Source: Planctomycetota bacterium
Lineage (GTDB): Bacteria; Planctomycetota; Planctomycetia; Gemmatales; Gemmataceae
Assembly (NCBI GenBank): GCA_029777335.1
Contig: JAKOSN010000073.1
Location: 1 to 64,000, forward strand
DNA length: 64,000 nt
Reading direction: 5' to 3'
The notes below the pieces were generated by a model. It saw only the letters and a list, made by a program, of their open reading frames with translations, did no database searches and was not told the DNA's origin. A program made the translations under genes and the position numbers. The first letter of the stretch is position 1. Every line of letters starts with the position of its first letter. Shown piece by piece: positions 1 to 64,000 of the stretch.

Positions 1-85
1 AGGGATCGCAGATGACGACCAGTTGCAAGATTGGATCGAGCGAGCGCTCAAGTTCGTGAAGGCCTTGCCGAGGAAGGAAAACTAA
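1..85 (+). CDS. 3' end of an unidentified protein (partial)
   Basis: An open frame enters from the left edge (first full codon at base 2) and stops at the TAA at 83-85, leaving 27 visible residues. The tail is acidic then basic and contains WIERALKFVKALP, which reads like a C-terminal amphipathic helix. This is too little to assign a family. It runs toward the convergent P-type ATPase gene, with only 38 bases between the two stops. Confidence 0.45.
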   Translation, partial: GIADDDQLQDWIERALKFVKALPRKEN

Positions 86-123
86 CTCCGGGTCGTTTCA
101 CTCAATGCTGTGCCGTGCCGATG

Positions 124-2463
124 TCAATGGAATCCACTCCACCGCAAGAGGCGAATCTTCAGAAAGTCCAGTAGCAGAAGATAAACTCCCACCAAGGCGA
201 GCAGAGCTACCACCGCCAGCGGGCTGACCGGAGCCATCAACACCCCGTACGTCGCCAGCAGACCGACGACGATAACATCGGCAAGGGAACTCACGAGTAG
301 CCAGTGGCCGGGCCAGGACTTCCACAGGTGTCGCCGCTCGCGCACCAGATAGACCGTGGCCTGGCCTGAAAACACCAGCGTCAGAAATACCAGGGTTTGC
401 AGCTGCGGTAGATCCAGGTGGCACAGATCTCGCCCCACCAGGAAGACGGCAAAGCAGAGGGTGACCCAGGCCAGGGCCAGCACCAGGGCGATCATCACCA
501 GCGGTCGGATGCGCCAGCGGTCGGGTGTGCGGGAAAACGTCACCCGGTCAGCGGCCAGCGACATCGTGACGAAGTCGTTGGCAAACAGTAGCAGCAGGAT
601 CAGCCGGGGTGTGGTGACGAACACGCCGGTCAGCAGCAGGCCAAGGCTCAGGAACAGGGCGATCTGGAACGTCTTGACGATCTTGTTGAGGGTGTAGGTC
701 AGCATCCGCTGGTAGATGCACCGCCCCGTCTGGACCGCAGCCAGGACGTCCGTCAAGCCGGGATTCGTCAAAACCAGGCTCGCCGACGCCTTGGCCACGT
801 CCGTCGCGTTGGCGACCGCGATCCCCACCTCGGCCTGCTTCAAGGCGGGGGCGTCGTTCACCCCGTCCCCGGTCATCCCCACCACGTGCCCCGCTTGCTG
901 GAAAATCTGGACGAGATGAAACTTGTCTTCGGGAAACACGCCGGCAAAGACCGCGCATTCCCGGCGCCGAGCGTCGTCCCCGCCGCGCAGGCTCTCGGCC
1001 AGACAGGTCTCGCCGTCGATTCCTACCTGGGCGGCAATGGCCTGGGCCGTGGCTGCGCTGTCTCCCGTGACCATCACGACCCGAACACCGAGATCACCAA
1101 GGCTCCGAACCACGGCCTGGGAGTCTTCTCGCGGCGGGTCTTGTAGCGCCACCAGGCCGACCAGGCGCAAGCGGCCTTGCGGCCCCGCTGCGACAGCCAG
1201 AACGCGACAACCCTGGGCTGCCAGCGCCTGCACCTCGGTGTCGAGAAGCCGGTCGCCATCGGTCAGAGCGGCTACCACGGCGGGTGCGCCCTTGACGACG
1301 TGAAGCACGCCCGCCGGCTCGGACACCAGAGCTTCCGAGCGCTTGGTGGCAGGATCGAAGGGGAAAAACTGAAGGCGTTGTCGCTGTCGAGTCGGGGCGT
1401 TCCGCTTTCTGGCGGCGTCCAGTATTGCCAGATCGATGGGGTCTTGCGTGGCATCGTCACAGGCGAGAGCGGCCAGTTCGAGGAGTTCCTCTTCGAAGTG
1501 GGCAGCGCTGGGCCGCAACGCCGCCACCACCAACTGGTTCTTCGTGATCGTACCGGTCTTATCGCTGCACAAAACGTCCATCGCCGCCGCCTCCTCGACG
1601 GCAGAGAGCCGCGTCACCAGCACGCCCCGCCGGGCGAGTTCCAGCGAGCCGAGGGCGCTCGCCAGGGTGTAGGTCGCCGGCAGCGCCACCGGGACCGAGG
1701 CGACCAGCAGGATCAGGGCGAAGGGAATGATCTCTTGCAGGGCGAGGTCCCCGACAATGGCATAAACCAGAATCGCACCGACCAACAGCACGTCCAGCGC
1801 GACCAGGTACTTGACGACCGTGAAAATCAGCGCTTCCAGGTGGCTGGGTGTGCGCGAGGTCCGTACCAACTCGGCGGTCTTGCCGAAGCGGGTATGCGGT
1901 CCTGTCGCAGCAACTTCCCCGGTGGCCTCGCCTCGCCGCACCGTGCTACCAGCAAATGCTGTGTTCCCAGGGCCCACCTCGACCGGGGCCGATTCCCCGG
2001 TGAGCGCCGATTGATCAACGAGGATTTGCCCCTGCTGAAGCAGCACGTCTGCGGGAGCCAGGTCGCCCATGCGCACGTGAACCACATCCCCCGGCACGAG
2101 GTTCTGAGCGAGGACCAACTGCCAGCGTCCGTCTCGCAGGACACGGGCCTGAACGGTCAGGTGCTTACGCAGCAATTGCAGGGCGTTACTGGCCCGCCGC
2201 TCCTGAACGAAGCTGAGGACGGCGTTCAGCACGAGCAGGATGGCGATGATGACGGCTTGCGTGAACCTGTGCAAAACGAGTTCCAGCAACAGGGTGGCTT
2301 CCAACATCCACGGCACAGGCGACCAGAACTTGTGCACAAAGAGCAACAGCGGATGGGGCCGCTCCTCCGGCACGGCATTGGGGCCGTACCGAAGAAGCCG
2401 CTCCTGCGCCTCCTGGGCACTCAAGCCCGGGGTCGCGCTTGCCGTCGTATTGGTCGTGGTCAT
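124..2463 (-). CDS. P-type ATPase of the P3A proton-pump type
   Basis: A 779-residue cation pump of the inner membrane, most like the plasma-membrane H+-ATPases (P3A). These use ATP to export protons and build membrane potential. In order it shows an N-terminal cation-ATPase domain, the actuator motif TGES (about residue 155), the phosphorylation motif DKTGT with the catalytic Asp near 301, the hinge TGDGVNDAPALK, and a C-terminal membrane block. It lacks the long C-terminal autoinhibitory domain of plant and fungal pumps. I chose the ATG at 2463, which has AGGAG 8 bases upstream, over a GTG three codons earlier. Its upstream region is shared with the divergent adenosine-specific kinase gene. 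Ion specificity is inferred from family resemblance; a Mg2+ or Ca2+ pump is less likely. Confidence 0.9.
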   Translation of the reverse strand: MTTTNTTASATPGLSAQEAQERLLRYGPNAVPEERPHPLLLFVHKFWSPVPWMLEATLLLELVLHRFTQAVIIAILLVLNAVLSFVQERRASNALQLLRKHLTVQARVLRDGRWQLVLAQNLVPGDVVHVRMGDLAPADVLLQQGQILVDQSALTGESAPVEVGPGNTAFAGSTVRRGEATGEVAATGPHTRFGKTAELVRTSRTPSHLEALIFTVVKYLVALDVLLVGAILVYAIVGDLALQEIIPFALILLVASVPVALPATYTLASALGSLELARRGVLVTRLSAVEEAAAMDVLCSDKTGTITKNQLVVAALRPSAAHFEEELLELAALACDDATQDPIDLAILDAARKRNAPTRQRQRLQFFPFDPATKRSEALVSEPAGVLHVVKGAPAVVAALTDGDRLLDTEVQALAAQGCRVLAVAAGPQGRLRLVGLVALQDPPREDSQAVVRSLGDLGVRVVMVTGDSAATAQAIAAQVGIDGETCLAESLRGGDDARRRECAVFAGVFPEDKFHLVQIFQQAGHVVGMTGDGVNDAPALKQAEVGIAVANATDVAKASASLVLTNPGLTDVLAAVQTGRCIYQRMLTYTLNKIVKTFQIALFLSLGLLLTGVFVTTPRLILLLLFANDFVTMSLAADRVTFSRTPDRWRIRPLVMIALVLALAWVTLCFAVFLVGRDLCHLDLPQLQTLVFLTLVFSGQATVYLVRERRHLWKSWPGHWLLVSSLADVIVVGLLATYGVLMAPVSPLAVVALLALVGVYLLLLDFLKIRLLRWSGFH

Positions 2464-2566
2464 GCCACACACTCCTGGCCATTAGCCGGACGAGAAACTG
2501 CGAGGGCATAAGATAGCCGTATCGGCTGAAAGGACGACCCGAACATCGAAAGAGGGGGATCGTTCC

Positions 2567-3052
2567 ATGCAACTCCTCATCGTGAAGATCGAGAAGCCCG
2601 ACGACACCAACTTTATCCTGGGGCAGACGCATTTCATCAAGTCCGTCGAGGACATCCACGAAGCACTGGTTGGGGCCGTGCCGGGGATCAAGTTCGGGTT
2701 GGCGTTCTGCGAGGCGTCTGGCAAGTGCCTGGTGCGCTCGTCCGGCACTGACCCCGCCATGACCGAGCTGGCGCGGAAGAACGCCCTCGCGCTGGGAGCC
2801 GGGCACTCCTTCCTTGTGTTCCTGGGCGACGGCTTCTATCCGCTCAACGTGCTGAACACGCTGAAGATGGTCCCCGAGGTTTGCCACATCTTCTGTGCCA
2901 CCGCCAATCCCACCGAAGTTGTCCTGGCTGCGACGGAGCAAGGCCGTGGCATCCTCGGCGTGGTGGATGGCTTTTCGCCCAGGGGAGTCGAGGACGACGG
3001 CGAGATCAGGTGGCGGAAGGACTTCCTGCGCAAGATCGGCTACAAGTTGTGA
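2567..3052 (+). CDS. Adenosine-specific kinase family protein
   Basis: A 161-residue cytoplasmic protein matching the adenosine-specific kinase family (Pfam Adenosine_kin, PF04008), a small fold mostly known from archaea and thermophilic bacteria. Family features visible are the N-terminal strand with IVKIEKPDDTNFILGQTHFIKSVEDI, the segment KFGLAFCEASG, and the C-terminal stretch HIFCATANPTEVVLAAT followed by GVVDGFSPRGVE. Length is usual for the family. A purine-rich GAGGGGGATCG precedes the ATG. The next gene, an exported esterase, begins 10 bases after its stop, so co-transcription is likely although no functional link is obvious. The physiological substrate of this family is only partly established. 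Confidence 0.85.
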   Translation: MQLLIVKIEKPDDTNFILGQTHFIKSVEDIHEALVGAVPGIKFGLAFCEASGKCLVRSSGTDPAMTELARKNALALGAGHSFLVFLGDGFYPLNVLNTLKMVPEVCHIFCATANPTEVVLAATEQGRGILGVVDGFSPRGVEDDGEIRWRKDFLRKIGYKL

Positions 3053-3062
3053 AGGGACGAAC

Positions 3063-4001
3063 ATGAAGCACTCGGTTATCACGACGGCCCTGGTCGGCCT
3101 GGTGGCAGCTGCGGCCTTCGCCCAGGACACGCCGAAGCAAGCCGAGCGGATCGGCCCCGGCGACCACACCCGCACCCTGGTGATGGGCGAGCAGAAGCGC
3201 ACCTACCTCGTCCACGTCCCAAAGGGCTACGACCCGAAGAAGCCTGTGCCGGTCGTCCTGGCCCTGCACGGGGCGGCGATGAACGGCTCGATGATGGTCT
3301 GGTTCAGCGGCCTCAACAGGAAGTCGAACGACGCCGGCTTCGTCGTCGTCTACCCCAGCGGCACCGGCTCCGGGCCGTTCCTCACCTGGAATGCGGGTGG
3401 CTTCAAGGGCAAGATGGCTGAAGGAAAAGCGGATGACGTGGCCTTCATAGGCAAGCTGCTCGACGACCTGGGCAGAGTGGTCACGGTGGACCAGAAGCGG
3501 GTCTACGCCTGCGGCATGAGCAACGGCGGCATGATGTGCTACCGCCTCGCCGCCGAGTTGTCCGACCGGATCGCCGCCGTCGCCCCGGTGGCCGGCACCA
3601 TCGCCATCGACGAGAGCAAGCCGAAACGGCCCGTGCCGGTCATCCACTTCCACGGCACGAAAGATACCCTCGTCCCGTTCGAGACGGTGAAGGGCAAAAC
3701 GCCAGCGTTCATGAAGTTGAAGGGAGTCGAAGAGTCGGTGCAGACCTGGGTGAAGCTGAACGGCTGCGACGAGAAGCCGAAGACGGAAACGATCTCGAAG
3801 GACGGCGACGAGATGAAGGTGACACGCAAAACCTATAGCAACGGCAAGGACGGCTCGGAAGTCGTCCTCATCGTCATCGAGGGCGGTGGCCACACCTGGC
3901 CGGGCCAGCAGCCGCCCGTGGGGTTCATCGGCAAGTCGGCCCCGAACGTCTCGGCCAACGACCTCATGTGGGAATTCTTCCAGAAGCATAAGTTGAAGTA
4001 G
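3063..4001 (+). CDS. Secreted PHB-depolymerase/feruloyl-esterase-type hydrolase (copy 1)
   Basis: A 312-residue alpha/beta hydrolase of the LpqC/polyhydroxybutyrate depolymerase group (esterase_phb). Residues 1-20 form a clear Sec signal peptide ending in AFA-QD, so it acts outside the cytoplasm. The fold begins at VVLALHGAAMNG (oxyanion region). The nucleophile sits in GMSNGG, the acid is probably the Asp of HGTKDTLVPF, and the catalytic His is in GGGHTWPG. Substrate may be a polyester, an acetylated or feruloylated glycan, or a small ester. The start ATG has AGGGA about 8 bases upstream. A paralogue follows 42 bases later and is nearly collinear, pointing to tandem duplication. Confidence 0.88.
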   Translation: MKHSVITTALVGLVAAAAFAQDTPKQAERIGPGDHTRTLVMGEQKRTYLVHVPKGYDPKKPVPVVLALHGAAMNGSMMVWFSGLNRKSNDAGFVVVYPSGTGSGPFLTWNAGGFKGKMAEGKADDVAFIGKLLDDLGRVVTVDQKRVYACGMSNGGMMCYRLAAELSDRIAAVAPVAGTIAIDESKPKRPVPVIHFHGTKDTLVPFETVKGKTPAFMKLKGVEESVQTWVKLNGCDEKPKTETISKDGDEMKVTRKTYSNGKDGSEVVLIVIEGGGHTWPGQQPPVGFIGKSAPNVSANDLMWEFFQKHKLK

Positions 4002-4043
4002 GCTTGGCAATCTCCGATCGGCTTGAGGTAAACGGCAACGCAT

Positions 4044-4937
4044 ATGTGGCTCATGAACTTCTACTTCTCCTGGTGGCTTCGTCCGGGTGTGATTCGCTCG
4101 CTCACCGTCGACGGCAAAACCCGTTCCTACATCGTTCATGTCCCAAAAGGGCACGACCAGAGAACGCCAATGCCAGTGGTACTAGCGCTGCACGGGGCGA
4201 CAATGAACGGGGCAATGATGGCCTGGTTTTCCGACCTCAACCGAAAGGCCGACGAAGCAGGCTTCCTGGCAGTCTACCCAAACGGCACGGGCGCCCGCTC
4301 GTCGCTCTACTGGAACGGCGGAAATTGCTGCGGTCCGGCGATACAGAACCAGGTAAACGACGTGGGGTTCATCGATGCTCTTCTGGACGACCTGATGCGG
4401 ACCTATCCCGTCGATGCGCAGCGCGTGTACGCCACCGGCATGTCGAACGGGGCCATCATGGCCTACCGGCTCGCCTCGGAACTCTCCGATCGGTTCGCCG
4501 CCATTGCTCCGGTGGCAGGAGCTGTGGCGACCGAGACCCAGCAGCCGAATCGCCCTGTATCGATACTGCACTTCCATGGCACCAGGGACGAGTATGTCCC
4601 TTTCCTGGGCGGTAGGGGCGAGAAGAGCATCACCGGGACGCACTTCTGCTCTGTCGATCACTCGATCCAGACCTGGGTAAAGCTGAACGGCTGCGACGAA
4701 AACCCAAGGATCGACGTTCTCTCCAGGAATGACGACGAGATGCTCGTGACCCGCAAGACTTACACCAGCAGCAGGGACGGGGCCGAAGTGTCGCTGGTCG
4801 TGATCGAAAACGGCGGTCATACCTGGCCCGGTCGGAAATCGCCGGCGGCATCTCTTGGCAAGTCGGCCATGACTATCTCCGCCAACGATCTGATGTGGGA
4901 GTTCTTCCAGAAACACGAGTTGAAATCGAAACCATGA
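4044..4937 (+). CDS. PHB-depolymerase-type hydrolase (tandem copy 2, signal peptide altered)
   Basis: A 297-residue paralogue of the preceding esterase. The shared core runs from VVLALHGATMNG through GMSNGA (nucleophile Ser), HGTRDEYVPF (acid) and ENGGHTWPG (His) to the common C-terminus SANDLMWEFFQKH. The N-terminus differs: the Sec signal of copy 1 is replaced by a short aromatic stretch (MWLMNFYFSWWLRPG) with no recognisable cleavage site, so localisation may have changed. The initiator could be the ATG at 4044 or the one at 4053; neither has a strong Shine-Dalgarno. It also carries an extra Cys pair (GGNCCGP) absent from copy 1. Its stop overlaps the next start as ATGA, so translation is probably coupled. 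Confidence 0.82.
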   Translation: MWLMNFYFSWWLRPGVIRSLTVDGKTRSYIVHVPKGHDQRTPMPVVLALHGATMNGAMMAWFSDLNRKADEAGFLAVYPNGTGARSSLYWNGGNCCGPAIQNQVNDVGFIDALLDDLMRTYPVDAQRVYATGMSNGAIMAYRLASELSDRFAAIAPVAGAVATETQQPNRPVSILHFHGTRDEYVPFLGGRGEKSITGTHFCSVDHSIQTWVKLNGCDENPRIDVLSRNDDEMLVTRKTYTSSRDGAEVSLVVIENGGHTWPGRKSPAASLGKSAMTISANDLMWEFFQKHELKSKP

Positions 4938-5803
4938 AACACCTTCGAGTGACCCTTGTTCCCCTCTTCCTGGTTCTTCTCGCCCTGGCCCCTGCTGCCG
5001 GCCAGGACAAGCCGAAGGACGAGAAGAAGTACGCGCCGATGCCCTGGCACCTGGTTGACACCTGGTGGGATATCGGCCAGGAGACGCCGTTCGAGAGTTT
5101 GGCGGTGGATGTCTCCATCAGCGCCGACGTGCCTTCATCGGTGAACCTCTACATCTCCCCGGTTGGCCTGGGGCACCTGAGCAAGACTCCCTTCTACGGC
5201 GGCATCCAGACGCAGGCGGACGGCTACACGAAGAAGGACCAGAAACTTCGCCCCCTCGGTCCGGGCTTCCTCTTCTCCATGTGGGGCGAGCGCAGCCTGA
5301 CTGCCATCCGGCCCGCCGAGGGGGGCTTCTGCCAGAGTTCCGGCCACGAGGGGGATTTCGTCAGCGTGCGCCGCCCGTTCGCGTGGAAGAAGGGGAAGTA
5401 CACCTACAAGCTGGTGAAGATGGACCGGGAGGAGATCGACAGCAAACCATACACCTGGGTCGGGGCGTTCGTCTACTCCCACGACCGGGACGAGAACCTG
5501 TTCGTCGGCGCCCTGCGTTTCAAGGGCGAGAAGCTGGTCCTCGACCGCAAGGTGGCGAACTTCGTCGAGATCTACGGGCAGCGGAGACCTGTCGCCGACA
5601 TTCCCAGGGTGACGGTGACATTCGGTTCGCCCATCGTGAACGGTAAGGCGGCCAGGCACCCCACCGCAGAAGCGATCTACCCAAAGGGAGTGCCCGACTA
5701 TGCCAACACCGTGGCCAGGGACGGCTCGCTGGTCATCACCGTGGGCACCCCGGTCGAGGGGCGGACCAAACGCCGGGTGACACTGATCCAACCCGAGAAG
5801 TGA
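4934..5803 (+). CDS. Secreted protein with a DUF3472-like look, function unknown
   Basis: A 289-residue exported protein with a signal peptide of about 22 residues ending AAG-QD. The mature part resembles a beta-sandwich lectin-type fold. The run YGGIQTQADGY, FSMWGER, GGFCQSSGHEGDFVSVRRPFAW and GKYTYKL is reminiscent of DUF3472 proteins, but I cannot confirm this without a profile search. Its ATG overlaps the stop of the upstream esterase by four bases (ATGA), so the two are likely made together. No catalytic motif is obvious. A role as a carbohydrate-binding or scaffold partner of the two esterases would be inference only. Confidence 0.75.
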   Translation: MKHLRVTLVPLFLVLLALAPAAGQDKPKDEKKYAPMPWHLVDTWWDIGQETPFESLAVDVSISADVPSSVNLYISPVGLGHLSKTPFYGGIQTQADGYTKKDQKLRPLGPGFLFSMWGERSLTAIRPAEGGFCQSSGHEGDFVSVRRPFAWKKGKYTYKLVKMDREEIDSKPYTWVGAFVYSHDRDENLFVGALRFKGEKLVLDRKVANFVEIYGQRRPVADIPRVTVTFGSPIVNGKAARHPTAEAIYPKGVPDYANTVARDGSLVITVGTPVEGRTKRRVTLIQPEK

Positions 5804-5920
5804 TCGCCGTCCCTCTGCGCCCACCCGAAGCCGCGAGCGCCGCCGTTGTCCCGCACCCTCCGCTCCCGCTCACGGGTCCCTCACGCCACTTCGTTCGAGA
5901 TCCTGGGTGCGCCTGCTGGG

Positions 5921-6547
5921 TTACACACCGGAGGTTGTCACCTCCTTGTCACTCACCGCGACTCGCGCTGCCGAGTGGATTGCAGCCCGCTTGCGCAGAT
6001 AGGCCTTTGCCGAGTCGGCCATGGTCACGAGGGCCGCTCCCATCATGATGGCGTCCTTGACAACCAGCCGCCCGCGCCCGCTCAGATACGGGAATCCATG
6101 CTCGGCATCACCCAGCGCCGGCACCCAGCACTCCGGAGTGGTGACGAGGAACGACAGCGTAACGAACGACATCACAAAGACCAGGAAACTGCCGAGTGCC
6201 GCCGCCTGCGGCAACCAGGGGTGCAAGCAGAGCAGGAGGCCATACAGGACAATTACCGCCCCCAGGCCATAAGCGAACTCGTAGGTTCGATTCGACTCAT
6301 GCCAGGAGCGGTTCTCTGGCACGAGTTTCCCTTCCGGGTTCATGTGGCTCTTGTAATTGCCGGGGTCCGTATAGAAAAAGCTCATGGTTGGACTGTTGGC
6401 GACAAAGGGGACGATCCCGTCCGCCTCGTAGTGGAACGCCTTGAGCCCCCCGATCCAGAGCAGCACAATGATCAGCCCCACCCGAGTCACTGCCACTCCC
6501 ACCCGATCCATCCGCGACGCCAGTTCAAAGAGCTTCACCAAACCCAT
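5921..6547 (-). CDS. DUF417 membrane protein, RclC/YkgB-like
   Basis: A 208-residue inner-membrane protein of the DUF417 (YkgB) family. In E. coli the member RclC belongs to the reactive-chlorine resistance operon. Several hydrophobic segments are visible (GVAVTRVGLIIVLLWIGGLKAF, GLGAVIVLYGLLLCL, FLVFVMSFVTLSFLVTT), and the family signature FPYLSGRGRLVVKDAIMM lies near the C-terminus. I placed the start at the ATG whose upstream AAGGGAG is 8 bases away; a 25-residue longer reading has no support. It follows an AraC-type regulator gene by 71 bases on the same strand, matching the rclR-rclC pairing seen in enterobacteria. Biochemical function is not established. Confidence 0.85.
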   Translation of the reverse strand: MGLVKLFELASRMDRVGVAVTRVGLIIVLLWIGGLKAFHYEADGIVPFVANSPTMSFFYTDPGNYKSHMNPEGKLVPENRSWHESNRTYEFAYGLGAVIVLYGLLLCLHPWLPQAAALGSFLVFVMSFVTLSFLVTTPECWVPALGDAEHGFPYLSGRGRLVVKDAIMMGAALVTMADSAKAYLRKRAAIHSAARVAVSDKEVTTSGV

Positions 6548-6618
6548 GGCCGCATCTCCCTTGTGAACCAGAGGTGACTGGTTGACCGGGCCGTCCCGGG
6601 GTTGTCCGCCACCCTGAT

Positions 6619-7560
6619 TCAAGTATCGCGAGCCAGGGGCGGCTGCAGAATGGGCGCATGAGCCGAAAACATGGACAGATTGCTCCCGCCTCGAATCGCT
6701 GTTTCAAACTCGCGGAAGAAAGTCGGCGAATAGCCAGTTGCCTTCTTGAAAAGGCGGCTGAAGTACAGTTCATCGCTGAAGCCTACTTCCCGTGCAATCT
6801 CCTTGACCGGCTTCAGGGTATGGAGCAGTTGCCACTTGGCGTGGATCAGGATTCGATTTCGGATGAGGTCGGTTGGCGTGGTTCCAAGATGTTCCCGCAC
6901 GATCCTGCCAAGCGTCTTCGGGGTCAGGTGCAATCGCTCCGCGTACTCGGCGGGCGCATGGAGTGTGTGAAAGTTCTGCTCGATCAGGTCACGAAGCTGG
7001 ACAAGCACGGGATGCCGAAGCGCATGCGCCCCTGGCGGACACTCCTCTGAGCTGGGCGTTTTGATTCGGGCGGCAATGATGAGCAGAATCTTCAAATACG
7101 CGAGCATGACCTCGCCAAACGCAAGCTCGCGCTCGCTCTGTTCCCGCCGGATGCGGTCAACCAGGCCAGCGACCTCGGACTTCGCACGGTGGTCCAGTCG
7201 AACCATGGGAACGCCATAAGGATCGTTGAACAGGATGCCGCTACAGCCAACCTCGGCATGAAAAGTCTCAACGCACAGAAAGTTGGCGTGGAACTGGATG
7301 ACCTCTGCCTGAACCGGACCCTCGGGAAGAAAGCGAATGTGTTGATAGGGGACGAAGAACAGCAGGGAATCTGGCCCGAAGGGAAAATGGGAGGCATCGG
7401 CCCAGATCGTCCCGGAGCCGGATTCAAGGAAATACACGGAGAAGTAGTTGGTGCGCGCCGGATCGCTCGGCTTGCCATCGAGATGCAAGCTCTGGGTGCG
7501 GATCGCTTGATCTCCCCGGCGAGGGTCGTACAGATCGCCGTTGCTCGTTCGCCTGTTCAT
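6619..7560 (-). CDS. AraC-family transcriptional regulator
   Basis: A 313-residue regulator with an N-terminal cupin-like sensor (about residues 20-150) and a C-terminal double helix-turn-helix (about 195-295) ending with EIAREVGFSDELYFSRLFKKATGYSPTFFR, the classic AraC signature. Two Cys in the sensor half (FLCVET and VGCSG) are candidate redox switches by analogy with RclR, though the family alignment was not checked. It lies between an HxlR regulator 31 bases upstream and the DUF417 gene 71 bases downstream, all on the minus strand, so the three are probably one operon. The ATG is preceded only by a weak GAGAA. Confidence 0.88.
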   Translation of the reverse strand: MNRRTSNGDLYDPRRGDQAIRTQSLHLDGKPSDPARTNYFSVYFLESGSGTIWADASHFPFGPDSLLFFVPYQHIRFLPEGPVQAEVIQFHANFLCVETFHAEVGCSGILFNDPYGVPMVRLDHRAKSEVAGLVDRIRREQSERELAFGEVMLAYLKILLIIAARIKTPSSEECPPGAHALRHPVLVQLRDLIEQNFHTLHAPAEYAERLHLTPKTLGRIVREHLGTTPTDLIRNRILIHAKWQLLHTLKPVKEIAREVGFSDELYFSRLFKKATGYSPTFFREFETAIRGGSNLSMFSAHAPILQPPLARDT

Positions 7561-7591
7561 TTCTCGATCCAGCTCATTCTTGATCCCCGCT

Positions 7592-7951
7592 TCACTTCTT
7601 TTTCACCCTGATCCGTCTGATATGCTTCTGCCCCCACGCGCACATGATCTCGGTGATGGGGCGCAGCGTCTGGCCGTACTCCGTCAGCGAATATTCCACC
7701 TTCGGAGGAACCTCCGCATAGACCTCCCGGTGTACGATCCCATCGTGCTCCAGTTCCCGAAGCTGTTGCGTCAACATCCGTTCGCTCACGCCGGGAATCT
7801 TGCGGCGCAACTCGGCAAACCGATGCGTGCCCTCATGGGTCAGATGAAAGAGGATCACCACCTTCCATTTTCCGCCAATCACCTCCAGCGTCGCCTCGAC
7901 CGGGCAGTCATACGCGGTTCCCTCCAACGCACAAGTCTTACTTACGCGCAT
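7592..7951 (-). CDS. HxlR-family transcriptional regulator
   Basis: A 119-residue winged-helix regulator. It has the family hallmark of a conserved Cys directly before the first helix (YDCPVEATLEVIGGKWKVVIL), followed by HRFAELRRKIPGVSERMLTQQLRELEHDGIV and the wing VEYSLTEYGQTL. In YodB, HypR and similar members this Cys senses quinones, aldehydes or hypochlorite. An additional Cys lies at residue 7. The gene diverges from an Old Yellow Enzyme gene 102 bases away, a recurrent arrangement in which the HxlR protein represses the reductase. A dyad at 7988-7999 in the gap is a candidate operator. Confidence 0.9.
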   Translation of the reverse strand: MRVSKTCALEGTAYDCPVEATLEVIGGKWKVVILFHLTHEGTHRFAELRRKIPGVSERMLTQQLRELEHDGIVHREVYAEVPPKVEYSLTEYGQTLRPITEIMCAWGQKHIRRIRVKKK

Positions 7952-7987
7952 GTTAGTACCCCACCTTTTTCTACGTACCTGGTCACT

Positions 7988-7999
7988 CTGTAGATACAG
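7988..7999. promoter_or_regulatory. Candidate HxlR operator dyad
   Basis: CTGTA-GA-TACAG is a perfect 5-bp inverted repeat with a 2-bp centre. It lies 37 bases upstream of hxlR and 55 bases upstream of the reductase start. Centre-to-start distances suit control of both divergent promoters. A dyad this short can occur by chance; the position is the main argument. Confidence 0.4.
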
Positions 8000-8053
8000 T
8001 CTATCATTAATGCGACGGAAAATCGTGAGCGAATTGGAAGAAGGAGAAGCGGG

Positions 8054-9139
8054 ATGGCCAGTCTGTTTAACGAATTTCGGCTCAAGGATGTCGTGCTGCG
8101 CAACCGCATCGCCGTCTCACCGATGTGCCAGTATTCCTCGGACAACGGCTTCCCCAATGACTGGCATTTCGTGCATCTGGGCTCCCGGGCCGTCGGCGGG
8201 GCGGGATTGGTGATGGTCGAGGCGACCGCCGTCTCACCCGAAGGTCGGATCAGCCCTGCTGACAGCGGGATTTACCTCGACGACCATGTGCCACCCTTTG
8301 CGCGGATCGCCCGCTTCCTGAAGGAACACGGGGCCGTCCCCGGGATCCAGCTGGCGCACGCTGGTCGCAAGGCGAGCGCGAACAAGCCGTGGGAGGGTGA
8401 CAACCACATTGACACCGACCAGGGGGGCTGGGAAACCCTCGCTCCGTCTGCGCTCGCCTTTGGCGGCAATCTGCCGAAGGTGCCTCGCGAGATGACGCTC
8501 CAGGACATCGCACGCGTTCGTGACGCATTCGTGTCAGCAACCAAAAGGGCGCTGGCGGCGGGCTTTGAATGGCTGGAACTGCACTACGCCCACGGCTATC
8601 TGGCGCATGAGTTTTACTCCCCGCTCGCCAACCGGAGAACCGACGACTACGGCGGCAGTTTCGACAACCGGATTCGCTTCCTGCTGGAGACGCTGAGCGC
8701 GGTCCGCAAGGTCTGGCCCGAACGATTACCATTGACCGTTCGTCTGTCCGTGACAGATTGGATCGAGGGCGGTGTCACCGTGGAAGAGTCCATCGAACTG
8801 GTGCGGCGGATGAAAACTGCCGGGCTGGATTTGCTCGATGTGAGTCAGAACTTTATCACCCCGGACATCTCGAAGATTCCCTGGGGACCGGGCTTCATGA
8901 TTCCCACCACCAGTCGCATCCGTCGCGAGACGGGGGTCCCAACTGCCGTGGGCTGGCTGATTACGGATCCGCACCAGGCCGACGAAGCCGTGCGCGATCA
9001 ACACACCGACCTGGTAATGCTGGCCCGAGAGATGCTACGTGACCCGTACTGGCCCTACCACGCCGCTCTCAAACTCGGCGATCAGAAAGCGTCCTCGCTC
9101 CTGCCGATCCAGTACGCTCGTGCCGTGCGCCATCGCTGA
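8054..9139 (+). CDS. Old Yellow Enzyme-family NADH:flavin oxidoreductase (YqjM-like)
   Basis: A 361-residue FMN-dependent ene-reductase that reduces activated double bonds of electrophiles such as quinones and enals with NAD(P)H. It matches the short YqjM/NamA class: VSPMCQYSS contains the class-typical Cys (residue 25), followed by HLGSRAVGGAGLVMVEATAVSPEGRI, LAHAGRKAS, the substrate-binding HYAHGYLAHEFYSPLANRRTDDYGG and the phosphate-binding C-terminal strand. AAGGAG lies 7 bases before the ATG. The divergent HxlR gene and its candidate operator suggest induction by the electrophiles the enzyme removes. Confidence 0.93.
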   Translation: MASLFNEFRLKDVVLRNRIAVSPMCQYSSDNGFPNDWHFVHLGSRAVGGAGLVMVEATAVSPEGRISPADSGIYLDDHVPPFARIARFLKEHGAVPGIQLAHAGRKASANKPWEGDNHIDTDQGGWETLAPSALAFGGNLPKVPREMTLQDIARVRDAFVSATKRALAAGFEWLELHYAHGYLAHEFYSPLANRRTDDYGGSFDNRIRFLLETLSAVRKVWPERLPLTVRLSVTDWIEGGVTVEESIELVRRMKTAGLDLLDVSQNFITPDISKIPWGPGFMIPTTSRIRRETGVPTAVGWLITDPHQADEAVRDQHTDLVMLAREMLRDPYWPYHAALKLGDQKASSLLPIQYARAVRHR

Positions 9140-9296
9140 GAGGCGCATGCAGCGAACGCCTCCCTCCGACAGACACACGGCTGGCAGTGGACCGATTCAA
9201 GATGGTGTCGGGAGTGGTGTGCTTGCCATGGGACGGGCTAACCATCCCTCACCACCCCCGCCTTCGTGGATCGCACCCGGATCGCCGTCTCCTCGT

Positions 9297-10319
9297 TCAC
9301 TTTAAGAGCGCGGATTTGAGCGGTTCACGCCACGCCCTGGTTTTCGGGTCGTACACGCCAAACCCAGAACAGAATTCCCAGTAGGCGGTGCTGAACCCCA
9401 ACCGCCGCGCCTCGCCGCTTACGAACCCGGTCCAGTTCACCCGCGAGTCCAGATCCGCCTCCTGATAGGCTCCAAACTCACCAAGAAAAAGGGGACGCTC
9501 GTGCTTTTTTCCCCAGTTCGCGGGCTGTTGGAGCGCTTTCTGAATCACTCCTTTCTCGGCGTCGCTGCCTGTCCACTTCCGTCCCTTCCATTTCGCCGAG
9601 CCCTTTACCCATGCGGCGTTCTGATGGGTAAATTCAAAGGGGTCGTAGTAGTGGATGGTGACAATCAGGTGCCGATCCTCGCTGGGCAGTTCCAGCTTCT
9701 CCAGGGCGCCAAGGGAATTCCACTTTCCGGGACCAACAATCACGGGACGGGTCGGATGGGTCTTGCGGACCACGACCAGAAGCTGGGGGATCAGCGTATT
9801 CCACTTTGCGGGCGTGAGTCTGTCATGCGGTTCGTTGAGCAACTCCAGGTAGACGTTCGCCGGTCGATCCTTGTAACGCGTGGCAATCTGCTCCCACAGC
9901 CGCACAAGGCGGGGAAAATGCTTCTCTGGATCGGTGTCCATCTCCCCGTAGTGGTGCACGTTGACGATGATGTTCAACTGGTTGGTCGTGGCCTGATCGA
10001 TCGCCCAATCCACACGTTCGGCGAATTTGGAATCGATCGTGTAAGGCGCATCAGTGGCTGCGTGGGCAGACCAGCGCACCGGCAAGCGCACCGTGTCAAA
10101 TCCTGCTTCCTTGATCGCCTTGAAATACCCGGCCGTGAGTCGGACTCCCCATTCCCCTTCTCGCGGAGCCTCCAGAGCGTTCCCCAGATTGATCCCCCGC
10201 CCCAACGCCCGATTGGCAGCGTAGGCATCCGTCGCCTTTCCCGTGGGCTTCGCCGCCCCCACCGCCGGGACCAGGCTGCCGAGGGCGAGAATTACACCGA
10301 CATAGCAAGCTGGTTTCAT
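9297..10319 (-). CDS. Secreted glycoside hydrolase family 5 (endoglucanase-like)
   Basis: A 340-residue exported (beta/alpha)8 glycosidase with a signal peptide of about 22 residues (AVGA-AK). GH5 markers are RGINLGNALE near residue 41, VRLPVRW near 77, the acid/base Glu163 in ELLNEPH, IHYYDPFEFTH near 222, and the nucleophile Glu281 in FLGEFGAY. A likely substrate is a beta-1,4-glucan or mannan; the subfamily cannot be told by eye. No carbohydrate-binding module is attached. It is the last of a run of minus-strand genes and lies 55 bases downstream of a Gfo/Idh/MocA dehydrogenase, which may process its products. Confidence 0.9.
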   Translation of the reverse strand: MKPACYVGVILALGSLVPAVGAAKPTGKATDAYAANRALGRGINLGNALEAPREGEWGVRLTAGYFKAIKEAGFDTVRLPVRWSAHAATDAPYTIDSKFAERVDWAIDQATTNQLNIIVNVHHYGEMDTDPEKHFPRLVRLWEQIATRYKDRPANVYLELLNEPHDRLTPAKWNTLIPQLLVVVRKTHPTRPVIVGPGKWNSLGALEKLELPSEDRHLIVTIHYYDPFEFTHQNAAWVKGSAKWKGRKWTGSDAEKGVIQKALQQPANWGKKHERPLFLGEFGAYQEADLDSRVNWTGFVSGEARRLGFSTAYWEFCSGFGVYDPKTRAWREPLKSALLK

Positions 10320-10374
10320 GATACACGCTCCTGTCGCTTGGACTCCCCTTGCGGGTGCCCGTTGATTGGCCGGG

Positions 10375-11730
10375 TCACGTCGGCAACTGGTACGGGGCTC
10401 GATACTGGTAACTGAGCCGCTTGTTGGCCGCTGAGTTATTGGTGAACCGTTCTGCCTTGGCGTCCCACTCCAGCAGCGATCGGGTTTTGTGGGCCAGGTT
10501 GGCGATCAGGGCAGCCGTGGTGCAGCGGTGGCCGAACTCCACCTCACACGAGGGAGTCTTTCGGCTTTTAACGCAATCCAGGAAGTTACGGGCGTGATCC
10601 GCATCGCGAATGCGTCCCTCCACGCGCCGCGCCTCGATCTTCGCCTTGGCGCCCTTGCGCCACCCGCGTTCTCGTTCTCGATCCAGGGGAGTACGGGCGG
10701 CAAACTCGTTGGGCGTGACTACCTCTGGAACAATCTCGAAGCCATTGGTGCGGAAGTACATCGTTCCCTTGGTGCCGCGAAATTCAATCTCACAGGGACG
10801 CGCGGCGGCCCCGGCACCGTTGGCATTGAACTGGGAGAATGTCACCAGGGTGTCCCCGGGATAGTGCCAGAGCACTTCCAGGGTATCGGGGACCTCGCGA
10901 TTGTCATAGTTGGCGAACTTGCCACCCAGCGCCACCACGGCGCGCGGCGCATTCACACCAAGCGACGCATGAATCTGCGCCAGGTAATGCACACCAAAGT
11001 TGGTGAGCTGACCTCCCGAGTAGTCGTAAAACCAGCGAAAGCGATAAAACGTGCGATTCTTGTTGTAGCGGCGTTTGGGAGCCGGTCCCAGCCACGCGTC
11101 CCAGTCGAAATCGCTGGGCGGCTCGCCATCCGGGGGATTGCCGATGCCCTGGGGCCACTCGTTCTGGATGTGAAAACACCGGACCACCGTCACCTTGCCA
11201 AGAGCCCCCTCACGAATCAGTCTGGCGGCTTCCTTGCAGTAGTCATTCGACATGCGTTGAATGCCTACTTGCACCACTCGCTCATTGGTCCTGGCCGCCT
11301 TGATCATCGCCTGGCCTTCCGCCACACAGAGCGAGAGCGGTTTTTCGACATAGACATCCTTCTTCGCCTGGCAAGCGTGGATGGTTTGCAGGGCATGCCA
11401 GTGGTCCGGAGTGGCGATCACCACGGCATCGAGGTCTTTTCGCTCCAGCAATTTGCGGTAGTCGCGAAACTGCTGCGGGCTGCCGCCAATCTTCTTCGTG
11501 GCGAAATCCAGGTAGGGTTGATAGATGTCGCAGATGGCCGCGATCTCTGCATCCTTGTGTTCAAGGAAGGCACTAAGAACCTGATCGCCACGGTTGCCCA
11601 GACCGATGAATCCAAGGCGAACGCGCTCGCTGGCACCGAGAACCCGCGTGGCGCTCAGCGCGCTCGTCGCGGTGGCCAATCCGGCCAGGGTGGCCGTTTT
11701 GGTAAAACCCCTGCGTGTCATCTGTGTCAT
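10375..11730 (-). CDS. TAT-exported Gfo/Idh/MocA-family dehydrogenase (copy A)
   Basis: A roughly 451-residue NAD(P)-dependent oxidoreductase. A twin-arginine signal ([16 protein letters not shown]) precedes the Rossmann motif [12 protein letters not shown]. Further family marks are [15 protein letters not shown] and the catalytic-site [11 protein letters not shown], followed by the alpha/beta dimerisation domain with the planctomycete-typical segment [16 protein letters not shown]. Its substrate is unknown, probably a sugar or sugar-derived alcohol. I prefer the second ATG (11730), six bases after AAGGGG; the first ATG at 11736 abuts that sequence. TAT export of folded, cofactor-loaded Gfo/Idh/MocA proteins is common in planctomycetes. 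Confidence 0.88.
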
Positions 11731-11970
11731 TGTCATCCCCTTTTAAGACCCTCTTTAACCCTGATCACGCCACCGGCCAACTGTGCGTGCGGGCGCAACT
11801 TCTGCAGGCAAGTCTACCCGAGAGGATCACTCAGGACGAGTCCTTACTTCCTCCTTGTTCTGCTCACTCGTTGCCAGGCGAACAGTCACCCCCATGACAC
11901 CAAGGGAAGGCTCGCTCCGAAGGAGGCACTGGGAACACGATCTCCCGGTGCAACGATCAGAGCCTCACGC

Positions 11971-13359
11971 TCACCGATAGCGGACCCCGCCCTTCATCAC
12001 CAATTTAACCTTTCGCAGAGCCTTTATATCGCTTGAAGGGTCGCCTTCCACCGCAAGCAGATCGGCCAGGTAGCCTGGTTTCACTCGACCAAGTCGATCG
12101 TCCAGGTGAAGCACCTTGGCGGCAATCGAGGTGGCGGACCGCAGCGCCTCGGTTGGCTTCATTCCGTACGCCACCAGGAGCTCCAGTTCACGCACTCCGT
12201 CGCCGTGGGCGAACACGCCGATATCGCTCCCATTGGCGATGATGACCCCGGCTTCCAGCGCTTCCTTGAAGGTCGCACGCTTGCTCTTGATCGTGGGAGG
12301 TTCAGGCTCCGTCCCCTGTCGCCACCCGCGGTAAGCGGCCGCCTCCGCAGCAGCCAGTGTGGGACACAATGCCACCCCCTTGCCGGCCATCAGGCGAAAC
12401 ACCTCGATGTCGCCCCCATCGCCATGCTCGATGGTCTCGGCACCTGCCAGCGTGGCCCGGCGCATCCCTTCCTTGGTCATGGCATGGACACAGACCGGAC
12501 ACCCGGCGGAACGGGCCGTCTCGACCACCAGTTTTAATTCCTCGATCGAGAAGGTGGGTGCCCCGCCCCTTTTGGGATCCCAGGTATCCGCATAGACCTT
12601 GATCCAGTCAGCGCCCCGACCAATCTGATCACGCACCACCCGCCGCAGATTCTCTCCATCCGCCTCCTCGGCGCCCTGGGGAATGGACCACTCGGGAGCA
12701 AACCCTCGTGGAGCATAGCTGCGCGTGGCCACGATCGCCCGTGTGGTGACCAGCATGCGCGGCCCGGGGATGATCTTCTGTTCAATCGCCTGCTTCAGCC
12801 CCACATCCGCATACCCCGCTCCCTCCGTTCCCAGATCGCGAACGGTGGTGAATCCCGAGAGGAGGTCGTTCCGCAGATGGTTCGTGGCCCGACAAACACG
12901 CAGGGAGAGCGGTTCCTTCAGCACCTGATCGTCCCAGGTTGTTTCGTTGTAGGGGTGGAGCAAAACGTGAGTGTGTGCATCGATCAACCCAGGGAGAAGT
13001 GTCGTTCTGGGAAGCTCGATGGTACGGGCTCCCTCGGGAATCTTGACCTCGGCGGCAGACCCGACTGCCTCGATGCGCTCCCCGCGAACGACGACCACCC
13101 AGTTGTCGTGCAGCTTTGGAGTCACCCCGTCGAACACCCGTGCGGGCCGAAGCACCACGGGCGATGTGTCTGCTACTGCTGGTTGAGTCGCCTCTGGACT
13201 GCCCTCTGCGGTAATCAACAGGGGATCCTGAGCGTGGCTTGACTCCCTGGTGTCACGACCACTCGACGCACTTTTGGAGGTAGCAGGCGTTGAACTCTGC
13301 GAACTGCATCCCATCACCACAAGTGCCCAGCAACCGACGGTCAGCAGCAGCCCTCGCAT
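11971..13359 (-). CDS. Amidohydrolase-family lipoprotein
   Basis: A 462-residue metal-dependent hydrolase of the amidohydrolase superfamily, prolidase/imidazolonepropionase-like branch. The start with AAGGAG six bases upstream gives MRGLLLTVGCWALVVMGCSS, a lipoprotein signal with Cys at the VMGC lipobox, so it is membrane-anchored. Metal ligands visible are HTH in LIDAHTHVLLHP, the Lys of DWIKVYADTWD, His in CVHAMTKEG, His in IEHGDGG, and Asp in NGSDIGVFAHG. Residues 20-60 form a Ser/Thr-rich linker. A substrate such as a cyclic amide or an Xaa-Pro dipeptide cannot be inferred. The longer frame upstream of this ATG has no signal or ribosome site and was discarded. Confidence 0.88.
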   Translation of the reverse strand: MRGLLLTVGCWALVVMGCSSQSSTPATSKSASSGRDTRESSHAQDPLLITAEGSPEATQPAVADTSPVVLRPARVFDGVTPKLHDNWVVVVRGERIEAVGSAAEVKIPEGARTIELPRTTLLPGLIDAHTHVLLHPYNETTWDDQVLKEPLSLRVCRATNHLRNDLLSGFTTVRDLGTEGAGYADVGLKQAIEQKIIPGPRMLVTTRAIVATRSYAPRGFAPEWSIPQGAEEADGENLRRVVRDQIGRGADWIKVYADTWDPKRGGAPTFSIEELKLVVETARSAGCPVCVHAMTKEGMRRATLAGAETIEHGDGGDIEVFRLMAGKGVALCPTLAAAEAAAYRGWRQGTEPEPPTIKSKRATFKEALEAGVIIANGSDIGVFAHGDGVRELELLVAYGMKPTEALRSATSIAAKVLHLDDRLGRVKPGYLADLLAVEGDPSSDIKALRKVKLVMKGGVRYR

Positions 13360-13514
13360 GACGAACTCCTTGGTAAATGACGGGATAATGTCACCAGCGT
13401 CTGGTGCCGACACTTTCGCAAGCCAGGAAACGCGAACAGCCCGGAACACGAGAGGAGGACAGGAGTCCCACCTTCGCGCCCCGGGCTGGCAGAGAAAGCC
13501 ACCTCTACCGAGGG

Positions 13515-14921
13515 TTACTTTACCTCGGGCGGCTGAAGCGTCTTGAGCACCTGTCCGTTGGTAGCATTGTATAGCCGGACCACGCCTTCCTCGCCACCCA
13601 CGGCCGCCAGCGTGCCATCACTGCTGACCGCCAGGGCATAAAGGAAGTCGTTGTTGCCCTGCAAATTGCGTGTGTTGCCACCATTATCGACATTCCAGAA
13701 GCGCACCTGCTTGTCGCCACTGCAGGTGGCGAACTGCGTCGTTGTGCCCACAAACACCAGCATGGTCACCTGTTTGGTGTGGGCATTGTTGATCGTCCGC
13801 ACCTGTTCGCCCTTCTCAAAATCCCAGATCTTGACGACATTATCGGCGCCCCCGCTGGCGAGCATCTTGCCATCATTCTTCCAACCGACGCCCAGGACGT
13901 GGTGCGTGTGGCCCTCAAACGCCTTGATAAACTTGCCGCTGGGGACCTCGAACGTCTTGACGAACTTGTCCGCGCCGCAGGTGGCCAGTTTCGTTCCATC
14001 CGGGCTGAAGCAAACGCCAAAGACCGTGTCGCTGTGGCCATTCTTGATATCGACGACCAGTTTCCCCGTGGCGCCCTCAAAAAGTTTGATCTCGCCGTCC
14101 TCCGTGGGAGCGCCGCCCCCCGTTGCCAGATATTTCCCATCCTTGGAGTAGGCCAGTGCCACCACGCGTTCACTAAAGCCAGTCAGCTTCTGCTTGACCG
14201 CGCCCGAGGCGGCATCCCACAGGGTCACCTCCTGAAAACTACCGCTGGCGATCGTCTTGCCGTCCGGGCTGTAGGCCAGTGATTCCACCAGAGAGATATG
14301 AGCTGCCTTGATCGGCTTGCCATCGACGCCGACCAACTTGGGATCAATCAAGGAACGAAGATATTTCCCCTCCTTGGCATCGTAGACATGAATCTGATTG
14401 CCGCGTGCTGCGATCACCAGGGTTTTGTCGGGGCTAATCGCCACGCCGCGGACCGGATGCACGTCGGCGGAGGGTTGCTGCACAATCACCTTGGTCTTTT
14501 CCCGCATCCCGGTTGGTGGTTTGGCGCCCTGGTCGATCCAGAGTTTGATGGTCGCCAGTTCCTGCGGGGTCAATGGCTCCTCACTCCGCGGCGGCATGAA
14601 CGGTTTCTGCATCTTGCGCGCGAGTTTGTAGAGCAAACTCTGCTCGCTCTTGCCGGCTTCGACCGACTTGCCATGTTTTCCGCCCTTGATCATTTCTTCA
14701 TACGAACTCACATCGAAGCGGCCTTCCTTGACATTGCCGCTGTGGCAGACCGAACACTTGTTGAGCAAGATGGGCTCGATATCCTTCTCGTACACCACCG
14801 GATCCTTCCGGGTGAGAGCGACCACCTTGATCTCGTCTTCTCCAGGCCGACGTTTGATCTCATCGGCGAACGCGACATTGGCGAGGACAGCCAGGAGGGC
14901 GAGAGTGAGAAGCGAACGCAT
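13515..14921 (-). CDS. Secreted c-type cytochrome fused to a WD40 propeller
   Basis: A 468-residue exported protein with a Sec signal (ANVAFA-DE). Residues 45-130 form a planctomycete cytochrome c domain with one haem site CSVCH, a distal Met probably in KPFMPPRSEEPLT, and LATIKLWIDQGAKPP. Residues 165-465 hold about seven WD40 repeats (for example VRGVAISPDKTLVIAARGNQIHVYD and VFGVCFSPDGTKLATCGADKFVKTF). The start has AAGGAG seven bases upstream. It follows the PPC-domain gene on the same strand by 132 bases, with a strong hairpin in between. In planctomycetes such cytochrome-propeller proteins commonly sit beside PPC-domain proteins. The biochemical role is unknown. Confidence 0.9.
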   Translation of the reverse strand: MRSLLTLALLAVLANVAFADEIKRRPGEDEIKVVALTRKDPVVYEKDIEPILLNKCSVCHSGNVKEGRFDVSSYEEMIKGGKHGKSVEAGKSEQSLLYKLARKMQKPFMPPRSEEPLTPQELATIKLWIDQGAKPPTGMREKTKVIVQQPSADVHPVRGVAISPDKTLVIAARGNQIHVYDAKEGKYLRSLIDPKLVGVDGKPIKAAHISLVESLAYSPDGKTIASGSFQEVTLWDAASGAVKQKLTGFSERVVALAYSKDGKYLATGGGAPTEDGEIKLFEGATGKLVVDIKNGHSDTVFGVCFSPDGTKLATCGADKFVKTFEVPSGKFIKAFEGHTHHVLGVGWKNDGKMLASGGADNVVKIWDFEKGEQVRTINNAHTKQVTMLVFVGTTTQFATCSGDKQVRFWNVDNGGNTRNLQGNNDFLYALAVSSDGTLAAVGGEEGVVRLYNATNGQVLKTLQPPEVK

Positions 14922-14975
14922 GAGAGAACTCCTTGGCGGCGGGATCGTTTGACACAGAGTTGTCTGGAGAGCCCC

Positions 14976-15007
14976 CTCTCCTCGCACGGATCAAGGCGCG
15001 AGGAGAG
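14976..15007 (-). terminator. Intercistronic hairpin between the PPC and WD40/cytochrome genes
   Basis: Perfect 10-bp inverted repeat CTCTCCTCGC / GCGAGGAGAG with a 12-base loop. It lies 46 bases after the PPC gene stop and about 54 bases before the WD40/cytochrome start. There is no T-run after it, so it may be an mRNA stability or processing stem or a weak terminator rather than a full stop to transcription. Confidence 0.5.
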
Positions 15008-15053
15008 AGAACCGTTCAGCGATCGTGCTCCGTGAAAACTGGTTAGAGGCGGG

Positions 15054-17660
15054 TTATTTCACCACGTTCAGGTTAAATTTCGCTTCCTGCACCACAGGCA
15101 CCTTGTCCGCGAACATTGCCGTGACCTTGACCACGAGGTTACTCCGTGCGCCCGGAGTGGCATTGCCGCCAACCCCGACCAGCAACTTGGCCTCGTTCTG
15201 GCCTGCGGGAATGGTGACGGCGGCGGCATTCACATCCTTCACCCCGCTCGGCGGCACCAGTTCCACCTTGAACGGTCCGTTGTAGTCAAACAGGCGCGTG
15301 ACCTTGACCACCACCTCCGTCTGCATTCCCTTCTGAACGTTGGTTTTGGGAGTGGTGAGCGCCACCGTGGCCAGGTTCTTGGGGAGTACCACCACGGTCA
15401 CCGGGGTCGAGGGGAGAATGAACGGCGTGTTCTGCTTCTGCTTGGCCATCGGATCCTTGTTCCAGGGGAACTGCGTCTGGCCGTAGAGAACCAGGTTGTA
15501 GGTACCCGGCGGGGTGTTGTTACTCACGTTGACCGTGAGCGTGCCGTCGTCCTTCCCCGGGTTGAGGGTGATGCCCTGGATGGTGAGCCCTTGCGGGAGG
15601 TAGGGAGTCATTCCCTGGAGAGTTTGCTGGTTCTGAATCTGTACGGGGGTCTTGCACTCCGGCCAGAGCCGACCCAGTTTCACCGAAACCGTTGCCTTGC
15701 CCCCCTGAGGAATCATGCCGTTGTCAATCTTCGCCACCAGGTTAAACGGCGGCTTGCCGCGCACCGCCAACGGCAAGGCCCGATCCATGCGTGCCACCGC
15801 CGGCGCATTCTGCCCCTGTTGCAATGGCCAGGTGATGCTCCCGGCGCGCGCCTCGCGCACCACCGATTTGCCCTTGATGGTCGCCGTCCCCTTGATCTTG
15901 ATGTCCCCGGTCCACACCTTGGCATCCGGCGCCCCGTTGAGGACCAGCAAGCCGTGCTTCATCGACCCGGCCAGCGTTTGCGGCGGGCAGGTCACGCCCG
16001 GAGGCAGTCCCTCCACGGTCAGAGCAATATCCTCGTTAAAGCCATCCCGACGCCAGGCGAACACGCTGAAGAACTGGCTGCCCCCCGCGTAAACCGTACC
16101 CGCATCGGGACGCTTGGAGTCGGCCGCCACGGCGACCAGGCGGAAATCGGGCTCTTCGTGGGAGATGCGCACCGTGTACAGATTGCGCGGGCCGGATTGA
16201 CTGGTCGCGGTCCGACTGCTGACCAGAAGCTGATATTTGCCATCCGCAGGAACCACAAAGCGATACGGAGCCGGATCCTGGCTGAAGGCAAAGAACTTGT
16301 TGCCCAGTGTGTCGGTGGTATCGTCCTGCTCGGCGATCGTCCCCTTGCTGGCGGCGCTCTTCAGGATGAAGTACATATCGCCAACCGCACCCATACGATC
16401 GCTTACCAGATCGATAAAGTAGATTTCCCCCTTCTTGGCGCTGAAGGTGTACCAGTCGAGGTCGCCCGGTTTCTCGATGCGCCCTGCGATTTCACAGGGA
16501 AGCGTGATCTCCTGCGCGGTTTCCACTGTTTTGTTCTTCTCGTTGTCGAGAACCACAGGCGCCTGAGCAAACTTGATGAAGATGGGGTTGGAGACTCCAT
16601 TGGGAGTACGAAGACGATACTCGAACCCGTCGAGGGCAGTCATCGCGGGAGGGATGTGGCCCGTATACGCCAGCTGGGTCCGGGCAACCGGATCTGCGGG
16701 AGCGGTGATGGTCACCGTCGCCTTTTCAAGCACCTCGCCCTCGATCGTGACCGCCGTGGGATCCTTCTGCCCTCCCGGGAGGTTGCGTCCATACAGAGTC
16801 ACCTGTGCCGCTTTCCCTGGTTCGATGGCCGGAGGGTAGACCGCATCAATCCAGGGGCCGGTGCTGATGGTTAATCGGTAGAAGTGCTCGGCGTTTCCCT
16901 GAGTGTGCGTAAACTCGCACAGCCGGACGAGGTAATCGCCATCGGCCGGAATCACACAATCCAACACCACATCGTTATCGTTGTAACGGCTGACGTTGCT
17001 GGCCACGAGCTTGTTCTGCATCGAGTAGATCTTCATCTCCGGATCGAAGCGGCTATCGATGCTGGAGGCCAGACAGCTGAAAACAACACGTTGCCCCTTC
17101 TTGGCGGTAAACTGATAGTAGTCCACATCGACCTGGTTGGTGAGTGAACCATTGACAGTGGTGTTCAGGGTGACCCGTTGGGCCTGATCCACGTCGCTAT
17201 TGGGCTCTTTCTCAAGCACTTCCGGGAGATCTCCGATCACAAAGGTGCGCGGATTGCTAATCCCCCACTCATTGATCATTCGCACATCGTGATTGCCCAG
17301 AGGAACATCGGCGGGGATGGTCACCTTGAACTTGGAGATCACGGTCGCCTTGTTCCGTTGTCCACGTTTGGGATTCTTCGGATCGGGAGGCGCGACCGTC
17401 GTCTCGATCGGCTCTGATTTGATGGTCGGATGGCTGAAGACAAGTTTCTCGGGTGCCTCGATATCGATCCCGGTAAGGGTCACCTCGACCGTGGTTCCCG
17501 CCTTGGCCCCAGGCGGGACCACCGTCAGCAGACGCGGTTGGGGAAGGCCAGAGTTCACTTGTTGAGCCGCGACGGGAGCGGCGAGGCAAGTGATCAGAGC
17601 CAGGAGAGCGGCGCAGCCCCCCCAACGAAACGGTCGCTGAGACAGAGAGATCGGCACCAT
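15054..17660 (-). CDS. Large secreted protein with bacterial pre-peptidase C-terminal (PPC) domains
   Basis: An 868-residue exported beta-rich protein. The signal peptide is about residues 1-32 (VAAQ-QV). After an IPT/TIG-like start (LTVVPPGAKAGTTVEVTLTGIDI), a PPC domain is visible around residues 150-270 (EPNSDVDQAQRVTLNTTVNGSL...DVDYYQFTAKKGQRVVFSC) and a second around 385-510 (ETAQEITLPCEIAGRIEKPGDLDWYTFSAKKGEIYFID). Several Ig-like strands follow to the C-terminus. The ATG is preceded by AGGGGGGT. It probably forms a transcription unit with the cytochrome-WD40 gene downstream. This pairing is frequent in planctomycetes, but I know of no established function. Confidence 0.88.
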   Translation of the reverse strand: MVPISLSQRPFRWGGCAALLALITCLAAPVAAQQVNSGLPQPRLLTVVPPGAKAGTTVEVTLTGIDIEAPEKLVFSHPTIKSEPIETTVAPPDPKNPKRGQRNKATVISKFKVTIPADVPLGNHDVRMINEWGISNPRTFVIGDLPEVLEKEPNSDVDQAQRVTLNTTVNGSLTNQVDVDYYQFTAKKGQRVVFSCLASSIDSRFDPEMKIYSMQNKLVASNVSRYNDNDVVLDCVIPADGDYLVRLCEFTHTQGNAEHFYRLTISTGPWIDAVYPPAIEPGKAAQVTLYGRNLPGGQKDPTAVTIEGEVLEKATVTITAPADPVARTQLAYTGHIPPAMTALDGFEYRLRTPNGVSNPIFIKFAQAPVVLDNEKNKTVETAQEITLPCEIAGRIEKPGDLDWYTFSAKKGEIYFIDLVSDRMGAVGDMYFILKSAASKGTIAEQDDTTDTLGNKFFAFSQDPAPYRFVVPADGKYQLLVSSRTATSQSGPRNLYTVRISHEEPDFRLVAVAADSKRPDAGTVYAGGSQFFSVFAWRRDGFNEDIALTVEGLPPGVTCPPQTLAGSMKHGLLVLNGAPDAKVWTGDIKIKGTATIKGKSVVREARAGSITWPLQQGQNAPAVARMDRALPLAVRGKPPFNLVAKIDNGMIPQGGKATVSVKLGRLWPECKTPVQIQNQQTLQGMTPYLPQGLTIQGITLNPGKDDGTLTVNVSNNTPPGTYNLVLYGQTQFPWNKDPMAKQKQNTPFILPSTPVTVVVLPKNLATVALTTPKTNVQKGMQTEVVVKVTRLFDYNGPFKVELVPPSGVKDVNAAAVTIPAGQNEAKLLVGVGGNATPGARSNLVVKVTAMFADKVPVVQEAKFNLNVVK

Positions 17661-18003
17661 AATACCCCCCTGAAAGTCATGTATGGCCTGGAGCCAGTGG
17701 TGAGTGGGCGGTGGGACAGTCGGCAGGCAAGGTCATTGGTTGGTTGTTGCTGGCAAGGGAGCGGCTCCCTCATTCGTATCATGGTAATCTATCCTGGCGC
17801 GGGGTCAAGCATCTATTCACCCAGTTGTTTAGTTCGCGCCACGGAGGCAAGATGCTCCGTGAAAAAAGGGTGAGCACCGCGCAGAATCCGCGGTTCGGCG
17901 CGGACAGGAGTTATGCTGAACGATAGGTCAAACACAAGCCGCCCCCCGACCATCCAGCCTGTTGGCCGATGGCGGATATTTCCCCTCACAAAGTGATGCA
18001 AGC
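17661..18003. other. Divergent promoter region, no gene
   Basis: These 343 bases separate the minus-strand PPC gene from the plus-strand histidine kinase. Two symmetrical elements stand out: AGGGAGC-G-GCTCCCT at 17756-17770, and CACGGAG with CTCCGTG at 17840-17846 and 17855-17861 followed by six A. Neither has a T-run in the right place for a terminator. They could be operator or leader stems for either gene. I see no small gene. Confidence 0.4.
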
Positions 18004-19770
18004 ATGTTCTGGCGCCTGATCGGAACCTATGGTGTGCTGACGGTCGCAGCGATCACCCTGCTCGGCTTTGTGCTGGAACGCCGGGTAGAACGTCACGAAC
18101 AACAACTCATCGAAAAAACCCTCCAGACCCGCCTGGTGCGAGTGGACATCGATCTGCGTGGGATCCGTGATCCAGCACAACTCCAGAAACGCATCGACGA
18201 GATGATTGAGGTCGAACCGGGGCTGCGCATCACCCTGCTGCGTGAGGATGGCGAGGTGCTCGCCGATACGGCCGAGGAGGCCGATCGCCTCGTCAACCAC
18301 GCCACGCGCCAGGAGATTGTGCAGGCTCGAACCCAGGCGTTCGGCAGTCACATTCGTCGGAGTAGCAGTATCGACAAGGAAATGATCTACGTGGCGAAGC
18401 ATCGTGAGAACCCAGAGGGACCGGTCGCTTTTGTGCGCGTTGCCCTCGCTCTGGATCAGGTGGCGGAACCGCTGGCGGATTTACGCAGACTGGTCACCAC
18501 CTCGGCAGCCCTGGCGGCAGGTCTGACCCTAATCCTGACGGCATGGTTTTCCCGGCGCATCGCCCGTCCGATTCAGGAAGTCGCCCAGGCGGCCGAACGC
18601 ATTGCTGCCGGCGACTATGGCCAGAAGGTGTACGCCTCCGGACAGAGTGAAGTGGTGCGCCTGGCGCGCAGTTTCAACAACATGAGCGAGCGCCTCGAAG
18701 AACAGATCACCAAGCTGGAGGACGATCAGGAACAGCTTCGGGCCATCCTGAGCGGAATGGTCGAGGGGGTGGTGGCACTCGATGCCGAACAGCGCATTCT
18801 CTTTGTCAATGAGCGTGCTCGCCAGCTTCTCGAGTTTGCTACTCCCAGCCCGGTGGGAAGAAAGCTCTGGGATGTGGTTCGGCAACGCTCCCTGCTCGAT
18901 GTGGTGCAACGGGCTCTGACCGAGCGCGAACCCCAGCGCGTGGAGTTGAACTGGCACGGTCTGACGCAACGCAGCCTGACCGTTCATGCGGCCCGTTTGC
19001 CGGGAGAGATCCCGCGCGGAGCGGTCCTGGTCATTCACGATACCACCGATCTGCGCCGGCTGGAACGGCTGCGCAGCGAGTTCGTGGCCAACGTTTCCCA
19101 TGAGTTAAAGACTCCGCTCACCGTGATCAAAACGTGCATGGAGACGCTCCTGGAAGGCGGAGCAGCGGAGGATCCCAACCATCGCCGCACCTTTCTGGAA
19201 CAGGTTTCCGATCAGGCCAATCGCTTGCACTATTTGATCGTCGACATGCTCAGTCTTGCGCGGATCGAGGCCGGCACGGAGGTGTTCGATTTCCGTGAGG
19301 TCGCTCTCGCAGAGGCGGTTGAACTGGTCTGCGACCGACAGCGCGCTCGTGCCGAGTCCAGAAATCAGACCCTGGCGATCGAAGGGAGTGACGATGTGGT
19401 GGTCTGGGCCGATGAGGAAGCGGTCTTCCAGATTCTCGACAACCTGATCGATAACGCCCTGAAATACACCCCCGTACAGGGGCGCATTCAGGTTCGCTGG
19501 TGGGCCGAGGGACAGCATGGCTGTGTCGAGGTGCGCGATACCGGAATTGGCATCCCCGCGCAGGACCTGCCCCGTATCTTCGAGCGCTTCTACCGAGTGG
19601 ACAAGGCTCGCTCGCGCGAGATGGGCGGGACGGGGTTGGGTCTGTCGATCGTGAAACACCTGGTGCAGGCGATGCACGGCAGCATCAGCGCAGTCAGTCA
19701 GGTGAATGAGGGGACAACCTTTACGGTGCGTTTACCGCAACCAGTTGAAACACCAACTCCGAGTGTGTGA
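18004..19770 (+). CDS. PhoR-like membrane sensor histidine kinase (orphan)
   Basis: A 588-residue two-component sensor. A transmembrane helix at about residues 7-24 and another at 164-182 flank an extracytoplasmic sensor of about 140 residues. HAMP follows (about 183-235), then a PAS domain (about 243-345), HisKA with the phospho-accepting His366 in FVANVSHELKTPLT, and the ATPase lid motifs NLIDNALKY, DTGIGIP and GGTGLGLSIVKHL. The domain order is that of PhoR. I chose the ATG at 18004 because it begins directly before the first membrane helix; an in-frame TTG 42 bases earlier is the only upstream alternative. No response regulator, phoU or pst gene is adjacent, so its partner must lie elsewhere. 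Confidence 0.88.
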   Translation: MFWRLIGTYGVLTVAAITLLGFVLERRVERHEQQLIEKTLQTRLVRVDIDLRGIRDPAQLQKRIDEMIEVEPGLRITLLREDGEVLADTAEEADRLVNHATRQEIVQARTQAFGSHIRRSSSIDKEMIYVAKHRENPEGPVAFVRVALALDQVAEPLADLRRLVTTSAALAAGLTLILTAWFSRRIARPIQEVAQAAERIAAGDYGQKVYASGQSEVVRLARSFNNMSERLEEQITKLEDDQEQLRAILSGMVEGVVALDAEQRILFVNERARQLLEFATPSPVGRKLWDVVRQRSLLDVVQRALTEREPQRVELNWHGLTQRSLTVHAARLPGEIPRGAVLVIHDTTDLRRLERLRSEFVANVSHELKTPLTVIKTCMETLLEGGAAEDPNHRRTFLEQVSDQANRLHYLIVDMLSLARIEAGTEVFDFREVALAEAVELVCDRQRARAESRNQTLAIEGSDDVVVWADEEAVFQILDNLIDNALKYTPVQGRIQVRWWAEGQHGCVEVRDTGIGIPAQDLPRIFERFYRVDKARSREMGGTGLGLSIVKHLVQAMHGSISAVSQVNEGTTFTVRLPQPVETPTPSV

Positions 19771-19821
19771 GGAGGAAGATAACAAGACGAGAGTTGTGGG
19801 AAGCGAGGAGCGCAAAACCCA

Positions 19822-19860
19822 GAACCCCTGACACGAGGCCGAGCCTTGTATCAGGGGTTC
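19822..19860. terminator. Bidirectional terminator hairpin between kinase and pilin genes
   Basis: Two 18-base arms (19822-19839 and 19843-19860) pair around a 3-base loop with one G-T wobble and one mismatch; the outer arm begins GAACCCCTGA. The genes on both sides converge here. On the minus strand the stem is followed by GGGTTTT, favouring termination of the pilin transcript. The plus-strand side has CTTTG. Confidence 0.8.
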
Positions 19861-19907
19861 CTTTGTGCGAATCCGACAATCCTAGGTGATTGCCTGGACC
19901 AACAACA

Positions 19908-20213
19908 TTACTGGCAGGCGGTGGTCGGGTCGGTGCCGGCGAACTGAGCATTGACGCTGTTGATCGGGATCGAGTCAATGCTGTCCACAAACTTCGAGCC
20001 AGCGGTGCTGCTCACGCAGTTGGTCAGACCGGCAAAGCTGTAGGACTGATCGAGGGACAGGACCGCGGTGGCGAAGTCTTCGAGTTCATCGGTGACCGCG
20101 TTGCGAACAGCAACCAGACCGGTGATGACGCCGAGGACAAGGATCGTCGCGACGAACACCCACTCGACCGCGATCAACGCACCGCAATCATCCTTCCAAA
20201 GCTTCTGCATCAT
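19908..20213 (-). CDS. Flp-type (type IVb/Tad) pilin, planctomycete variant
   Basis: A 101-residue small pilin. A short basic leader MMQKLWKDDCG precedes the hydrophobic helix ALIAVEWVFVATILVLGVITGLVAV, the prepilin arrangement of Flp pilins, and a polar C-terminus of about 60 residues containing two Cys. In standard Flp pilins the Glu is at +5 after the cleavage Gly. Here, counting from CG/ALIAVEW, it is at +6. The start is the first of two adjacent ATGs, with GGAGGT eight bases upstream. No tad or cpa assembly genes are in the window, so it must use machinery encoded elsewhere. A sigma-54-like promoter lies about 100 bases upstream. Confidence 0.8.
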   Translation of the reverse strand: MMQKLWKDDCGALIAVEWVFVATILVLGVITGLVAVRNAVTDELEDFATAVLSLDQSYSFAGLTNCVSSTAGSKFVDSIDSIPINSVNAQFAGTDPTTACQ

Positions 20214-20313
20214 CGTAGCCAACCTCCAGAATGGGAAATAGAGAACTCGCAAGGAATTCGCCACCTCTCTGTGGTTCCCCCGTCGAATCCCTGATGCGAA
20301 CAAAAAGTTATAA

Positions 20314-20329
20314 GGCACAGCCTGTGCCA
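20314..20329 (-). promoter_or_regulatory. Candidate sigma-54 promoter for the pilin gene
   Basis: Reading the minus strand, TGGCACA-GGCT-GTGCC has the invariant GG and GC of sigma-54 promoters spaced by exactly 10 bases. The -24 half is perfect and the -12 half departs from TTGCA at two positions. Transcription would start near 20302, giving a leader of about 90 bases. The element is also a perfect palindrome (GGCACAG-C-CTGTGCC), so a repressor operator is the alternative reading. Confidence 0.4.
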
Positions 20330-20540
20330 TCGAAAGAGGAAGATAGGCAAGAAATTCATCGCCATCGACATAAGAATATAATTAAAAACATCTTACAGAA
20401 AAAAATTTCCTCTCAAGGCTCGCCTTCCTCGGTCCCCGGGTGTAGAGAGTGAGGAGTAAGATCGTTTCCAGGTGTTATCAGTCTGTTTCCCGTGTTAATC
20501 CGCAGATTAACATTTCCTGGCTGGAGGTGACAAAATAGTA

Positions 20541-20577
20541 AAGCGAGAGAACGGCTTCCCTACCAGTCCTCTCGCTT
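20541..20577 (-). terminator. Rho-independent terminator of the flotillin operon
   Basis: On the minus strand AAGCGAGAG pairs perfectly with CTCTCGCTT across a 19-base loop. The stem is followed by TACTATTTTG. It begins 33 bases after the flotillin stop codon. Confidence 0.7.
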
Positions 20578-20609
20578 CGTTGGGAGTGGTCAATTCGGGG
20601 TCGCTCAGC

Positions 20610-22355
20610 TCATCCCTTGGGGGGGAGGGGAGCGCTATTGGTCGAGTTATTGTCCTGGTGCGACGAGGGTTCCGTCGTCAAGCGAGCGAGGTACTCCGGC
20701 ACCTCGACCCCACCGATATCCTTGAGGACCTGCATCATGGGCGGCATGGCCCGCGCCATGCTCTGCAAAAAGTTCACGGTATTGCTGTTCTGGCCATTGC
20801 CGTTGCCCCCGCCTTCCCACACGATCACCTTGTCGAACTTGATGTTCGCAATTGCCTTGGCGGCGGTCTCCGCCAGATGATCGAGGTGTTCCAGCATCAG
20901 CATCTGGAACGCTTGCTGGGCGCCTCCACAGGCCTCGATGATGCGCTGTAAACCTTCGCCCTTCTTGGCCATGATCTCAAACTGGCCGCGGGCCTCAGCT
21001 TCCAATCGAGCGAAGATGGCCGCGGCGGCCCCCTCGGCCTCAATGCGCTGGCGCTGCGCCTCGGCCTCCGCCTCGACGATCTTCCGGGCCTTCTCGGCCT
21101 TGGCAGGGGCCTCCAGGGCGGCGCGCTTTTCTGCCTCGACCCGCTCCGCGTCGGCCAGGGCCGCTCGTGCCATGGCGCGGTTCTGCGCCTCCTGCACGGC
21201 CGCCTCCGCTTCGCGTTTGGCCGTTTCGGCTCGCTGGTAGTTTTCCGCCTGCTTGACCGACAGCGTCGCCTGCGCCGTTGCCACATCAGCCTGCGCCGCT
21301 GCTTCCCCGGTGACCGCCTTGGCGTTGGCCTCCGCCAGGCGGATGCGCATATCGCGCTCGGCTTCCTTGACGCGCGTCTCTCGTTCAAACGCGGCGCTTT
21401 GTTCCCCGATCTTCTGGTCGCGATCCAGTTCGGCGATCCGAATGGCCTGCTGACGCTGGGCTTCCTTGATCATCGCCTCGCGTTCAAAGTTGGCTGTTTG
21501 CTCCCCAACCTTCTGTTCCTTATCGAGTTGCGCCAATCGGATTGCCTGTTCCCGCTGCGCCTCTCGTGTCCCGATTTCGCGGACCTTGTTGGCGTTGGCC
21601 ACCTGGATCGACTTCTCGCGTTCGGCCTCCGCCACCCCGATCTGTCCCAGCTTTTCTTGCTCGGCCACATCGACCTTGGCCTTCTGCACCGCCTGCGACG
21701 ATGCCTTGCGCCCGATGGCATCGATGTAGCCCGACTCGTCGGTGATGTCGGTGATGTTGACGTTGATCAGCACCAGGCCGATCTTCTTCAACTCCGGTTC
21801 CAGCGAAAGCTGAATGGCTTCGAGGAACTTATCGCGATCCCGGTTGATATCCTCGATCCGCATCGAGGCGATTACCTGGCGGAGTTGACCGAAGATGATG
21901 TCCGCCGCCTGTTGCCGGATTTCCTCGCTGTTCAGATCGAGCAGACGGATGGCCGCATTGGAGCGCAACTCCGGTTCGGTCCCCACGGCCACCGTGAACA
22001 CACTGGGCACGTTGACACGGATGTTCTCGATCGACAGCGCCCCACGCAGCGGGATTTCGATCTGGATCGGCTCCAGCGAAAGATACTTGTACTCCTGAAT
22101 TAACGGCCAGACAAACGCGGCGCCGCCGTGGATGCACTGGGCGGTTGCCCCTCCCTTGGTGCGACCGAAAATTACCAGGATCCGGTTACTCGGACAGCGC
22201 TTGTACCGGGAGCTAAGTAGCATCAACGAACTGAACAGCAGCAAACCGGCTGCAACGACGATCACCAGAACCGTCGTCCAGAACGGCGACAGTTGCGGCT
22301 CCGCGGCAAAGAGAAGATCGCGCGACCCGGAAGCCAGCAGCGTAAGGTTACACAT
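20610..22355 (-). CDS. Flotillin-family membrane protein (YqiK-like)
   Basis: A 581-residue SPFH/flotillin protein. One membrane helix near residues 24-45 (FWTTVLVIVVAAGLLLFSSLMLLSS) precedes the SPFH domain (about 50-210; SNRILVIFGRTKGG, then FLEAIQLSLEPELKKIGLVLINVNI). A very long Ala/Glu/Lys/Arg coiled coil follows (about 215-470) in which EREAMIKEAQRQQAIRIAELD-type units recur. Flotillins organise membrane microdomains; YqiK is the E. coli homologue. The start has AGGAGA about nine bases upstream and overlaps the stop of the NfeD-like gene by eight bases, so the two are translationally coupled as in yqiJ-yqiK. The Asn/Ser/Gly-rich C-terminus is low complexity. Confidence 0.92.
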   Translation of the reverse strand: MCNLTLLASGSRDLLFAAEPQLSPFWTTVLVIVVAAGLLLFSSLMLLSSRYKRCPSNRILVIFGRTKGGATAQCIHGGAAFVWPLIQEYKYLSLEPIQIEIPLRGALSIENIRVNVPSVFTVAVGTEPELRSNAAIRLLDLNSEEIRQQAADIIFGQLRQVIASMRIEDINRDRDKFLEAIQLSLEPELKKIGLVLINVNITDITDESGYIDAIGRKASSQAVQKAKVDVAEQEKLGQIGVAEAEREKSIQVANANKVREIGTREAQREQAIRLAQLDKEQKVGEQTANFEREAMIKEAQRQQAIRIAELDRDQKIGEQSAAFERETRVKEAERDMRIRLAEANAKAVTGEAAAQADVATAQATLSVKQAENYQRAETAKREAEAAVQEAQNRAMARAALADAERVEAEKRAALEAPAKAEKARKIVEAEAEAQRQRIEAEGAAAAIFARLEAEARGQFEIMAKKGEGLQRIIEACGGAQQAFQMLMLEHLDHLAETAAKAIANIKFDKVIVWEGGGNGNGQNSNTVNFLQSMARAMPPMMQVLKDIGGVEVPEYLARLTTEPSSHQDNNSTNSAPLPPKG

Positions 22356-23013
22356 GAGTGACAGTCTCCTGCGATGTGGGGACAACCTCGACGGTATCGG
22401 GACTGAGCACCGCCACCACCTTGATCGTGGTGCCAGTGGGGAGTTCGTCTTGCGAGGTGACGGCCTGCACTTCAACCGTGCGGTTTTGCAAAACGAGCGT
22501 CACCTTGCCCTTGCCGCCCTTCTGCCCTGGAACACGAAGGTACACCGTGCCCGTATGGCCCACGGCCCGCTCGATGCGGACCGTGCCATCCGATTTCAAC
22601 CGGGACAGGAAGCGCATCATCGACGCGACCGCATAGAGGGCCACGCCTCCGGAGGCCAGGGCGATTACCACATTGAGGAGGGAGTCCACTCCGCCGTAAT
22701 AGGCGGCCAGGCCTCCCAAACCAAAGAAAGTGAACCCCGCCGTGATGGCCCGGAAACTGAGCATGCCGAAGTACCAGGCGGCCCCTCCATCCTCGACATC
22801 GGCGTCGTGGTGACCTCCCTCGGAGCCCCCATCGCCAACATCGTGGTCGCCGGCGTCATGGCCCATTTCGCCGTGATCAATCTCGGCGTGCCCCACGTCG
22901 CCATGCCCCGCGTCGCCCCCCTCCCCGCCGCCCAGCCCAACCAAACTGGCCAGCGCCTGGCAAACCAGCAAGGTGCCGCCGAAGGCAGCACACACCAAAA
23001 AGAACATCTCCAT
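22348..23013 (-). CDS. NfeD-like/YqiJ-like membrane partner of flotillin
   Basis: A 221-residue inner-membrane protein. An N-terminal helix (MFFLVCAAFGGTLLVCQALASLVG) leads into an unusual Gly/His/Asp-rich segment at about residues 29-75, with repeated GHD/GDAGH-type units that could bind metal. Two or three further helices (about 80-135) and a C-terminal OB-fold typical of NfeD/YqiJ proteins (AVGHTGTVYLRVPGQKGGKGKVTLVLQNRTVEVQAV) follow. YqiJ/YuaF partners are encoded beside flotillins and act with them at the membrane. The acidic His-rich insert is not something I associate with the family. Confidence 0.85.
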   Translation of the reverse strand: MEMFFLVCAAFGGTLLVCQALASLVGLGGGEGGDAGHGDVGHAEIDHGEMGHDAGDHDVGDGGSEGGHHDADVEDGGAAWYFGMLSFRAITAGFTFFGLGGLAAYYGGVDSLLNVVIALASGGVALYAVASMMRFLSRLKSDGTVRIERAVGHTGTVYLRVPGQKGGKGKVTLVLQNRTVEVQAVTSQDELPTGTTIKVVAVLSPDTVEVVPTSQETVTHV

Positions 23014-23412
23014 GCTGAACCCCTTCCTCTCAAGAGGTTTTCCTGGTTGATGATGAGTCTGCTCACCAGGTGATTCGCTGGGCTGCCGAGTTGATTGCTC
23101 TGGAATCGCTGCGGATTACCCCGAAATCCTTCCAAGCTGGCGATTTACTGAGCAAGTGTCCAGAATCCGGACCTGATTGCGAGTCAAGTTGTTAGTATTT
23201 TGCCCAGGCGCGAAAGGGGATGTCAATTACTTCCCCTGCGGAGGAGGAAAATTTAACACCCTGGGCAATCGGGAAAGATGGAATGATCGTCGGGATCAGT
23301 ACGGGGCAAATGAGAAGGCCGCGCACCTTGCGAAAGAAGCTCGCGCGGTGTATCCTCACATTCACCCCACGATCGCTTCGAGACCAAGGAGTTCCTCTGG
23401 AGGAAGACTGGC
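23014..23412. other. Divergent gap with a nested 69-base hairpin
   Basis: No gene is supported in these 399 bases. TTGCCCAGG at 23200-23208 pairs with CCTGGGCAA at 23260-23268. Inside it AGGGGA at 23215-23220 pairs with TCCCCT at 23232-23237. The structure lies about 145 bases upstream of the next plus-strand gene. Nine-base inverted repeats at this spacing are expected a few times by chance in this much intergenic DNA, so only the nesting is suggestive. Confidence 0.35.
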
Positions 23413-24159
23413 ATGTGTTGCTTTTCGCGCCCGGTGAAACTGGTGGCTGACACCAACATCTTTGCCCGCGCTGGCAAGGAGGGCTATCAGTCCCTCGTGT
23501 ACAGCATGATCATGAACGCCGCTGAACCGCTGGCAATGATTCTCCCCATCCCGGTGCCGAAAGCCACCAAGGAGGACGCGGTCAAGTTTATCAATCTGGA
23601 GAAGTATCCCACCTTCTTCGCCGAGATGCGCACCGGCTTCCCCCCGCCACCGCCCCCTCGCCAGGGCGGCACCAAGGGACCGCCCGATAACTCGCTGGGG
23701 CTTCCCACCTTGAAGGTCGAGAAAGTGGGCAGTTTCATTGCCTCCTTCGTTCCCACAGTCAAGGATTTTAGCCGTCTGGACGAGCAGTTCCGCCTCCCCA
23801 GCACCGTGTGGGACAAACTCCCGGCCTACGCCGACCATGGCTTTGTCGTCTTCAAGCTGGAGAAGGGCGCCCAGAAGGTGCATCCCATGGCGTTCTCATT
23901 CCCTCGTGCCAATCCCAAGCAGCTCTTTTTCCCCACGGTCCACATCCACGATGGCAAGGTCCACGAGACTGCCAAGTTCGATCACGCGCTCTTCTGCCAG
24001 TCCAGTGGCGAGAACCTGATGGCGTGGGAGGAATCGAAGCAACCCGCTGAGATGTTCATGAAGAACGTGAGCAAGTCCCAGGGATTGATCGATCCCAAGG
24101 CGCATTGCTACCGCAAGCTCATCGTTGGGCGTCGCAAAAACGCGGATATCCTGGTCTAG
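23413..24159 (+). CDS. Conserved protein of unknown function (MCCFSRPV type)
   Basis: A 248-residue protein without signal peptide or membrane helix. It begins with a Cys pair (MCCFSRPVKLVADTNIFAR), has LVYSMIMNAAEPLAMILPIPVP and DAVKFINLEKYPTFF, then a proline run (PPPPPPRQGG near residue 76), then VGSFIASFVPTVKDFSRLDEQFRLP, GFVVFKLEKG, and a C-terminal part with clustered His (HIHDGKVHETAKFDHALFCQ). I recall similar proteins in other planctomycetes but know of no function. GGAGG lies nine bases before the ATG. It is flanked by the divergent flotillin pair and, convergently, the PFOR operon. Confidence 0.75.
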   Translation: MCCFSRPVKLVADTNIFARAGKEGYQSLVYSMIMNAAEPLAMILPIPVPKATKEDAVKFINLEKYPTFFAEMRTGFPPPPPPRQGGTKGPPDNSLGLPTLKVEKVGSFIASFVPTVKDFSRLDEQFRLPSTVWDKLPAYADHGFVVFKLEKGAQKVHPMAFSFPRANPKQLFFPTVHIHDGKVHETAKFDHALFCQSSGENLMAWEESKQPAEMFMKNVSKSQGLIDPKAHCYRKLIVGRRKNADILV

Positions 24160-24243
24160 TCGACCCGGGAAGTTACCCGTGCTCCTCTCTCCTCCCATCG
24201 GGAGCAAGCGGAGCACGGGTTCCCCTCCAGGGTCCACTCCAAC

Positions 24244-25248
24244 TTACCGCGCCGTTTCTTCCGCATTCCAACTTTGCAGAATCTTCACGTAGTTGGCTCG
24301 TTCGTAGGCGTGCGGATTGCCGCACCGGAGCAGGCTCATGTTGCCCTGCATCTGGTGGAGCGATTCATACTCATGCTCCTCCAACCACTGGGCCAGTTCA
24401 GTGCGCAGACGTACGAGCAGTTCCGGGCCGTGCTGCAACAGAGCGGCGACCATCTGCACTCCCTGCGCCCCCGCCATCACCGCCTTGATTACGTCCTGCA
24501 CAGAGTGCACTCCCCCCGTTGCCGCCAGGGAGCCGCGCACCCGCCCCGAGAGAATCGCCAGCCAGCGCAGCCGGAGCAACAATTCCGCAGGGCTGGAGAG
24601 ATTCACCCGCACCACTTCCAGTTGTTCAACGTCGATGTCCGGTTGATAGAAGCGATTGAACAGGACAAAGGCGTCACACCCCAGCGCGTCCAGTTTGGAG
24701 ACAAAATTGGCGATCGAGGAATAGAACGGGGACAGCTTGACCGCCAGGGGAATGCGAATCGCCTCCTTGACACGCTTGACCACCCGCAGACTGCGTTGCT
24801 CGATCATCTCGCCCGTTTCTGCAAGATCGGTGGCGAGGTCGTAGAGATTCAGTTCCAATCCATCGGCGCCGGCCTGCTCGATGTAGCGGGCATAGGTCAG
24901 CCAGCCACCCTCCGTGGTGCCGTTGAGGGATGCAATCACAGGGATACTGACTGCCGCTTTCAGGCGATAAATCTGATCGAGATACTCCTCGGGACCCAGA
25001 CGAAAATCGGCCGGGCGTGGGAGATAACTGAGCGCTTCGTTGAACGATTCATCGGCGGTTTCCAGCGCGCGGTAGTGGGCCAGTTCCTCGCTGACAATCT
25101 GTTCCTCGAAGAGCGAGCGCATAATGATCATCGGCGCTCCGGCATCTTCAAGCCGACGAACCATGTCCAGGTCATCCGCGAGTGGCGAGGCACCAGGGAT
25201 GAGCGGGTGGGCCAGTTTGAAACCCATGTAGTTGGTGCTGAGATTCAT
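24244..25248 (-). CDS. Dihydroorotate dehydrogenase-like flavoprotein linked to PFOR
   Basis: A 334-residue TIM-barrel protein of the DHOD-like group. Visible marks are MGFKLAHPLIPGASPL, PVIASLNGTTEGGW, GADGLELNLYDLA, IPLAVKLSPFYSSI and the phosphate-binding LAATGGVHSVQDVIKAVMAGAQGVQMVAALLQHG. It overlaps nifJ by four bases (ATGA), so translation is coupled. Genes of this type often accompany pyruvate:ferredoxin oxidoreductase and are usually annotated as dihydroorotate dehydrogenase-like. Whether it oxidises dihydroorotate is doubtful. A role as a flavin electron-transfer partner would be inference. Confidence 0.88.
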   Translation of the reverse strand: MNLSTNYMGFKLAHPLIPGASPLADDLDMVRRLEDAGAPMIIMRSLFEEQIVSEELAHYRALETADESFNEALSYLPRPADFRLGPEEYLDQIYRLKAAVSIPVIASLNGTTEGGWLTYARYIEQAGADGLELNLYDLATDLAETGEMIEQRSLRVVKRVKEAIRIPLAVKLSPFYSSIANFVSKLDALGCDAFVLFNRFYQPDIDVEQLEVVRVNLSSPAELLLRLRWLAILSGRVRGSLAATGGVHSVQDVIKAVMAGAQGVQMVAALLQHGPELLVRLRTELAQWLEEHEYESLHQMQGNMSLLRCGNPHAYERANYVKILQSWNAEETAR

Positions 25249-28200
25249 GGCGTGGCTCCTTCCTGCGTGGTCGCAGAGGTTGGGCGCGAGGCGGCGCCAT
25301 CAGAATGCGGAAGGGTGATGTGCGAGAGTTGTTCATAGAGAGCCACCCGACGAGTCGAGTGCTCCCGAGCGGCCGCCGCCAGCCAGCGGAAGCGGGCAGG
25401 ATCGATATTTTCAACCATGCGGAAACGCGTTTCATTGCGCATGTAGTCGGCCACCGTGGCGCGCCCGGGAGCGAGGTCGATGATCAACGGCGGCTCTCCT
25501 CGGGCCGTCCGGCGTGGGTCGTAGCGGTATAACGGCCAGATCCCGGAGTTGACCGCCAGTTTTTGTTGCTCCGCCCCAAAGCGGAGATCATAGCCGTGAG
25601 CAATGCAGTGACTGTACGCGATGATCAGCGACGGGCCGTCGTAGCTGGCCGCCTCCTGGAAGACCTGCACGGTATGGCTGTCCTTGGCCCCAAACGCAAC
25701 GGAGGCCACATAGACGTGCCCATAGCTCATTGCGATCAACCCCAGATCCTTTTTGTGGACCGCCTTCCCTGCCGAGGCAAACTTGGCCGCCGCCCCCAGG
25801 GGAGTGCTCTTGGACGCTTGCCCCCCCGTATTGGAGTACACCTCCGTATCGAGCACCAGGATATTCACCTTGTGCGTCATCGAGATCACATGATCGAGCC
25901 CACCAAACCCGATGTCGTAGGCCCAGCCGTCGCCGCCCAGCAACCAGACACTCTTCTCGACCAGGTAATCTGCCAACAGAAGCAGTCGGGCCGCCTCGGG
26001 AGTTTGGACCCCGGCCAGTTTCTGCCGCAACAGCGCCACACGCTGTCGTTGCTGAGTCACCTCTGTCTCGGTATGTTGCGAGGCGGTCAGGATTTCATCC
26101 GCAAGCGTGTCGCCGATCTGCCCACCGAGTTGTTTCACCAGCGCGCCTGCCTGATCACGCAGAAAATTCAGGCTCAACCGCATGCCCAGCCCGAACTCGG
26201 CGTTGTCCTCAAAGAGCGAGTTGGACCACGCCGGGCCACGCCCTTCCTTGTTGACGGTGTACGGCGTGGTGGGAAGATTGCCGCCATAGATCGACGAGCA
26301 CCCCGTGGCATTGGCGATCAACAGCCGATCTCCAAGCAACTGGGTTAACAGCTTGACGTAAGGCGTCTCCCCACACCCCGCACACGCCCCGGAATACTCG
26401 AACAGCGGGAGCAGAAACTGCGAGGTTTTCACATCGACATGTTGCAGCCGATCACGTGGGGGATCGGGGATATCGAGGAAGAACTCGTAATTCTTCTTCT
26501 CCGCTGGCAACACAGGCAGCAGAGCAGACATGTTGATCGCCTTGTGCCTGGGATTGCTCTTGTCCTTGGCCGGGCAAACCATGACACAGAGGTTGCACCC
26601 CGTGCAATCCTGCGGCGCCACCTGAATGGTGTACTTCCATCCCTTGAAGTCCGTCGCCCGGTAATCGTTCGACTGGAACCCCTCCGGAGCGCCCTGCAAA
26701 TGCTGCGGTTCGTACACCTTGGCGCGAATGGCGGCGTGGGGACAGACCATGGCGCACTTGTTGCACTGAATGCACACCCTGGGATCCCACAGGGGAACCT
26801 CCTCGGCGATGGTGCGCTTCTCCCACCTGGTGGTCGCCGTCGGCCAGGTTCCATCGACAGTGAAGGCCGACACGGGGAGCAGATCGCCCTTCCCCTCCAT
26901 CATCACCGCGGTCACGCGCTTGACAAAATCTGGAGCCGCGTCGGGCACGGGAGCAGGCCGGGTATAGCTCGCTGTCACCTTCGCCGGCACCGGAACCTCA
27001 TACAGGTGTGCCAGCGTGTGATCGACCGCGGCGAAGTTGCGCCGAACGACCTCTTCCCCCTTGCGCCCGTAGCTCTTCTCGATCGATTTCTTGATCTGGG
27101 CGATTGCCTCCTCGCGGGGGAGCACTCCCGAGACCGCGAAGAAACACGTCTGCATGATGGTGTTGATACGCCCGCCCATCCCGGTATCACGGGCCACGCT
27201 CAGCGCATCAATCACATAAAAACGCACGTTCCGGGCCAGAATCGTCTCCTGCACCTCGCGCGGGAGATGGTCCCACACCGTCTCCGCCGCGTAGGGGCTA
27301 TTGAGCAGGAACACGCCCCCGGGGCGGACATACTGGAGCACATCGACCTTGTCCAGGAACTGAAATTGATGACAGGCGACAAAGTTGGCCTGGCGAATCA
27401 AATACGCCGAGCGAATGGGGCGTGGGCCAAAGCGGAGATGCGAGATCGTCATTGCCCCTGATTTCTTGGAATCGTAGACAAAGTAGCCCTGGGCGTAGTT
27501 GTCTGTTTCCTCCCCGATAATCTTGATTGAATTCTTGTTCGCTCCCACCGTCCCATCGGCGCCCAACCCAATGAACACGGCCCGCTTGACATCGTCGGCC
27601 TCGATGTCCAGTTCTTGATCATAAGGCAGTGACAGGTGGGTGACATCATCGACGATGCCAACCGTGAAGTGTTTGCGCGGCTGGGGTTTGGTCAACTCCG
27701 CGAACACGGCCATGATCATCGCCGGAGTGAATTCCTTGGACGACAGGCCGTAGCGCCCGCCGATCACCCGGGGGACACGAGCCAACCGTGTCAGTCCCGC
27801 CTCGCTCCCCTCCTGGAGCGCGAGAACCACATCCTGGTAAAGAGGCTCCCCGACCGCGCCCGGTTCCTTCGTCCGATCCAGAACGGCAATGCTGGTTGTG
27901 GTCGCCGGGAGAGCGGCCAGGAAGTCCTTCACGGAGAATGGCCGATAAAGCCGCACTGCCAGCACTCCAACCTTTTCTCCCTTGCTCCGAAGGTAATCGA
28001 CCGTTTCACAGGCTGTTTCAACCCCCGACCCCATCAAGATCAGCACGCGTTCGGCCTGGGGATCGCCATGATAATCGAAAAGGTGATACTGTCGGCCGGT
28101 GCGACGGGCAAACCGATCCATTACCTCCTGAACCACTCCCGGGGTCGCCAAATGGAACGGATTGCACGCCTCGCGCGCCTGAAAGAAGGTATCCGGGTTC

Positions 28201-28862
28201 TGGGCAGTCCCACGCAGAACCGGGCGATCGGGAGTCAACGCACGCTGGCGATGCGCGGCGACGGCGGCTTCGTTCATCATGAAACGCAGATCGTCGTCGC
28301 TGAGCGGGTGGATTTTCGCCACCTCGTGCGAGGTCCGAAACCCATCGAAAAAGTGCAGGAAGGGGACGCGGGTCTGAAAGGTCGCCACCTGGGCGATACA
28401 GGCGAAGTCATGCGCCTCCTGGACCGAGGCGGAGTTGAGCAGCGCGAATCCGGTCTGTCGGCAGGCCATCACATCGGAATGATCCCCGAAGATCGACAGG
28501 GCATGGGTGGCCACGGTGCGAGCCGCCACGTGCATGCAGAATGCGGTCAATTCGCCGGCGATCTTGTACATGTTGGGGATCATCAGAAGCAGCCCCTGCG
28601 ACGCGGTAAAGGTCGTCACCAGGCTGCCGGCCTGCAAGGCACCGTGGACCGCCCCAATCGCCCCGGCCTCCGACTGCATTTCCGTCACGCTGGGCACCAT
28701 CCCCCAGATATTGTGGCGCTTGTGCGCCGACCACTCATCGCACCATTCTCCCATCGGCGAGGAGGGCGTGATGGGATAGATGACAATCACCTCGTTGGTC
28801 CGGTGCGCCACCGAGGCAACCGCCTCATTGGCGTCCAGCGTGAGCATGGCGTTGTCGCTCAT
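25245..28862 (-). CDS. nifJ: Pyruvate:ferredoxin (flavodoxin) oxidoreductase
   Basis: A 1205-residue single-chain enzyme converting pyruvate, CoA and oxidised ferredoxin or flavodoxin to acetyl-CoA, CO2 and reduced carrier. The order is: pyrimidine-binding domain (EVIVIYPITPSSPMGEW), transketolase C-like domain, gamma domain (GLGADGTVGANKNSIKIIGE), two [4Fe-4S] sites (CIQCNKCAMVCPHAAIR and CTGCNLCVMVCPAKD, about residues 685-755), and the TPP domain with CAGCGETPYVKLL and a further cluster Cys. The preferred ATG has GGAG eight bases upstream; an ATG eight codons earlier lies inside a hairpin. A fermentative or microoxic mode is implied. A 41-base stem precedes the ribosome site. Confidence 0.95.
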   Translation of the reverse strand: MSDNAMLTLDANEAVASVAHRTNEVIVIYPITPSSPMGEWCDEWSAHKRHNIWGMVPSVTEMQSEAGAIGAVHGALQAGSLVTTFTASQGLLLMIPNMYKIAGELTAFCMHVAARTVATHALSIFGDHSDVMACRQTGFALLNSASVQEAHDFACIAQVATFQTRVPFLHFFDGFRTSHEVAKIHPLSDDDLRFMMNEAAVAAHRQRALTPDRPVLRGTAQNPDTFFQAREACNPFHLATPGVVQEVMDRFARRTGRQYHLFDYHGDPQAERVLILMGSGVETACETVDYLRSKGEKVGVLAVRLYRPFSVKDFLAALPATTTSIAVLDRTKEPGAVGEPLYQDVVLALQEGSEAGLTRLARVPRVIGGRYGLSSKEFTPAMIMAVFAELTKPQPRKHFTVGIVDDVTHLSLPYDQELDIEADDVKRAVFIGLGADGTVGANKNSIKIIGEETDNYAQGYFVYDSKKSGAMTISHLRFGPRPIRSAYLIRQANFVACHQFQFLDKVDVLQYVRPGGVFLLNSPYAAETVWDHLPREVQETILARNVRFYVIDALSVARDTGMGGRINTIMQTCFFAVSGVLPREEAIAQIKKSIEKSYGRKGEEVVRRNFAAVDHTLAHLYEVPVPAKVTASYTRPAPVPDAAPDFVKRVTAVMMEGKGDLLPVSAFTVDGTWPTATTRWEKRTIAEEVPLWDPRVCIQCNKCAMVCPHAAIRAKVYEPQHLQGAPEGFQSNDYRATDFKGWKYTIQVAPQDCTGCNLCVMVCPAKDKSNPRHKAINMSALLPVLPAEKKNYEFFLDIPDPPRDRLQHVDVKTSQFLLPLFEYSGACAGCGETPYVKLLTQLLGDRLLIANATGCSSIYGGNLPTTPYTVNKEGRGPAWSNSLFEDNAEFGLGMRLSLNFLRDQAGALVKQLGGQIGDTLADEILTASQHTETEVTQQRQRVALLRQKLAGVQTPEAARLLLLADYLVEKSVWLLGGDGWAYDIGFGGLDHVISMTHKVNILVLDTEVYSNTGGQASKSTPLGAAAKFASAGKAVHKKDLGLIAMSYGHVYVASVAFGAKDSHTVQVFQEAASYDGPSLIIAYSHCIAHGYDLRFGAEQQKLAVNSGIWPLYRYDPRRTARGEPPLIIDLAPGRATVADYMRNETRFRMVENIDPARFRWLAAAAREHSTRRVALYEQLSHITLPHSDGAASRPTSATTQEGATP

Positions 28863-28883
28863 TGGATCATTCTCCGGAAAGGA

Positions 28884-28924
28884 CATCGCCCTGTCAGTGA
28901 ACGGATGGCACTGACACTGCGATG
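28884..28924 (-). promoter_or_regulatory. Long leader hairpin or operator before nifJ
   Basis: CATCGC (28884-28889) pairs with GCGATG (28919-28924), and TGTCAGTG (28892-28899) with CACTGACA (28909-28916), giving 14 pairs with one 2x2 internal loop and a 9-base apical loop. It ends about 22 bases before the nifJ start on the minus strand. It could be a leader RNA stem, an operator, or the terminator of the upstream methyltransferase transcript, though no T-run follows. Fourteen symmetric pairs are unlikely by chance. Confidence 0.6.
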
Positions 28925-29056
28925 CACGGCGAGCTTCTTTCCGTTGTTTTATGACCCCGCGCAGCGTTTACTACCCGCATGCTGCCCCGGGAAGCTGGCT
29001 TGGGGGATATCCCCGACAGGAACTTTCAGAGTTCAAACCCGCGCGAACCGGGCCTC

Positions 29057-29740
29057 TTAAGCCTTGATCCCCACCACGATTTCCACCGGCACCCACATCA
29101 TCTTGCGTTCAGCGCTGGCGATGCGCCACCCTGCCTCTTCCATGGAGCGCTGCACAAAAATAGGCCGGCAATCCACAAGATTGGGAAAATGCTCATGACT
29201 CCATTCGTACAAATGCAGCACTACCCCTTCCCCTCCCTCCTTGGAGACCGCCACCACGCCAAGCCTCCCTCCGGACCGCAGGACGCGCTTGCACTCGGCC
29301 AGAACTCGGGGAATCTCCGGAGTGTCGAAGAGTTCAAGGGTGAAACTCATGAAGACCGCGTCGAGCGAACCCTCCGCGTAGGGCAAGTGAAGCGCGTCGC
29401 CGCACACGAGTTCCACGCGCTCAGCCACCGCTGCCGCCCTGAGTTTCTCCTCGGCCACCTGTCGCATTCCTTCGGAAAGATCGATTCCAAACACCTTCCC
29501 CGCTGGCCCGACCGCCCTGGCCAGTTCGACCAGACAGCCACCGGTGCCGTAGCCCACTTCCAGGACCTTTTCTCCCGGTTGGACGGCGAGCACCTGCAAC
29601 CCGCGTTCGCGCATGGGGTGTTCGCTCGCCTCGGCCAGCATGTCGTAATAGCGGCTGATCTTGTTGTAGAACTTGCGGGTTTGTTCCTTGGTGGTGAAAA
29701 CCCGCTGCACTTCGGAAGTAGCGTCGTTCGGGGTGTTCAT
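29057..29740 (-). CDS. Class I SAM-dependent methyltransferase (UbiE/PEMT-like)
   Basis: A 227-residue cytoplasmic methyltransferase. SAM motifs are VLEVGYGTGGCLVELARAVG (motif I), FGIDLSEGMRQVAEEKL (motif II), VCGDALHLPYAEGSLDAVFMSFTLELF and RVLRSGGRLGVV (motif III). The N-terminal FYNKISRYYDMLAEASE is typical of the ubiquinone/menaquinone and phosphatidylethanolamine methyltransferases. GAGGAG precedes the ATG by five bases. It lies upstream of nifJ on the same strand with a 194-base gap containing a strong hairpin, so co-transcription is uncertain. The substrate (quinone, lipid or small molecule) cannot be determined. Confidence 0.85.
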   Translation of the reverse strand: MNTPNDATSEVQRVFTTKEQTRKFYNKISRYYDMLAEASEHPMRERGLQVLAVQPGEKVLEVGYGTGGCLVELARAVGPAGKVFGIDLSEGMRQVAEEKLRAAAVAERVELVCGDALHLPYAEGSLDAVFMSFTLELFDTPEIPRVLAECKRVLRSGGRLGVVAVSKEGGEGVVLHLYEWSHEHFPNLVDCRPIFVQRSMEEAGWRIASAERKMMWVPVEIVVGIKA

Positions 29741-29906
29741 GGTTGCTCCTCATTACAAGGTTAGTTGTTGCCTGGTTCTACCTGACAGACCACGCGCTGA
29801 CAACTGTTTGCCATCAAGGATTCTCGATTGCTTTTCACTTGCATCGGTGCGTCATCCCGGTTCTGTTAAGACACGGCAACAAGGGCGTCTTCTGCGAGTC
29901 TGCATC

Positions 29907-31868
29907 ATGTACCGCCTCTTCCTGGCCTTCGCCTTCCTGTGGCTTGTCCCGACCGCGGCAACCCTGGCCGCAGAGAAGGCACGGCTTCCGCTTCTTCTGG
30001 ACACCGACATTGGCACCGACGTGGACGATGCCTTTGCACTGGCGCTGATCCTGGCGAGTCCCGAACTCGATTTGCAGGGAGTTACCACCGTCGGCAGCCA
30101 GGCCGAGGATCGCGCCTGGCTCGTTTGTCGCTTCCTTACCCAGGTTGGGCGGACCGACATCCCCGTGGCGTTTGGTCGGCCCCCACAACCACACTCGGCG
30201 ATTGAGGGTCAGATCCAGTATCGTCGCCATCCTGCCGTGGTCTGGAATCGCACCAGCAAACCGCGCAAGGAGTCGGCAGTTGAATTGCTTTACCAGAAAC
30301 TAAAGGCCCACCCAGGGCAGATCACTCTCCTCGCCCTCGGCCCGTTGACCAACATCGCTCGGTTACTCAAGGAGCACCCCGACGCCAAACCCTGGATCAA
30401 ACGGCTGGTGTTGATGGGCGGCTCCGTTCATGTCGGGTACAACGGCAAGAAACCACCCGAACCGGAGTGGAACATCAAGCTCGACATCCCGGCTGCCCAG
30501 GCAGTGTTTCGATCTGGGGTTCCGCTCACCGTGGCCCCTCTGGATGCCACCGCCCAGGTTGCCTTGCAAGCCCCGCTGCGCGAGCGGCTCTTTGGTGCCC
30601 ATACCATGCTCACCTACCAGGTCCAGTCTCTCTACGAGTTATGGGACAAAGAAACTCCTATTCTCTTCGATCCGGTGGCCGTTGCGCTTGCCATCGACGA
30701 GCCATTCTGCAAGATGGATTCGCTCTGCCTTGAAGTTGATGACAAAGGGATGACACGCCTCAGCTCAGGCAAACCTCAGGCACGCGTTGCCACCGCCATC
30801 CGTGCCGAGGCATTCCTCAAATGGTATGTCGAGCGTGTCCGCGCCGTTGGCCGCGAGGCTCTGCCCAGGCCTCCGCTCAACCGTTCACACCTGGTCGACC
30901 AGGGCGGATTCCCCAATCGAGTGCACACCTTCGAGGACTACGACACCGACATCGAGCGTCGCTGGTGGATGAGTGGCAAGCCAGAGAACAAGAACGTTCC
31001 TCCAGGCGGGCGGCGGGCCTGTCGCGCTGTGCTTACTCAGGATTTCGACGATCGCATGGGAGACCGCGCGACGATGTACCGGGCGGTTATCTTCAATCCC
31101 GTTCCCGGACCTCCCATGGGGAAGAATACGCGCCTCAGTTTCCGCTATCGTCTGCACGGCACCCGACAGTTGCGCATCCAGTTGTATTCGCTGTCGAAGG
31201 GATATCATCGCTACCTCTCCCTCGATCAGTTGCCCACGGATCGCTGGGAGACGGCAACGGTGGACATGACCGCCATGCGCCGTCCGGATGGCAGCGGCGG
31301 GGCGCTGGCGGAGGATGAACGGATCGACGATATCCAGTTCTACATCGATCCCTGCGCTGAATTGCTGATCGACGACGTGATCCTCTACGATGCCGCTCTC
31401 CCCGGTGAAAAACGCCCGTTTCCGCAGCGCATCCTGTTCACCGGCTGGTTCGACACGGGTAAACAGGGACAGGAATGGCCCGGCGACTTCGAGATCGTCC
31501 CACACGAGAAACCGCGCACCTGGAAGACAGCTCGTTCGGTGCTGAACAAGGAGAAAGACACGCCCTGGATTCGTCTGTCTCTGCGCGGGGACCGTCGACT
31601 CGCGCCCACAACCGAATTATTCTTCCGCTATCGGCTCACCGGCGCCGGTCCACTCCGAGTCGAACTCTTTCACAAGGCAACTGGATTCCGGCTGACGCAG
31701 GTGCTGGAAAAGCCGACGACGGAAAAATGGGCGGAGTCGACGCTGTCGTTTCGCGCCCCGGACAAGAGCAAGGATCTCTCCGTGGATGAGATCCGCTTCC
31801 ATCTACCCCGGGGCAGTCAGTTGTGGCTCGACGATGTCCTGCTTTACCAACCCGGGGAAAACAAGTGA
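29907..31868 (+). CDS. Secreted nucleoside hydrolase fused to two C-terminal beta domains
   Basis: A 653-residue exported protein. A signal peptide (about 1-19, TLAA-EK) is followed by an inosine-uridine nucleoside hydrolase domain (about 20-320) with the Ca2+/ribose-binding LLDTDIGTDVDDAFALALI, LLALGPLTNIARLL and LVLMGGSV. It hydrolyses N-glycosidic bonds of ribonucleosides. Residues about 355-650 are extra: two related beta-sandwich segments, with FRYRLHGTRQLRIQLYS and FRYRLTGAGPLRVELFH at equivalent places, each ending in a metal- or sugar-binding-like LLIDDVILY or LWLDDVLLY. This is about twice the usual family length. The Shine-Dalgarno is weak. Longer upstream frames lack any signal. 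Confidence 0.85.
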   Translation: MYRLFLAFAFLWLVPTAATLAAEKARLPLLLDTDIGTDVDDAFALALILASPELDLQGVTTVGSQAEDRAWLVCRFLTQVGRTDIPVAFGRPPQPHSAIEGQIQYRRHPAVVWNRTSKPRKESAVELLYQKLKAHPGQITLLALGPLTNIARLLKEHPDAKPWIKRLVLMGGSVHVGYNGKKPPEPEWNIKLDIPAAQAVFRSGVPLTVAPLDATAQVALQAPLRERLFGAHTMLTYQVQSLYELWDKETPILFDPVAVALAIDEPFCKMDSLCLEVDDKGMTRLSSGKPQARVATAIRAEAFLKWYVERVRAVGREALPRPPLNRSHLVDQGGFPNRVHTFEDYDTDIERRWWMSGKPENKNVPPGGRRACRAVLTQDFDDRMGDRATMYRAVIFNPVPGPPMGKNTRLSFRYRLHGTRQLRIQLYSLSKGYHRYLSLDQLPTDRWETATVDMTAMRRPDGSGGALAEDERIDDIQFYIDPCAELLIDDVILYDAALPGEKRPFPQRILFTGWFDTGKQGQEWPGDFEIVPHEKPRTWKTARSVLNKEKDTPWIRLSLRGDRRLAPTTELFFRYRLTGAGPLRVELFHKATGFRLTQVLEKPTTEKWAESTLSFRAPDKSKDLSVDEIRFHLPRGSQLWLDDVLLYQPGENK

Positions 31869-32022
31869 GCACAGTTCGTGAGCCAGCCTCTTGCGATGCC
31901 CTGTCAACGCGGGTAGCATGGCACTCGTGGTGACAGACAAGCGAGCAACCCCCCTGCCCAGTTGCCTCCACGCCATGCACTCCCGCGAGTGTTCCCTCAC
32001 CTGCCTCAAAGGGTACCCATCG

Positions 32023-33276
32023 ATGACACGCCGCTTCTTCGTTGCCCTGCTGTGCACGTTTGTCCTGCCTGCTCTGCTCCACGCCGAGAACTGGCCCGGC
32101 TGGCGCGGTCCGCGCGGGGACGGCACCTCGCAGGAATCCTCCTTCCCTCTGGTCTGGAACAACACTGAGAATGTGCGCTGGAAGACCCCCTTGCCCGGCA
32201 AGGGGCACTCCTCACCCGTTGTCTGGGGAAATCGACTCTTTGTCACCTGGTGCGTGGAGGATGAAGAACGCTGTGTGGTGGCCTGCCTCGATCGCACGGA
32301 TGGCAAGATCCTGTGGGAACAAACGGTCTTCAAGGGACCGCTGCAGAAGAAGATCCACAATCTGAACAGCCACGCCTCCTCGACACCGGCGACCGATGGC
32401 AAGCATGTGTGGGTGAGTTTTCTGCAATACCCCAACATGATCGTGGTTTGCTACGACTTTGCCGGGAAGGAAATCTGGCGGCATTCTCCGGGCAAACTTC
32501 TTTCGCGCCACGGCTTCTGCAGTCCGCCCATCCTCTACAAGGACCTGGTGATCCTCAACGGCGATCAGGATGCGCTCGCCTACCTGGTGGCGCTGGAAAA
32601 GGAGACCGGCAAGGAACGCTGGCGCACCGATCGGCCCAACCGCACCCGCTCCTACTGCCCCCCGTTGATTGTCGACGCCGGAGGCAAGACCCAGATGGTG
32701 CTGAGCGGAAGCAAGTGCGTTGCCAGCTACAATCCCGACGATGGCAAGCAAAACTGGATCATCCAGGGGCCGACCGAGCAGTATGTGGCCAGCCTGGTTT
32801 ATGGCGACGGACTCTTCTTTCTGACGACTGGTTTCCCCGAATATCACCTGATGGCGATCCGCCCTGATGGCAGCGGTGACATCACCAAAACCCATGTCGT
32901 CTGGCACAAGAAGAAACTGCTGCCTAAGGAAGCCTCCTACGTGCCTTCCCCGATCGCGGATGGCAAGTATTTCTTCGTGGTTTCCGACCAGGGATTCGCC
33001 AGCTGCTTTGAGGCGAAAACAGGCAAACGGGAGTGGTTCGAGAGACTGGGCCGACATCACAGCGCCTCGCCAGTATCGGCGAACGGCTATCTCTACTTCC
33101 CCTCCGACGAGGGGGATACGTATGTGCTCAAGGCCGGGCCGAAGTTCGAGGTGGTGCACAGGAATCCCCTGCACGAGGAGATCTATGCCTCGCCGGCTCT
33201 GTCCGACGGCGACATCTTCCTCCGCACATCTCAACATCTTTATTGCATCAGCACGGCGAAGAAAGCGAAGAAGTAG
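32023..33276 (+). CDS. Secreted PQQ-type beta-propeller protein
   Basis: A 417-residue exported protein with a signal peptide ending LLHA-EN and a propeller built of PQQ/BamB-like repeats (for example SSPVVWGNRLFVTW, VVACLDRTDGKILWE, ALEKETGKERWRTDRPN, SCFEAKTGKREWFERLG). The start NWPGWRGPRGDGTS is very common in planctomycete PQQ-repeat proteins. No quinoprotein dehydrogenase active-site motif is evident, so I read it as a binding or scaffold protein. I chose the ATG at 32023, which leads directly into the signal peptide and has AAGGG at a usable distance; 44 further residues upstream in frame look non-coding. A dehydrogenase gene follows 76 bases later. Confidence 0.85.
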   Translation: MTRRFFVALLCTFVLPALLHAENWPGWRGPRGDGTSQESSFPLVWNNTENVRWKTPLPGKGHSSPVVWGNRLFVTWCVEDEERCVVACLDRTDGKILWEQTVFKGPLQKKIHNLNSHASSTPATDGKHVWVSFLQYPNMIVVCYDFAGKEIWRHSPGKLLSRHGFCSPPILYKDLVILNGDQDALAYLVALEKETGKERWRTDRPNRTRSYCPPLIVDAGGKTQMVLSGSKCVASYNPDDGKQNWIIQGPTEQYVASLVYGDGLFFLTTGFPEYHLMAIRPDGSGDITKTHVVWHKKKLLPKEASYVPSPIADGKYFFVVSDQGFASCFEAKTGKREWFERLGRHHSASPVSANGYLYFPSDEGDTYVLKAGPKFEVVHRNPLHEEIYASPALSDGDIFLRTSQHLYCISTAKKAKK

Positions 33277-33352
33277 TTGCGGTGCGCCGCAGACGGCTTT
33301 AGACTGCCAACTTGACGGTAGCGCGGTTCCACACTCACAAGGAGTTGACCTC

Positions 33353-34723
33353 ATGAGTCGGCAGAGAGATCGGCGACAGTTTCTCCAGGCGAGCGGCCTG
33401 GCGGGCGTTGGCTTCTGGGCAGCGGGTGGTGTTGCCCTCGCGGCGGACCAGCCCAAGGTGGCCAGGGCTGCGAGCGAAAAGCTGAACGTGGCCTTCGTTG
33501 GCGTGGGCGGCATGGGCGGAGGCAATCTGGACAGCATCGCCGGGCTGGGCGAGAACGTGGTGGCCCTGTGCGACATTGACGATGTTCGCCTCAATGCGGC
33601 GGCGAACAAGCATCGCAAAGCCAAGAAATACAACGATTTCCGCAAGATGCTGGATGAGCAGAAGGATATCGACGCCGTCGTCGTCAGCACTCCCGACCAC
33701 TGCCATGCCGTGGCGGCCATGCGCGCCCTGAAGATGGGCAAGCACGTCTATTGCGAAAAACCGTTGACCTACTCCATCTACGAAGCGCGTCAGATGCGGT
33801 TGACCGCTGCCGAGAAGAAGGTGGCAACCTGCATGGGCAATCGCGGGACCGCCACCAATGGCTTCCGCGCCGGCGTCGAACTCCTCCACTCGGGCGTGAT
33901 TGGCCCGGTGCGCGAGGTCCACGTGTGGACGGATCGGCCCAGCCGCTACTGGAAGCAAGGGATGGATCGCCCCAAGGACACTCCCAAGGTGCCCAGCACG
34001 GTGCACTGGAATCTGTGGCTTGGGCCGGCGCCCGAACGTCCCTACAACCCGATTTATCATCCATTCGCCTGGCGCGGCTGGCAGGATTTTGGCACGGGCG
34101 CCCTGGGCGACATGGCCTGCCACACCTGCAACCTCGCGTACATGGGGCTAAAGCTCGGCTTCCCCAACAGCGCCGTGGCGGTTTCCTCGCCGATGAACAA
34201 GGAAACCTACCCGCTGTGGTCCACCATCAACTTCACCTTCCCCGAACGGAGCAAGGAGTTCCCCGCCGTCAAGTTGACGTGGTACGACGGCATCAAGGAC
34301 GGCAAGCAGAACCTGCCGCCGGAAGAGGTCTTGAAGGGGCTCAAGCTCCCCGGTCAGGGCAAGCTCTTCAGCGGTTCGCTCCTCATCGGAGACAAGGGCA
34401 TCCTCTACTCTCCGAACGACTACGGTGAACGGTACGACATCCTCACCAAGGATCGCGAAAAATTGTCGTTTAACAAGCCAGAAGCAACTCTGCCGCGCGT
34501 CCCCAGCCAGTACGCCGACTGGGTCAACGCCTGCAAGGGCGGCCGTCCCGCGCTGGCCAACTTCAACTACGCCGGCATGCTCACCGAAACGATCTTGCTG
34601 GGCAATGTCGCACTGCGCGCGGGCAAGAAGATTGAGTGGAACGGCGAGGAGATGAAGTCCACCAACGGCGTGAATGTCGCCGCGCTGGTGCAGCGCGAAT
34701 ACCGCAAGGGCTGGTCCCTGTAA
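33353..34723 (+). CDS. TAT-exported Gfo/Idh/MocA-family dehydrogenase (copy B)
   Basis: A 456-residue NAD(P)-dependent oxidoreductase with a twin-arginine signal (RDRRQFLQASGLAGVGFWAAG) and cleavage near ALAA. The Rossmann motif is LNVAFVGVGGMGGGN, followed by AVVVSTPDHCHAVAAM and the active-site EKPLTYSIYEA. It then carries STVHWNLWLGPAPERPYNP, the planctomycete-type insert also seen in copy A. AAGGAG lies eight bases before the ATG. It follows the propeller gene and probably shares its transcript. A strong terminator lies 27 bases after the stop. Substrate unknown. Confidence 0.9.
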   Translation: MSRQRDRRQFLQASGLAGVGFWAAGGVALAADQPKVARAASEKLNVAFVGVGGMGGGNLDSIAGLGENVVALCDIDDVRLNAAANKHRKAKKYNDFRKMLDEQKDIDAVVVSTPDHCHAVAAMRALKMGKHVYCEKPLTYSIYEARQMRLTAAEKKVATCMGNRGTATNGFRAGVELLHSGVIGPVREVHVWTDRPSRYWKQGMDRPKDTPKVPSTVHWNLWLGPAPERPYNPIYHPFAWRGWQDFGTGALGDMACHTCNLAYMGLKLGFPNSAVAVSSPMNKETYPLWSTINFTFPERSKEFPAVKLTWYDGIKDGKQNLPPEEVLKGLKLPGQGKLFSGSLLIGDKGILYSPNDYGERYDILTKDREKLSFNKPEATLPRVPSQYADWVNACKGGRPALANFNYAGMLTETILLGNVALRAGKKIEWNGEEMKSTNGVNVAALVQREYRKGWSL

Positions 34724-34749
34724 GGGCGATCGGTTCGATTATCTCTCCA

Positions 34750-34781
34750 CGGGGGAGCCGGGTTCGATCCTGGCTCCCCCG
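34750..34781 (+). terminator. Terminator after dehydrogenase copy B
   Basis: CGGGGGAGCC pairs perfectly with GGCTCCCCCG. Two further pairs and a wobble extend the stem to 13 around the loop TTCGAT. The stem is followed by TTCATTTT. It looks superficially like a tRNA T-arm but has no tRNA around it. Confidence 0.75.
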
Positions 34782-34824
34782 TTCATTTTCCGGGACGGTG
34801 AGGGGCGTCCTCCCCAGGCCGGAG

Positions 34825-34852
34825 TTGTCATCCCGGCCTTGTCATCCCGGCC
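34825..34852. repeat. Two-copy 14-base tandem direct repeat
   Basis: TTGTCATCCCGGCC occurs twice head to tail without spacer, in the gap between dehydrogenase copy B and the HAD gene. It may be a replication-slippage product; no function is suggested. Confidence 0.6.
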
Positions 34853-34929
34853 TGGCCCCGGCTACCCTGGCTGAAGGAGGGGAGGCGGAACCCCCTTGCG
34901 AGTTGTTCCCCGGTTCGTAGAAGGATGAT

Positions 34930-35535
34930 ATGGACCTCACCACCCTCATTCTGGATTTTGGTAACGTCGTGGGCTTCTTCAGCCACGGTCGTGCCGTCGA
35001 GGCGTTGGCGCCCCATGCCCGCGTGTCCCCTGAACAGCTGCATCAGGTGTTACACACCGGACCGCTTGCCGAGGCTTACGAGGTGGGGGAGGTGAGCAGC
35101 GAGGAATTCTTGCGCGCCGCTCAGCACGAATGCGGCATCGCCTGCTCGCTGGAAGCGATGGCCGAGAAGTATGCGAACATCTTCTGGTTCAACAAGGAAG
35201 TGATCACCCAGTTACCCGAGGCGGCCCGACGCTTTCGCCTCTTCCTGTTGAGTAACACCAACGAGTTGCACGCGCGACGGTTTTTGCAGCAGTTTGCCGA
35301 ACCGCTCCGCCACTTTGACCACCTGATACTATCCCACGAGGTGGGCGCACGCAAACCTCACGCCGCCATCTACGAGCACGCCTTGCGGCGGTCCAACTGT
35401 CCTCCTGAACAGATCCTTTTTATCGACGATCTCCCCGCCAACGTCCAGGGGGCCCAGCAGCTGGGCTGGCGCGGCATCGTTTACAAGCCTGGCACCCTTT
35501 TGCAGCAATTGCGCGAGTTTGGCATCGGCTTCTGA
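34930..35535 (+). CDS. HAD-superfamily phosphatase (subfamily IA, YihX-like)
   Basis: A 201-residue cytoplasmic hydrolase. Motif I is [12 protein letters not shown] at the very N-terminus, with the DFGNV form seen in the glucose-1-phosphate phosphatase/epoxide hydrolase-like group. Motif II is [11 protein letters not shown], motif III the Lys of [15 protein letters not shown], and motif [15 protein letters not shown]. The cap is the small helical type (about residues 15-85). Phosphosugars are probable substrates. It ends 17 bases before glyA, so the two are almost certainly an operon; a metabolic link to serine/glycine interconversion is possible but unproven. Confidence 0.87.
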
Positions 35536-35552
35536 AACCAGGGAGATTCACC

Positions 35553-36797
35553 ATGGGGTCAATTCGCGAGCAAGATCCGGAAGTATGGCAAGCCATTGAT
35601 GCCGAACGCCTCCGGCAACAGGATGGGCTGGAGATGATCGCCTCGGAGAACTACACCAGCCCCGCCGTGCTGGCCGCCACCGGCAGTGTGCTGACCAACA
35701 AGTACGCCGAGGGATATCCCGGCCGGCGCTACTACGGGGGCTGTGAACACGTTGATACCGTTGAGCGCCTGGCGATTGAGCGGGGGAAACAACTCTTTGG
35801 CGCCGAGCACGCCAACGTACAACCGCACGCCGGGGCGCAGGCCAACATGGCGGTCTACTTCGCCTGCCTGGAACCGGGCGACACCATGCTCGCCATGAAT
35901 CTCTCGCACGGAGGCCATCTCACCCACGGGATGCATCTGAATTTTAGCGGAAAACTCTACAAGGTGGTGCACTACGGCGTCCAGCGCGAGACCGAAACGA
36001 TCGACTTTGACCAGGTGGCGCAACTGGCACGGGAACATCGGCCGAAATTAATCGTGGCCGGAGCAAGTGCCTACCCTCGTGAGATCGATTTTGTGCGCTT
36101 TGCCGAGATCGCTCGGGAAACCAAGGCTCTCTTCATGGTCGACATGGCCCACATCGCCGGACTGGTGGCGGGCGATCAACACATGAACCCGGTGCCCTGG
36201 GCGGACTTTGTCACCTCCACAGCGCACAAGACCTTGCGCGGGCCGCGCAGTGGCTTTATCCTGTGCAAAAAAGACTGGGCGGCCAAGGTCAACCAGGCGG
36301 TCTTCCCAGGCATGCAGGGGGGACCGCTGATGCATGTGATCGCCGCCAAGGCCCTCGCGTTTGGCGAAGCGCTCCAGCCGCATTTCAAGGCGTATGCTGC
36401 CCAGATTGTCGCCAACGCGCGCACCGTCGCTCATGAGCTTACGCGGCGCAGTTTCCGACTGGTGAGCGGGGGGACCGACAATCATCTTCTGCTGGTCGAT
36501 GTCAATGCCCGCGGATTGAGCGGCAAGATCGCCGAGAAGGCCCTCGACGAAGCGGGGATCACCGTCAATCGCAACACCATCCCCTTCGAGCAACGCTCTC
36601 CGCTCGACCCGTCGGGGATTCGCATTGGCACCCCGGCTCTGACCACGCGCGGCATGTGCGAGTCGGAAATGCACGCGATCGGCAGCTGGATCGCCGACGT
36701 GCTGACCAACCCGGACGACAAGGCGCTGCTGCAACGCGTCCGGGGGCAGGTACGAGAATTGTGCAAGCAATTCCCTGCCCCGGCCAATCTTCAGTGA
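35553..36797 (+). CDS. glyA: Serine hydroxymethyltransferase
   Basis: A 414-residue PLP enzyme interconverting serine plus tetrahydrofolate with glycine plus methylene-tetrahydrofolate in the cytoplasm, the main source of one-carbon units. Typical segments are [69 protein letters not shown] and the PLP-binding Lys in [13 protein letters not shown], then [17 protein letters not shown]. Length is normal. AGGGAG lies seven bases before the ATG. TCAGTGA at the stop codon pairs with TCACTGA at 36808-36814 and may help terminate. Confidence 0.96.
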
Positions 36798-36839
36798 CAT
36801 CTGGATATCACTGAGTTCATCCGGAGACGTCTGTCGACA

Positions 36840-36916
36840 CGAGGTGATGCAATCATCGGGAAGACACCGGCACAACTCCTCGACCCGGTGGTTTTCACGA
36901 TGTCTGCATCACCTCG
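36840..36916. ncRNA. 77-base nested hairpin between glyA and the convergent small gene
   Basis: A perfect 12-bp inverted repeat (CGAGGTGATGCA at 36840-36851, TGCATCACCTCG at 36905-36916) encloses CATCG/CGATG (36854-36858 with 36898-36902) and then CACCGG/CCGGTG (36865-36870 with 36885-36890), forming one long rod of 23 pairs with a 14-base loop. The genes on both sides converge on it. It could be a bidirectional terminator, a processed stem or a small RNA. There is no T-run directly after either arm. The RNA call is tentative. Confidence 0.4.
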
Positions 36917-36951
36917 GTGCCCTCAAGGGATCTTGTTTATCGCTCCCAGGG

Positions 36952-37233
36952 TTACTCTTCCTCGTCGGTGGGAACCGCACGCCATTCCCGCAGGATTCGT
37001 TCGACCTGGTTGACATCCTCATCACTGACTCCCTCACGGCGACGATAGCGCCGTTTGAGACTGTCGAGGACGTATTCCCACATCGCTCGCGTCGGGTTAA
37101 GTCCCCGGGTCCACTCCCCGCGGCGCTGCATCTTCCACTTGAAACGCCACTCTCCACCCCATTTCTCAGCACAGAGAAAGCGGCGCTCCCCTGTCTCGGG
37201 ATGCTCGTCGGTCCACTTGATTTCGATCGTCAT
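36952..37233 (-). CDS. Small conserved-looking hypothetical protein
   Basis: A 93-residue basic and aromatic-rich protein: MTIEIKWTDEHPETGERRFLCAEKWGG opens it, Trp and Arg are frequent, and it ends in an acidic tail. No domain is recognised. Its start overlaps the stop of the pseudouridine synthase gene by four bases, so it is probably translated by coupling. That coupling and the even codon use support it being real. Possible functions include nucleic-acid binding, judging only from composition. Confidence 0.6.
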   Translation of the reverse strand: MTIEIKWTDEHPETGERRFLCAEKWGGEWRFKWKMQRRGEWTRGLNPTRAMWEYVLDSLKRRYRRREGVSDEDVNQVERILREWRAVPTDEEE

Positions 37234-38207
37234 TGCCGGGTTCCTTCGCCAGCGCGCAGCTGTTGCAGAAAGGTTGCCAGATCGTCAGGCAAGGGCATCG
37301 TCCAGTGCAGCGTGGCTCCCGTCACCGGATGCGCGAAGCCGAGTTCGGCCGCATGCAGCGCCAGCCGCGGAGCTCCACTTTCGTCGGCGAGAATTTCCCC
37401 TTGCGGATCGCGATTGTAGACCTTTTCCCCACACACGGGGTGTCCCAGTTCCGCGAGATGAATGCGAATCTGATGGGTGCGCCCTGTTTCCAGACGACAC
37501 CTCAGAAGTGTGTAACCAGGCAAGTCCTCGACCACATCGACGTGGGTGATTGCTTCCTTCCCCTCCTGTTCGCTCTCGGTGCTGCCTCGGCGCCCATCGC
37601 CCCGGTCGCGTACCAGGCGTGTCGCAATGGTCTGGCTTGGAATCCGACCGGGGACCAGGGCCAGGTAACACCGGATGACGGTGTGCGCATGAAACTGCTT
37701 GCCGAGGCCGCGTTCAGCGGGTACGGTGCGGGCAAAGACCACCAGACCACTTGTCTCCTTGTCCAGCCGATGCACGACGCGCAGACGCGGCAAGGGGCCC
37801 TTGATCAACTTTCCCTCCTGACGGCGAATCAGGGGCGGCACCAGATCCTCCAGCGTGGGCGAGAGCGCCTTGCGCCGCGAGGTCCAATCGCGTTCGAGCG
37901 GATGGCGCACCGTACAGATTCCGCTGGGCTTTTCGACGACCACCACATGCTCGTCGAGATGGCGGACCACAACGGTTTCGTCCGTGCGTGGGCGTGGAGC
38001 CGGCCGCGCCAGGAGCACGATCGTCTCTCCCTGGTGAACCCGACGGCTGGGGTCCAGGCAGAGATCTGCGCCAATCTTGATTTGCCGAGTTTCAACGGTC
38101 CGGCGCACCTGACTCCACGACTGCCCCGGCAAGAGTTGCCGGAGCAGGGCGGCAAGGGTAAGGTTGTCCTGCTCGGGGGTAACGGTGTGCATCTGCACGG
38201 AACTCAT
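37230..38207 (-). CDS. RluA-family pseudouridine synthase
   Basis: A 325-residue enzyme converting uridines in rRNA (or tRNA) to pseudouridine. An N-terminal S4-like domain (QVRRTVETRQIKIGADLCLDPSRRVHQGETIVLL) precedes the catalytic domain with the nucleophilic Asp in VVHRLDKETSGLVVFA, then RCYLALVPGRI, and the C-terminal signature RCRLETGRTHQIRIHLAELGHPVCGE. An insert with many charged residues (GDGRRGSTESEQEGKE) lies near residue 215. The chosen ATG follows AAGAAGAGAGG closely; another ATG five codons later is possible. Which position it modifies (RluC, RluD or other) cannot be told. Confidence 0.9.
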   Translation of the reverse strand: MSSVQMHTVTPEQDNLTLAALLRQLLPGQSWSQVRRTVETRQIKIGADLCLDPSRRVHQGETIVLLARPAPRPRTDETVVVRHLDEHVVVVEKPSGICTVRHPLERDWTSRRKALSPTLEDLVPPLIRRQEGKLIKGPLPRLRVVHRLDKETSGLVVFARTVPAERGLGKQFHAHTVIRCYLALVPGRIPSQTIATRLVRDRGDGRRGSTESEQEGKEAITHVDVVEDLPGYTLLRCRLETGRTHQIRIHLAELGHPVCGEKVYNRDPQGEILADESGAPRLALHAAELGFAHPVTGATLHWTMPLPDDLATFLQQLRAGEGTRQ

Positions 38208-38832
38208 GGCCTCTCTTCTTGTTCCAGGGGGCGACAACTGTGTGTGCTCCGGCAGGGAAGCGCCAGGAGACCGTTCGCTACGCCCCGCCCGCTTCGCTCT
38301 CTTTCTCCTGGTTGGTCAGACCAGTGCAACCGCGAGACGCTGTGCACATCCTGCAGAGTAAACAGTTCTAATGCCCGCGGAGGACAGGCATGTCCACAGG
38401 ATCGCCGTTCGACAACCAATTCAGTATATCCGAGGATCACTTCTTGGGGATGTGACCGCCAGTCGTCAGCAACAGGGTTAATCCTCCACCTCAACATACG
38501 TGATCCATTCGCAGCCCCTGGTCGGTATGTCGAACCAACTCCGTTGTACTGTGAACCTCCGCCGGCCAGACCCAGTCCTGGAAAGGGTGCTTCTGCACTT
38601 TGTGTCCCGGTTGGAACAGAGGGGCTCTCACACCCTCCCATCCGAGGTTGAAGTCCTTCGAGCGAAAGGACTCGTGCCGCCCCGCGTGTGCCCAGGTTTG
38701 AGCAAGGTCCTGGAGCTTGAGAGTCATCCCGAGTAGTGTCAGAGTGGACAGAGCGAGACTCAAGGGGGTCAAATCACTCAGGAGAGGTGTTCGAGTCTGA
38801 CTTGTTCTGTCACCAAAAGAGGATATGTCCGA
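38208..38832. other. 625 bases with no supported gene
   Basis: Several open frames cross this gap on both strands, the longest ending near 38491 on the minus strand, but none has a recognisable motif, a ribosome site or consistent codon use. I see no strong hairpin or T-run. It holds the promoter regions of the divergent pseudouridine synthase and leucine-rich-repeat genes and may otherwise be decayed sequence. Confidence 0.4.
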
Positions 38833-40848
38833 ATGACTGAACGCGACTTCCTGGCTGCAATTTGTGCGGCGCCCGAGGACGACGGAGTCCGCCTGGTCTA
38901 CGCGGACTGGCTCGACGAACAGGGTGAGGCACTCCAGGCCGAATATATCCGCACGGCAGTGGAATTCTCCAAAATCAAGGACGAACAAGATTCCCGGCGG
39001 GAAGCCCTCTTCGACCGTGAACAGGAACTGGAACGGTTACACAGTGAGTCCTGGCGACAGCGTCTCGCGAGTTACCTTCCGGCACATCTGCAAAGCTGGT
39101 GCTGGTCCGATCTGCACTTTGTCCGTGGCCTGCCCAGTTCGGTCAACGCGGACTTCTCCCGGTTCGCTCGGGATGCGGACGAACTGATGCGCGTTTTCCC
39201 CATCACCAGCGCGTTCCTTCGTGTGAAGGAACCAGACGACGTTGCTTTACTGGGCTCCACCGCAGCGTTCCGTTCTTGTTCATGGTTGTCGCTGCATGCA
39301 CCCCCGGAACTGGGCCACGCGGCGATCCAGGCCATCGTGACGTCGCCTCATTTGAGCCAGTTGAGATCGCTTCAATTGTTCAATCTCACGATGGGGGACG
39401 AGGGGCTCCTGGCCCTCGCCGAGGCCGCTGCTCGTTTTCCGCGCCTGGAGATGCTGGAGTTGACCCGCGCGGGAGTCACTGGAATGGGGGTTGCTGCGTT
39501 GGCTCGCAGTCCCTTGATGGCCCAGCTGCGGAGCCTCTGGTTGAGGGAGAACGCGATCGGAAGGGATGGATTGCGCGCCCTGGCCAGAGCGGAGGCGCCG
39601 CTACTCGAAGAGTTGTGGCTGCCGGGAACCCAGCTCGGCAACGTTGGGTCGATTCTGGCAAAAGCCCGGTGGCCGGCCCTGTGGAGGCTCGATCTCGATC
39701 ATAGCGAACTGCACCCTTCCAGCCTGTCAGCACTGCTACGCTCAAAGTGGTTCCCTCGGCTTCGCGAATTGACCCTGCGCGGACTGGTGTTCTCCCAGGG
39801 GACCAGAGCGAGATCGAACGCTCCGCGGCCTGTAGCCTTGCGCAGTCTCTCGCTCGGATCCCCCACACTAAGCGACGCTGGACTGTTGCAGCTACTGGAA
39901 CCCTTCCAGTTTCCCGAGCTCCGTTCGCTGTGGGTCAGCGATTCCCAGATCGGAGATGCGGCGATCGCTGCCCTGACAGCGCACCCTTGTCAGCACCTCG
40001 GTCATTTGTATCTCATGGACAATCAGATCGGCTCTGCCGGGGCCTGGCGGTTGCTTACCTCGCCGAATCTCCCGGTTTTGCGAGGCTTAAACCTCTACCG
40101 GAATCGGATAGGTACAGGTACGCTCCTCGACACGAGTGCCCCCCCAACCGAGCCTCACCTGGTCCAACTGGATATTGGGAGGAACCCGATGACCCCTGAG
40201 GTCGGGCGAGCGCTTCTGTCTCGTCCAGAGCTGGAGCGATTGGAGGAGTTGAGATTGAGTTACTCCTACCTTGGCCCCGAAGGAGGACAGATCCTGGCAG
40301 ACAGCCGGTTGCCTAACACGCTCCGGAAACTGCTGGCGTGCTTCACGGGCCTGGGCGACGAAGGAGTGATTGACCTGTTGAACGCCCGATTCCTGGGAGC
40401 GCTGCTCGACCTTTCGCTCCAGGGAGTCGGTCTCAGTAGGGAAGGGCTCTCGGCTCTGGTTACGTCGGAGGAACTGGACAGCCTCTTGACACTGCGCCTG
40501 GACCGCAACCCGTTCGGTCCCGAAGGGGGCCGCTTGCTGACATCGGCCCCCTGGTTGCCGCGCCTGACCTGTCTGCATCTGTCCGACACAGCGATCGGCG
40601 ACGAGGGAGTGACCGCGCTCGCCAGATGTCCGAACGTACGCCGACTTGGATTCCTGGGTCTAAATGCAGTCGGATTGACACCCGTGGGCGCCCGCGCCTT
40701 GCTGGAATCCCCCTACTTCTCGCGGGACATGCACCTCCACCTGGCCGAGAACGCGCCGGAGGTTCAGGACGAACTGGGCACGGCTCTCGCCGCACGATTC
40801 GCTGAGGTAGACTACAAGCGGCACCCTCACGTGGACATGGCCTGGTAA
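38833..40848 (+). CDS. Leucine-rich-repeat protein with TIGR02996 domain
   Basis: A 671-residue protein without signal peptide. Residues 1-40 (TERDFLAAICAAPEDDGVRLVYADWLDEQG) are the TIGR02996 repeat-companion domain, abundant in Gemmata and relatives. From about residue 140 to 640 run irregular leucine-rich repeats of the ribonuclease-inhibitor type (for example LRSLQLFNLTMGDEGLLALAEAA, LTCLHLSDTAIGDEGVTALARCP), roughly 15-18 units, many with GDEG or GPEGG turns. These make a curved protein-binding surface. The partner is unknown. A start-proximal AGAGG lies ten bases upstream of the ATG. Confidence 0.9.
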   Translation: MTERDFLAAICAAPEDDGVRLVYADWLDEQGEALQAEYIRTAVEFSKIKDEQDSRREALFDREQELERLHSESWRQRLASYLPAHLQSWCWSDLHFVRGLPSSVNADFSRFARDADELMRVFPITSAFLRVKEPDDVALLGSTAAFRSCSWLSLHAPPELGHAAIQAIVTSPHLSQLRSLQLFNLTMGDEGLLALAEAAARFPRLEMLELTRAGVTGMGVAALARSPLMAQLRSLWLRENAIGRDGLRALARAEAPLLEELWLPGTQLGNVGSILAKARWPALWRLDLDHSELHPSSLSALLRSKWFPRLRELTLRGLVFSQGTRARSNAPRPVALRSLSLGSPTLSDAGLLQLLEPFQFPELRSLWVSDSQIGDAAIAALTAHPCQHLGHLYLMDNQIGSAGAWRLLTSPNLPVLRGLNLYRNRIGTGTLLDTSAPPTEPHLVQLDIGRNPMTPEVGRALLSRPELERLEELRLSYSYLGPEGGQILADSRLPNTLRKLLACFTGLGDEGVIDLLNARFLGALLDLSLQGVGLSREGLSALVTSEELDSLLTLRLDRNPFGPEGGRLLTSAPWLPRLTCLHLSDTAIGDEGVTALARCPNVRRLGFLGLNAVGLTPVGARALLESPYFSRDMHLHLAENAPEVQDELGTALAARFAEVDYKRHPHVDMAW

Positions 40849-40886
40849 CAAAGGAGATAGGAGGTCCCTCCTGGATCGATTTAAAG

Positions 40887-40907
40887 CCCCTCTTCCAGAT
40901 CGAGGGG
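40887..40907 (+). terminator. Hairpin after the TIGR02996 LRR gene
   Basis: CCCCTC pairs with GAGGGG around a 9-base loop, 38 bases after the stop codon. A second stem GCACCTC/GAGGTGC at 40934-40940 and 40962-40968 follows. Neither is followed by a good T-run. Confidence 0.4.
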
Positions 40908-40987
40908 TCACGTTGAGCGAGAGGGTTTCTTTTGCACCTCACAGAATTTCTGGGTATTAAGGAGGTGCGCACTTTCCCACTTTCACA

Positions 40988-41080
40988 ATGGGGACAGTCG
41001 CGATGGAGTGTGAACTGTGCGAGCGAGCGGTTGAATTAACCGCGACATCCCCAACCACCCCGTTCAAGACACCCCGGTAG
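40988..41080 (+). pseudogene. Possible remnant of a Cys-containing gene (CELCERAVELT)
   Basis: A 30-codon frame contains MECELCERAVELT, which resembles the start of small HNH-type proteins (CELCGREVELTEHH-like), then diverges and stops at 41080. AAGGAGGTG lies about 20 bases upstream, too far for normal initiation and able to pair with an upstream CACCTC. It is either a decayed gene start or coincidence. The rest of the 323-base gap (40849-41171) holds nothing else I can support. Confidence 0.25.
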
Positions 41081-41171
41081 GGGAAGGATCACTGATGGCG
41101 TGACGGACTCCGTTCGGATAGCATGACGGAACCAGCGCCGCCGGGGGCGCTTCTCTCCAGGAGACGGAATC

Positions 41172-42746
41172 ATGCGACACGGCTTGGTGGTTCTTTTGGT
41201 GTGGTCGATCACGGCTCTCGGCTTGCGCGCCGATGAAGAGACGGCGGTCATGGCGATCCAGAAGATCGGCGGCATGGTCATCCGCGATGGGAAGAAACCA
41301 GGGAAACCTGTCACCCAAGTGATTCTCAACGGTGCCAGAGCGACAGACGCCGTCATGAAAGAGTTGCACAACTTCCCTCAACTCACCTGGCTCCACCTCG
41401 GCAACGCACGCGTGACCGACGAGGGCCTGAAGGAACTGCGCAATCTCCCTGAACTCACCACGCTCCATCTCCATGTCACGCCAGTGACGGACGAAGGAAT
41501 GAAGGAACTAAAAACTCTCAGCAAGCTCAAAACGCTGGGTCTCTTTGGGACCAGGATCACGGATGCAGCACTAAAAGAATTGAAAGCAATCCCGCAGTTA
41601 ACCACGCTCAATCTAACGAGCACCAAGATAACGGATGCCGGGCTGAAAGAGGTGAAGGAGATGAAACACCTCTCCTCACTCAGTCTGACCAACACGAAGG
41701 TCACCGATTCCGGCCTCAAGGAATTGAAGGATCTTGAACATCTCAGCACACTCTACCTCAGCGGTACGAAAGTGACGGACGCAGGAATCAGGGAGCTAAG
41801 GGATTTCAAACAGCTCACCATACTGGGGCTGGGCCGAAACCAGATCACGGACGCGGGGATGAAGGAACTTAATCACCTCAAACAGCTCACCTCGCTGGAT
41901 GTCGCGGAAACAAAGATCACAGATGCTGGACTAAAAGAATTAAGTGATCTTCAACAACTCACCACGCTCTACTTTTTCCAAACAGCGGTGACGGCTGAAG
42001 GATTGAAGGAACTCAAAGCTCTCAAGCATCTCACCTCGATCTTTCCTCCAGATTCGGCCTTGACCGACGAGGGTCTGCACTCCCTCGCCGAGATCGGTCT
42101 ATTGCACGCGCTCGATCGGGCAAGCGGAGTCCCTGGAAAACGCCCCACGAACGACGCCGAGGTGCATTCATTCTCGCTGGCTGGTGCGAAAGTGACCGAT
42201 GCAGCATTGAAGGAACTGAAAGTTTTCAAACAACTCACCACGCTCGATCTTCGCAACACCAGAGTGACACCCGCCGGTTTGAAGAACCTCAACGGTCTCA
42301 AGATGCTGAATCATGTGCAGCTTTCTCCCTCCGTGTTGACCGATGAAACCCTGCATAACATGGCAGAGATCGGTCTGCTCCACACCCTGGACATGGCACA
42401 GGGAGTCGGTGGAAATCGTCCGAGTGATGCCGCCACCGTTTACACGGTGTCTCTGAACAGAGCGAAAGTGACCGATGCCGGGTTGAAGGAATTGAAGGTG
42501 TTCACGCAACTCCGAACTCTGGACCTCGGCAACACCGCCGTGACGGACACGGGGCTGAAGGAACTGAAAGAATTCAAGCAACTGAGCACATTGATCCTGA
42601 CTCGAACACCGATCACGGATGCCGGATTGAGCGCGTTGAAAGACATTCCAACGCTCAACCTCGTGAGCCTGAGTGGAACCAAGGTGACAAAAGAACGGGT
42701 GGCACAATTGGCAAAAGAGATGCCTAAGCTCCGTATTGTTCGGTAA
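41172..42746 (+). CDS. Secreted leucine-rich-repeat protein with very regular repeats
   Basis: A 524-residue exported protein (signal peptide about 1-20, GLRA-DE). From residue about 74 to 290 there are near-identical 24-residue repeats of the form LTxLxLxxTKITDAGLKELKxLKQ. Residues 295-366 and 387-458 are a higher-order duplication, each containing LTDExLHxxAEIGLLHxLDxAxGV, a GxRP turn, then a standard repeat pair. AGGAG lies eight bases before the ATG. The regular repeats suggest recent expansion by recombination. It follows another LRR gene but is not similar to it outside the repeat type. Likely a protein-binding surface outside the cytoplasm. Confidence 0.9.
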   Translation: MRHGLVVLLVWSITALGLRADEETAVMAIQKIGGMVIRDGKKPGKPVTQVILNGARATDAVMKELHNFPQLTWLHLGNARVTDEGLKELRNLPELTTLHLHVTPVTDEGMKELKTLSKLKTLGLFGTRITDAALKELKAIPQLTTLNLTSTKITDAGLKEVKEMKHLSSLSLTNTKVTDSGLKELKDLEHLSTLYLSGTKVTDAGIRELRDFKQLTILGLGRNQITDAGMKELNHLKQLTSLDVAETKITDAGLKELSDLQQLTTLYFFQTAVTAEGLKELKALKHLTSIFPPDSALTDEGLHSLAEIGLLHALDRASGVPGKRPTNDAEVHSFSLAGAKVTDAALKELKVFKQLTTLDLRNTRVTPAGLKNLNGLKMLNHVQLSPSVLTDETLHNMAEIGLLHTLDMAQGVGGNRPSDAATVYTVSLNRAKVTDAGLKELKVFTQLRTLDLGNTAVTDTGLKELKEFKQLSTLILTRTPITDAGLSALKDIPTLNLVSLSGTKVTKERVAQLAKEMPKLRIVR

Positions 42747-43146
42747 CGATTACTCCGTGGACAGGCACGCGTGGAAGCGCGTCGGGAGCAACGCCTGTTT
42801 CGGCGCGCTTCCAGCATGCACGCCCTGTCTTCTGGAACAATCCTGGTTTCAACTTCTCCCCTTTTCTCTCGCTGCAACATTCTGTGGGAAGATTCGTTGC
42901 AACGGTTCACTGCGGGGAGTAGCCTCATTTGCTGGGGCGGCATGGTATTTCGCGCAGGGTTCGCGTCGACCAGGGGAAGTCGCTTGTTTGGCATTTCTTC
43001 ACTGGTGCGAAAGTCAAGCGCTGGCGTGATTCATACGATGACGCCCAGGATGAACGTTCAGGAGCGAGTCGCGGCGAACCGCACTGGACTCACTCTCCAG
43101 GAGAAGTGATCCAGCGACTGGTCCGATCGCGAAAGTTATCCACACA
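42747..43146. other. Gap with a 70-base nested hairpin after the LRR gene
   Basis: GACAGG (42760-42765) pairs with CCTGTC (42824-42829) around TGGAAGCGCG (42772-42781) and CGCGCTTCCA (42804-42813), starting 14 bases after the LRR stop. It may terminate or protect that transcript; no T-run follows. The remaining 300 bases before the esterase gene show no gene or clear promoter. Confidence 0.45.
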
Positions 43147-44853
43147 ATGGCCAAAGATAGAACCATGATCACGCGCACTCCCTGGGTCCTGCTCCCGTGC
43201 ACCCTCCTGTTTAGTTTCACGACGGTCCAGGCCGCCGATCCGCCAAAACCAGTGAAGGTGTTCATTCTCGCCGGCCAGTCCAACATGGAAGGGCAAGCCG
43301 TCGCGGACCTTGAAGGCAAGGATTACAACAACGGCAAGGGGACTCTCAAGGCTCTTCTGAAAGATCCCGCCAGGGCCCCGCTCGTCAAGCATCTGGTAAC
43401 CGACAAGGGCAAGTGGACCATTCGCGAAGACGTCTGGGTGCGTTACCAGCGGGAGAAGCGACCGCTGCTCGCCGGTCCACTCACCATCGGCTTTGCAGTG
43501 TATGGAGGCACCCATCACTTCGGCCCGGAATTGCAGTTTGGTCACGTCGTGGGTGATCACTTCACCGAGCAGGTTCTCCTGATCAAAACCGCCTGGGGTG
43601 GCAAGAGTCTCTATCGAGACTTCCGTCCCCCCAGTTCCGGGGGCGTGGTTGGCCCCTACTACACGAAGATGCTCGCCGAGGTTCGTGAGGCGCTGGCGAA
43701 CCTGAAGACTGACTTCCCAGGGTACGCTGGCCAGGGTTACCAACTCGCCGGCTTTGTGTGGTATCAGGGGTGGAACGACGGGGTGGATCCCAAACACGCC
43801 ATTCCGGAGTACGAGCAGAACCTGGTCAACCTGATCAAGGATGTGCGCAAGGATCTCAAGGCCCCGAACCTCCCGGTGGTGGTCGGCGAGTTGACCGGCC
43901 CGTGGGTCGATGCGCCGGGGGAGTGGGCGACCCTGCGCAAGGCGCAGGCAGCTGCCACCACCCGACCCGAGTTCCGAGGGAACGTGTTATTTGTTCCCAC
44001 CCACGATTTTGTCCGCGCTGCGCAGGAGTCTCCAAACCCGGGGCACGGGCATCACGAGTTTGGTAACGCCGAGACTTACTTCCTTGTTGGCGACGCCCTT
44101 GGCAAGGGGATGCTCAAACTCGTCACGCAGCTACCCAAACGCCCCGAACCACCAAAAAGAAAGGCCGAGCCCGCCAAACCGACGTCGCACACTGTCAAAA
44201 CTCTTGAAGGTTGGACCATTCGTGTGGACGACCGCTTGCTGAAGGCTCCCAATGACGAAGTGGGCACCCGCGCCCTTCGGTTCCTTGAAGCGAAACTCCA
44301 GGATATCAAGGCGGTGGTGCCGGCGGACAAGGTCAAGAAACTCCAGGCGGTGACCATTGTGCTGGATCTGACCCACGGGGATCTCGGCCCCATGCAGTAT
44401 CACCCCGATGCGGGCTGGCTCAAGGCGAACGGCTATTCCCCAGACCTGGCCCGATGCGTCCACCTCCCTCGGGCCGCGGAGGTGGCCACCGTGCGCAACA
44501 TTCGGGAGCAACCGTGGGTGATCTTGCACGAGTTGGCCCACGCCTATCACGATCAGGTGCTTGGTTTCGAGGAACCGCGGATCAGAGAAGCGTACGAGAA
44601 ATACAAAAAAAGCGGGCGTGGTGAAAAGGCTCTCCTGTACGATGGCCGGCGCGTCAAGCACTATGCGTTGACCGACCACAAGGAGTTTTTCGCCGAGATG
44701 ACGGAGAGCTACTTCGGTGTGAATGACTTTTTCCCCTTCAACCGCGCCGAGTTGAAAGAGGCAGAACCCGCGATCTACGAACTGATGCAGTATGTCTGGG
44801 AAACTCCGCCCGCAAAGAGCCAGAAGAAAACCTCCCCCGCTGAGAAGCGCTAA
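43147..44853 (+). CDS. Secreted SGNH carbohydrate esterase fused to a zinc metallopeptidase-like domain
   Basis: A 568-residue exported protein with two enzymatic halves. After the signal peptide (ending VQAA-DP) residues 35-330 form a sialate-O-acetylesterase/CE6-like SGNH domain: the nucleophile Ser45 in LAGQSNMEG, IKTAWGGKSL, FVWYQGWND, and a C-terminal His near 299-303. A Pro/Lys-rich linker (about 330-345) leads to a domain (about 348-550) with the zinc motif HELAH (461-465) and a downstream Glu in FFAEMTESYF (about 517-520) that could be the third ligand. The first half should remove acetyl groups from glycans; the second resembles lethal-factor-like peptidases. The start could also be the ATG at 43165. 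Confidence 0.85.
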   Translation: MAKDRTMITRTPWVLLPCTLLFSFTTVQAADPPKPVKVFILAGQSNMEGQAVADLEGKDYNNGKGTLKALLKDPARAPLVKHLVTDKGKWTIREDVWVRYQREKRPLLAGPLTIGFAVYGGTHHFGPELQFGHVVGDHFTEQVLLIKTAWGGKSLYRDFRPPSSGGVVGPYYTKMLAEVREALANLKTDFPGYAGQGYQLAGFVWYQGWNDGVDPKHAIPEYEQNLVNLIKDVRKDLKAPNLPVVVGELTGPWVDAPGEWATLRKAQAAATTRPEFRGNVLFVPTHDFVRAAQESPNPGHGHHEFGNAETYFLVGDALGKGMLKLVTQLPKRPEPPKRKAEPAKPTSHTVKTLEGWTIRVDDRLLKAPNDEVGTRALRFLEAKLQDIKAVVPADKVKKLQAVTIVLDLTHGDLGPMQYHPDAGWLKANGYSPDLARCVHLPRAAEVATVRNIREQPWVILHELAHAYHDQVLGFEEPRIREAYEKYKKSGRGEKALLYDGRRVKHYALTDHKEFFAEMTESYFGVNDFFPFNRAELKEAEPAIYELMQYVWETPPAKSQKKTSPAEKR

Positions 44854-44889
44854 ACCATCCAGATCACCAGGCCACACAGAGGATTGTCC

Positions 44890-45966
44890 ATGCCACGCCA
44901 TCTCCTCTCCCGCCGCGAGTTCGTTGCCACTGCTGCGGCCGCCGTTTCTCTCCCCTGCACCCTTCGCGCCGAGAAGCCGCAGCCCAGGGACGAGCCAGTC
45001 GCGTTCTTTCTCGTCGGAGATACCCATTTTCTTGCCGACAAGGAGAACCCCACCAAACTCAACAAGCGATCCGCGACCGTGACCGCACGGCTGGTTGATT
45101 GGCTCAATAAACTCCCCGGTACAGCGATTCCCAGGGAAGCGGGCGGAGGAACGGTGCTCGCACCTCGCGGGGTCATCCACGCCGGCGACTGCATCGATAC
45201 CGGAGACAAGGCCAATGTGAAGATGCAGGAAACCGAATGGGCAGCATTCACCGACGCCTACGGCCTCACGGGGAAGGACGGCCGACTGAAGGTGCCGGTT
45301 TACGAGGTTCATGGCAACCACGATAGCCCACGGGGCGACGGCCTGGTGGTCAAGAAGATCATTGCACGCAACAAGACACGCCCGGGGGTCACGCGCACCT
45401 CCCAGAACGGGGTTCACTACTCGTGGGATTGGGGCGGAGTTCACTTCGTCAATCTCGGCATCGTTGTCGGCCAGGTGGCGAGCGTAACTCGCAAACGCCG
45501 CTATGGTCCGCTTGGCAGCCTCGATTTCCTGGTGCGCGATCTGAAGGAGAAGGTTGGCACATCGGGTAAACCAGTCGTTCTCACCCATCATGTCGATATG
45601 CTCCGCTATGCGAAACCGCTGCCGATCGAGGAGAAGAAGGCAGAGGGGATGGAGTGGGACCCGGCGGACGTGAAGGGCTTCCACGACGCCCTGAAGGGGT
45701 ACAACATCGCGGCAATTCTCTACGGCCACACCCACGCCCGAAACGTCTTCCGCTGGGACGGCTCCGCCAAACCTTCGAAAACGGGGATCCCCACGTTCAA
45801 CGTCGACAACAGCAGTCACTTCGGCGGCTCGCAGCAAGCCTTCTTCTACTTTGAAATCCACCCCGACAGGCTGATTGTCCGCGAGTACCAGACCAACAAC
45901 GCCTGGGAGACCGGAACGTGGACCCCGCAAACGTGGACCGCTCCAATCCCCGCGACCAGGAGTTAA
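44890..45966 (+). CDS. TAT-exported calcineurin-like metallophosphoesterase
   Basis: A 358-residue exported phosphoesterase. The N-terminus LLSRREFVATAAAAVSL is a twin-arginine signal. Metal-binding blocks appear in order: FLVGDTHF, IHAGDCIDTGD, EVHGNHDS, VVLTHHVD and LYGHTHARN. These bind two metals and hydrolyse phosphomonoesters or diesters. The C-terminus (TFNVDNSSHFGGSQQAFFYFEI) is a beta strand cap. The ATG has GAGG seven bases upstream; an in-frame TTG two codons earlier is less likely. It starts 36 bases after the esterase fusion and 75 bases before the glycosidase gene, so these three are probably co-transcribed. The natural substrate is unknown. Confidence 0.87.
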   Translation: MPRHLLSRREFVATAAAAVSLPCTLRAEKPQPRDEPVAFFLVGDTHFLADKENPTKLNKRSATVTARLVDWLNKLPGTAIPREAGGGTVLAPRGVIHAGDCIDTGDKANVKMQETEWAAFTDAYGLTGKDGRLKVPVYEVHGNHDSPRGDGLVVKKIIARNKTRPGVTRTSQNGVHYSWDWGGVHFVNLGIVVGQVASVTRKRRYGPLGSLDFLVRDLKEKVGTSGKPVVLTHHVDMLRYAKPLPIEEKKAEGMEWDPADVKGFHDALKGYNIAAILYGHTHARNVFRWDGSAKPSKTGIPTFNVDNSSHFGGSQQAFFYFEIHPDRLIVREYQTNNAWETGTWTPQTWTAPIPATRS

Positions 45967-46041
45967 CGTCCCCTTGGCCGAAATTCCAGGAGGCGTGCCA
46001 CGCCGCGTTCTGCACTCACAACTGGCAATACTGGAGCTCTC

Positions 46042-48588
46042 ATGCGATTGGTACGCTCCCTCCTCGCCGTACTGGCGGTTTGCAGCCTCACGATCCCGAC
46101 CGACGCGGCCGAACCGTTGCTCGCCCCGCAACCGCTCCTCGACCACGAGACATTCTGGGACAACAAGGATTGGGACTGGTACAAGGCGAATATCCCGTTC
46201 TTTGAGTGCCCGGATGCCGATCTCCAGACCACCTACTACTATCGCTGGGAGTTGCTGACCAAGCACCTCACCTACGGCTCGCCGAACAGCGGCTATTCCT
46301 TCACCGAGTTCATCGATCGGCCGTTCTGGTCCGGGGCCTACGGAGCTATTTCGTGTCCGGCAGGGCACCAACTCTACGAGGCCCGCTGGTTGCGCACTCC
46401 TCGCTACGCGCGCGACTACGCCCGCTACTGGTTTCGCACTCCCGGCGCGCAGCCACGCAACTACAGCACCTGGCTTGCGGATGGAGTGTGGGCGGTCCAT
46501 CGTGTCCATCCCAACGACGCCTTCCTGATCGATCTCCTTCCTGACCTCAAGAAAAACTACCACGGCTGGGAGGTGCGCCATTTCGTCCCGGAGGTAGGAC
46601 TGTTCTGGCAAACCGGGCACGACGACGGGATGGAATTCAACATCAACAGCCGGCAAACCAAAGACATCCTGCGCGGGGCACCGGGTTACCGACCAACGCT
46701 CAACGCCTACCTGTGGGCCGACGCCCTGGCGATTGCGCGCGTCGCCGAGCTGGCGGGCGAGAAGGCGACCGCCGACGTCTATCGCGTGAAGGCAGCCCAG
46801 CTCAAGGAGAACCTCCAGAAGAAACTCTGGGATCCCAAACGACACTTCTTCTTCCCCCTGTCCCAGCGGGACGAGGAGGCCGACGGCTTCAAGGTCAAGG
46901 CACTGTCACTCACCCATCAAACCGGCCGCTACGCAGGGAGCGAATACGGCCGTGAGTTGATTGGCTATGTCCCCTGGCAATTCTCGCTGCCGGACAGCGG
47001 GAAAGGCTACGAGGTGGCGTGGAAGAAATTGATGGACAGAGATGGCTTCGCCGCCCCCTTTGGCCCGACCACGGTGGAGCGCAAGGATCCGATGTTTCTG
47101 CTCAAGAAAACCTGCTGCTGGTGGAGCGGACAGTCGTGGCCGTACGCCACCAGCCAAACGCTCAAGGCGCTGGCGAACCTCCTCCAGGGTTACGAGCAGA
47201 ATACGATCACCAAAACCGAATACGTGAAGTTGCTGACCACCTTCGCAAAGACGCACCGAAAGAACGGCAAACCCTACCTGGCCGAGGCGTGCCACCCGGA
47301 TACCGGCTCGTTCGAGGGCCACGACGGGTATAACCACAGCGAACATTACTTCCACTCGTCCTTCAACGATCTCGTCATCACGGGACTCGTCGGCATCTGT
47401 CCGCGCGACGACGACACCCTGGAAGTAAAACCCCTGGCTCCCGAGGACTGGGCGTACTTTGCTCTCGATAGCGTACCCTATCGCGGACACCTCCTCAGTG
47501 TCCTCTGGGACCGCGACGGCACCCGCTACAAGCGTGGGAAGGGTTTGAAACTCTACGCGGATGGGAAGGAAATCGCTGCTTCTCCAACGCTCGCCCCGCT
47601 CAAAGCCAAACTCTCTGCGCGGGCACAGGCGCCTCTGCCCGCGAGCACTCCCGTCAACTTTGCCGTGAACAACGACGGCACCTATTTCCCTCGAATCTCC
47701 GCCACGTATGCGCATCCACGAACCTCGATTGCGAAGCTGACCGACGGCAACTACTGGTATCATCGCGACCCGCCCAACCGCTGGACCTGCGAGGGTTCTC
47801 CCCATGCCAGCGATTCGGTCGTCGTTGATTTCGGCACCAAACGGACGGTTCACACAGCCAAGCTGTACTTCCTTGAGGACAACAGGGGCGTTGTTCCGCC
47901 AACAAAAGTGCAGCTCGATTACTGGGACGGCAAGGAGTGGAAAGCGATCCCAGGAGCGATCCCTACCCCGGAGAAACCAACGGGGCGACGCGCCAATGTC
48001 ATCCGTTTCCCCACCCTGACGACAACCAGGGTGCGTGCGGTCTTCCAGCATGCCACGCGGGGCAAGACCGGGATGACCGAGTTCGAGGTGTGGGGCGACG
48101 CTCGGTTGCCACTCGATACTCCTCCTCACCCGACGGGGAACCTCGCCTACAATCCGGGGGATCGACCCTTCCCAAAGGCCAGTGCCTCCTATGCAGATCG
48201 ATTTGGAGGCAAACCTGCGCTGGCCATCGATGGGAAGACCAATTTCCTCCCCACGCCCACCAATCGCTGGACCAGCTACGAATCCCCTCACGAATCGGAC
48301 TGGCTCGAAGTGGACTTCGGCGCGGAGAAGACGTTTACGCGCATCGAACTCGCCATCTACGACGATCGCGGGGGTGTGCAGCCCCCCAGCCGTTACGACA
48401 TCGAATACTGGGAGGGGAAAGCATGGCAGCCGGTGAAGAACGCCCGCAAATCCCCGGAAAAACCGACAGGAAGTGAGTTCAACGAGGTGCGGTTCGATCC
48501 GGTCAAGGCAAGCAAGGTTCGGGTGGTCTTCACACACGCGGGGAAGGCACGAAGCGGAGTTTCCGAACTTCTCATCTGGAATGACTGA
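46042..48588 (+). CDS. Secreted (alpha/alpha)6 glycosidase with two discoidin domains
   Basis: An 848-residue exported enzyme. After the signal peptide (DAA-EP) the catalytic part (about 30-510) has the look of the MGH1/GH63-like (alpha/alpha)6-barrel group: LQTTYYYRWELLTKHL, DDGMEFNIN, LNAYLWADALAIARVAELAG, KKTCCWWSGQSWPYATSQTLKAL and SFEGHDGYNHSEHYFHSSFNDLVITGL. Candidate acids are in DDGME and in EACHPDTGSFEG. Residues about 545-690 and 700-848 are two F5/8-type C (discoidin) domains sharing NRWT, VDFG, NRGVVPP/DRGGVQPP and WDGKEWK/WEGKAWQ. They probably bind glycan. Substrate unknown. GGAG lies five bases before the ATG. Confidence 0.85.
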   Translation: MRLVRSLLAVLAVCSLTIPTDAAEPLLAPQPLLDHETFWDNKDWDWYKANIPFFECPDADLQTTYYYRWELLTKHLTYGSPNSGYSFTEFIDRPFWSGAYGAISCPAGHQLYEARWLRTPRYARDYARYWFRTPGAQPRNYSTWLADGVWAVHRVHPNDAFLIDLLPDLKKNYHGWEVRHFVPEVGLFWQTGHDDGMEFNINSRQTKDILRGAPGYRPTLNAYLWADALAIARVAELAGEKATADVYRVKAAQLKENLQKKLWDPKRHFFFPLSQRDEEADGFKVKALSLTHQTGRYAGSEYGRELIGYVPWQFSLPDSGKGYEVAWKKLMDRDGFAAPFGPTTVERKDPMFLLKKTCCWWSGQSWPYATSQTLKALANLLQGYEQNTITKTEYVKLLTTFAKTHRKNGKPYLAEACHPDTGSFEGHDGYNHSEHYFHSSFNDLVITGLVGICPRDDDTLEVKPLAPEDWAYFALDSVPYRGHLLSVLWDRDGTRYKRGKGLKLYADGKEIAASPTLAPLKAKLSARAQAPLPASTPVNFAVNNDGTYFPRISATYAHPRTSIAKLTDGNYWYHRDPPNRWTCEGSPHASDSVVVDFGTKRTVHTAKLYFLEDNRGVVPPTKVQLDYWDGKEWKAIPGAIPTPEKPTGRRANVIRFPTLTTTRVRAVFQHATRGKTGMTEFEVWGDARLPLDTPPHPTGNLAYNPGDRPFPKASASYADRFGGKPALAIDGKTNFLPTPTNRWTSYESPHESDWLEVDFGAEKTFTRIELAIYDDRGGVQPPSRYDIEYWEGKAWQPVKNARKSPEKPTGSEFNEVRFDPVKASKVRVVFTHAGKARSGVSELLIWND

Positions 48589-48646
48589 GTTTCGTTCCGG
48601 GCAGAGTTCGAGAGGTTGCCCCCACAGAGCAATCGGGAGAATGGTC

Positions 48647-49702
48647 ATGGTTGAGAACGGGCGCGTTTGTTTCCGAACCCTCCTCCCCCTGGCCCTGCTG
48701 TTCGCACCAGCGTGGAGCGTGGGGAGTGCTCAGGATCTCTCGAAAACCCCGCTACCCGAGGGGTTGGTCGCCAAGGACACGGTCCCTGCCTCCGCCGCGG
48801 TGGTTTGCTTTCTGGAAGGGCCGGCGGTCGATGCCGAGGGCAATGTGTTTTTCAGCGACATCGCCGGCAATCGCATCCTGAAGAGGGACCCGAAAGGAGT
48901 GATCACCACGTTCCGTTCCGATAGTGGCCGCACCAATGGCAATTACTTCGATGCTCAGGGGCGACTGATCAGTTGTGAAGGGAGCGAGCAAGGCCCAGGT
49001 CGCCGTCGCGTCGTCCGCACCGATATGAAAACCGGCAAGGTGACCGTACTGACCGAGCGCTACGAGGGCAAACGTTACAACAGCCCCAACGATTGCTGCG
49101 TGGATGCCAAGGGACGCATCTGGTTCACCGATCCGCGCTATGGCGCTGATCGGACCGATCTGGAGATGGACGTCGAGGGAGTCTATCGCATTGACCCTAA
49201 CGGGAAGGTGAAACGGCTGCTGACGCAGAAGGAAATCCAGCGACCCAACGGCATCGCCATCTCACCAGACGACAGGATTCTGTACGTGGTCGACAGTCAT
49301 CAGCAGGAAGGGGGCAACCGCAAGATCTGGGCGTTCGATCTTGGTGCCGACGGTTCACTGTCCAGACAGCGCGTGGTCTACGACTTTGGGAAGGGGCGTG
49401 GCGGCGATGGCATGCGTGTCGATCGGAACGGCAATCTCTGGGTGGCAGCGGGTATCAACAAACCACGTGGCAACCCCGGAGAATCGCTCGACGTCCCCGC
49501 GGGGGTTTATGTGATCTCCCCCAAAGGCAAGCTGCTCGGACGCATCCCCATTCCAGAAGATCTCATCACCAACGTGGCGTTCGGTGGATCGGGGCGCAAA
49601 ACACTCTATGTGACCGCGGGCAAGACCCTGTATCGCTTCCCGGTCAACGTCTCGGGCCACGCGGTCTACCCTCCCCTGGAGCGCAAAGCAGAACCACGCT
49701 GA
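48647..49702 (+). CDS. Secreted SMP-30/gluconolactonase-like protein
   Basis: A 351-residue exported six-bladed propeller of the SMP-30/LRE family (lactone hydrolases). The signal peptide is about 1-29 (VGSAQD). Propeller strands with family motifs are FLEGPAVDAEGNVFFSDI, GNYFDAQGRLISCEGSEQGPGRR, YNSPNDCCVDAKGRIWFTDPRY, RPNGIAISPDDRILYVVDS and GDGMRVDRNGNLWVAAG. The metal ligands Glu, Asn and Asp are present in EGPA, SPND and VVDS. It may open aldonolactones formed by sugar dehydrogenases. I chose the second of two close ATGs, six bases after GGGAGA. It follows the glycosidase by 58 bases. Confidence 0.87.
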   Translation: MVENGRVCFRTLLPLALLFAPAWSVGSAQDLSKTPLPEGLVAKDTVPASAAVVCFLEGPAVDAEGNVFFSDIAGNRILKRDPKGVITTFRSDSGRTNGNYFDAQGRLISCEGSEQGPGRRRVVRTDMKTGKVTVLTERYEGKRYNSPNDCCVDAKGRIWFTDPRYGADRTDLEMDVEGVYRIDPNGKVKRLLTQKEIQRPNGIAISPDDRILYVVDSHQQEGGNRKIWAFDLGADGSLSRQRVVYDFGKGRGGDGMRVDRNGNLWVAAGINKPRGNPGESLDVPAGVYVISPKGKLLGRIPIPEDLITNVAFGGSGRKTLYVTAGKTLYRFPVNVSGHAVYPPLERKAEPR

Positions 49703-49806
49703 AGGAACATTCGTGGCGGCGCAGAAGGCCCACGCGTGGGTGGGGTAGGAAGGCAAGTTGGACGATCCGTGGTCATACCCCTGGAGAGCTTGCCTTCTCA
49801 ATTCGG

Positions 49807-51213
49807 TCACTTCTTCTTCGTCGCTTCAGGCGTCGAGATATACTTGCCAGCCCATTCAAAAAAGGTCGGGAAATTGGGGGTGTTGGTATGACCCCCACTA
49901 TGTTGCCTCCAGGCCAGTTCACCGCCGAGGAGGGTATCGACCGCGGGCATCTTGTCGGTCAGGTAGTTGCCGGGCGTACCGAGGTCCTTCTTACCCAGGA
50001 GGCGATACACGGGACCTGCCAGCACCGCGGCCATGAAACTGCCGTGGGCATCGACCCAGTTGGGATCGCCCTTCTCCGGAATGCCGTAGCTGATCAGGCA
50101 CAGGCGGGGAGCGCACAGAGCAATCAATTCATGTTGATCGACGGGGAGGTCAGCCGCCGTTTTCTTGCCGAAGGTCGAGTCTTCAGCGGCATATTTCAGG
50201 AAGTTGCCGGCCATCCAGTGGTACTCCCCACGGCCGGCCAGGTTTTCCAGAAGCTCGCCAAAATCGCGTCGAAACAACTTGGCGCCCCCTGCGCCGGATG
50301 AGGCGACGAACCCCGCCGCAATCCGCGTATCGAAGGCAGTGGCGACCAGGGCCGCCTTGCCGTAACGCGATACGCCGGTAATGCACACCTTCTTCGGATC
50401 AACTCCCGACTCCCTGGTCCCTTCAAAATAATCAATGAGCCGACCCAGGCCCCAGGCCCAGGCGCGCAACGCTCCCCAGTCCTCGGGGCTGCGCGGCTGT
50501 CCCTTGTTGGTCAGACCAATAATCCCTTCGCGAAGCCGGCTATTGTCTCCCTGGATGCTGTTGGGGCTGATCGTCCCATATCCCCAGCCCTTGTTGAGCG
50601 CCTGCTGGGTCCAGGAGTTTGGTCCACCTCGACTGGACCCAAACCCGAAGTCGAACTGAATGATGATCGGCACGGGGCCCGAGGCATCCTTGGGGACGGT
50701 GTAACTGGCCTGAATGGCGACCTTGATCTTGGGAAAGGCGCTGTTGTCGACGTTGCCGACCAGCGTTCGGGTGATCGTCGCAATCCCACCGCTCTTGCCC
50801 TCAGTGGTTTTCGTCACCTCCCACTTCACCCTGGGAACCTTTTTCGGAATCCGTCCGTAGACCTCGCGCTCAAAGTCCTCGACAATTTCGGCGCGGCGTT
50901 TGGACCACTGGTCGGCAGACTTCACCTTGTCGCCATTCTTGAAGGTCATGAGGTCTGGCAAGCTGTCCTTGAAGCGGTTGGCGGTCGCCTCACTGGAGGT
51001 GTCTCTCCCACCCCCGCTGCGTCCAGGCCGCATCTTTTTGATGCCCAGTCTGGTGAGCATGTGCTGATAGTCATCGTAGTCGGCAGGAATGAAATCCGGC
51101 AGCTTGCCTCCTCCCCTGGGACCCTGGCCGAAGGAGGAGGTGCACGACAGCAGCACACCGAAAAGGACCACGGTTAGCCGCGCAACGTACCGTGTGAACG
51201 GATTCTCGAACAT
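49807..51213 (-). CDS. Secreted CE15-type glucuronoyl esterase
   Basis: A 468-residue exported alpha/beta hydrolase matching carbohydrate esterase family 15, which cleaves esters between 4-O-methyl-glucuronic acid of xylan and lignin alcohols. The signal peptide is about 1-30 (SFGQ). CE15 marks are VYGRIPKKVP (about 119-128), FDFGFGSSRG, the nucleophile Ser282 in ITGVSRYGKAAL, APRLCLISYG, NWVDAHGSFMAA, and the catalytic His in RQHSGGHTNTPNFPTFFEWA (His438 or His442). A linker rich in Gly/Arg (about 62-75) precedes the catalytic part. The start has AAGGGAATC directly upstream. The neighbouring double esterase and the distal GH10 fit the same substrate. Confidence 0.85.
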   Translation of the reverse strand: MFENPFTRYVARLTVVLFGVLLSCTSSFGQGPRGGGKLPDFIPADYDDYQHMLTRLGIKKMRPGRSGGGRDTSSEATANRFKDSLPDLMTFKNGDKVKSADQWSKRRAEIVEDFEREVYGRIPKKVPRVKWEVTKTTEGKSGGIATITRTLVGNVDNSAFPKIKVAIQASYTVPKDASGPVPIIIQFDFGFGSSRGGPNSWTQQALNKGWGYGTISPNSIQGDNSRLREGIIGLTNKGQPRSPEDWGALRAWAWGLGRLIDYFEGTRESGVDPKKVCITGVSRYGKAALVATAFDTRIAAGFVASSGAGGAKLFRRDFGELLENLAGRGEYHWMAGNFLKYAAEDSTFGKKTAADLPVDQHELIALCAPRLCLISYGIPEKGDPNWVDAHGSFMAAVLAGPVYRLLGKKDLGTPGNYLTDKMPAVDTLLGGELAWRQHSGGHTNTPNFPTFFEWAGKYISTPEATKKK

Positions 51214-51763
51214 GATTCCCTTCCCGAACAGGTTGAAGAGATGGCACCTCGGCAACTGTTGCGGCTCAGCCACCGCTCGGCCCTGGACCGAGATCGCCAC
51301 ACCGAAATGGTGCAAGACCGCCTGATTCTATCGAAACGCCACGCGCCCGCAAGAAAATACCAGACAACGACGGTGGATTGGCATTTTGACGCACAAACTG
51401 CGGGATGTGGACTTCCGGTTTGCTGAACAGCTCCAGGGCGAGGTCGACGGTGTAGGGTGCGACCTCGCCGAGCTGAGAGCGGCGTGGAGGGGTTGAATGG
51501 GGAGGTGACCTGCGCAACATCGGCACGTCGCGCTCGGCTACCACACACCTTCCGTGAGAGCAATGGTGTCTTGAAACGGACAAAAAAGGAGCAGCGGCCA
51601 CACGGTCGACCGCGCTCGCGAACATTCTCAGTGGTGTCGGACCATTGTCAGTAAACCAACGCTCCTCGTTGAGGCTTTCCCACCTGGAGCGGGTCTGTAG
51701 GTCCCAACCTCCTGCCTGGGAGGAGCGTCCTCGTCGGTGGTATGCGTTAGAGGTGCCCGCTCT
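51214..51763. other. 550-base gap with competing inverted repeats
   Basis: No gene is supported. GGCGAGGTCG (51437-51446) pairs with CGACCTCGCC (51460-51469), extended by CAGCT/AGCTG outside. Nearer the double-esterase stop, ACGCTCCTC (51659-51667) pairs with GAGGAGCGT (51720-51728), while CCTCC (51708-51712) can instead pair with GGAGG (51719-51723), so the two stems exclude each other. The gap contains the end of one minus-strand transcript and the promoter of the CE15 gene. Confidence 0.4.
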
Positions 51764-53788
<2,025 letters not shown>

Positions 53789-54274
53789 CTAGTTACCGCG
53801 TTGAGCACCACTGCCCCCCGCCGGTTTGGGTCGCTCGCTGAGACGTGCCTTTGCCACAGCCAGGTTGTCGATCAGACGCCGCAGGCCATCGATCAACCCC
53901 CGCGCCTCCTCTTCGGAAAAGCCCGCCAGCATCTGCTGGCGAATCGGCTCACTCGTCTTCCAGAATCGCTCGAACAGGCGTCGTCCCTTGGCGGTAAGGG
54001 TGACGAGGCGCGCCCGATTGTCTTCGGGATGTCGCGTGCGGGCCACCAGGCCACGACCTTCGAGGAGCACCAACATGGCCCGAATCGTGCTGGGATCCGA
54101 CGAAGCACGGCGAGCCAGTTCTTGCTGCATGATCGCATCCTGTTCCGCCAAACACGCGAGCAAGACAAACTGATCAGCAGTCACTCCATACCGGGAAAAG
54201 TGCGCGTCCGAGACGCGGTGCATGCCGAAGTATGCGGCACGGAGGAGACGCGGCAGTTCGCTACTGTGGTTCAT
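53789..54274 (-). CDS. MarR-family transcriptional regulator
   Basis: A 161-residue winged-helix repressor. The wHTH spans about 38-105: VTADQFVLLACLAEQDAIMQQELARRASSDPSTIRAMLVLLEGRGLVARTRHPEDNRARLVTLTAKGRRLF. The last part with DNRAR is the wing. The ATG at 54274 gives a typical MarR length and leaves the palindrome at 54296-54311 upstream as an operator; an in-frame ATG at 54310 would place it inside the gene. It diverges from the DevC-like exporter operon, which it probably represses until an antimicrobial or metabolite ligand binds. Confidence 0.9.
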   Translation of the reverse strand: MNHSSELPRLLRAAYFGMHRVSDAHFSRYGVTADQFVLLACLAEQDAIMQQELARRASSDPSTIRAMLVLLEGRGLVARTRHPEDNRARLVTLTAKGRRLFERFWKTSEPIRQQMLAGFSEEEARGLIDGLRRLIDNLAVAKARLSERPKPAGGSGAQRGN

Positions 54275-54295
54275 GATCACTGGTGACAGGCAAAC

Positions 54296-54311
54296 AATAT
54301 GTATACGCATT
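54296..54311. promoter_or_regulatory. Candidate MarR operator 1
   Basis: AATATGTATACGCATT is an imperfect 16-base palindrome 22 bases upstream of the marR start, overlapping the likely promoter. Together with flanking bases it shares the pattern AAACA-AT-rich-TGT-ATAC with the second site at 54455, which suggests that one protein binds both. Confidence 0.45.
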
Positions 54312-54454
54312 AACTTCGGCCATCTTACCTCACCGAGAGCCAACGTCAACGGAAGAATCTGTTTGGCGATCTCCCAGGCGATGAACCGCTCCTGTTCGCG
54401 GCAGAACACTCTCCCCTCTCGTCCAGGGATGGTGCCACTGGCGAATCTCAACAC

Positions 54455-54470
54455 ATAAACATTTGTTTAT
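54455..54470. promoter_or_regulatory. Candidate MarR operator 2
   Basis: ATAAACA-TT-TGTTTAT is a perfect 16-base palindrome in a GC-rich genome, between the divergent marR and exporter genes, about 180 bases from the marR start and 425 bases from the exporter start. Its length and AT content are typical of MarR sites. Confidence 0.5.
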
Positions 54471-54810
54471 ACACTGGTCGAACCAGGAACCGGTGACGAC
54501 AGACCAACCCGACCAGTGCGGACGTGCAATGCCCTCTCGCTGTGCAGCCTCACCCAGGCGATTGTTTCGCCAAACCGCTCTTGCCCGAACTCCTCGGTCC
54601 CCCAACTCCGTCCGAGAAGTTCGTCCTTCTCATGGGCGTTTCCGTCTGCCCTGCTGCAAGATCCGCACACCTTCACGCCAGAAAGAACCGCCCTACCCCG
54701 TCCGGAGGAGATCGAAACCAGGCCGGAGCACAATTTGTTTTCGTCATGGGAAACCCTTCAATGAGGACTGGCTGCTTGTTCCCTGTTTGGCTCGCAACTT
54801 GCTACTCTAG

Positions 54811-54872
54811 CTTCTCGGTGATTCTCCTCCGAGAAGGCGCACCGCCTTCCAGCCAGGACACCCTGGCTGGAA
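54811..54872 (+). promoter_or_regulatory. Structured leader before the exporter permease gene
   Basis: Three stems follow one another. The first pairs CTTCTCGG with CCGAGAAG (54811-54818 with 54829-54836). The second pairs GAAGGCG with CGCCTTC (54833-54839 with 54843-54849). The third pairs TTCCAGCCAGG with CCTGGCTGGAA (54847-54857 with 54862-54872; 4-base loop). Stems one and two share four bases and stems two and three share three, so alternative folds are possible. The ribosome site AGGAAGGGGG begins nine bases later. An attenuator or ligand-sensing leader is plausible. The rest of the 621-base gap holds the operators and no supported gene. Confidence 0.5.
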
Positions 54873-54895
54873 TCCTCGGGAGGAAGGGGGATGCC

Positions 54896-56047
54896 GTGAA
54901 CTGGATCGCGTTGAAGATGCTGATGGGGGACAAAAGTAAATACTTCGCCATCGTCTTCGGCGTAAGCTTCGCCTGCTTTCTGATCGCTGAACAAAGCGCT
55001 GTCTTTTGTGGGGTGATGTTGCGCACCACCAGCCAGATCCGCGACACCCACGGAGCCGACATCTGGGTGATGAACACGGGCGTTCGCTACCTCGATGATG
55101 CGAAGGCCATCTCCGACGACAGCGTCTTCCGCGTCCGCAGCGTTCCCGGCGTGGCCTGGGCGGTCAATCTGTATCGCGGGCAGGGGCAAGCCCAACTCGC
55201 CGACGGGACCTACCAGGCCGTGATCTTGATGGGGCTGGACGACGCCACCCTGGCGGGGGCGCCGACGCACATGCTGCTCGGCTCGATCGGCGACCTCCAA
55301 ATTCCCGATGCCATCCTGGTCGATGAGGCGGGCTTCCACCAGATGTGGCCCAGTGAACCTCTGAGCACTGGGAAGGTCATTGAAATGAACCAGCGTCGAG
55401 CGGTCGTTGTGGGAGTCTACCGGGCCTCCCAGACGTTCATGACTTTGCCGATCATCTATACCCGCTTCAGCCAGGCCACGCTGTTCGTCCCCCCACCACC
55501 GACTGGCCGGCTAACACCGTTTGTGCTGACCAAAGCTCAACCGGGGTTGCCGCCCGAGCAAGTGGCCCGCCGCATCGAGGCGCAGACCGGGCTCAAGGCG
55601 CTGACCAAGCAGGAATTCCTCGACCTTACCATGCAGTATTACCTGCGCCACACAGGGATCCCGGTCAACTTTGGCACCACGGTGGTGCTGGCCTTCCTGG
55701 TGGGGACGGCGATTGCCGGACAGACCTTCTACCTGTTCACCGTGGAGAATCTCAAGCACTTTGGCACTCTCAAGGCGATGGGGATGCGCGATCGCCGACT
55801 CATCGCCATGATCCTGATCCAGGGAATGGTCGTTGGCGGAATCGGCTACGGGGTGGGGGTGGGACTTGCGACGGTATTCGGCATCTTCTCGCAGCGTGCG
55901 ATGCCGCTCCTGGCCTTCTTCTTGCCGTGGCAGGTGCTGGCTCTGTCGGGGGCCGCCATGATCGTCATTGTGCTGTTGGCCAGCTTGCTGAGTATTCGTC
56001 GCGTGCTCGTCCTGGAGCCGGCAGTCGTCTTCCAGGGGGGATCATGA
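54896..56047 (+). CDS. DevC-like ABC transporter permease (FtsX fold)
   Basis: A 383-residue inner-membrane permease starting at a GTG with AGGAAGGGGG five to six bases upstream. The start NWIALKMLMGDKSKYFAIVFGVSFACFLI is the typical DevC beginning with the first membrane helix. A periplasmic MacB-PCD-like domain spans about 45-255, and three helices follow (about 262-375, including GTTVVLAFLVGTAIAGQTFYLF and GMVVGGIGYGVGVGLATVFG). The frame is open upstream for 124 more codons, but those residues look non-coding and the family is usually about 385 residues. DevBCA exporters move glycolipids or drugs with a TolC-type channel, which is not encoded here. It overlaps the next gene by ATGA. Confidence 0.88.
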   Translation: MNWIALKMLMGDKSKYFAIVFGVSFACFLIAEQSAVFCGVMLRTTSQIRDTHGADIWVMNTGVRYLDDAKAISDDSVFRVRSVPGVAWAVNLYRGQGQAQLADGTYQAVILMGLDDATLAGAPTHMLLGSIGDLQIPDAILVDEAGFHQMWPSEPLSTGKVIEMNQRRAVVVGVYRASQTFMTLPIIYTRFSQATLFVPPPPTGRLTPFVLTKAQPGLPPEQVARRIEAQTGLKALTKQEFLDLTMQYYLRHTGIPVNFGTTVVLAFLVGTAIAGQTFYLFTVENLKHFGTLKAMGMRDRRLIAMILIQGMVVGGIGYGVGVGLATVFGIFSQRAMPLLAFFLPWQVLALSGAAMIVIVLLASLLSIRRVLVLEPAVVFQGGS

Positions 56048-56784
56048 ACCCTACCACTCCAACCAGGAAAGGTGTCACTTGCCGAAACCTGGTGAAGGAT
56101 TACGGCAGTGGTGAATCACGGGTGCGAGCCCTACGCGGGGTAGATGTGGAGATTGCCCCGGGCGAATTGACGCTCCTGGTCGGTCCGAGCGGGTGCGGCA
56201 AGACCACCTTGATTTCCATTCTGGCTGGCACTCTCGACGCGACGAGTGGAGACTTCTCTGTCCTGGGGGTGAACCTGCAACGGCTGTCGAAACCCGCGAA
56301 AGCCGATTTCCGGGCGAGGAACGTCGGCTTTGTGTTTCAACAATTCAACCTGCTGCCCTTTCTGACGGTCGCAGAGAACGTTGCTGTCCCCCTGATAATC
56401 AATGGCTCTTCCAGGGCAACAGCGACTACCCTTGCTACCGAGATCCTGCATGCCGTGGAACTCGGCGACCGCACCCAGTCCTTCCCGTCGCAGCTGTCCG
56501 GCGGGCAACAGCAGCGCGTGGCAATTGCCCGGGCGCTGGTTCATCAACCCCGATTGCTCGTCGCCGATGAACCCACCTCGGCCGTCGATGCCCGCACCGG
56601 ACACGCAATCATGGAGTTGATTCGCCAGATGGCGCTCCAACCGGACCGGGTGGCCGTGGTGGTGACCCACGATGCGCGCGTGTTCGGCTTTGGTGACCGG
56701 ATCATCACCTTGGAGGATGGCCGGGTGGCATCGTCCAAGCGGGGGGAACGCTCGTTCACGCACGATCCGTTGGCCCCGGCCTGA
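56044..56784 (+). CDS. DevA/MacB-like ABC transporter ATP-binding protein
   Basis: A 246-residue cytoplasmic ATPase driving the exporter. Walker A is VGPSGCGKTTL, the Q-loop lies in FVFQQFNLLPFLTVAENV, the signature is LSGGQQQRVAIARAL, Walker B is LLVADEPTSAVD and the switch His is in VVVTHDARVF. The chosen ATG overlaps the permease stop by four bases; the longer frame upstream is the permease region read in another frame. The adaptor gene follows after ten bases. The family works as a homodimer with two permease subunits. Confidence 0.93.
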   Translation: MNPTTPTRKGVTCRNLVKDYGSGESRVRALRGVDVEIAPGELTLLVGPSGCGKTTLISILAGTLDATSGDFSVLGVNLQRLSKPAKADFRARNVGFVFQQFNLLPFLTVAENVAVPLIINGSSRATATTLATEILHAVELGDRTQSFPSQLSGGQQQRVAIARALVHQPRLLVADEPTSAVDARTGHAIMELIRQMALQPDRVAVVVTHDARVFGFGDRIITLEDGRVASSKRGERSFTHDPLAPA

Positions 56785-56794
56785 GAAACGAATC

Positions 56795-57910
56795 ATGATC
56801 CACAAATACATTCTTCCTCTGCTGGCGGTAGCTTTGCTGGTCTTCGCCGTGGCACACGCGCTCCACACCCAGCGGCCGGAGTTGGACACACCGCCCCCCG
56901 TGCCCCCGCCCGTGACCCCGTTCGGCAAAACAGTGGCGGGACTTGGCATGATCGAACCGTCCACCGAGGCCAGCGGCACTGGCAACATCGCGATTGGATC
57001 CCAGCTGGCGGGTGCCGTTACCAGGGTGTGCGTCCGGATCGGTCAGACCGTGAAGGCCGGCGATCTCCTGTTCGAGCTGGACAAGCGCCAGACCGAGGCC
57101 GACCTGAAGGTCCGTCAGGCAGCGCTGCTGGTGGCCGAGGAGCAACTCCGCCGGCTGAAACTCCAACCTCGACCGGAGGAAATTCCAGTGAGCGCGGCTC
57201 AGGTCGAGATTGCCGAGGCCAACCTTCATGAGCAGGAGGATCTCTACCAGCGCGGTTGGAAACTGTTTGGGACAGGGGCCATGGCGCGCGAGGACTTTGT
57301 GACCCGCCAGCAAGCGCGTCAGTCGGCCCGCGCCCAGCTCGCCCAGGCCAAGGCCAACCTGGCACTGCTCAAGGCTGGGGCGTGGGAGCCGGACAAAGCC
57401 ATCGCCGCCGCGACCGTCGAACAGGCCCGCGCCCAGGTCGAACAGGCGAAGACAACCCTGGCGTTGCTGCAAATCCGTGCGCCGCTCGACGGCACGATCC
57501 TGCAAGTAAATATCCGCCCGGGTGAATATGTGTCGACCTTTGGCGGGCAATCCCTGATCCTGATGGGCAATCTCCAACCGCTCCACGTCCGCGTGAACGT
57601 GGACGAGGAGGACCTGCCACGTCTCAAATTACATGCACCGGCACGCGCCAGGATCCGCGGGGATGCCCAGCAGGAGGCAATCCCTCTGTCCTTCGTGCGA
57701 CTGGAGCCATACGTCGTTCCCAAGACCTCGCTGACCGGAGCAAATACCGAGCGCGTCGACACCCGCGTGGTGCAGTTGATTTACGCGGTCGATCCGAACA
57801 CCCGTCTGGTCCAGGAAAAGAAGATCCTGGTCGGCCAGCTGGTCGATGTCTTCATCGATACCGAGCAAGTGAAGCAATCTGACGCATACTCAGGAGGCGG
57901 AACCCCATAA
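56795..57910 (+). CDS. HlyD/DevB-like periplasmic adaptor
   Basis: A 371-residue membrane-fusion protein linking the inner-membrane permease to an outer-membrane channel. One N-terminal helix (ILPLLAVALLVFAVAHAL), a Pro-rich spacer, a lipoyl half-motif (GAVTRVCVRIGQTVKAGDLLFELDKR), a coiled-coil hairpin (about 95-225, Ala/Gln/Glu-rich with two strands), the second lipoyl half (IRAPLDGTILQVNIRPGEYV) and a beta-barrel domain ending near residue 360. The order permease-ATPase-adaptor with no outer-membrane factor means it must share a TolC-like protein. The ribosome site is weak (GAG), consistent with coupling to the gene before. Confidence 0.9.
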   Translation: MIHKYILPLLAVALLVFAVAHALHTQRPELDTPPPVPPPVTPFGKTVAGLGMIEPSTEASGTGNIAIGSQLAGAVTRVCVRIGQTVKAGDLLFELDKRQTEADLKVRQAALLVAEEQLRRLKLQPRPEEIPVSAAQVEIAEANLHEQEDLYQRGWKLFGTGAMAREDFVTRQQARQSARAQLAQAKANLALLKAGAWEPDKAIAAATVEQARAQVEQAKTTLALLQIRAPLDGTILQVNIRPGEYVSTFGGQSLILMGNLQPLHVRVNVDEEDLPRLKLHAPARARIRGDAQQEAIPLSFVRLEPYVVPKTSLTGANTERVDTRVVQLIYAVDPNTRLVQEKKILVGQLVDVFIDTEQVKQSDAYSGGGTP

Positions 57911-58167
57911 AGGCATGAATGAACTGCATACATCTGGACAGGTCCTGAAAAGGCGCGGCTTGTGGCCGGGTTCATGGGAGGGTTCACCATGCAGGAACGC
58001 TGTGGTCCCGGTTGCTTCGGGGCGGCAATGGACGGAACCTCGGCGCAGGAATAAGCTCACACAGGAAGTTGGTCACTGTCGCGGCGTAGCGTCCCACGCC
58101 ATCGAATCCACGAGACTTCGCTCCCTGTCGAGTCTCGGGTCATGATCTTGTTTCTCCGGAGGTCTGC

Positions 58168-58884
58168 ATGATTCGCCGCACTCTGCTCGTCGTGTTCATT
58201 GTCGGTTTCAGCCTTCCGGCCCTGGCGCAGGAGAAGAGCGTTAAGCCGGGGATCAACGACCCCTTCAAGAACCCGGATGTGGCGAGGTTCCAGAAAACGT
58301 TCGAGGGAGAGAGTCGCGAAGTCTTCCTCCACCGGGAGAAGATCGTGGCGGCGTGCGGGCTGAAGCCGGGGATGGTGGTAGCGGACGTTGGGGCCGGCAC
58401 GGGTCTGTTCACTCGCCTGTTTGCCAGACAGGTGGGCGACGACGGCCAGGTGTATGCCGTGGACATCGCCGCCAAGTTCCTGGAGCACATTCAGAAGACC
58501 TGCCGCGAGGCCCGGCTGAAAAATGTCACCCCCGTGCTGTGCAGCGAGGATCGAGTGGATCTGCCGGCGAAATCCGTGGACGTGGCCTTCGTGTGTGATA
58601 CGTACCACCACTTCGAGTTTCCCAATCGCACCCTGGCGTCGTTGTATCGGTCGATCAAGCCGGGGGGGCGTCTGATCGTGGTCGATTTCCAGCGGATTGA
58701 GGGGAAGAGTTCGGCGTGGACCCTGAACCATGTGCGCGCCGGGAAGGAAGTGGTGGAAAAGGAGATCGGTGCCGCCGGGTTCAAGAAGACGGCCGAGGTG
58801 AAGGACATTCTCAAGGACAACTACCTGATCATCTTCACTCGGCCTCAGGACGAGCCGAAAAAACCGCAACCGAAGCAGAACTAG
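58168..58884 (+). CDS. SAM-dependent methyltransferase with a signal peptide
   Basis: A 238-residue class I methyltransferase preceded by a clear Sec signal (MIRRTLLVVFIVGFSLPALA-QE). The methyltransferase core shows VVADVGAGTGLFTRLFARQVG (motif I), VYAVDIAAKFLEHIQ (motif II), VDVAFVCDTYHHFEFP and SLYRSIKPGGRLIVVDF (motif III), and ends in a Lys/Pro-rich tail. SAM is made in the cytoplasm, so an exported methyltransferase is puzzling unless the leader acts as an anchor or SAM is available outside. Similar signal-bearing methyltransferases occur in other planctomycetes as far as I recall. GGAGG precedes the ATG. Substrate unknown. Confidence 0.85.
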   Translation: MIRRTLLVVFIVGFSLPALAQEKSVKPGINDPFKNPDVARFQKTFEGESREVFLHREKIVAACGLKPGMVVADVGAGTGLFTRLFARQVGDDGQVYAVDIAAKFLEHIQKTCREARLKNVTPVLCSEDRVDLPAKSVDVAFVCDTYHHFEFPNRTLASLYRSIKPGGRLIVVDFQRIEGKSSAWTLNHVRAGKEVVEKEIGAAGFKKTAEVKDILKDNYLIIFTRPQDEPKKPQPKQN

Positions 58885-58938
58885 CCGAAGAACCCCTGCG
58901 GCTCTCTCCTTCTCACGGAACGGAACCACCACCCCGCG

Positions 58939-60330
58939 ATGTCTGATCCTCTCTTGCCACCGCGCCGGTTCGGCTACTGGACTGGCCATTTCGTTGTGCT
59001 CGCGAGCATGATCGGCGCGGGCATCCTCACTACCTCGGGATACACTCTTCAGGCCACGGGCAACCCAGCTGCGCTGCTCGCCCTGTGGTTGTTGGGTGGG
59101 GTCATGGCCCTGGCCGGGGCGATCACCATCGCGGAGGTGGCCACTGCCTTGCCGCAGGCGGGCGGAGACTACGTCTTCGTCCGCGAGGGATTCGGTCCGG
59201 GAGCCGGCGTTGTTGCCGGGTGGGCCACGTTCGTGGTTGGTTTCGCCGGCCCCACGGCAGTGGTCGCTCATCTGGCGCTGGCCTATCTGACCGCCCCGTT
59301 TGCCGACCGGCTGGCGAGCATCCTCCCACCGTGGGCAGCCCGCTCCGCCGTCCCGATTGAGGCCTCTCTTCTGATCGGGCTGGTAACCTTCCTGCACTGC
59401 CTCGGCCACCGGGAGAGCGCACGCTTTCAAGCGCTGGTGACGTCGTTCAAAATCGTGTTACTCGTTGGTCTGGGGGTGGGTGGGATCGCGTTCGGGAACG
59501 GCGACTGGAGACATCTGGCGGTGGGTTCCTCGTGGCCGACCGCGACTCAATGGCCGGCTCTGGCCACGGGGCTGATCTATGTGAGCTATGCCTACTCGGG
59601 ATGGAATGGAGCGGCGTACCTCGCGGGTGAAATCCGCGATCCTTCCCGCCTCCTTCCGCGGGCCCTGATCTGGGGGACACTCAGTGTTGTGGTGTTGTAT
59701 CTGCTCGTGAATCTGACCTATGTGTATGCCCTCGACCCGGCGGCGATGACCGCTCGCTCGCCGATGGATCCCGAGGTGGAGAAGGTGGCGGAACTGGCGG
59801 TCGCGCAGCTATTCGGACGAACGGCGGCAAACGCTTTCGCCATCCTGGTGGGACTGAGCCTGGTGGCGTCGGTGAGCGCCTACATCCTGACCGGGCCGCG
59901 CGTAACGTTCGCCATGGCCCAGGACGGCGTATTCCCCACCTTCGCCGGGCGTCTGCACACCACCCGTGAAGTTCCCGTTCGCGCCACCGTCGCCCAGGGG
60001 CTGACGGCGATCGTTCTCGTCTGGTCCGGGACGTTCCTGCAACTGCTCGATTACACCTCGGTCGGACTGGCGGTTGTCTCCGCCATGGTCGTGGCCAGCG
60101 TCTTTCCTCTCCGCCGACGGCCGGTGCCCAGTCCGTATCGCCTGCCACTCTATCCGCTCCCGCCGCTGCTCTACATCGGGTTGGTCGCCTGGACCGTGAT
60201 CCAGCAGGTAATTGACAGGGAGAAGCGGCCCCAGGCCGTGCTTAGCCTGGCGACCATCCTGGCCGGCGTCCCCCTGGCGGGCTGGGTCACGCGTCGGAAG
60301 AGGGGGGCGTTTCGGGATCCGTCACCTTGA
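58939..60330 (+). CDS. APC-superfamily amino acid permease
   Basis: A 463-residue inner-membrane transporter with about twelve helices. Family marks are the first-helix substrate motif VVLASMIGAGILTTSGY, the helix 2-3 region EVATALPQAGGDYVFVREGFG, the helix 6 stretch GLIYVSYAYSGWNGAAYLAGEIRDPSRLLPRAL and the helix 8 region RVTFAMAQDGVFP. It probably imports or exchanges an amino acid, driven by protons or sodium. It starts 54 bases after the methyltransferase stop, so the two may be co-transcribed. It ends 32 bases before the stop of the convergent xylanase gene. Substrate cannot be told from sequence. Confidence 0.9.
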   Translation: MSDPLLPPRRFGYWTGHFVVLASMIGAGILTTSGYTLQATGNPAALLALWLLGGVMALAGAITIAEVATALPQAGGDYVFVREGFGPGAGVVAGWATFVVGFAGPTAVVAHLALAYLTAPFADRLASILPPWAARSAVPIEASLLIGLVTFLHCLGHRESARFQALVTSFKIVLLVGLGVGGIAFGNGDWRHLAVGSSWPTATQWPALATGLIYVSYAYSGWNGAAYLAGEIRDPSRLLPRALIWGTLSVVVLYLLVNLTYVYALDPAAMTARSPMDPEVEKVAELAVAQLFGRTAANAFAILVGLSLVASVSAYILTGPRVTFAMAQDGVFPTFAGRLHTTREVPVRATVAQGLTAIVLVWSGTFLQLLDYTSVGLAVVSAMVVASVFPLRRRPVPSPYRLPLYPLPPLLYIGLVAWTVIQQVIDREKRPQAVLSLATILAGVPLAGWVTRRKRGAFRDPSP

Positions 60331-60362
60331 CGCCTCCCTCCCTTGCCGAGGTGCGTGACCCT

Positions 60363-61496
60363 TTATCGTGGTGCTCCCGAGCCAGGGCGCGGATGCTGGA
60401 GCGCTTCCACGATTGCCCCATAAGCTGGTTTCCGCTGATTGTTGGCATCGAAGAGCAGTGGATGCTGACCCACGCGCCAGGTGCGGCGGTCGTTGAGGCC
60501 CCAGAACGTGACACGTTCCACCACGTCCTTGTGTTTGATGAAGATGGCGAACAACCGCGCATAGGCATCGGCCTGAGCCTTGAGATCCTGCGCTGAAGGA
60601 GGGGTGCCCTGGCCCCTGCCACGGCCAAACTGGCCTCCCGAGGCGCCACGAATTGTCACGTCCAGTTCCGTGATACTGACTTTCAGCCCGAGCGCGGCAT
60701 AGTCGCTGATCGCCCTGTCAATGGCCTCATAGGGGACATGAGACGTGCTCCAGTGGCCCTGAATGCCCACGCCGTGAATCGGCACCCCGTTCTTGATCAG
60801 GCGTTTGAGCAGGACGAGCGAACTCTCGTGCTTGGCGCCGGCCTCAATGTTGTAATCGTTGTAATAGAGCTTGGCTTTTGGATCCGCCTCATGAGCGAAC
60901 TTGAACGCAAGGGGAATGAAGTCCGGGCCCAGGGTTTTCAGCCACGGAGAATTGCGAAGGTTTTCCGTTTTGGCTGTCCTGGCGTTCCCGCCGTCGTTGA
61001 TCGCTTCGTTGACCACATCCCAGCCCTGGATTTTCCCCTTGTAGCGCCCGACCAGGGTGGTGATGTGCTCCTTCAGGCGCTGAGTGACCGCGGCCTTCTC
61101 GCCGTCGCGGAAGAACCAGTCGTTCGTCTGGGAGTGCCACACGAGGGTATGGCCGTGAATAGCAATATGGTTGTCGGTGCACCATTTCACCAATGCATCG
61201 GCCCGCTCGAATCTCCAGGCGTCCTCCCTGGGATGAATCGGGCCCGGTTTCATGCAGTTTTCCGGGGTGACGATGTTAAAGTTCGCCTTGACGAGATCCA
61301 GTTCCTCCCGAGAGTAGTTGCCGGGCAAATCCCCCGCCGTGCCGATGAGAAAGTGCTTCTGGTAAACCTCCTTGATGGTCGGGGCGTGCTTCTCTGATTT
61401 GTCGTCCTTCTTCTTGTTGTCCGGCTGTTCCAGGGCCGACGCTGTGAGGCTCGTGAGGAGGGCACACCCAACCAGAGCCAGGATGCGCTTGTTCAT
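60363..61496 (-). CDS. Secreted GH10 endo-1,4-beta-xylanase
   Basis: A 377-residue exported xylanase that cuts the beta-1,4-xylose backbone. The signal peptide is about 1-21 (TASA), followed by a Lys-rich spacer. GH10 marks are FNIVTPENCMKPGPIHP, HGHTLVWHSQTNDWF, the acid/base Glu164 in GWDVVNEAI, LYYNDYNIE, HGVGIQGHWS, the nucleophile Glu277 in ITELDV, and VTFWGLNDRRTW. A Gly/Arg-rich insert (GGQFGRGRGQG) lies at about 287-297. No carbohydrate-binding module is attached. Its natural partners in this window are the CE15 and CE1 esterases and the SGNH acetylesterase. Confidence 0.95.
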   Translation of the reverse strand: MNKRILALVGCALLTSLTASALEQPDNKKKDDKSEKHAPTIKEVYQKHFLIGTAGDLPGNYSREELDLVKANFNIVTPENCMKPGPIHPREDAWRFERADALVKWCTDNHIAIHGHTLVWHSQTNDWFFRDGEKAAVTQRLKEHITTLVGRYKGKIQGWDVVNEAINDGGNARTAKTENLRNSPWLKTLGPDFIPLAFKFAHEADPKAKLYYNDYNIEAGAKHESSLVLLKRLIKNGVPIHGVGIQGHWSTSHVPYEAIDRAISDYAALGLKVSITELDVTIRGASGGQFGRGRGQGTPPSAQDLKAQADAYARLFAIFIKHKDVVERVTFWGLNDRRTWRVGQHPLLFDANNQRKPAYGAIVEALQHPRPGSGAPR

Positions 61497-61950
61497 GGTT
61501 CATCCTCGAACGAAGGAGAGGAAGTTGGTCCGCCAGCAACGACAGGTTCACGACGATCAAGATGCTCTGGAGTATTTGCCTATCATGTTCACGCCGCCTC
61601 GCCAAGCGCTTCCCTCTGCGTCTGAGCGGAAAGCCAGTCATCACAACCACGAATCGCTCATCTGCCGGGCGATGGGATCCTCTTGTTTGCAGAACGGCTC
61701 GATCCCTGTGTGGCACATTCGCGCTGTCGAACGTCAGGTCACTTTGCCTGAACCCACCATTCAACCCAAGAGGCCAGCCACCAGGGAACACCCGCGACCG
61801 GTCCCCGGCAGGCGCGATCGGCCATCAGGAACGAGCCAGGCGGGATGAACGAGAACGTCCTCGGTCCCCCGCCTGAGAGAAGGAGCATTTCTTGCGGCAC
61901 GCATGGCCGCACGCCGACTCCGAGCCATTCTGCCATCCGCACCTTGCTCG
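61497..61950. other. 454-base gap upstream of the xylanase gene
   Basis: No gene is supported; a long minus-strand frame here is the shadow of the methyltransferase region. TGCGGC/GCCGCA at 61893-61898 and 61906-61911 could form a small hairpin about 40 bases after the mddA-like stop, but no T-run follows. No clear promoter is visible for the xylanase gene. Confidence 0.35.
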
Positions 61951-62775
61951 TCATCGGGGCGAGTCGGTGGCCGAAGATCCTGCTGAGGTGAATCTCGTCT
62001 TCCCAGCGGCTGGCCGGAGGCCGTTCCCTGATACGGAAGGGTCTGATTTGGCTTGCAACCGGGGCAGAAGCATTGGCACCTGTCTGCGGTAAGAGGCGTA
62101 CTCCGGGTGGGCGGCAATCAGGTCCCGCTCCTCCCAGCGGATCGCTGCCAGGATATATGCTGTGGTCCCAACCGCGAACAGAAGATGGGCGGCTGTCATG
62201 GTCGGGGCAGCCCAGAACACGGTGAACCAGCCGATGTAGAGCGGATGGCGCACCAGCCGGTATGGCCCCGGGGTGGCGAATTTGAGTGGCGTGTAGGGGA
62301 TTCCGCGGAACGCGAGCCACACCTGCCGCAGGCCGAACAGGTCGAAGTGGTTGATGAGGAAGGTGGTGGCCAGCACAACGATCCAGCCGAGGGCGTACAC
62401 CGCGAAGACGGCTGCTCGCGCTGCCTCGCCCTGCACCTGCCAGACGATCCCCCCAAGCGGCTGCCATTGCCAGAACAACAAGAGGAGTGCGACGCTCGAC
62501 AGAAGCACGTAGGTACTCCGCTCCGCCGCCTCGGGAACAAACCGAGTCAACCAGCGCTTGAACCCGCGCCGGGCCATTCCGCTATGCTGGAGCGCGAAGA
62601 GTCCGACCAGTCCGCCGTTGATCGCTAGGGCAGCCGTGAGCGACCCCTGCGCGGGGTCGTCCAGTTGCGTAGGCGTGAGGAATCCGCCAATGAACCCGAC
62701 GGCGTAGAGAAACGTCGCCAGTGACAGGGCGTAGCACAGGACCCCGTAGCTAAGAAGTAGTAAACGCCGGACCAT
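61951..62775 (-). CDS. mddA: Methanethiol S-methyltransferase-like membrane protein (NnrU/MddA family)
   Basis: A 274-residue inner-membrane protein with about six helices, matching MddA, which methylates methanethiol with SAM to give dimethyl sulfide. Characteristic stretches are VRRLLLLSYGVLCYALSLATFLYAVGF, LQHSGMARRGFKRWLTRFVPEAAERSTYVL, LINHFDLFGLRQVWLAFRG, YRLVRHPLYIGWFTVFWAAPTMTAAHLLFA and RWEERDLIAAHPEYASYRRQVPMLLP, the last shared with isoprenylcysteine carboxyl methyltransferases. GGAG lies seven bases before the ATG. A TetR gene diverges from it. The symbol rests on strong resemblance and has not been tested. Confidence 0.85.
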   Translation of the reverse strand: MVRRLLLLSYGVLCYALSLATFLYAVGFIGGFLTPTQLDDPAQGSLTAALAINGGLVGLFALQHSGMARRGFKRWLTRFVPEAAERSTYVLLSSVALLLLFWQWQPLGGIVWQVQGEAARAAVFAVYALGWIVVLATTFLINHFDLFGLRQVWLAFRGIPYTPLKFATPGPYRLVRHPLYIGWFTVFWAAPTMTAAHLLFAVGTTAYILAAIRWEERDLIAAHPEYASYRRQVPMLLPRLQAKSDPSVSGNGLRPAAGKTRFTSAGSSATDSPR

Positions 62776-63070
62776 GACAGATCTCCGTTGGTTAGGATGG
62801 GGGCGCAGCAACTCCGGCCGCCCGGCACCGGGCGCTGGGAAAGTCGGGAACGCTCCAGGCAGTCGGCCCACTCGAACATCGGGCAGGCACGACAGACTTC
62901 AAGGTTTGCCTGATGGCTGGTCGAACCCAGGCCGACCTCGGGTGGTGAAGGGGTGATCCGCCCCAGCGAACGATGGGCGGGCGACCCAGAGACCGGGGTC
63001 GGTGAGCAGAAGGCACTCCTGGGCATCCAGGAGAGACGTAAAGCACGACCGTTCGTTTTTCCATCTACGC

Positions 63071-63099
63071 TTGATTATTACGACCGATCGTGCTATTGT
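63071..63099 (+). promoter_or_regulatory. tetR promoter with embedded operator, apparently leaderless
   Basis: TTGATT (63071-63076), 17 bases, then TATTGT (63094-63099) is a good sigma-70 promoter whose start point would fall on or within a base or two of the tetR ATG at 63106. No Shine-Dalgarno precedes that ATG, which fits a leaderless message. The palindrome TAttACGAccgaTCGTgcTA (63076-63095) occupies the spacer, ideal for autorepression. The other 300 bases of the 62776-63105 gap show nothing further. Confidence 0.6.
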
Positions 63100-63105
63100 C
63101 AAGTC

Positions 63106-63792
63106 ATGAACACCGATTCAACCAAAAAAGCTGACACCCCCTCCGCCGACGATCACCATCCATCCAAAGGCCAGGCCAGCCGCGCCACCATCTTGCTCAC
63201 CGCGGCGAAGCTGGCCACCACGAAGGGGCTGGACGGCCTGTCGATCGGCGACCTGGCTGCCGAAGTGGGAATGAGCAAGAGCGGCCTCTACGCGCACTTC
63301 AAATCCAAGGAAGAACTGGAGCTGGCGACGATCGAAACGGCCGCCGCGATTTTCGACCGTGAAGTCCTTCAACCTGCCGCGCAGGCGCAGGCGGGAACAG
63401 AACGGCTCGGGGCCCTCGCTGCTGCGTTCATTTCCCACCTGGAGCGCAAGGTTTTTCCGGGCGGTTGTTTCTTTGCGGCGGTTGCCTCGGAACTTGACAC
63501 GCGCCCCGGTCCGGCGCGAGATCGAGTCGTCCAGATCCTTGGCCAGTGGCAGTCCTTGCTCCGACAGTGTATCCTGGACGCGCAGGCCCTCGGCGAGATC
63601 GATCCACAAGCGGAGGTGGCGCAGGCTGCTTTTGAGATCCAGGCCATGCTCTTGGCGGGGAATTACCAGTTCGTCATGACCAACGACCCGATTTGGCTGA
63701 TCCAAGCGCGCAAGGGCGTTGACCACGTGTTGGCACGGCTCGCGGTCAAGGAGCAGATGAAGAGGAAACGCTCAACTCGGAGGTCGTCGTGA
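63106..63792 (+). CDS. TetR/AcrR-family transcriptional regulator
   Basis: A 228-residue repressor. A flexible N-terminus (to about residue 22) precedes the DNA-binding domain (about 23-72): SRATILLTAAKLATTKGLDGLSIGDLAAEVGMSKSGLYAHFKSKEELELATIE, a textbook TetR helix-turn-helix. The ligand-binding domain (about 75-215) contains FPGGCFFAAVASELDTRPG, similar to the TetR_C group of YxaF/LmrA-like repressors, and ends in a basic tail. It is probably autoregulated through the palindrome in its promoter and may control the divergent mddA-like gene. The ligand is unknown. Confidence 0.92.
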   Translation: MNTDSTKKADTPSADDHHPSKGQASRATILLTAAKLATTKGLDGLSIGDLAAEVGMSKSGLYAHFKSKEELELATIETAAAIFDREVLQPAAQAQAGTERLGALAAAFISHLERKVFPGGCFFAAVASELDTRPGPARDRVVQILGQWQSLLRQCILDAQALGEIDPQAEVAQAAFEIQAMLLAGNYQFVMTNDPIWLIQARKGVDHVLARLAVKEQMKRKRSTRRSS

Positions 63793-64000
63793 CTTTGCTG
63801 GGCCGGGCAAGTTTCGGACGAGTCGGAGGCGTCTCCCTGGGTGGACGGCCGAGAACCGGGTACGGGCGTTACAATCCCTTTCGCTTGCGTTTCTTTTCCT
63901 GGCCGCGCGCGTCTTTCGCCCCGGTCGATCCCCCTTACCAGACAGCCCTCGTTCGCCGACTGCCTCCCTTCGCTGGGTTCGGCACCGCAGGGTAATGGTC
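63793..64000. other. Right edge, no supported gene
   Basis: A 68-codon frame overlaps the tetR stop but is arginine- and proline-rich without any motif. I see no convincing gene, terminator or RNA in these 208 bases. Confidence 0.35.

Follow-up and report, generated by a model that had tools for sequence, protein, structure and literature searches.

The window analysed, a stretch of 64,000 nucleotides from a Planctomycetota bacterium of the family Gemmataceae (contig JAKOSN010000073.1), contains a gene in which a SASA-type carbohydrate esterase is joined in frame to a zinc-peptidase-like domain, and we consider with moderate confidence that this Gemmataceae fusion is a bifunctional enzyme exported for degradation, with an acetylesterase and a single-zinc endopeptidase held on a flexible tether. 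In the mechanism proposed, the N-terminal SASA-type domain would remove O-acetyl groups from a glycan by means of Ser45 and His303, and the C-terminal domain, a predicted single-zinc gluzincin (H461, H465 and E513, with E462 as the base, and Y506), would cut peptide bonds in protein. Being flexible, the linker would allow the two halves to work on different parts of a complex substrate, for instance a glycoprotein or cell-wall material of plants or algae. The peptidase itself would be a PVC-wide catalytic module that has been repeatedly attached in evolution to different exported hydrolases. It is a guess that the two halves share a glycoprotein as their substrate.

The open reading frame (43147-44853, + strand) is uninterrupted and encodes 568 aa. 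The product looks like an exported protein, judging from a Sec-like N-terminus with the end VQA-AD, as read by eye in the translation. The putative Sec signal peptide (residues 1-30, 43147..43236, + strand) was delimited by a hydrophobic stretch, this VQA-AD end, the N-termini of homologues and the low pLDDT of residues 1-24 in the full-length model. Translation probably starts at Met7 (43165) rather than at 43147, since the homologue N-termini align from Met7. Between the esterase domain (residues 36-327, 43252..44127, + strand) and the peptidase-like domain (residues 347-555, 44185..44811, + strand) lies a Pro/Lys/Glu-rich linker (residues 328-346, 44128..44184, + strand), which varies in sequence and length among homologues and has a pLDDT of ~48 in the block 331-340, with confident domains on either side. 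In the full-length model, residues 331-337 are disordered and the pTM is only 0.57, so the two confidently modelled halves appear loosely tethered, with an uncertain mutual placement. The earlier note had described one chain with an esterase and a zinc-peptidase motif joined by a linker, and the open frame, the SASA match and the linker modelled as disordered bear this out. An antisense ORF of 904 codons (44134-46845, - strand) was dismissed as the mirror of three supported + strand genes; it is probably not a gene but a consequence of G+C-rich codon usage.

The esterase domain was assigned from its Pfam profile match, Foldseek and conserved blocks. Pfam SASA (PF03629) matched residues 36-271 at 4e-26 with 92.4 bits, above the gathering score of 24.8, and the search of the full model against the PDB by Foldseek revealed an SGNH fold, with E values ranging from 4e-11 to 9e-7 for the solved SASA relatives At4g34215 (2apj; 4e-11, TM 0.70 on the target), the C. 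acetobutylicum protein (1zmb; 5e-9), XAC1771 (7kmm), NanS (3pt5) and SIAE. The GQSN nucleophile pointed out in the earlier note is Ser45, inside the PF03629 match, and it is accompanied by WYQGWND at 205-211 and by His303; the homologue alignments show no variation at Ser45, in the GWND block or at His303. In its above-cut-off Pfam match, SGNH fold, GQSN, GW-N-D block and C-terminal His, this half resembles the SASA / sialate O-acetylesterase-like esterases, and it is predicted to be an ordinary esterase acting in O-deacetylation, but it has H-G-H-H instead of D-x-x-H and carries the appended peptidase module. The DxxH Asp at -3 from His303 is missing across the SASA subfamily (H300-G-H-H303 in the window), a feature that the earlier note did not pick up, and remoter homologues of the esterase have QGYH at this position. 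The esterase triad is incomplete by sequence because this canonical Asp is absent. The subfamily has a NAET motif (window residues 295-311), and the acid of His303 may lie elsewhere. FI8 (PDB 9h4u), among the Foldseek matches listed, is a carbohydrate esterase with a 'diluted', non-canonical triad, and the window esterase is also without the usual Asp.

The peptidase half was defined from an alignment of 81 members, sub-cut-off M90 and ATLF matches, hhalign and a domain-only model with a mean pLDDT of 94.3. When 84,980 species genomes were scanned, 83 relatives of the domain were confirmed and 80 of them kept; their hosts, both MAGs and isolates, belong to Planctomycetota, Verrucomicrobiota, Kiritimatiellota, Lentisphaerota and, in two MAGs, Armatimonadota. 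Across the 81 sequences, which are 35-83% identical to the window, H461, E462, L463, H465, Y506, E513, F515, A516, E517 and E520 are invariant, as are H419, W424 and N526. The HELAH zinc motif (residues 461-465, 44527..44541, + strand), already recognised in the earlier note, aligns to the HEFAH of M90, and it is not a chance HExxH because the zinc-site residues are invariant over 81 divergent sequences. Downstream, the stretch from Y506 to E513 and E517 (44662..44697, + strand) has the same Y-x6-E register as M90 and lethal factor. This register and the invariance make H461, H465 and E513 the most likely zinc ligands, and E462 and Y506 are predicted to act as the base and the transition-state stabiliser, respectively. 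The Glu put forward earlier as the candidate third ligand was thus right in kind, but the residue is best assigned as E513, the first Glu of EFFAE, and not as E517, because E513 lies seven residues past Y506, the exact spacing of MtfA and lethal factor. HELAH is found on helix 112-126 and EFFAE on helix 165-177 (domain numbering), and the full-length model has helices at 458-472 and 511-523. We infer that the ligands converge on one zinc from the invariance, the homology and the high-confidence model with HELAH and E513 on successive helices. An HExxH with a conserved downstream Glu, the combination that marks gluzincins (clan MA), is therefore present.

Comparison with known peptidases placed the domain at a distance from all of them. 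The M90 Pfam profile matched the window at 20.6-22.3 bits (cut-off 26.2) over the C-terminal 105 of 243 positions only, and the ATLF profile (PF07737) at 19.7-22.1 bits (cut-off 27.4); 71 of the 81 members match ATLF, only weakly, the best at 1.3e-6. By hhalign, true MtfA/M90 genes from related genomes, where they occur separately alongside the peptidase module, align over 99 columns with 97.5% probability (E 7e-12) and an identical register. The best match of the family profile against PDB sequences is lethal factor, a weak one (E 0.011), and the Tyr and Glu of its YxxTNxxEFFAE segment align with Y506 and E513. NCBIfam has no model for the window and only sporadic weak matches among the 81 members, and no M60 profile matched the window or any of the 81. 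Searching the domain model against the PDB with Foldseek gave nothing at E ≤ 0.001, the best being M1 aminopeptidases at E 0.054, and the best sub-significant matches (E ≥ 0.054, TM ~0.3) are nearly all gluzincin- or collagenase-like (M1, the M60-like AM0627 and BT_4244, M61 and M9). Because these best matches are of such kinds and none is significant, the domain appears to be a zincin remote from any solved structure, and membership of M90, M34 and M60 was rejected on cut-offs or coverage.

With MtfA / M90 (PF06167) the domain shares HExxH, the Tyr-x6-Glu register and a C-terminal half of ~100 residues that profiles can align, but its scores are mostly below the cut-off, its N-terminal half is unalignable and the window protein looks exported, whereas MtfA is cytoplasmic. 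HExxH, Y-x6-E and the FFAE core are likewise shared with the lethal-factor type (M34 / ATLF), but that match is sub-cut-off and covers the C-terminal part only, the type is not among the Foldseek matches listed, and the window protein has a degradative partner instead of toxin delivery domains. Secreted Pro-Pro endopeptidases are placed near the lethal-factor-type peptidases, PPEP-1 in a lethal-factor-like fold. The M60-like O-glycopeptidases or mucinases (AM0627, BT_4244 and OgpA) are comparable as secreted gluzincins that cut glycoproteins in glycan-degrading bacteria, but their Foldseek matches are not significant (E 0.4-3.6, TM ~0.35). The peptidase domain is thus best described as a predicted divergent gluzincin, kin to MtfA/M90 and the M34 fold over its C-terminal half only, in a family that Pfam and NCBIfam leave uncovered and whose mechanism is predicted to be that of a gluzincin. 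A literature search found no description of the SASA-peptidase fusion or of the module, nor a peptidase of this family that has been characterised.

The in-frame SASA-peptidase fusion was observed in 20 genomes of several genera, the window included, with one copy ending at a contig edge. The 19 complete full-length members aligned share 60-82% identity with the window, and locus L160 is a more remote case, with these two domains fused as well. The earlier note had asked whether the fusion occurs elsewhere; it does, the domains are not always separate in relatives and there is no frameshift here. This recurrence led us to reject a frameshift or an assembly error as the cause of the fusion; the sole frameshifted copy is L103. 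The fused genes of L024 and L025, from MAGs labelled Armatimonadota, cluster together inside the planctomycete SASA-peptidase family, a placement that reflects either lateral transfer or mis-binning. The peptidase module was present in 72 of 244 drawn Planctomycetota genomes, and one half or the other (SASA or peptidase) was matched in 78 of the 95 genomes in the family. In the window genome itself, a single unfused paralogue of the peptidase (58%) is found, along with several genes for SASA only.

The peptidase module is mostly found alone (86 of 136 tree rows), with close homologues of the window domain among the unfused copies, and is otherwise fused to a sulfatase (two loci), GH95, apiosidase-like GH140, GH39, DPP-IV/S9 peptidase, amidase, beta-lactamase-like protein, FAD amine oxidase or cytochrome c/DUF6797, in N-terminal, C-terminal or internal position. 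This range of unrelated secreted partners had escaped the earlier note. There are 10 GH95-peptidase loci, three Pfam-scanned and the others placed here because their length and their position in the tree match, and six DPP-IV/S9 loci, three of them scanned. At L062:3071-4657 and L073:2867-4651, the peptidase has a second HExxH module of another kind (HEFAH, partly EYFAE) ahead of it in the chain, so that two zincin-like domains stand in tandem. Cytochrome c and DUF6797 combine with the module in four arrangements across L012, L015, L096, L124, L115, L116 and L117 (those of L115, L116 and L124 assigned by length), namely cytochrome c-DUF6797-peptidase, SASA-peptidase-cytochrome c-DUF6797, cytochrome c-DUF6797-SASA-peptidase and S9-peptidase-cytochrome c-DUF6797. 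The unit follows the SASA-peptidase pair in L015 and precedes it in L096 and L124, the last assigned by length and position. These arrangements suggest that the module is functionally tied to this poorly known redox unit; DUF6797 was mentioned in none of the papers searched.

The genes downstream of the fused one code for a metallophosphoesterase, a glycoside hydrolase of MGH1-like type that carries two F5/8 type C domains, an SMP-30-like protein, a glucuronoyl-esterase-like protein and a PF00756 esterase, so the window neighbourhood is one of predicted carbohydrate degradation. Two leucine-rich-repeat genes lie just upstream, at 41172-42746 (Pfam LRR) and 38833-40848 (by eye). Conservation of the neighbourhood is essentially nil, as only one of the seven window neighbours, the MGH1-like glycoside hydrolase at 46042, recurs beside one fused homologue (L095). 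Beside stand-alone copies, sulfatases make up 6 of 34 adjacent same-strand ORFs, with neighbours called roughly by ORF length, and the whole genomes of relatives carry ~4-29 sulfatases; in this small sample, an enrichment is suggestive. In many Opitutales-type loci (L061, L065, L066, L068, L069, L071, L074-L078, L082 and L083), a small ORF of ~131-133 codons stands 0-12 bp before the stand-alone peptidase gene and a ~313-codon gene often comes after it, and the three form a possible conserved operon.

The main rival to a functional coupling, which we hold to be possible with a distinctly lower probability, is genome mechanics: adjacent genes for exported enzymes would often fuse and split in large genomes, leaving independent halves with unrelated substrates. 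The phylogenies fit it nearly as well, since all architectures need 27 changes on the 136-row peptidase tree, where the SASA label alone needs 10, at least 6 of them forced by well-supported branches, and fused versus unfused SASA needs 4 on the SASA tree, where gain and loss are indistinguishable. The many unrelated partners at both ends of the module point the same way, as do six SASA-only genes, 77-81% identical, that end cleanly just past the domain. Because close SASA and peptidase homologues exist as separate genes, coupling would not be essential, and a glycan-specific rationale is weakened by the diversity of the partners, which include non-glycan enzymes. Nevertheless, every partner with a Pfam assignment is an enzyme or a redox protein, in most cases of an exported type. 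The SASA-peptidase pair is also retained in ~20 genomes, including within larger proteins with cytochrome c/DUF6797 on either side (L015 versus L096 and L124), which suggests some selection for the pair.

Two further readings appear unlikely. In the first, one half would be dead or no peptidase, with SASA serving to bind carbohydrate or the zincin hydrolysing non-peptides; the missing DxxH Asp and the lack of a characterised peptidase-family member in the literature searched fit this, but neither Ser45 and His303 nor the GWND block varies, esterases with non-canonical triads such as FI8 exist, and zinc-site residues that are all invariant in 81 sequences would be unusual for dead enzymes. The second, similarly doubtful, extends the bifunctional enzyme to a new peptidase family acting as a mobile PVC cartridge, which would cut proline-rich or glycosylated plant and algal wall proteins while its partners (acetylesterase, sulfatase, GH95, apiosidase-like, GH39 and DPP-IV), acting in cis, strip the glycoprotein that it attacks; proline-rich substrates are hinted at because the DPP-IV partner recurs and there is a distant kinship to the lethal-factor type, with its Pro-Pro endopeptidases. 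Least probable is that the peptidase serves its host chain or cell by processing, releasing or maturing exported enzymes and not by digesting external protein, for which speak its junction to very different exported enzymes, as might be expected of a maturation or release factor, and the precedent of PPEP-1, a secreted Pro-Pro endopeptidase that cuts adhesion proteins and thereby releases the cells producing it (PMC11460543), but against which stand its variable position in the chain, the predominance of stand-alone copies and the unconserved linkers, in which no common cleavage site is seen.

Planctomycetes and Verrucomicrobia play a major part in the degradation of complex biomass. Hardly any of their multi-module enzymes have been characterised, and for planctomycete CAZymes a single characterised case has been noted (PMC11131199). 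The point of most interest is that one catalytic module is promiscuously joined to many enzyme types. Neither Pfam nor NCBIfam has a model for this module, its active-site residues have stayed invariant, and its partners comprise at least nine further types of enzyme or redox protein; its description would name an unlabelled protein-cutting step in biomass degradation, and the peptidase family could give a proper name to genes that now weakly match lethal-factor or MtfA models.
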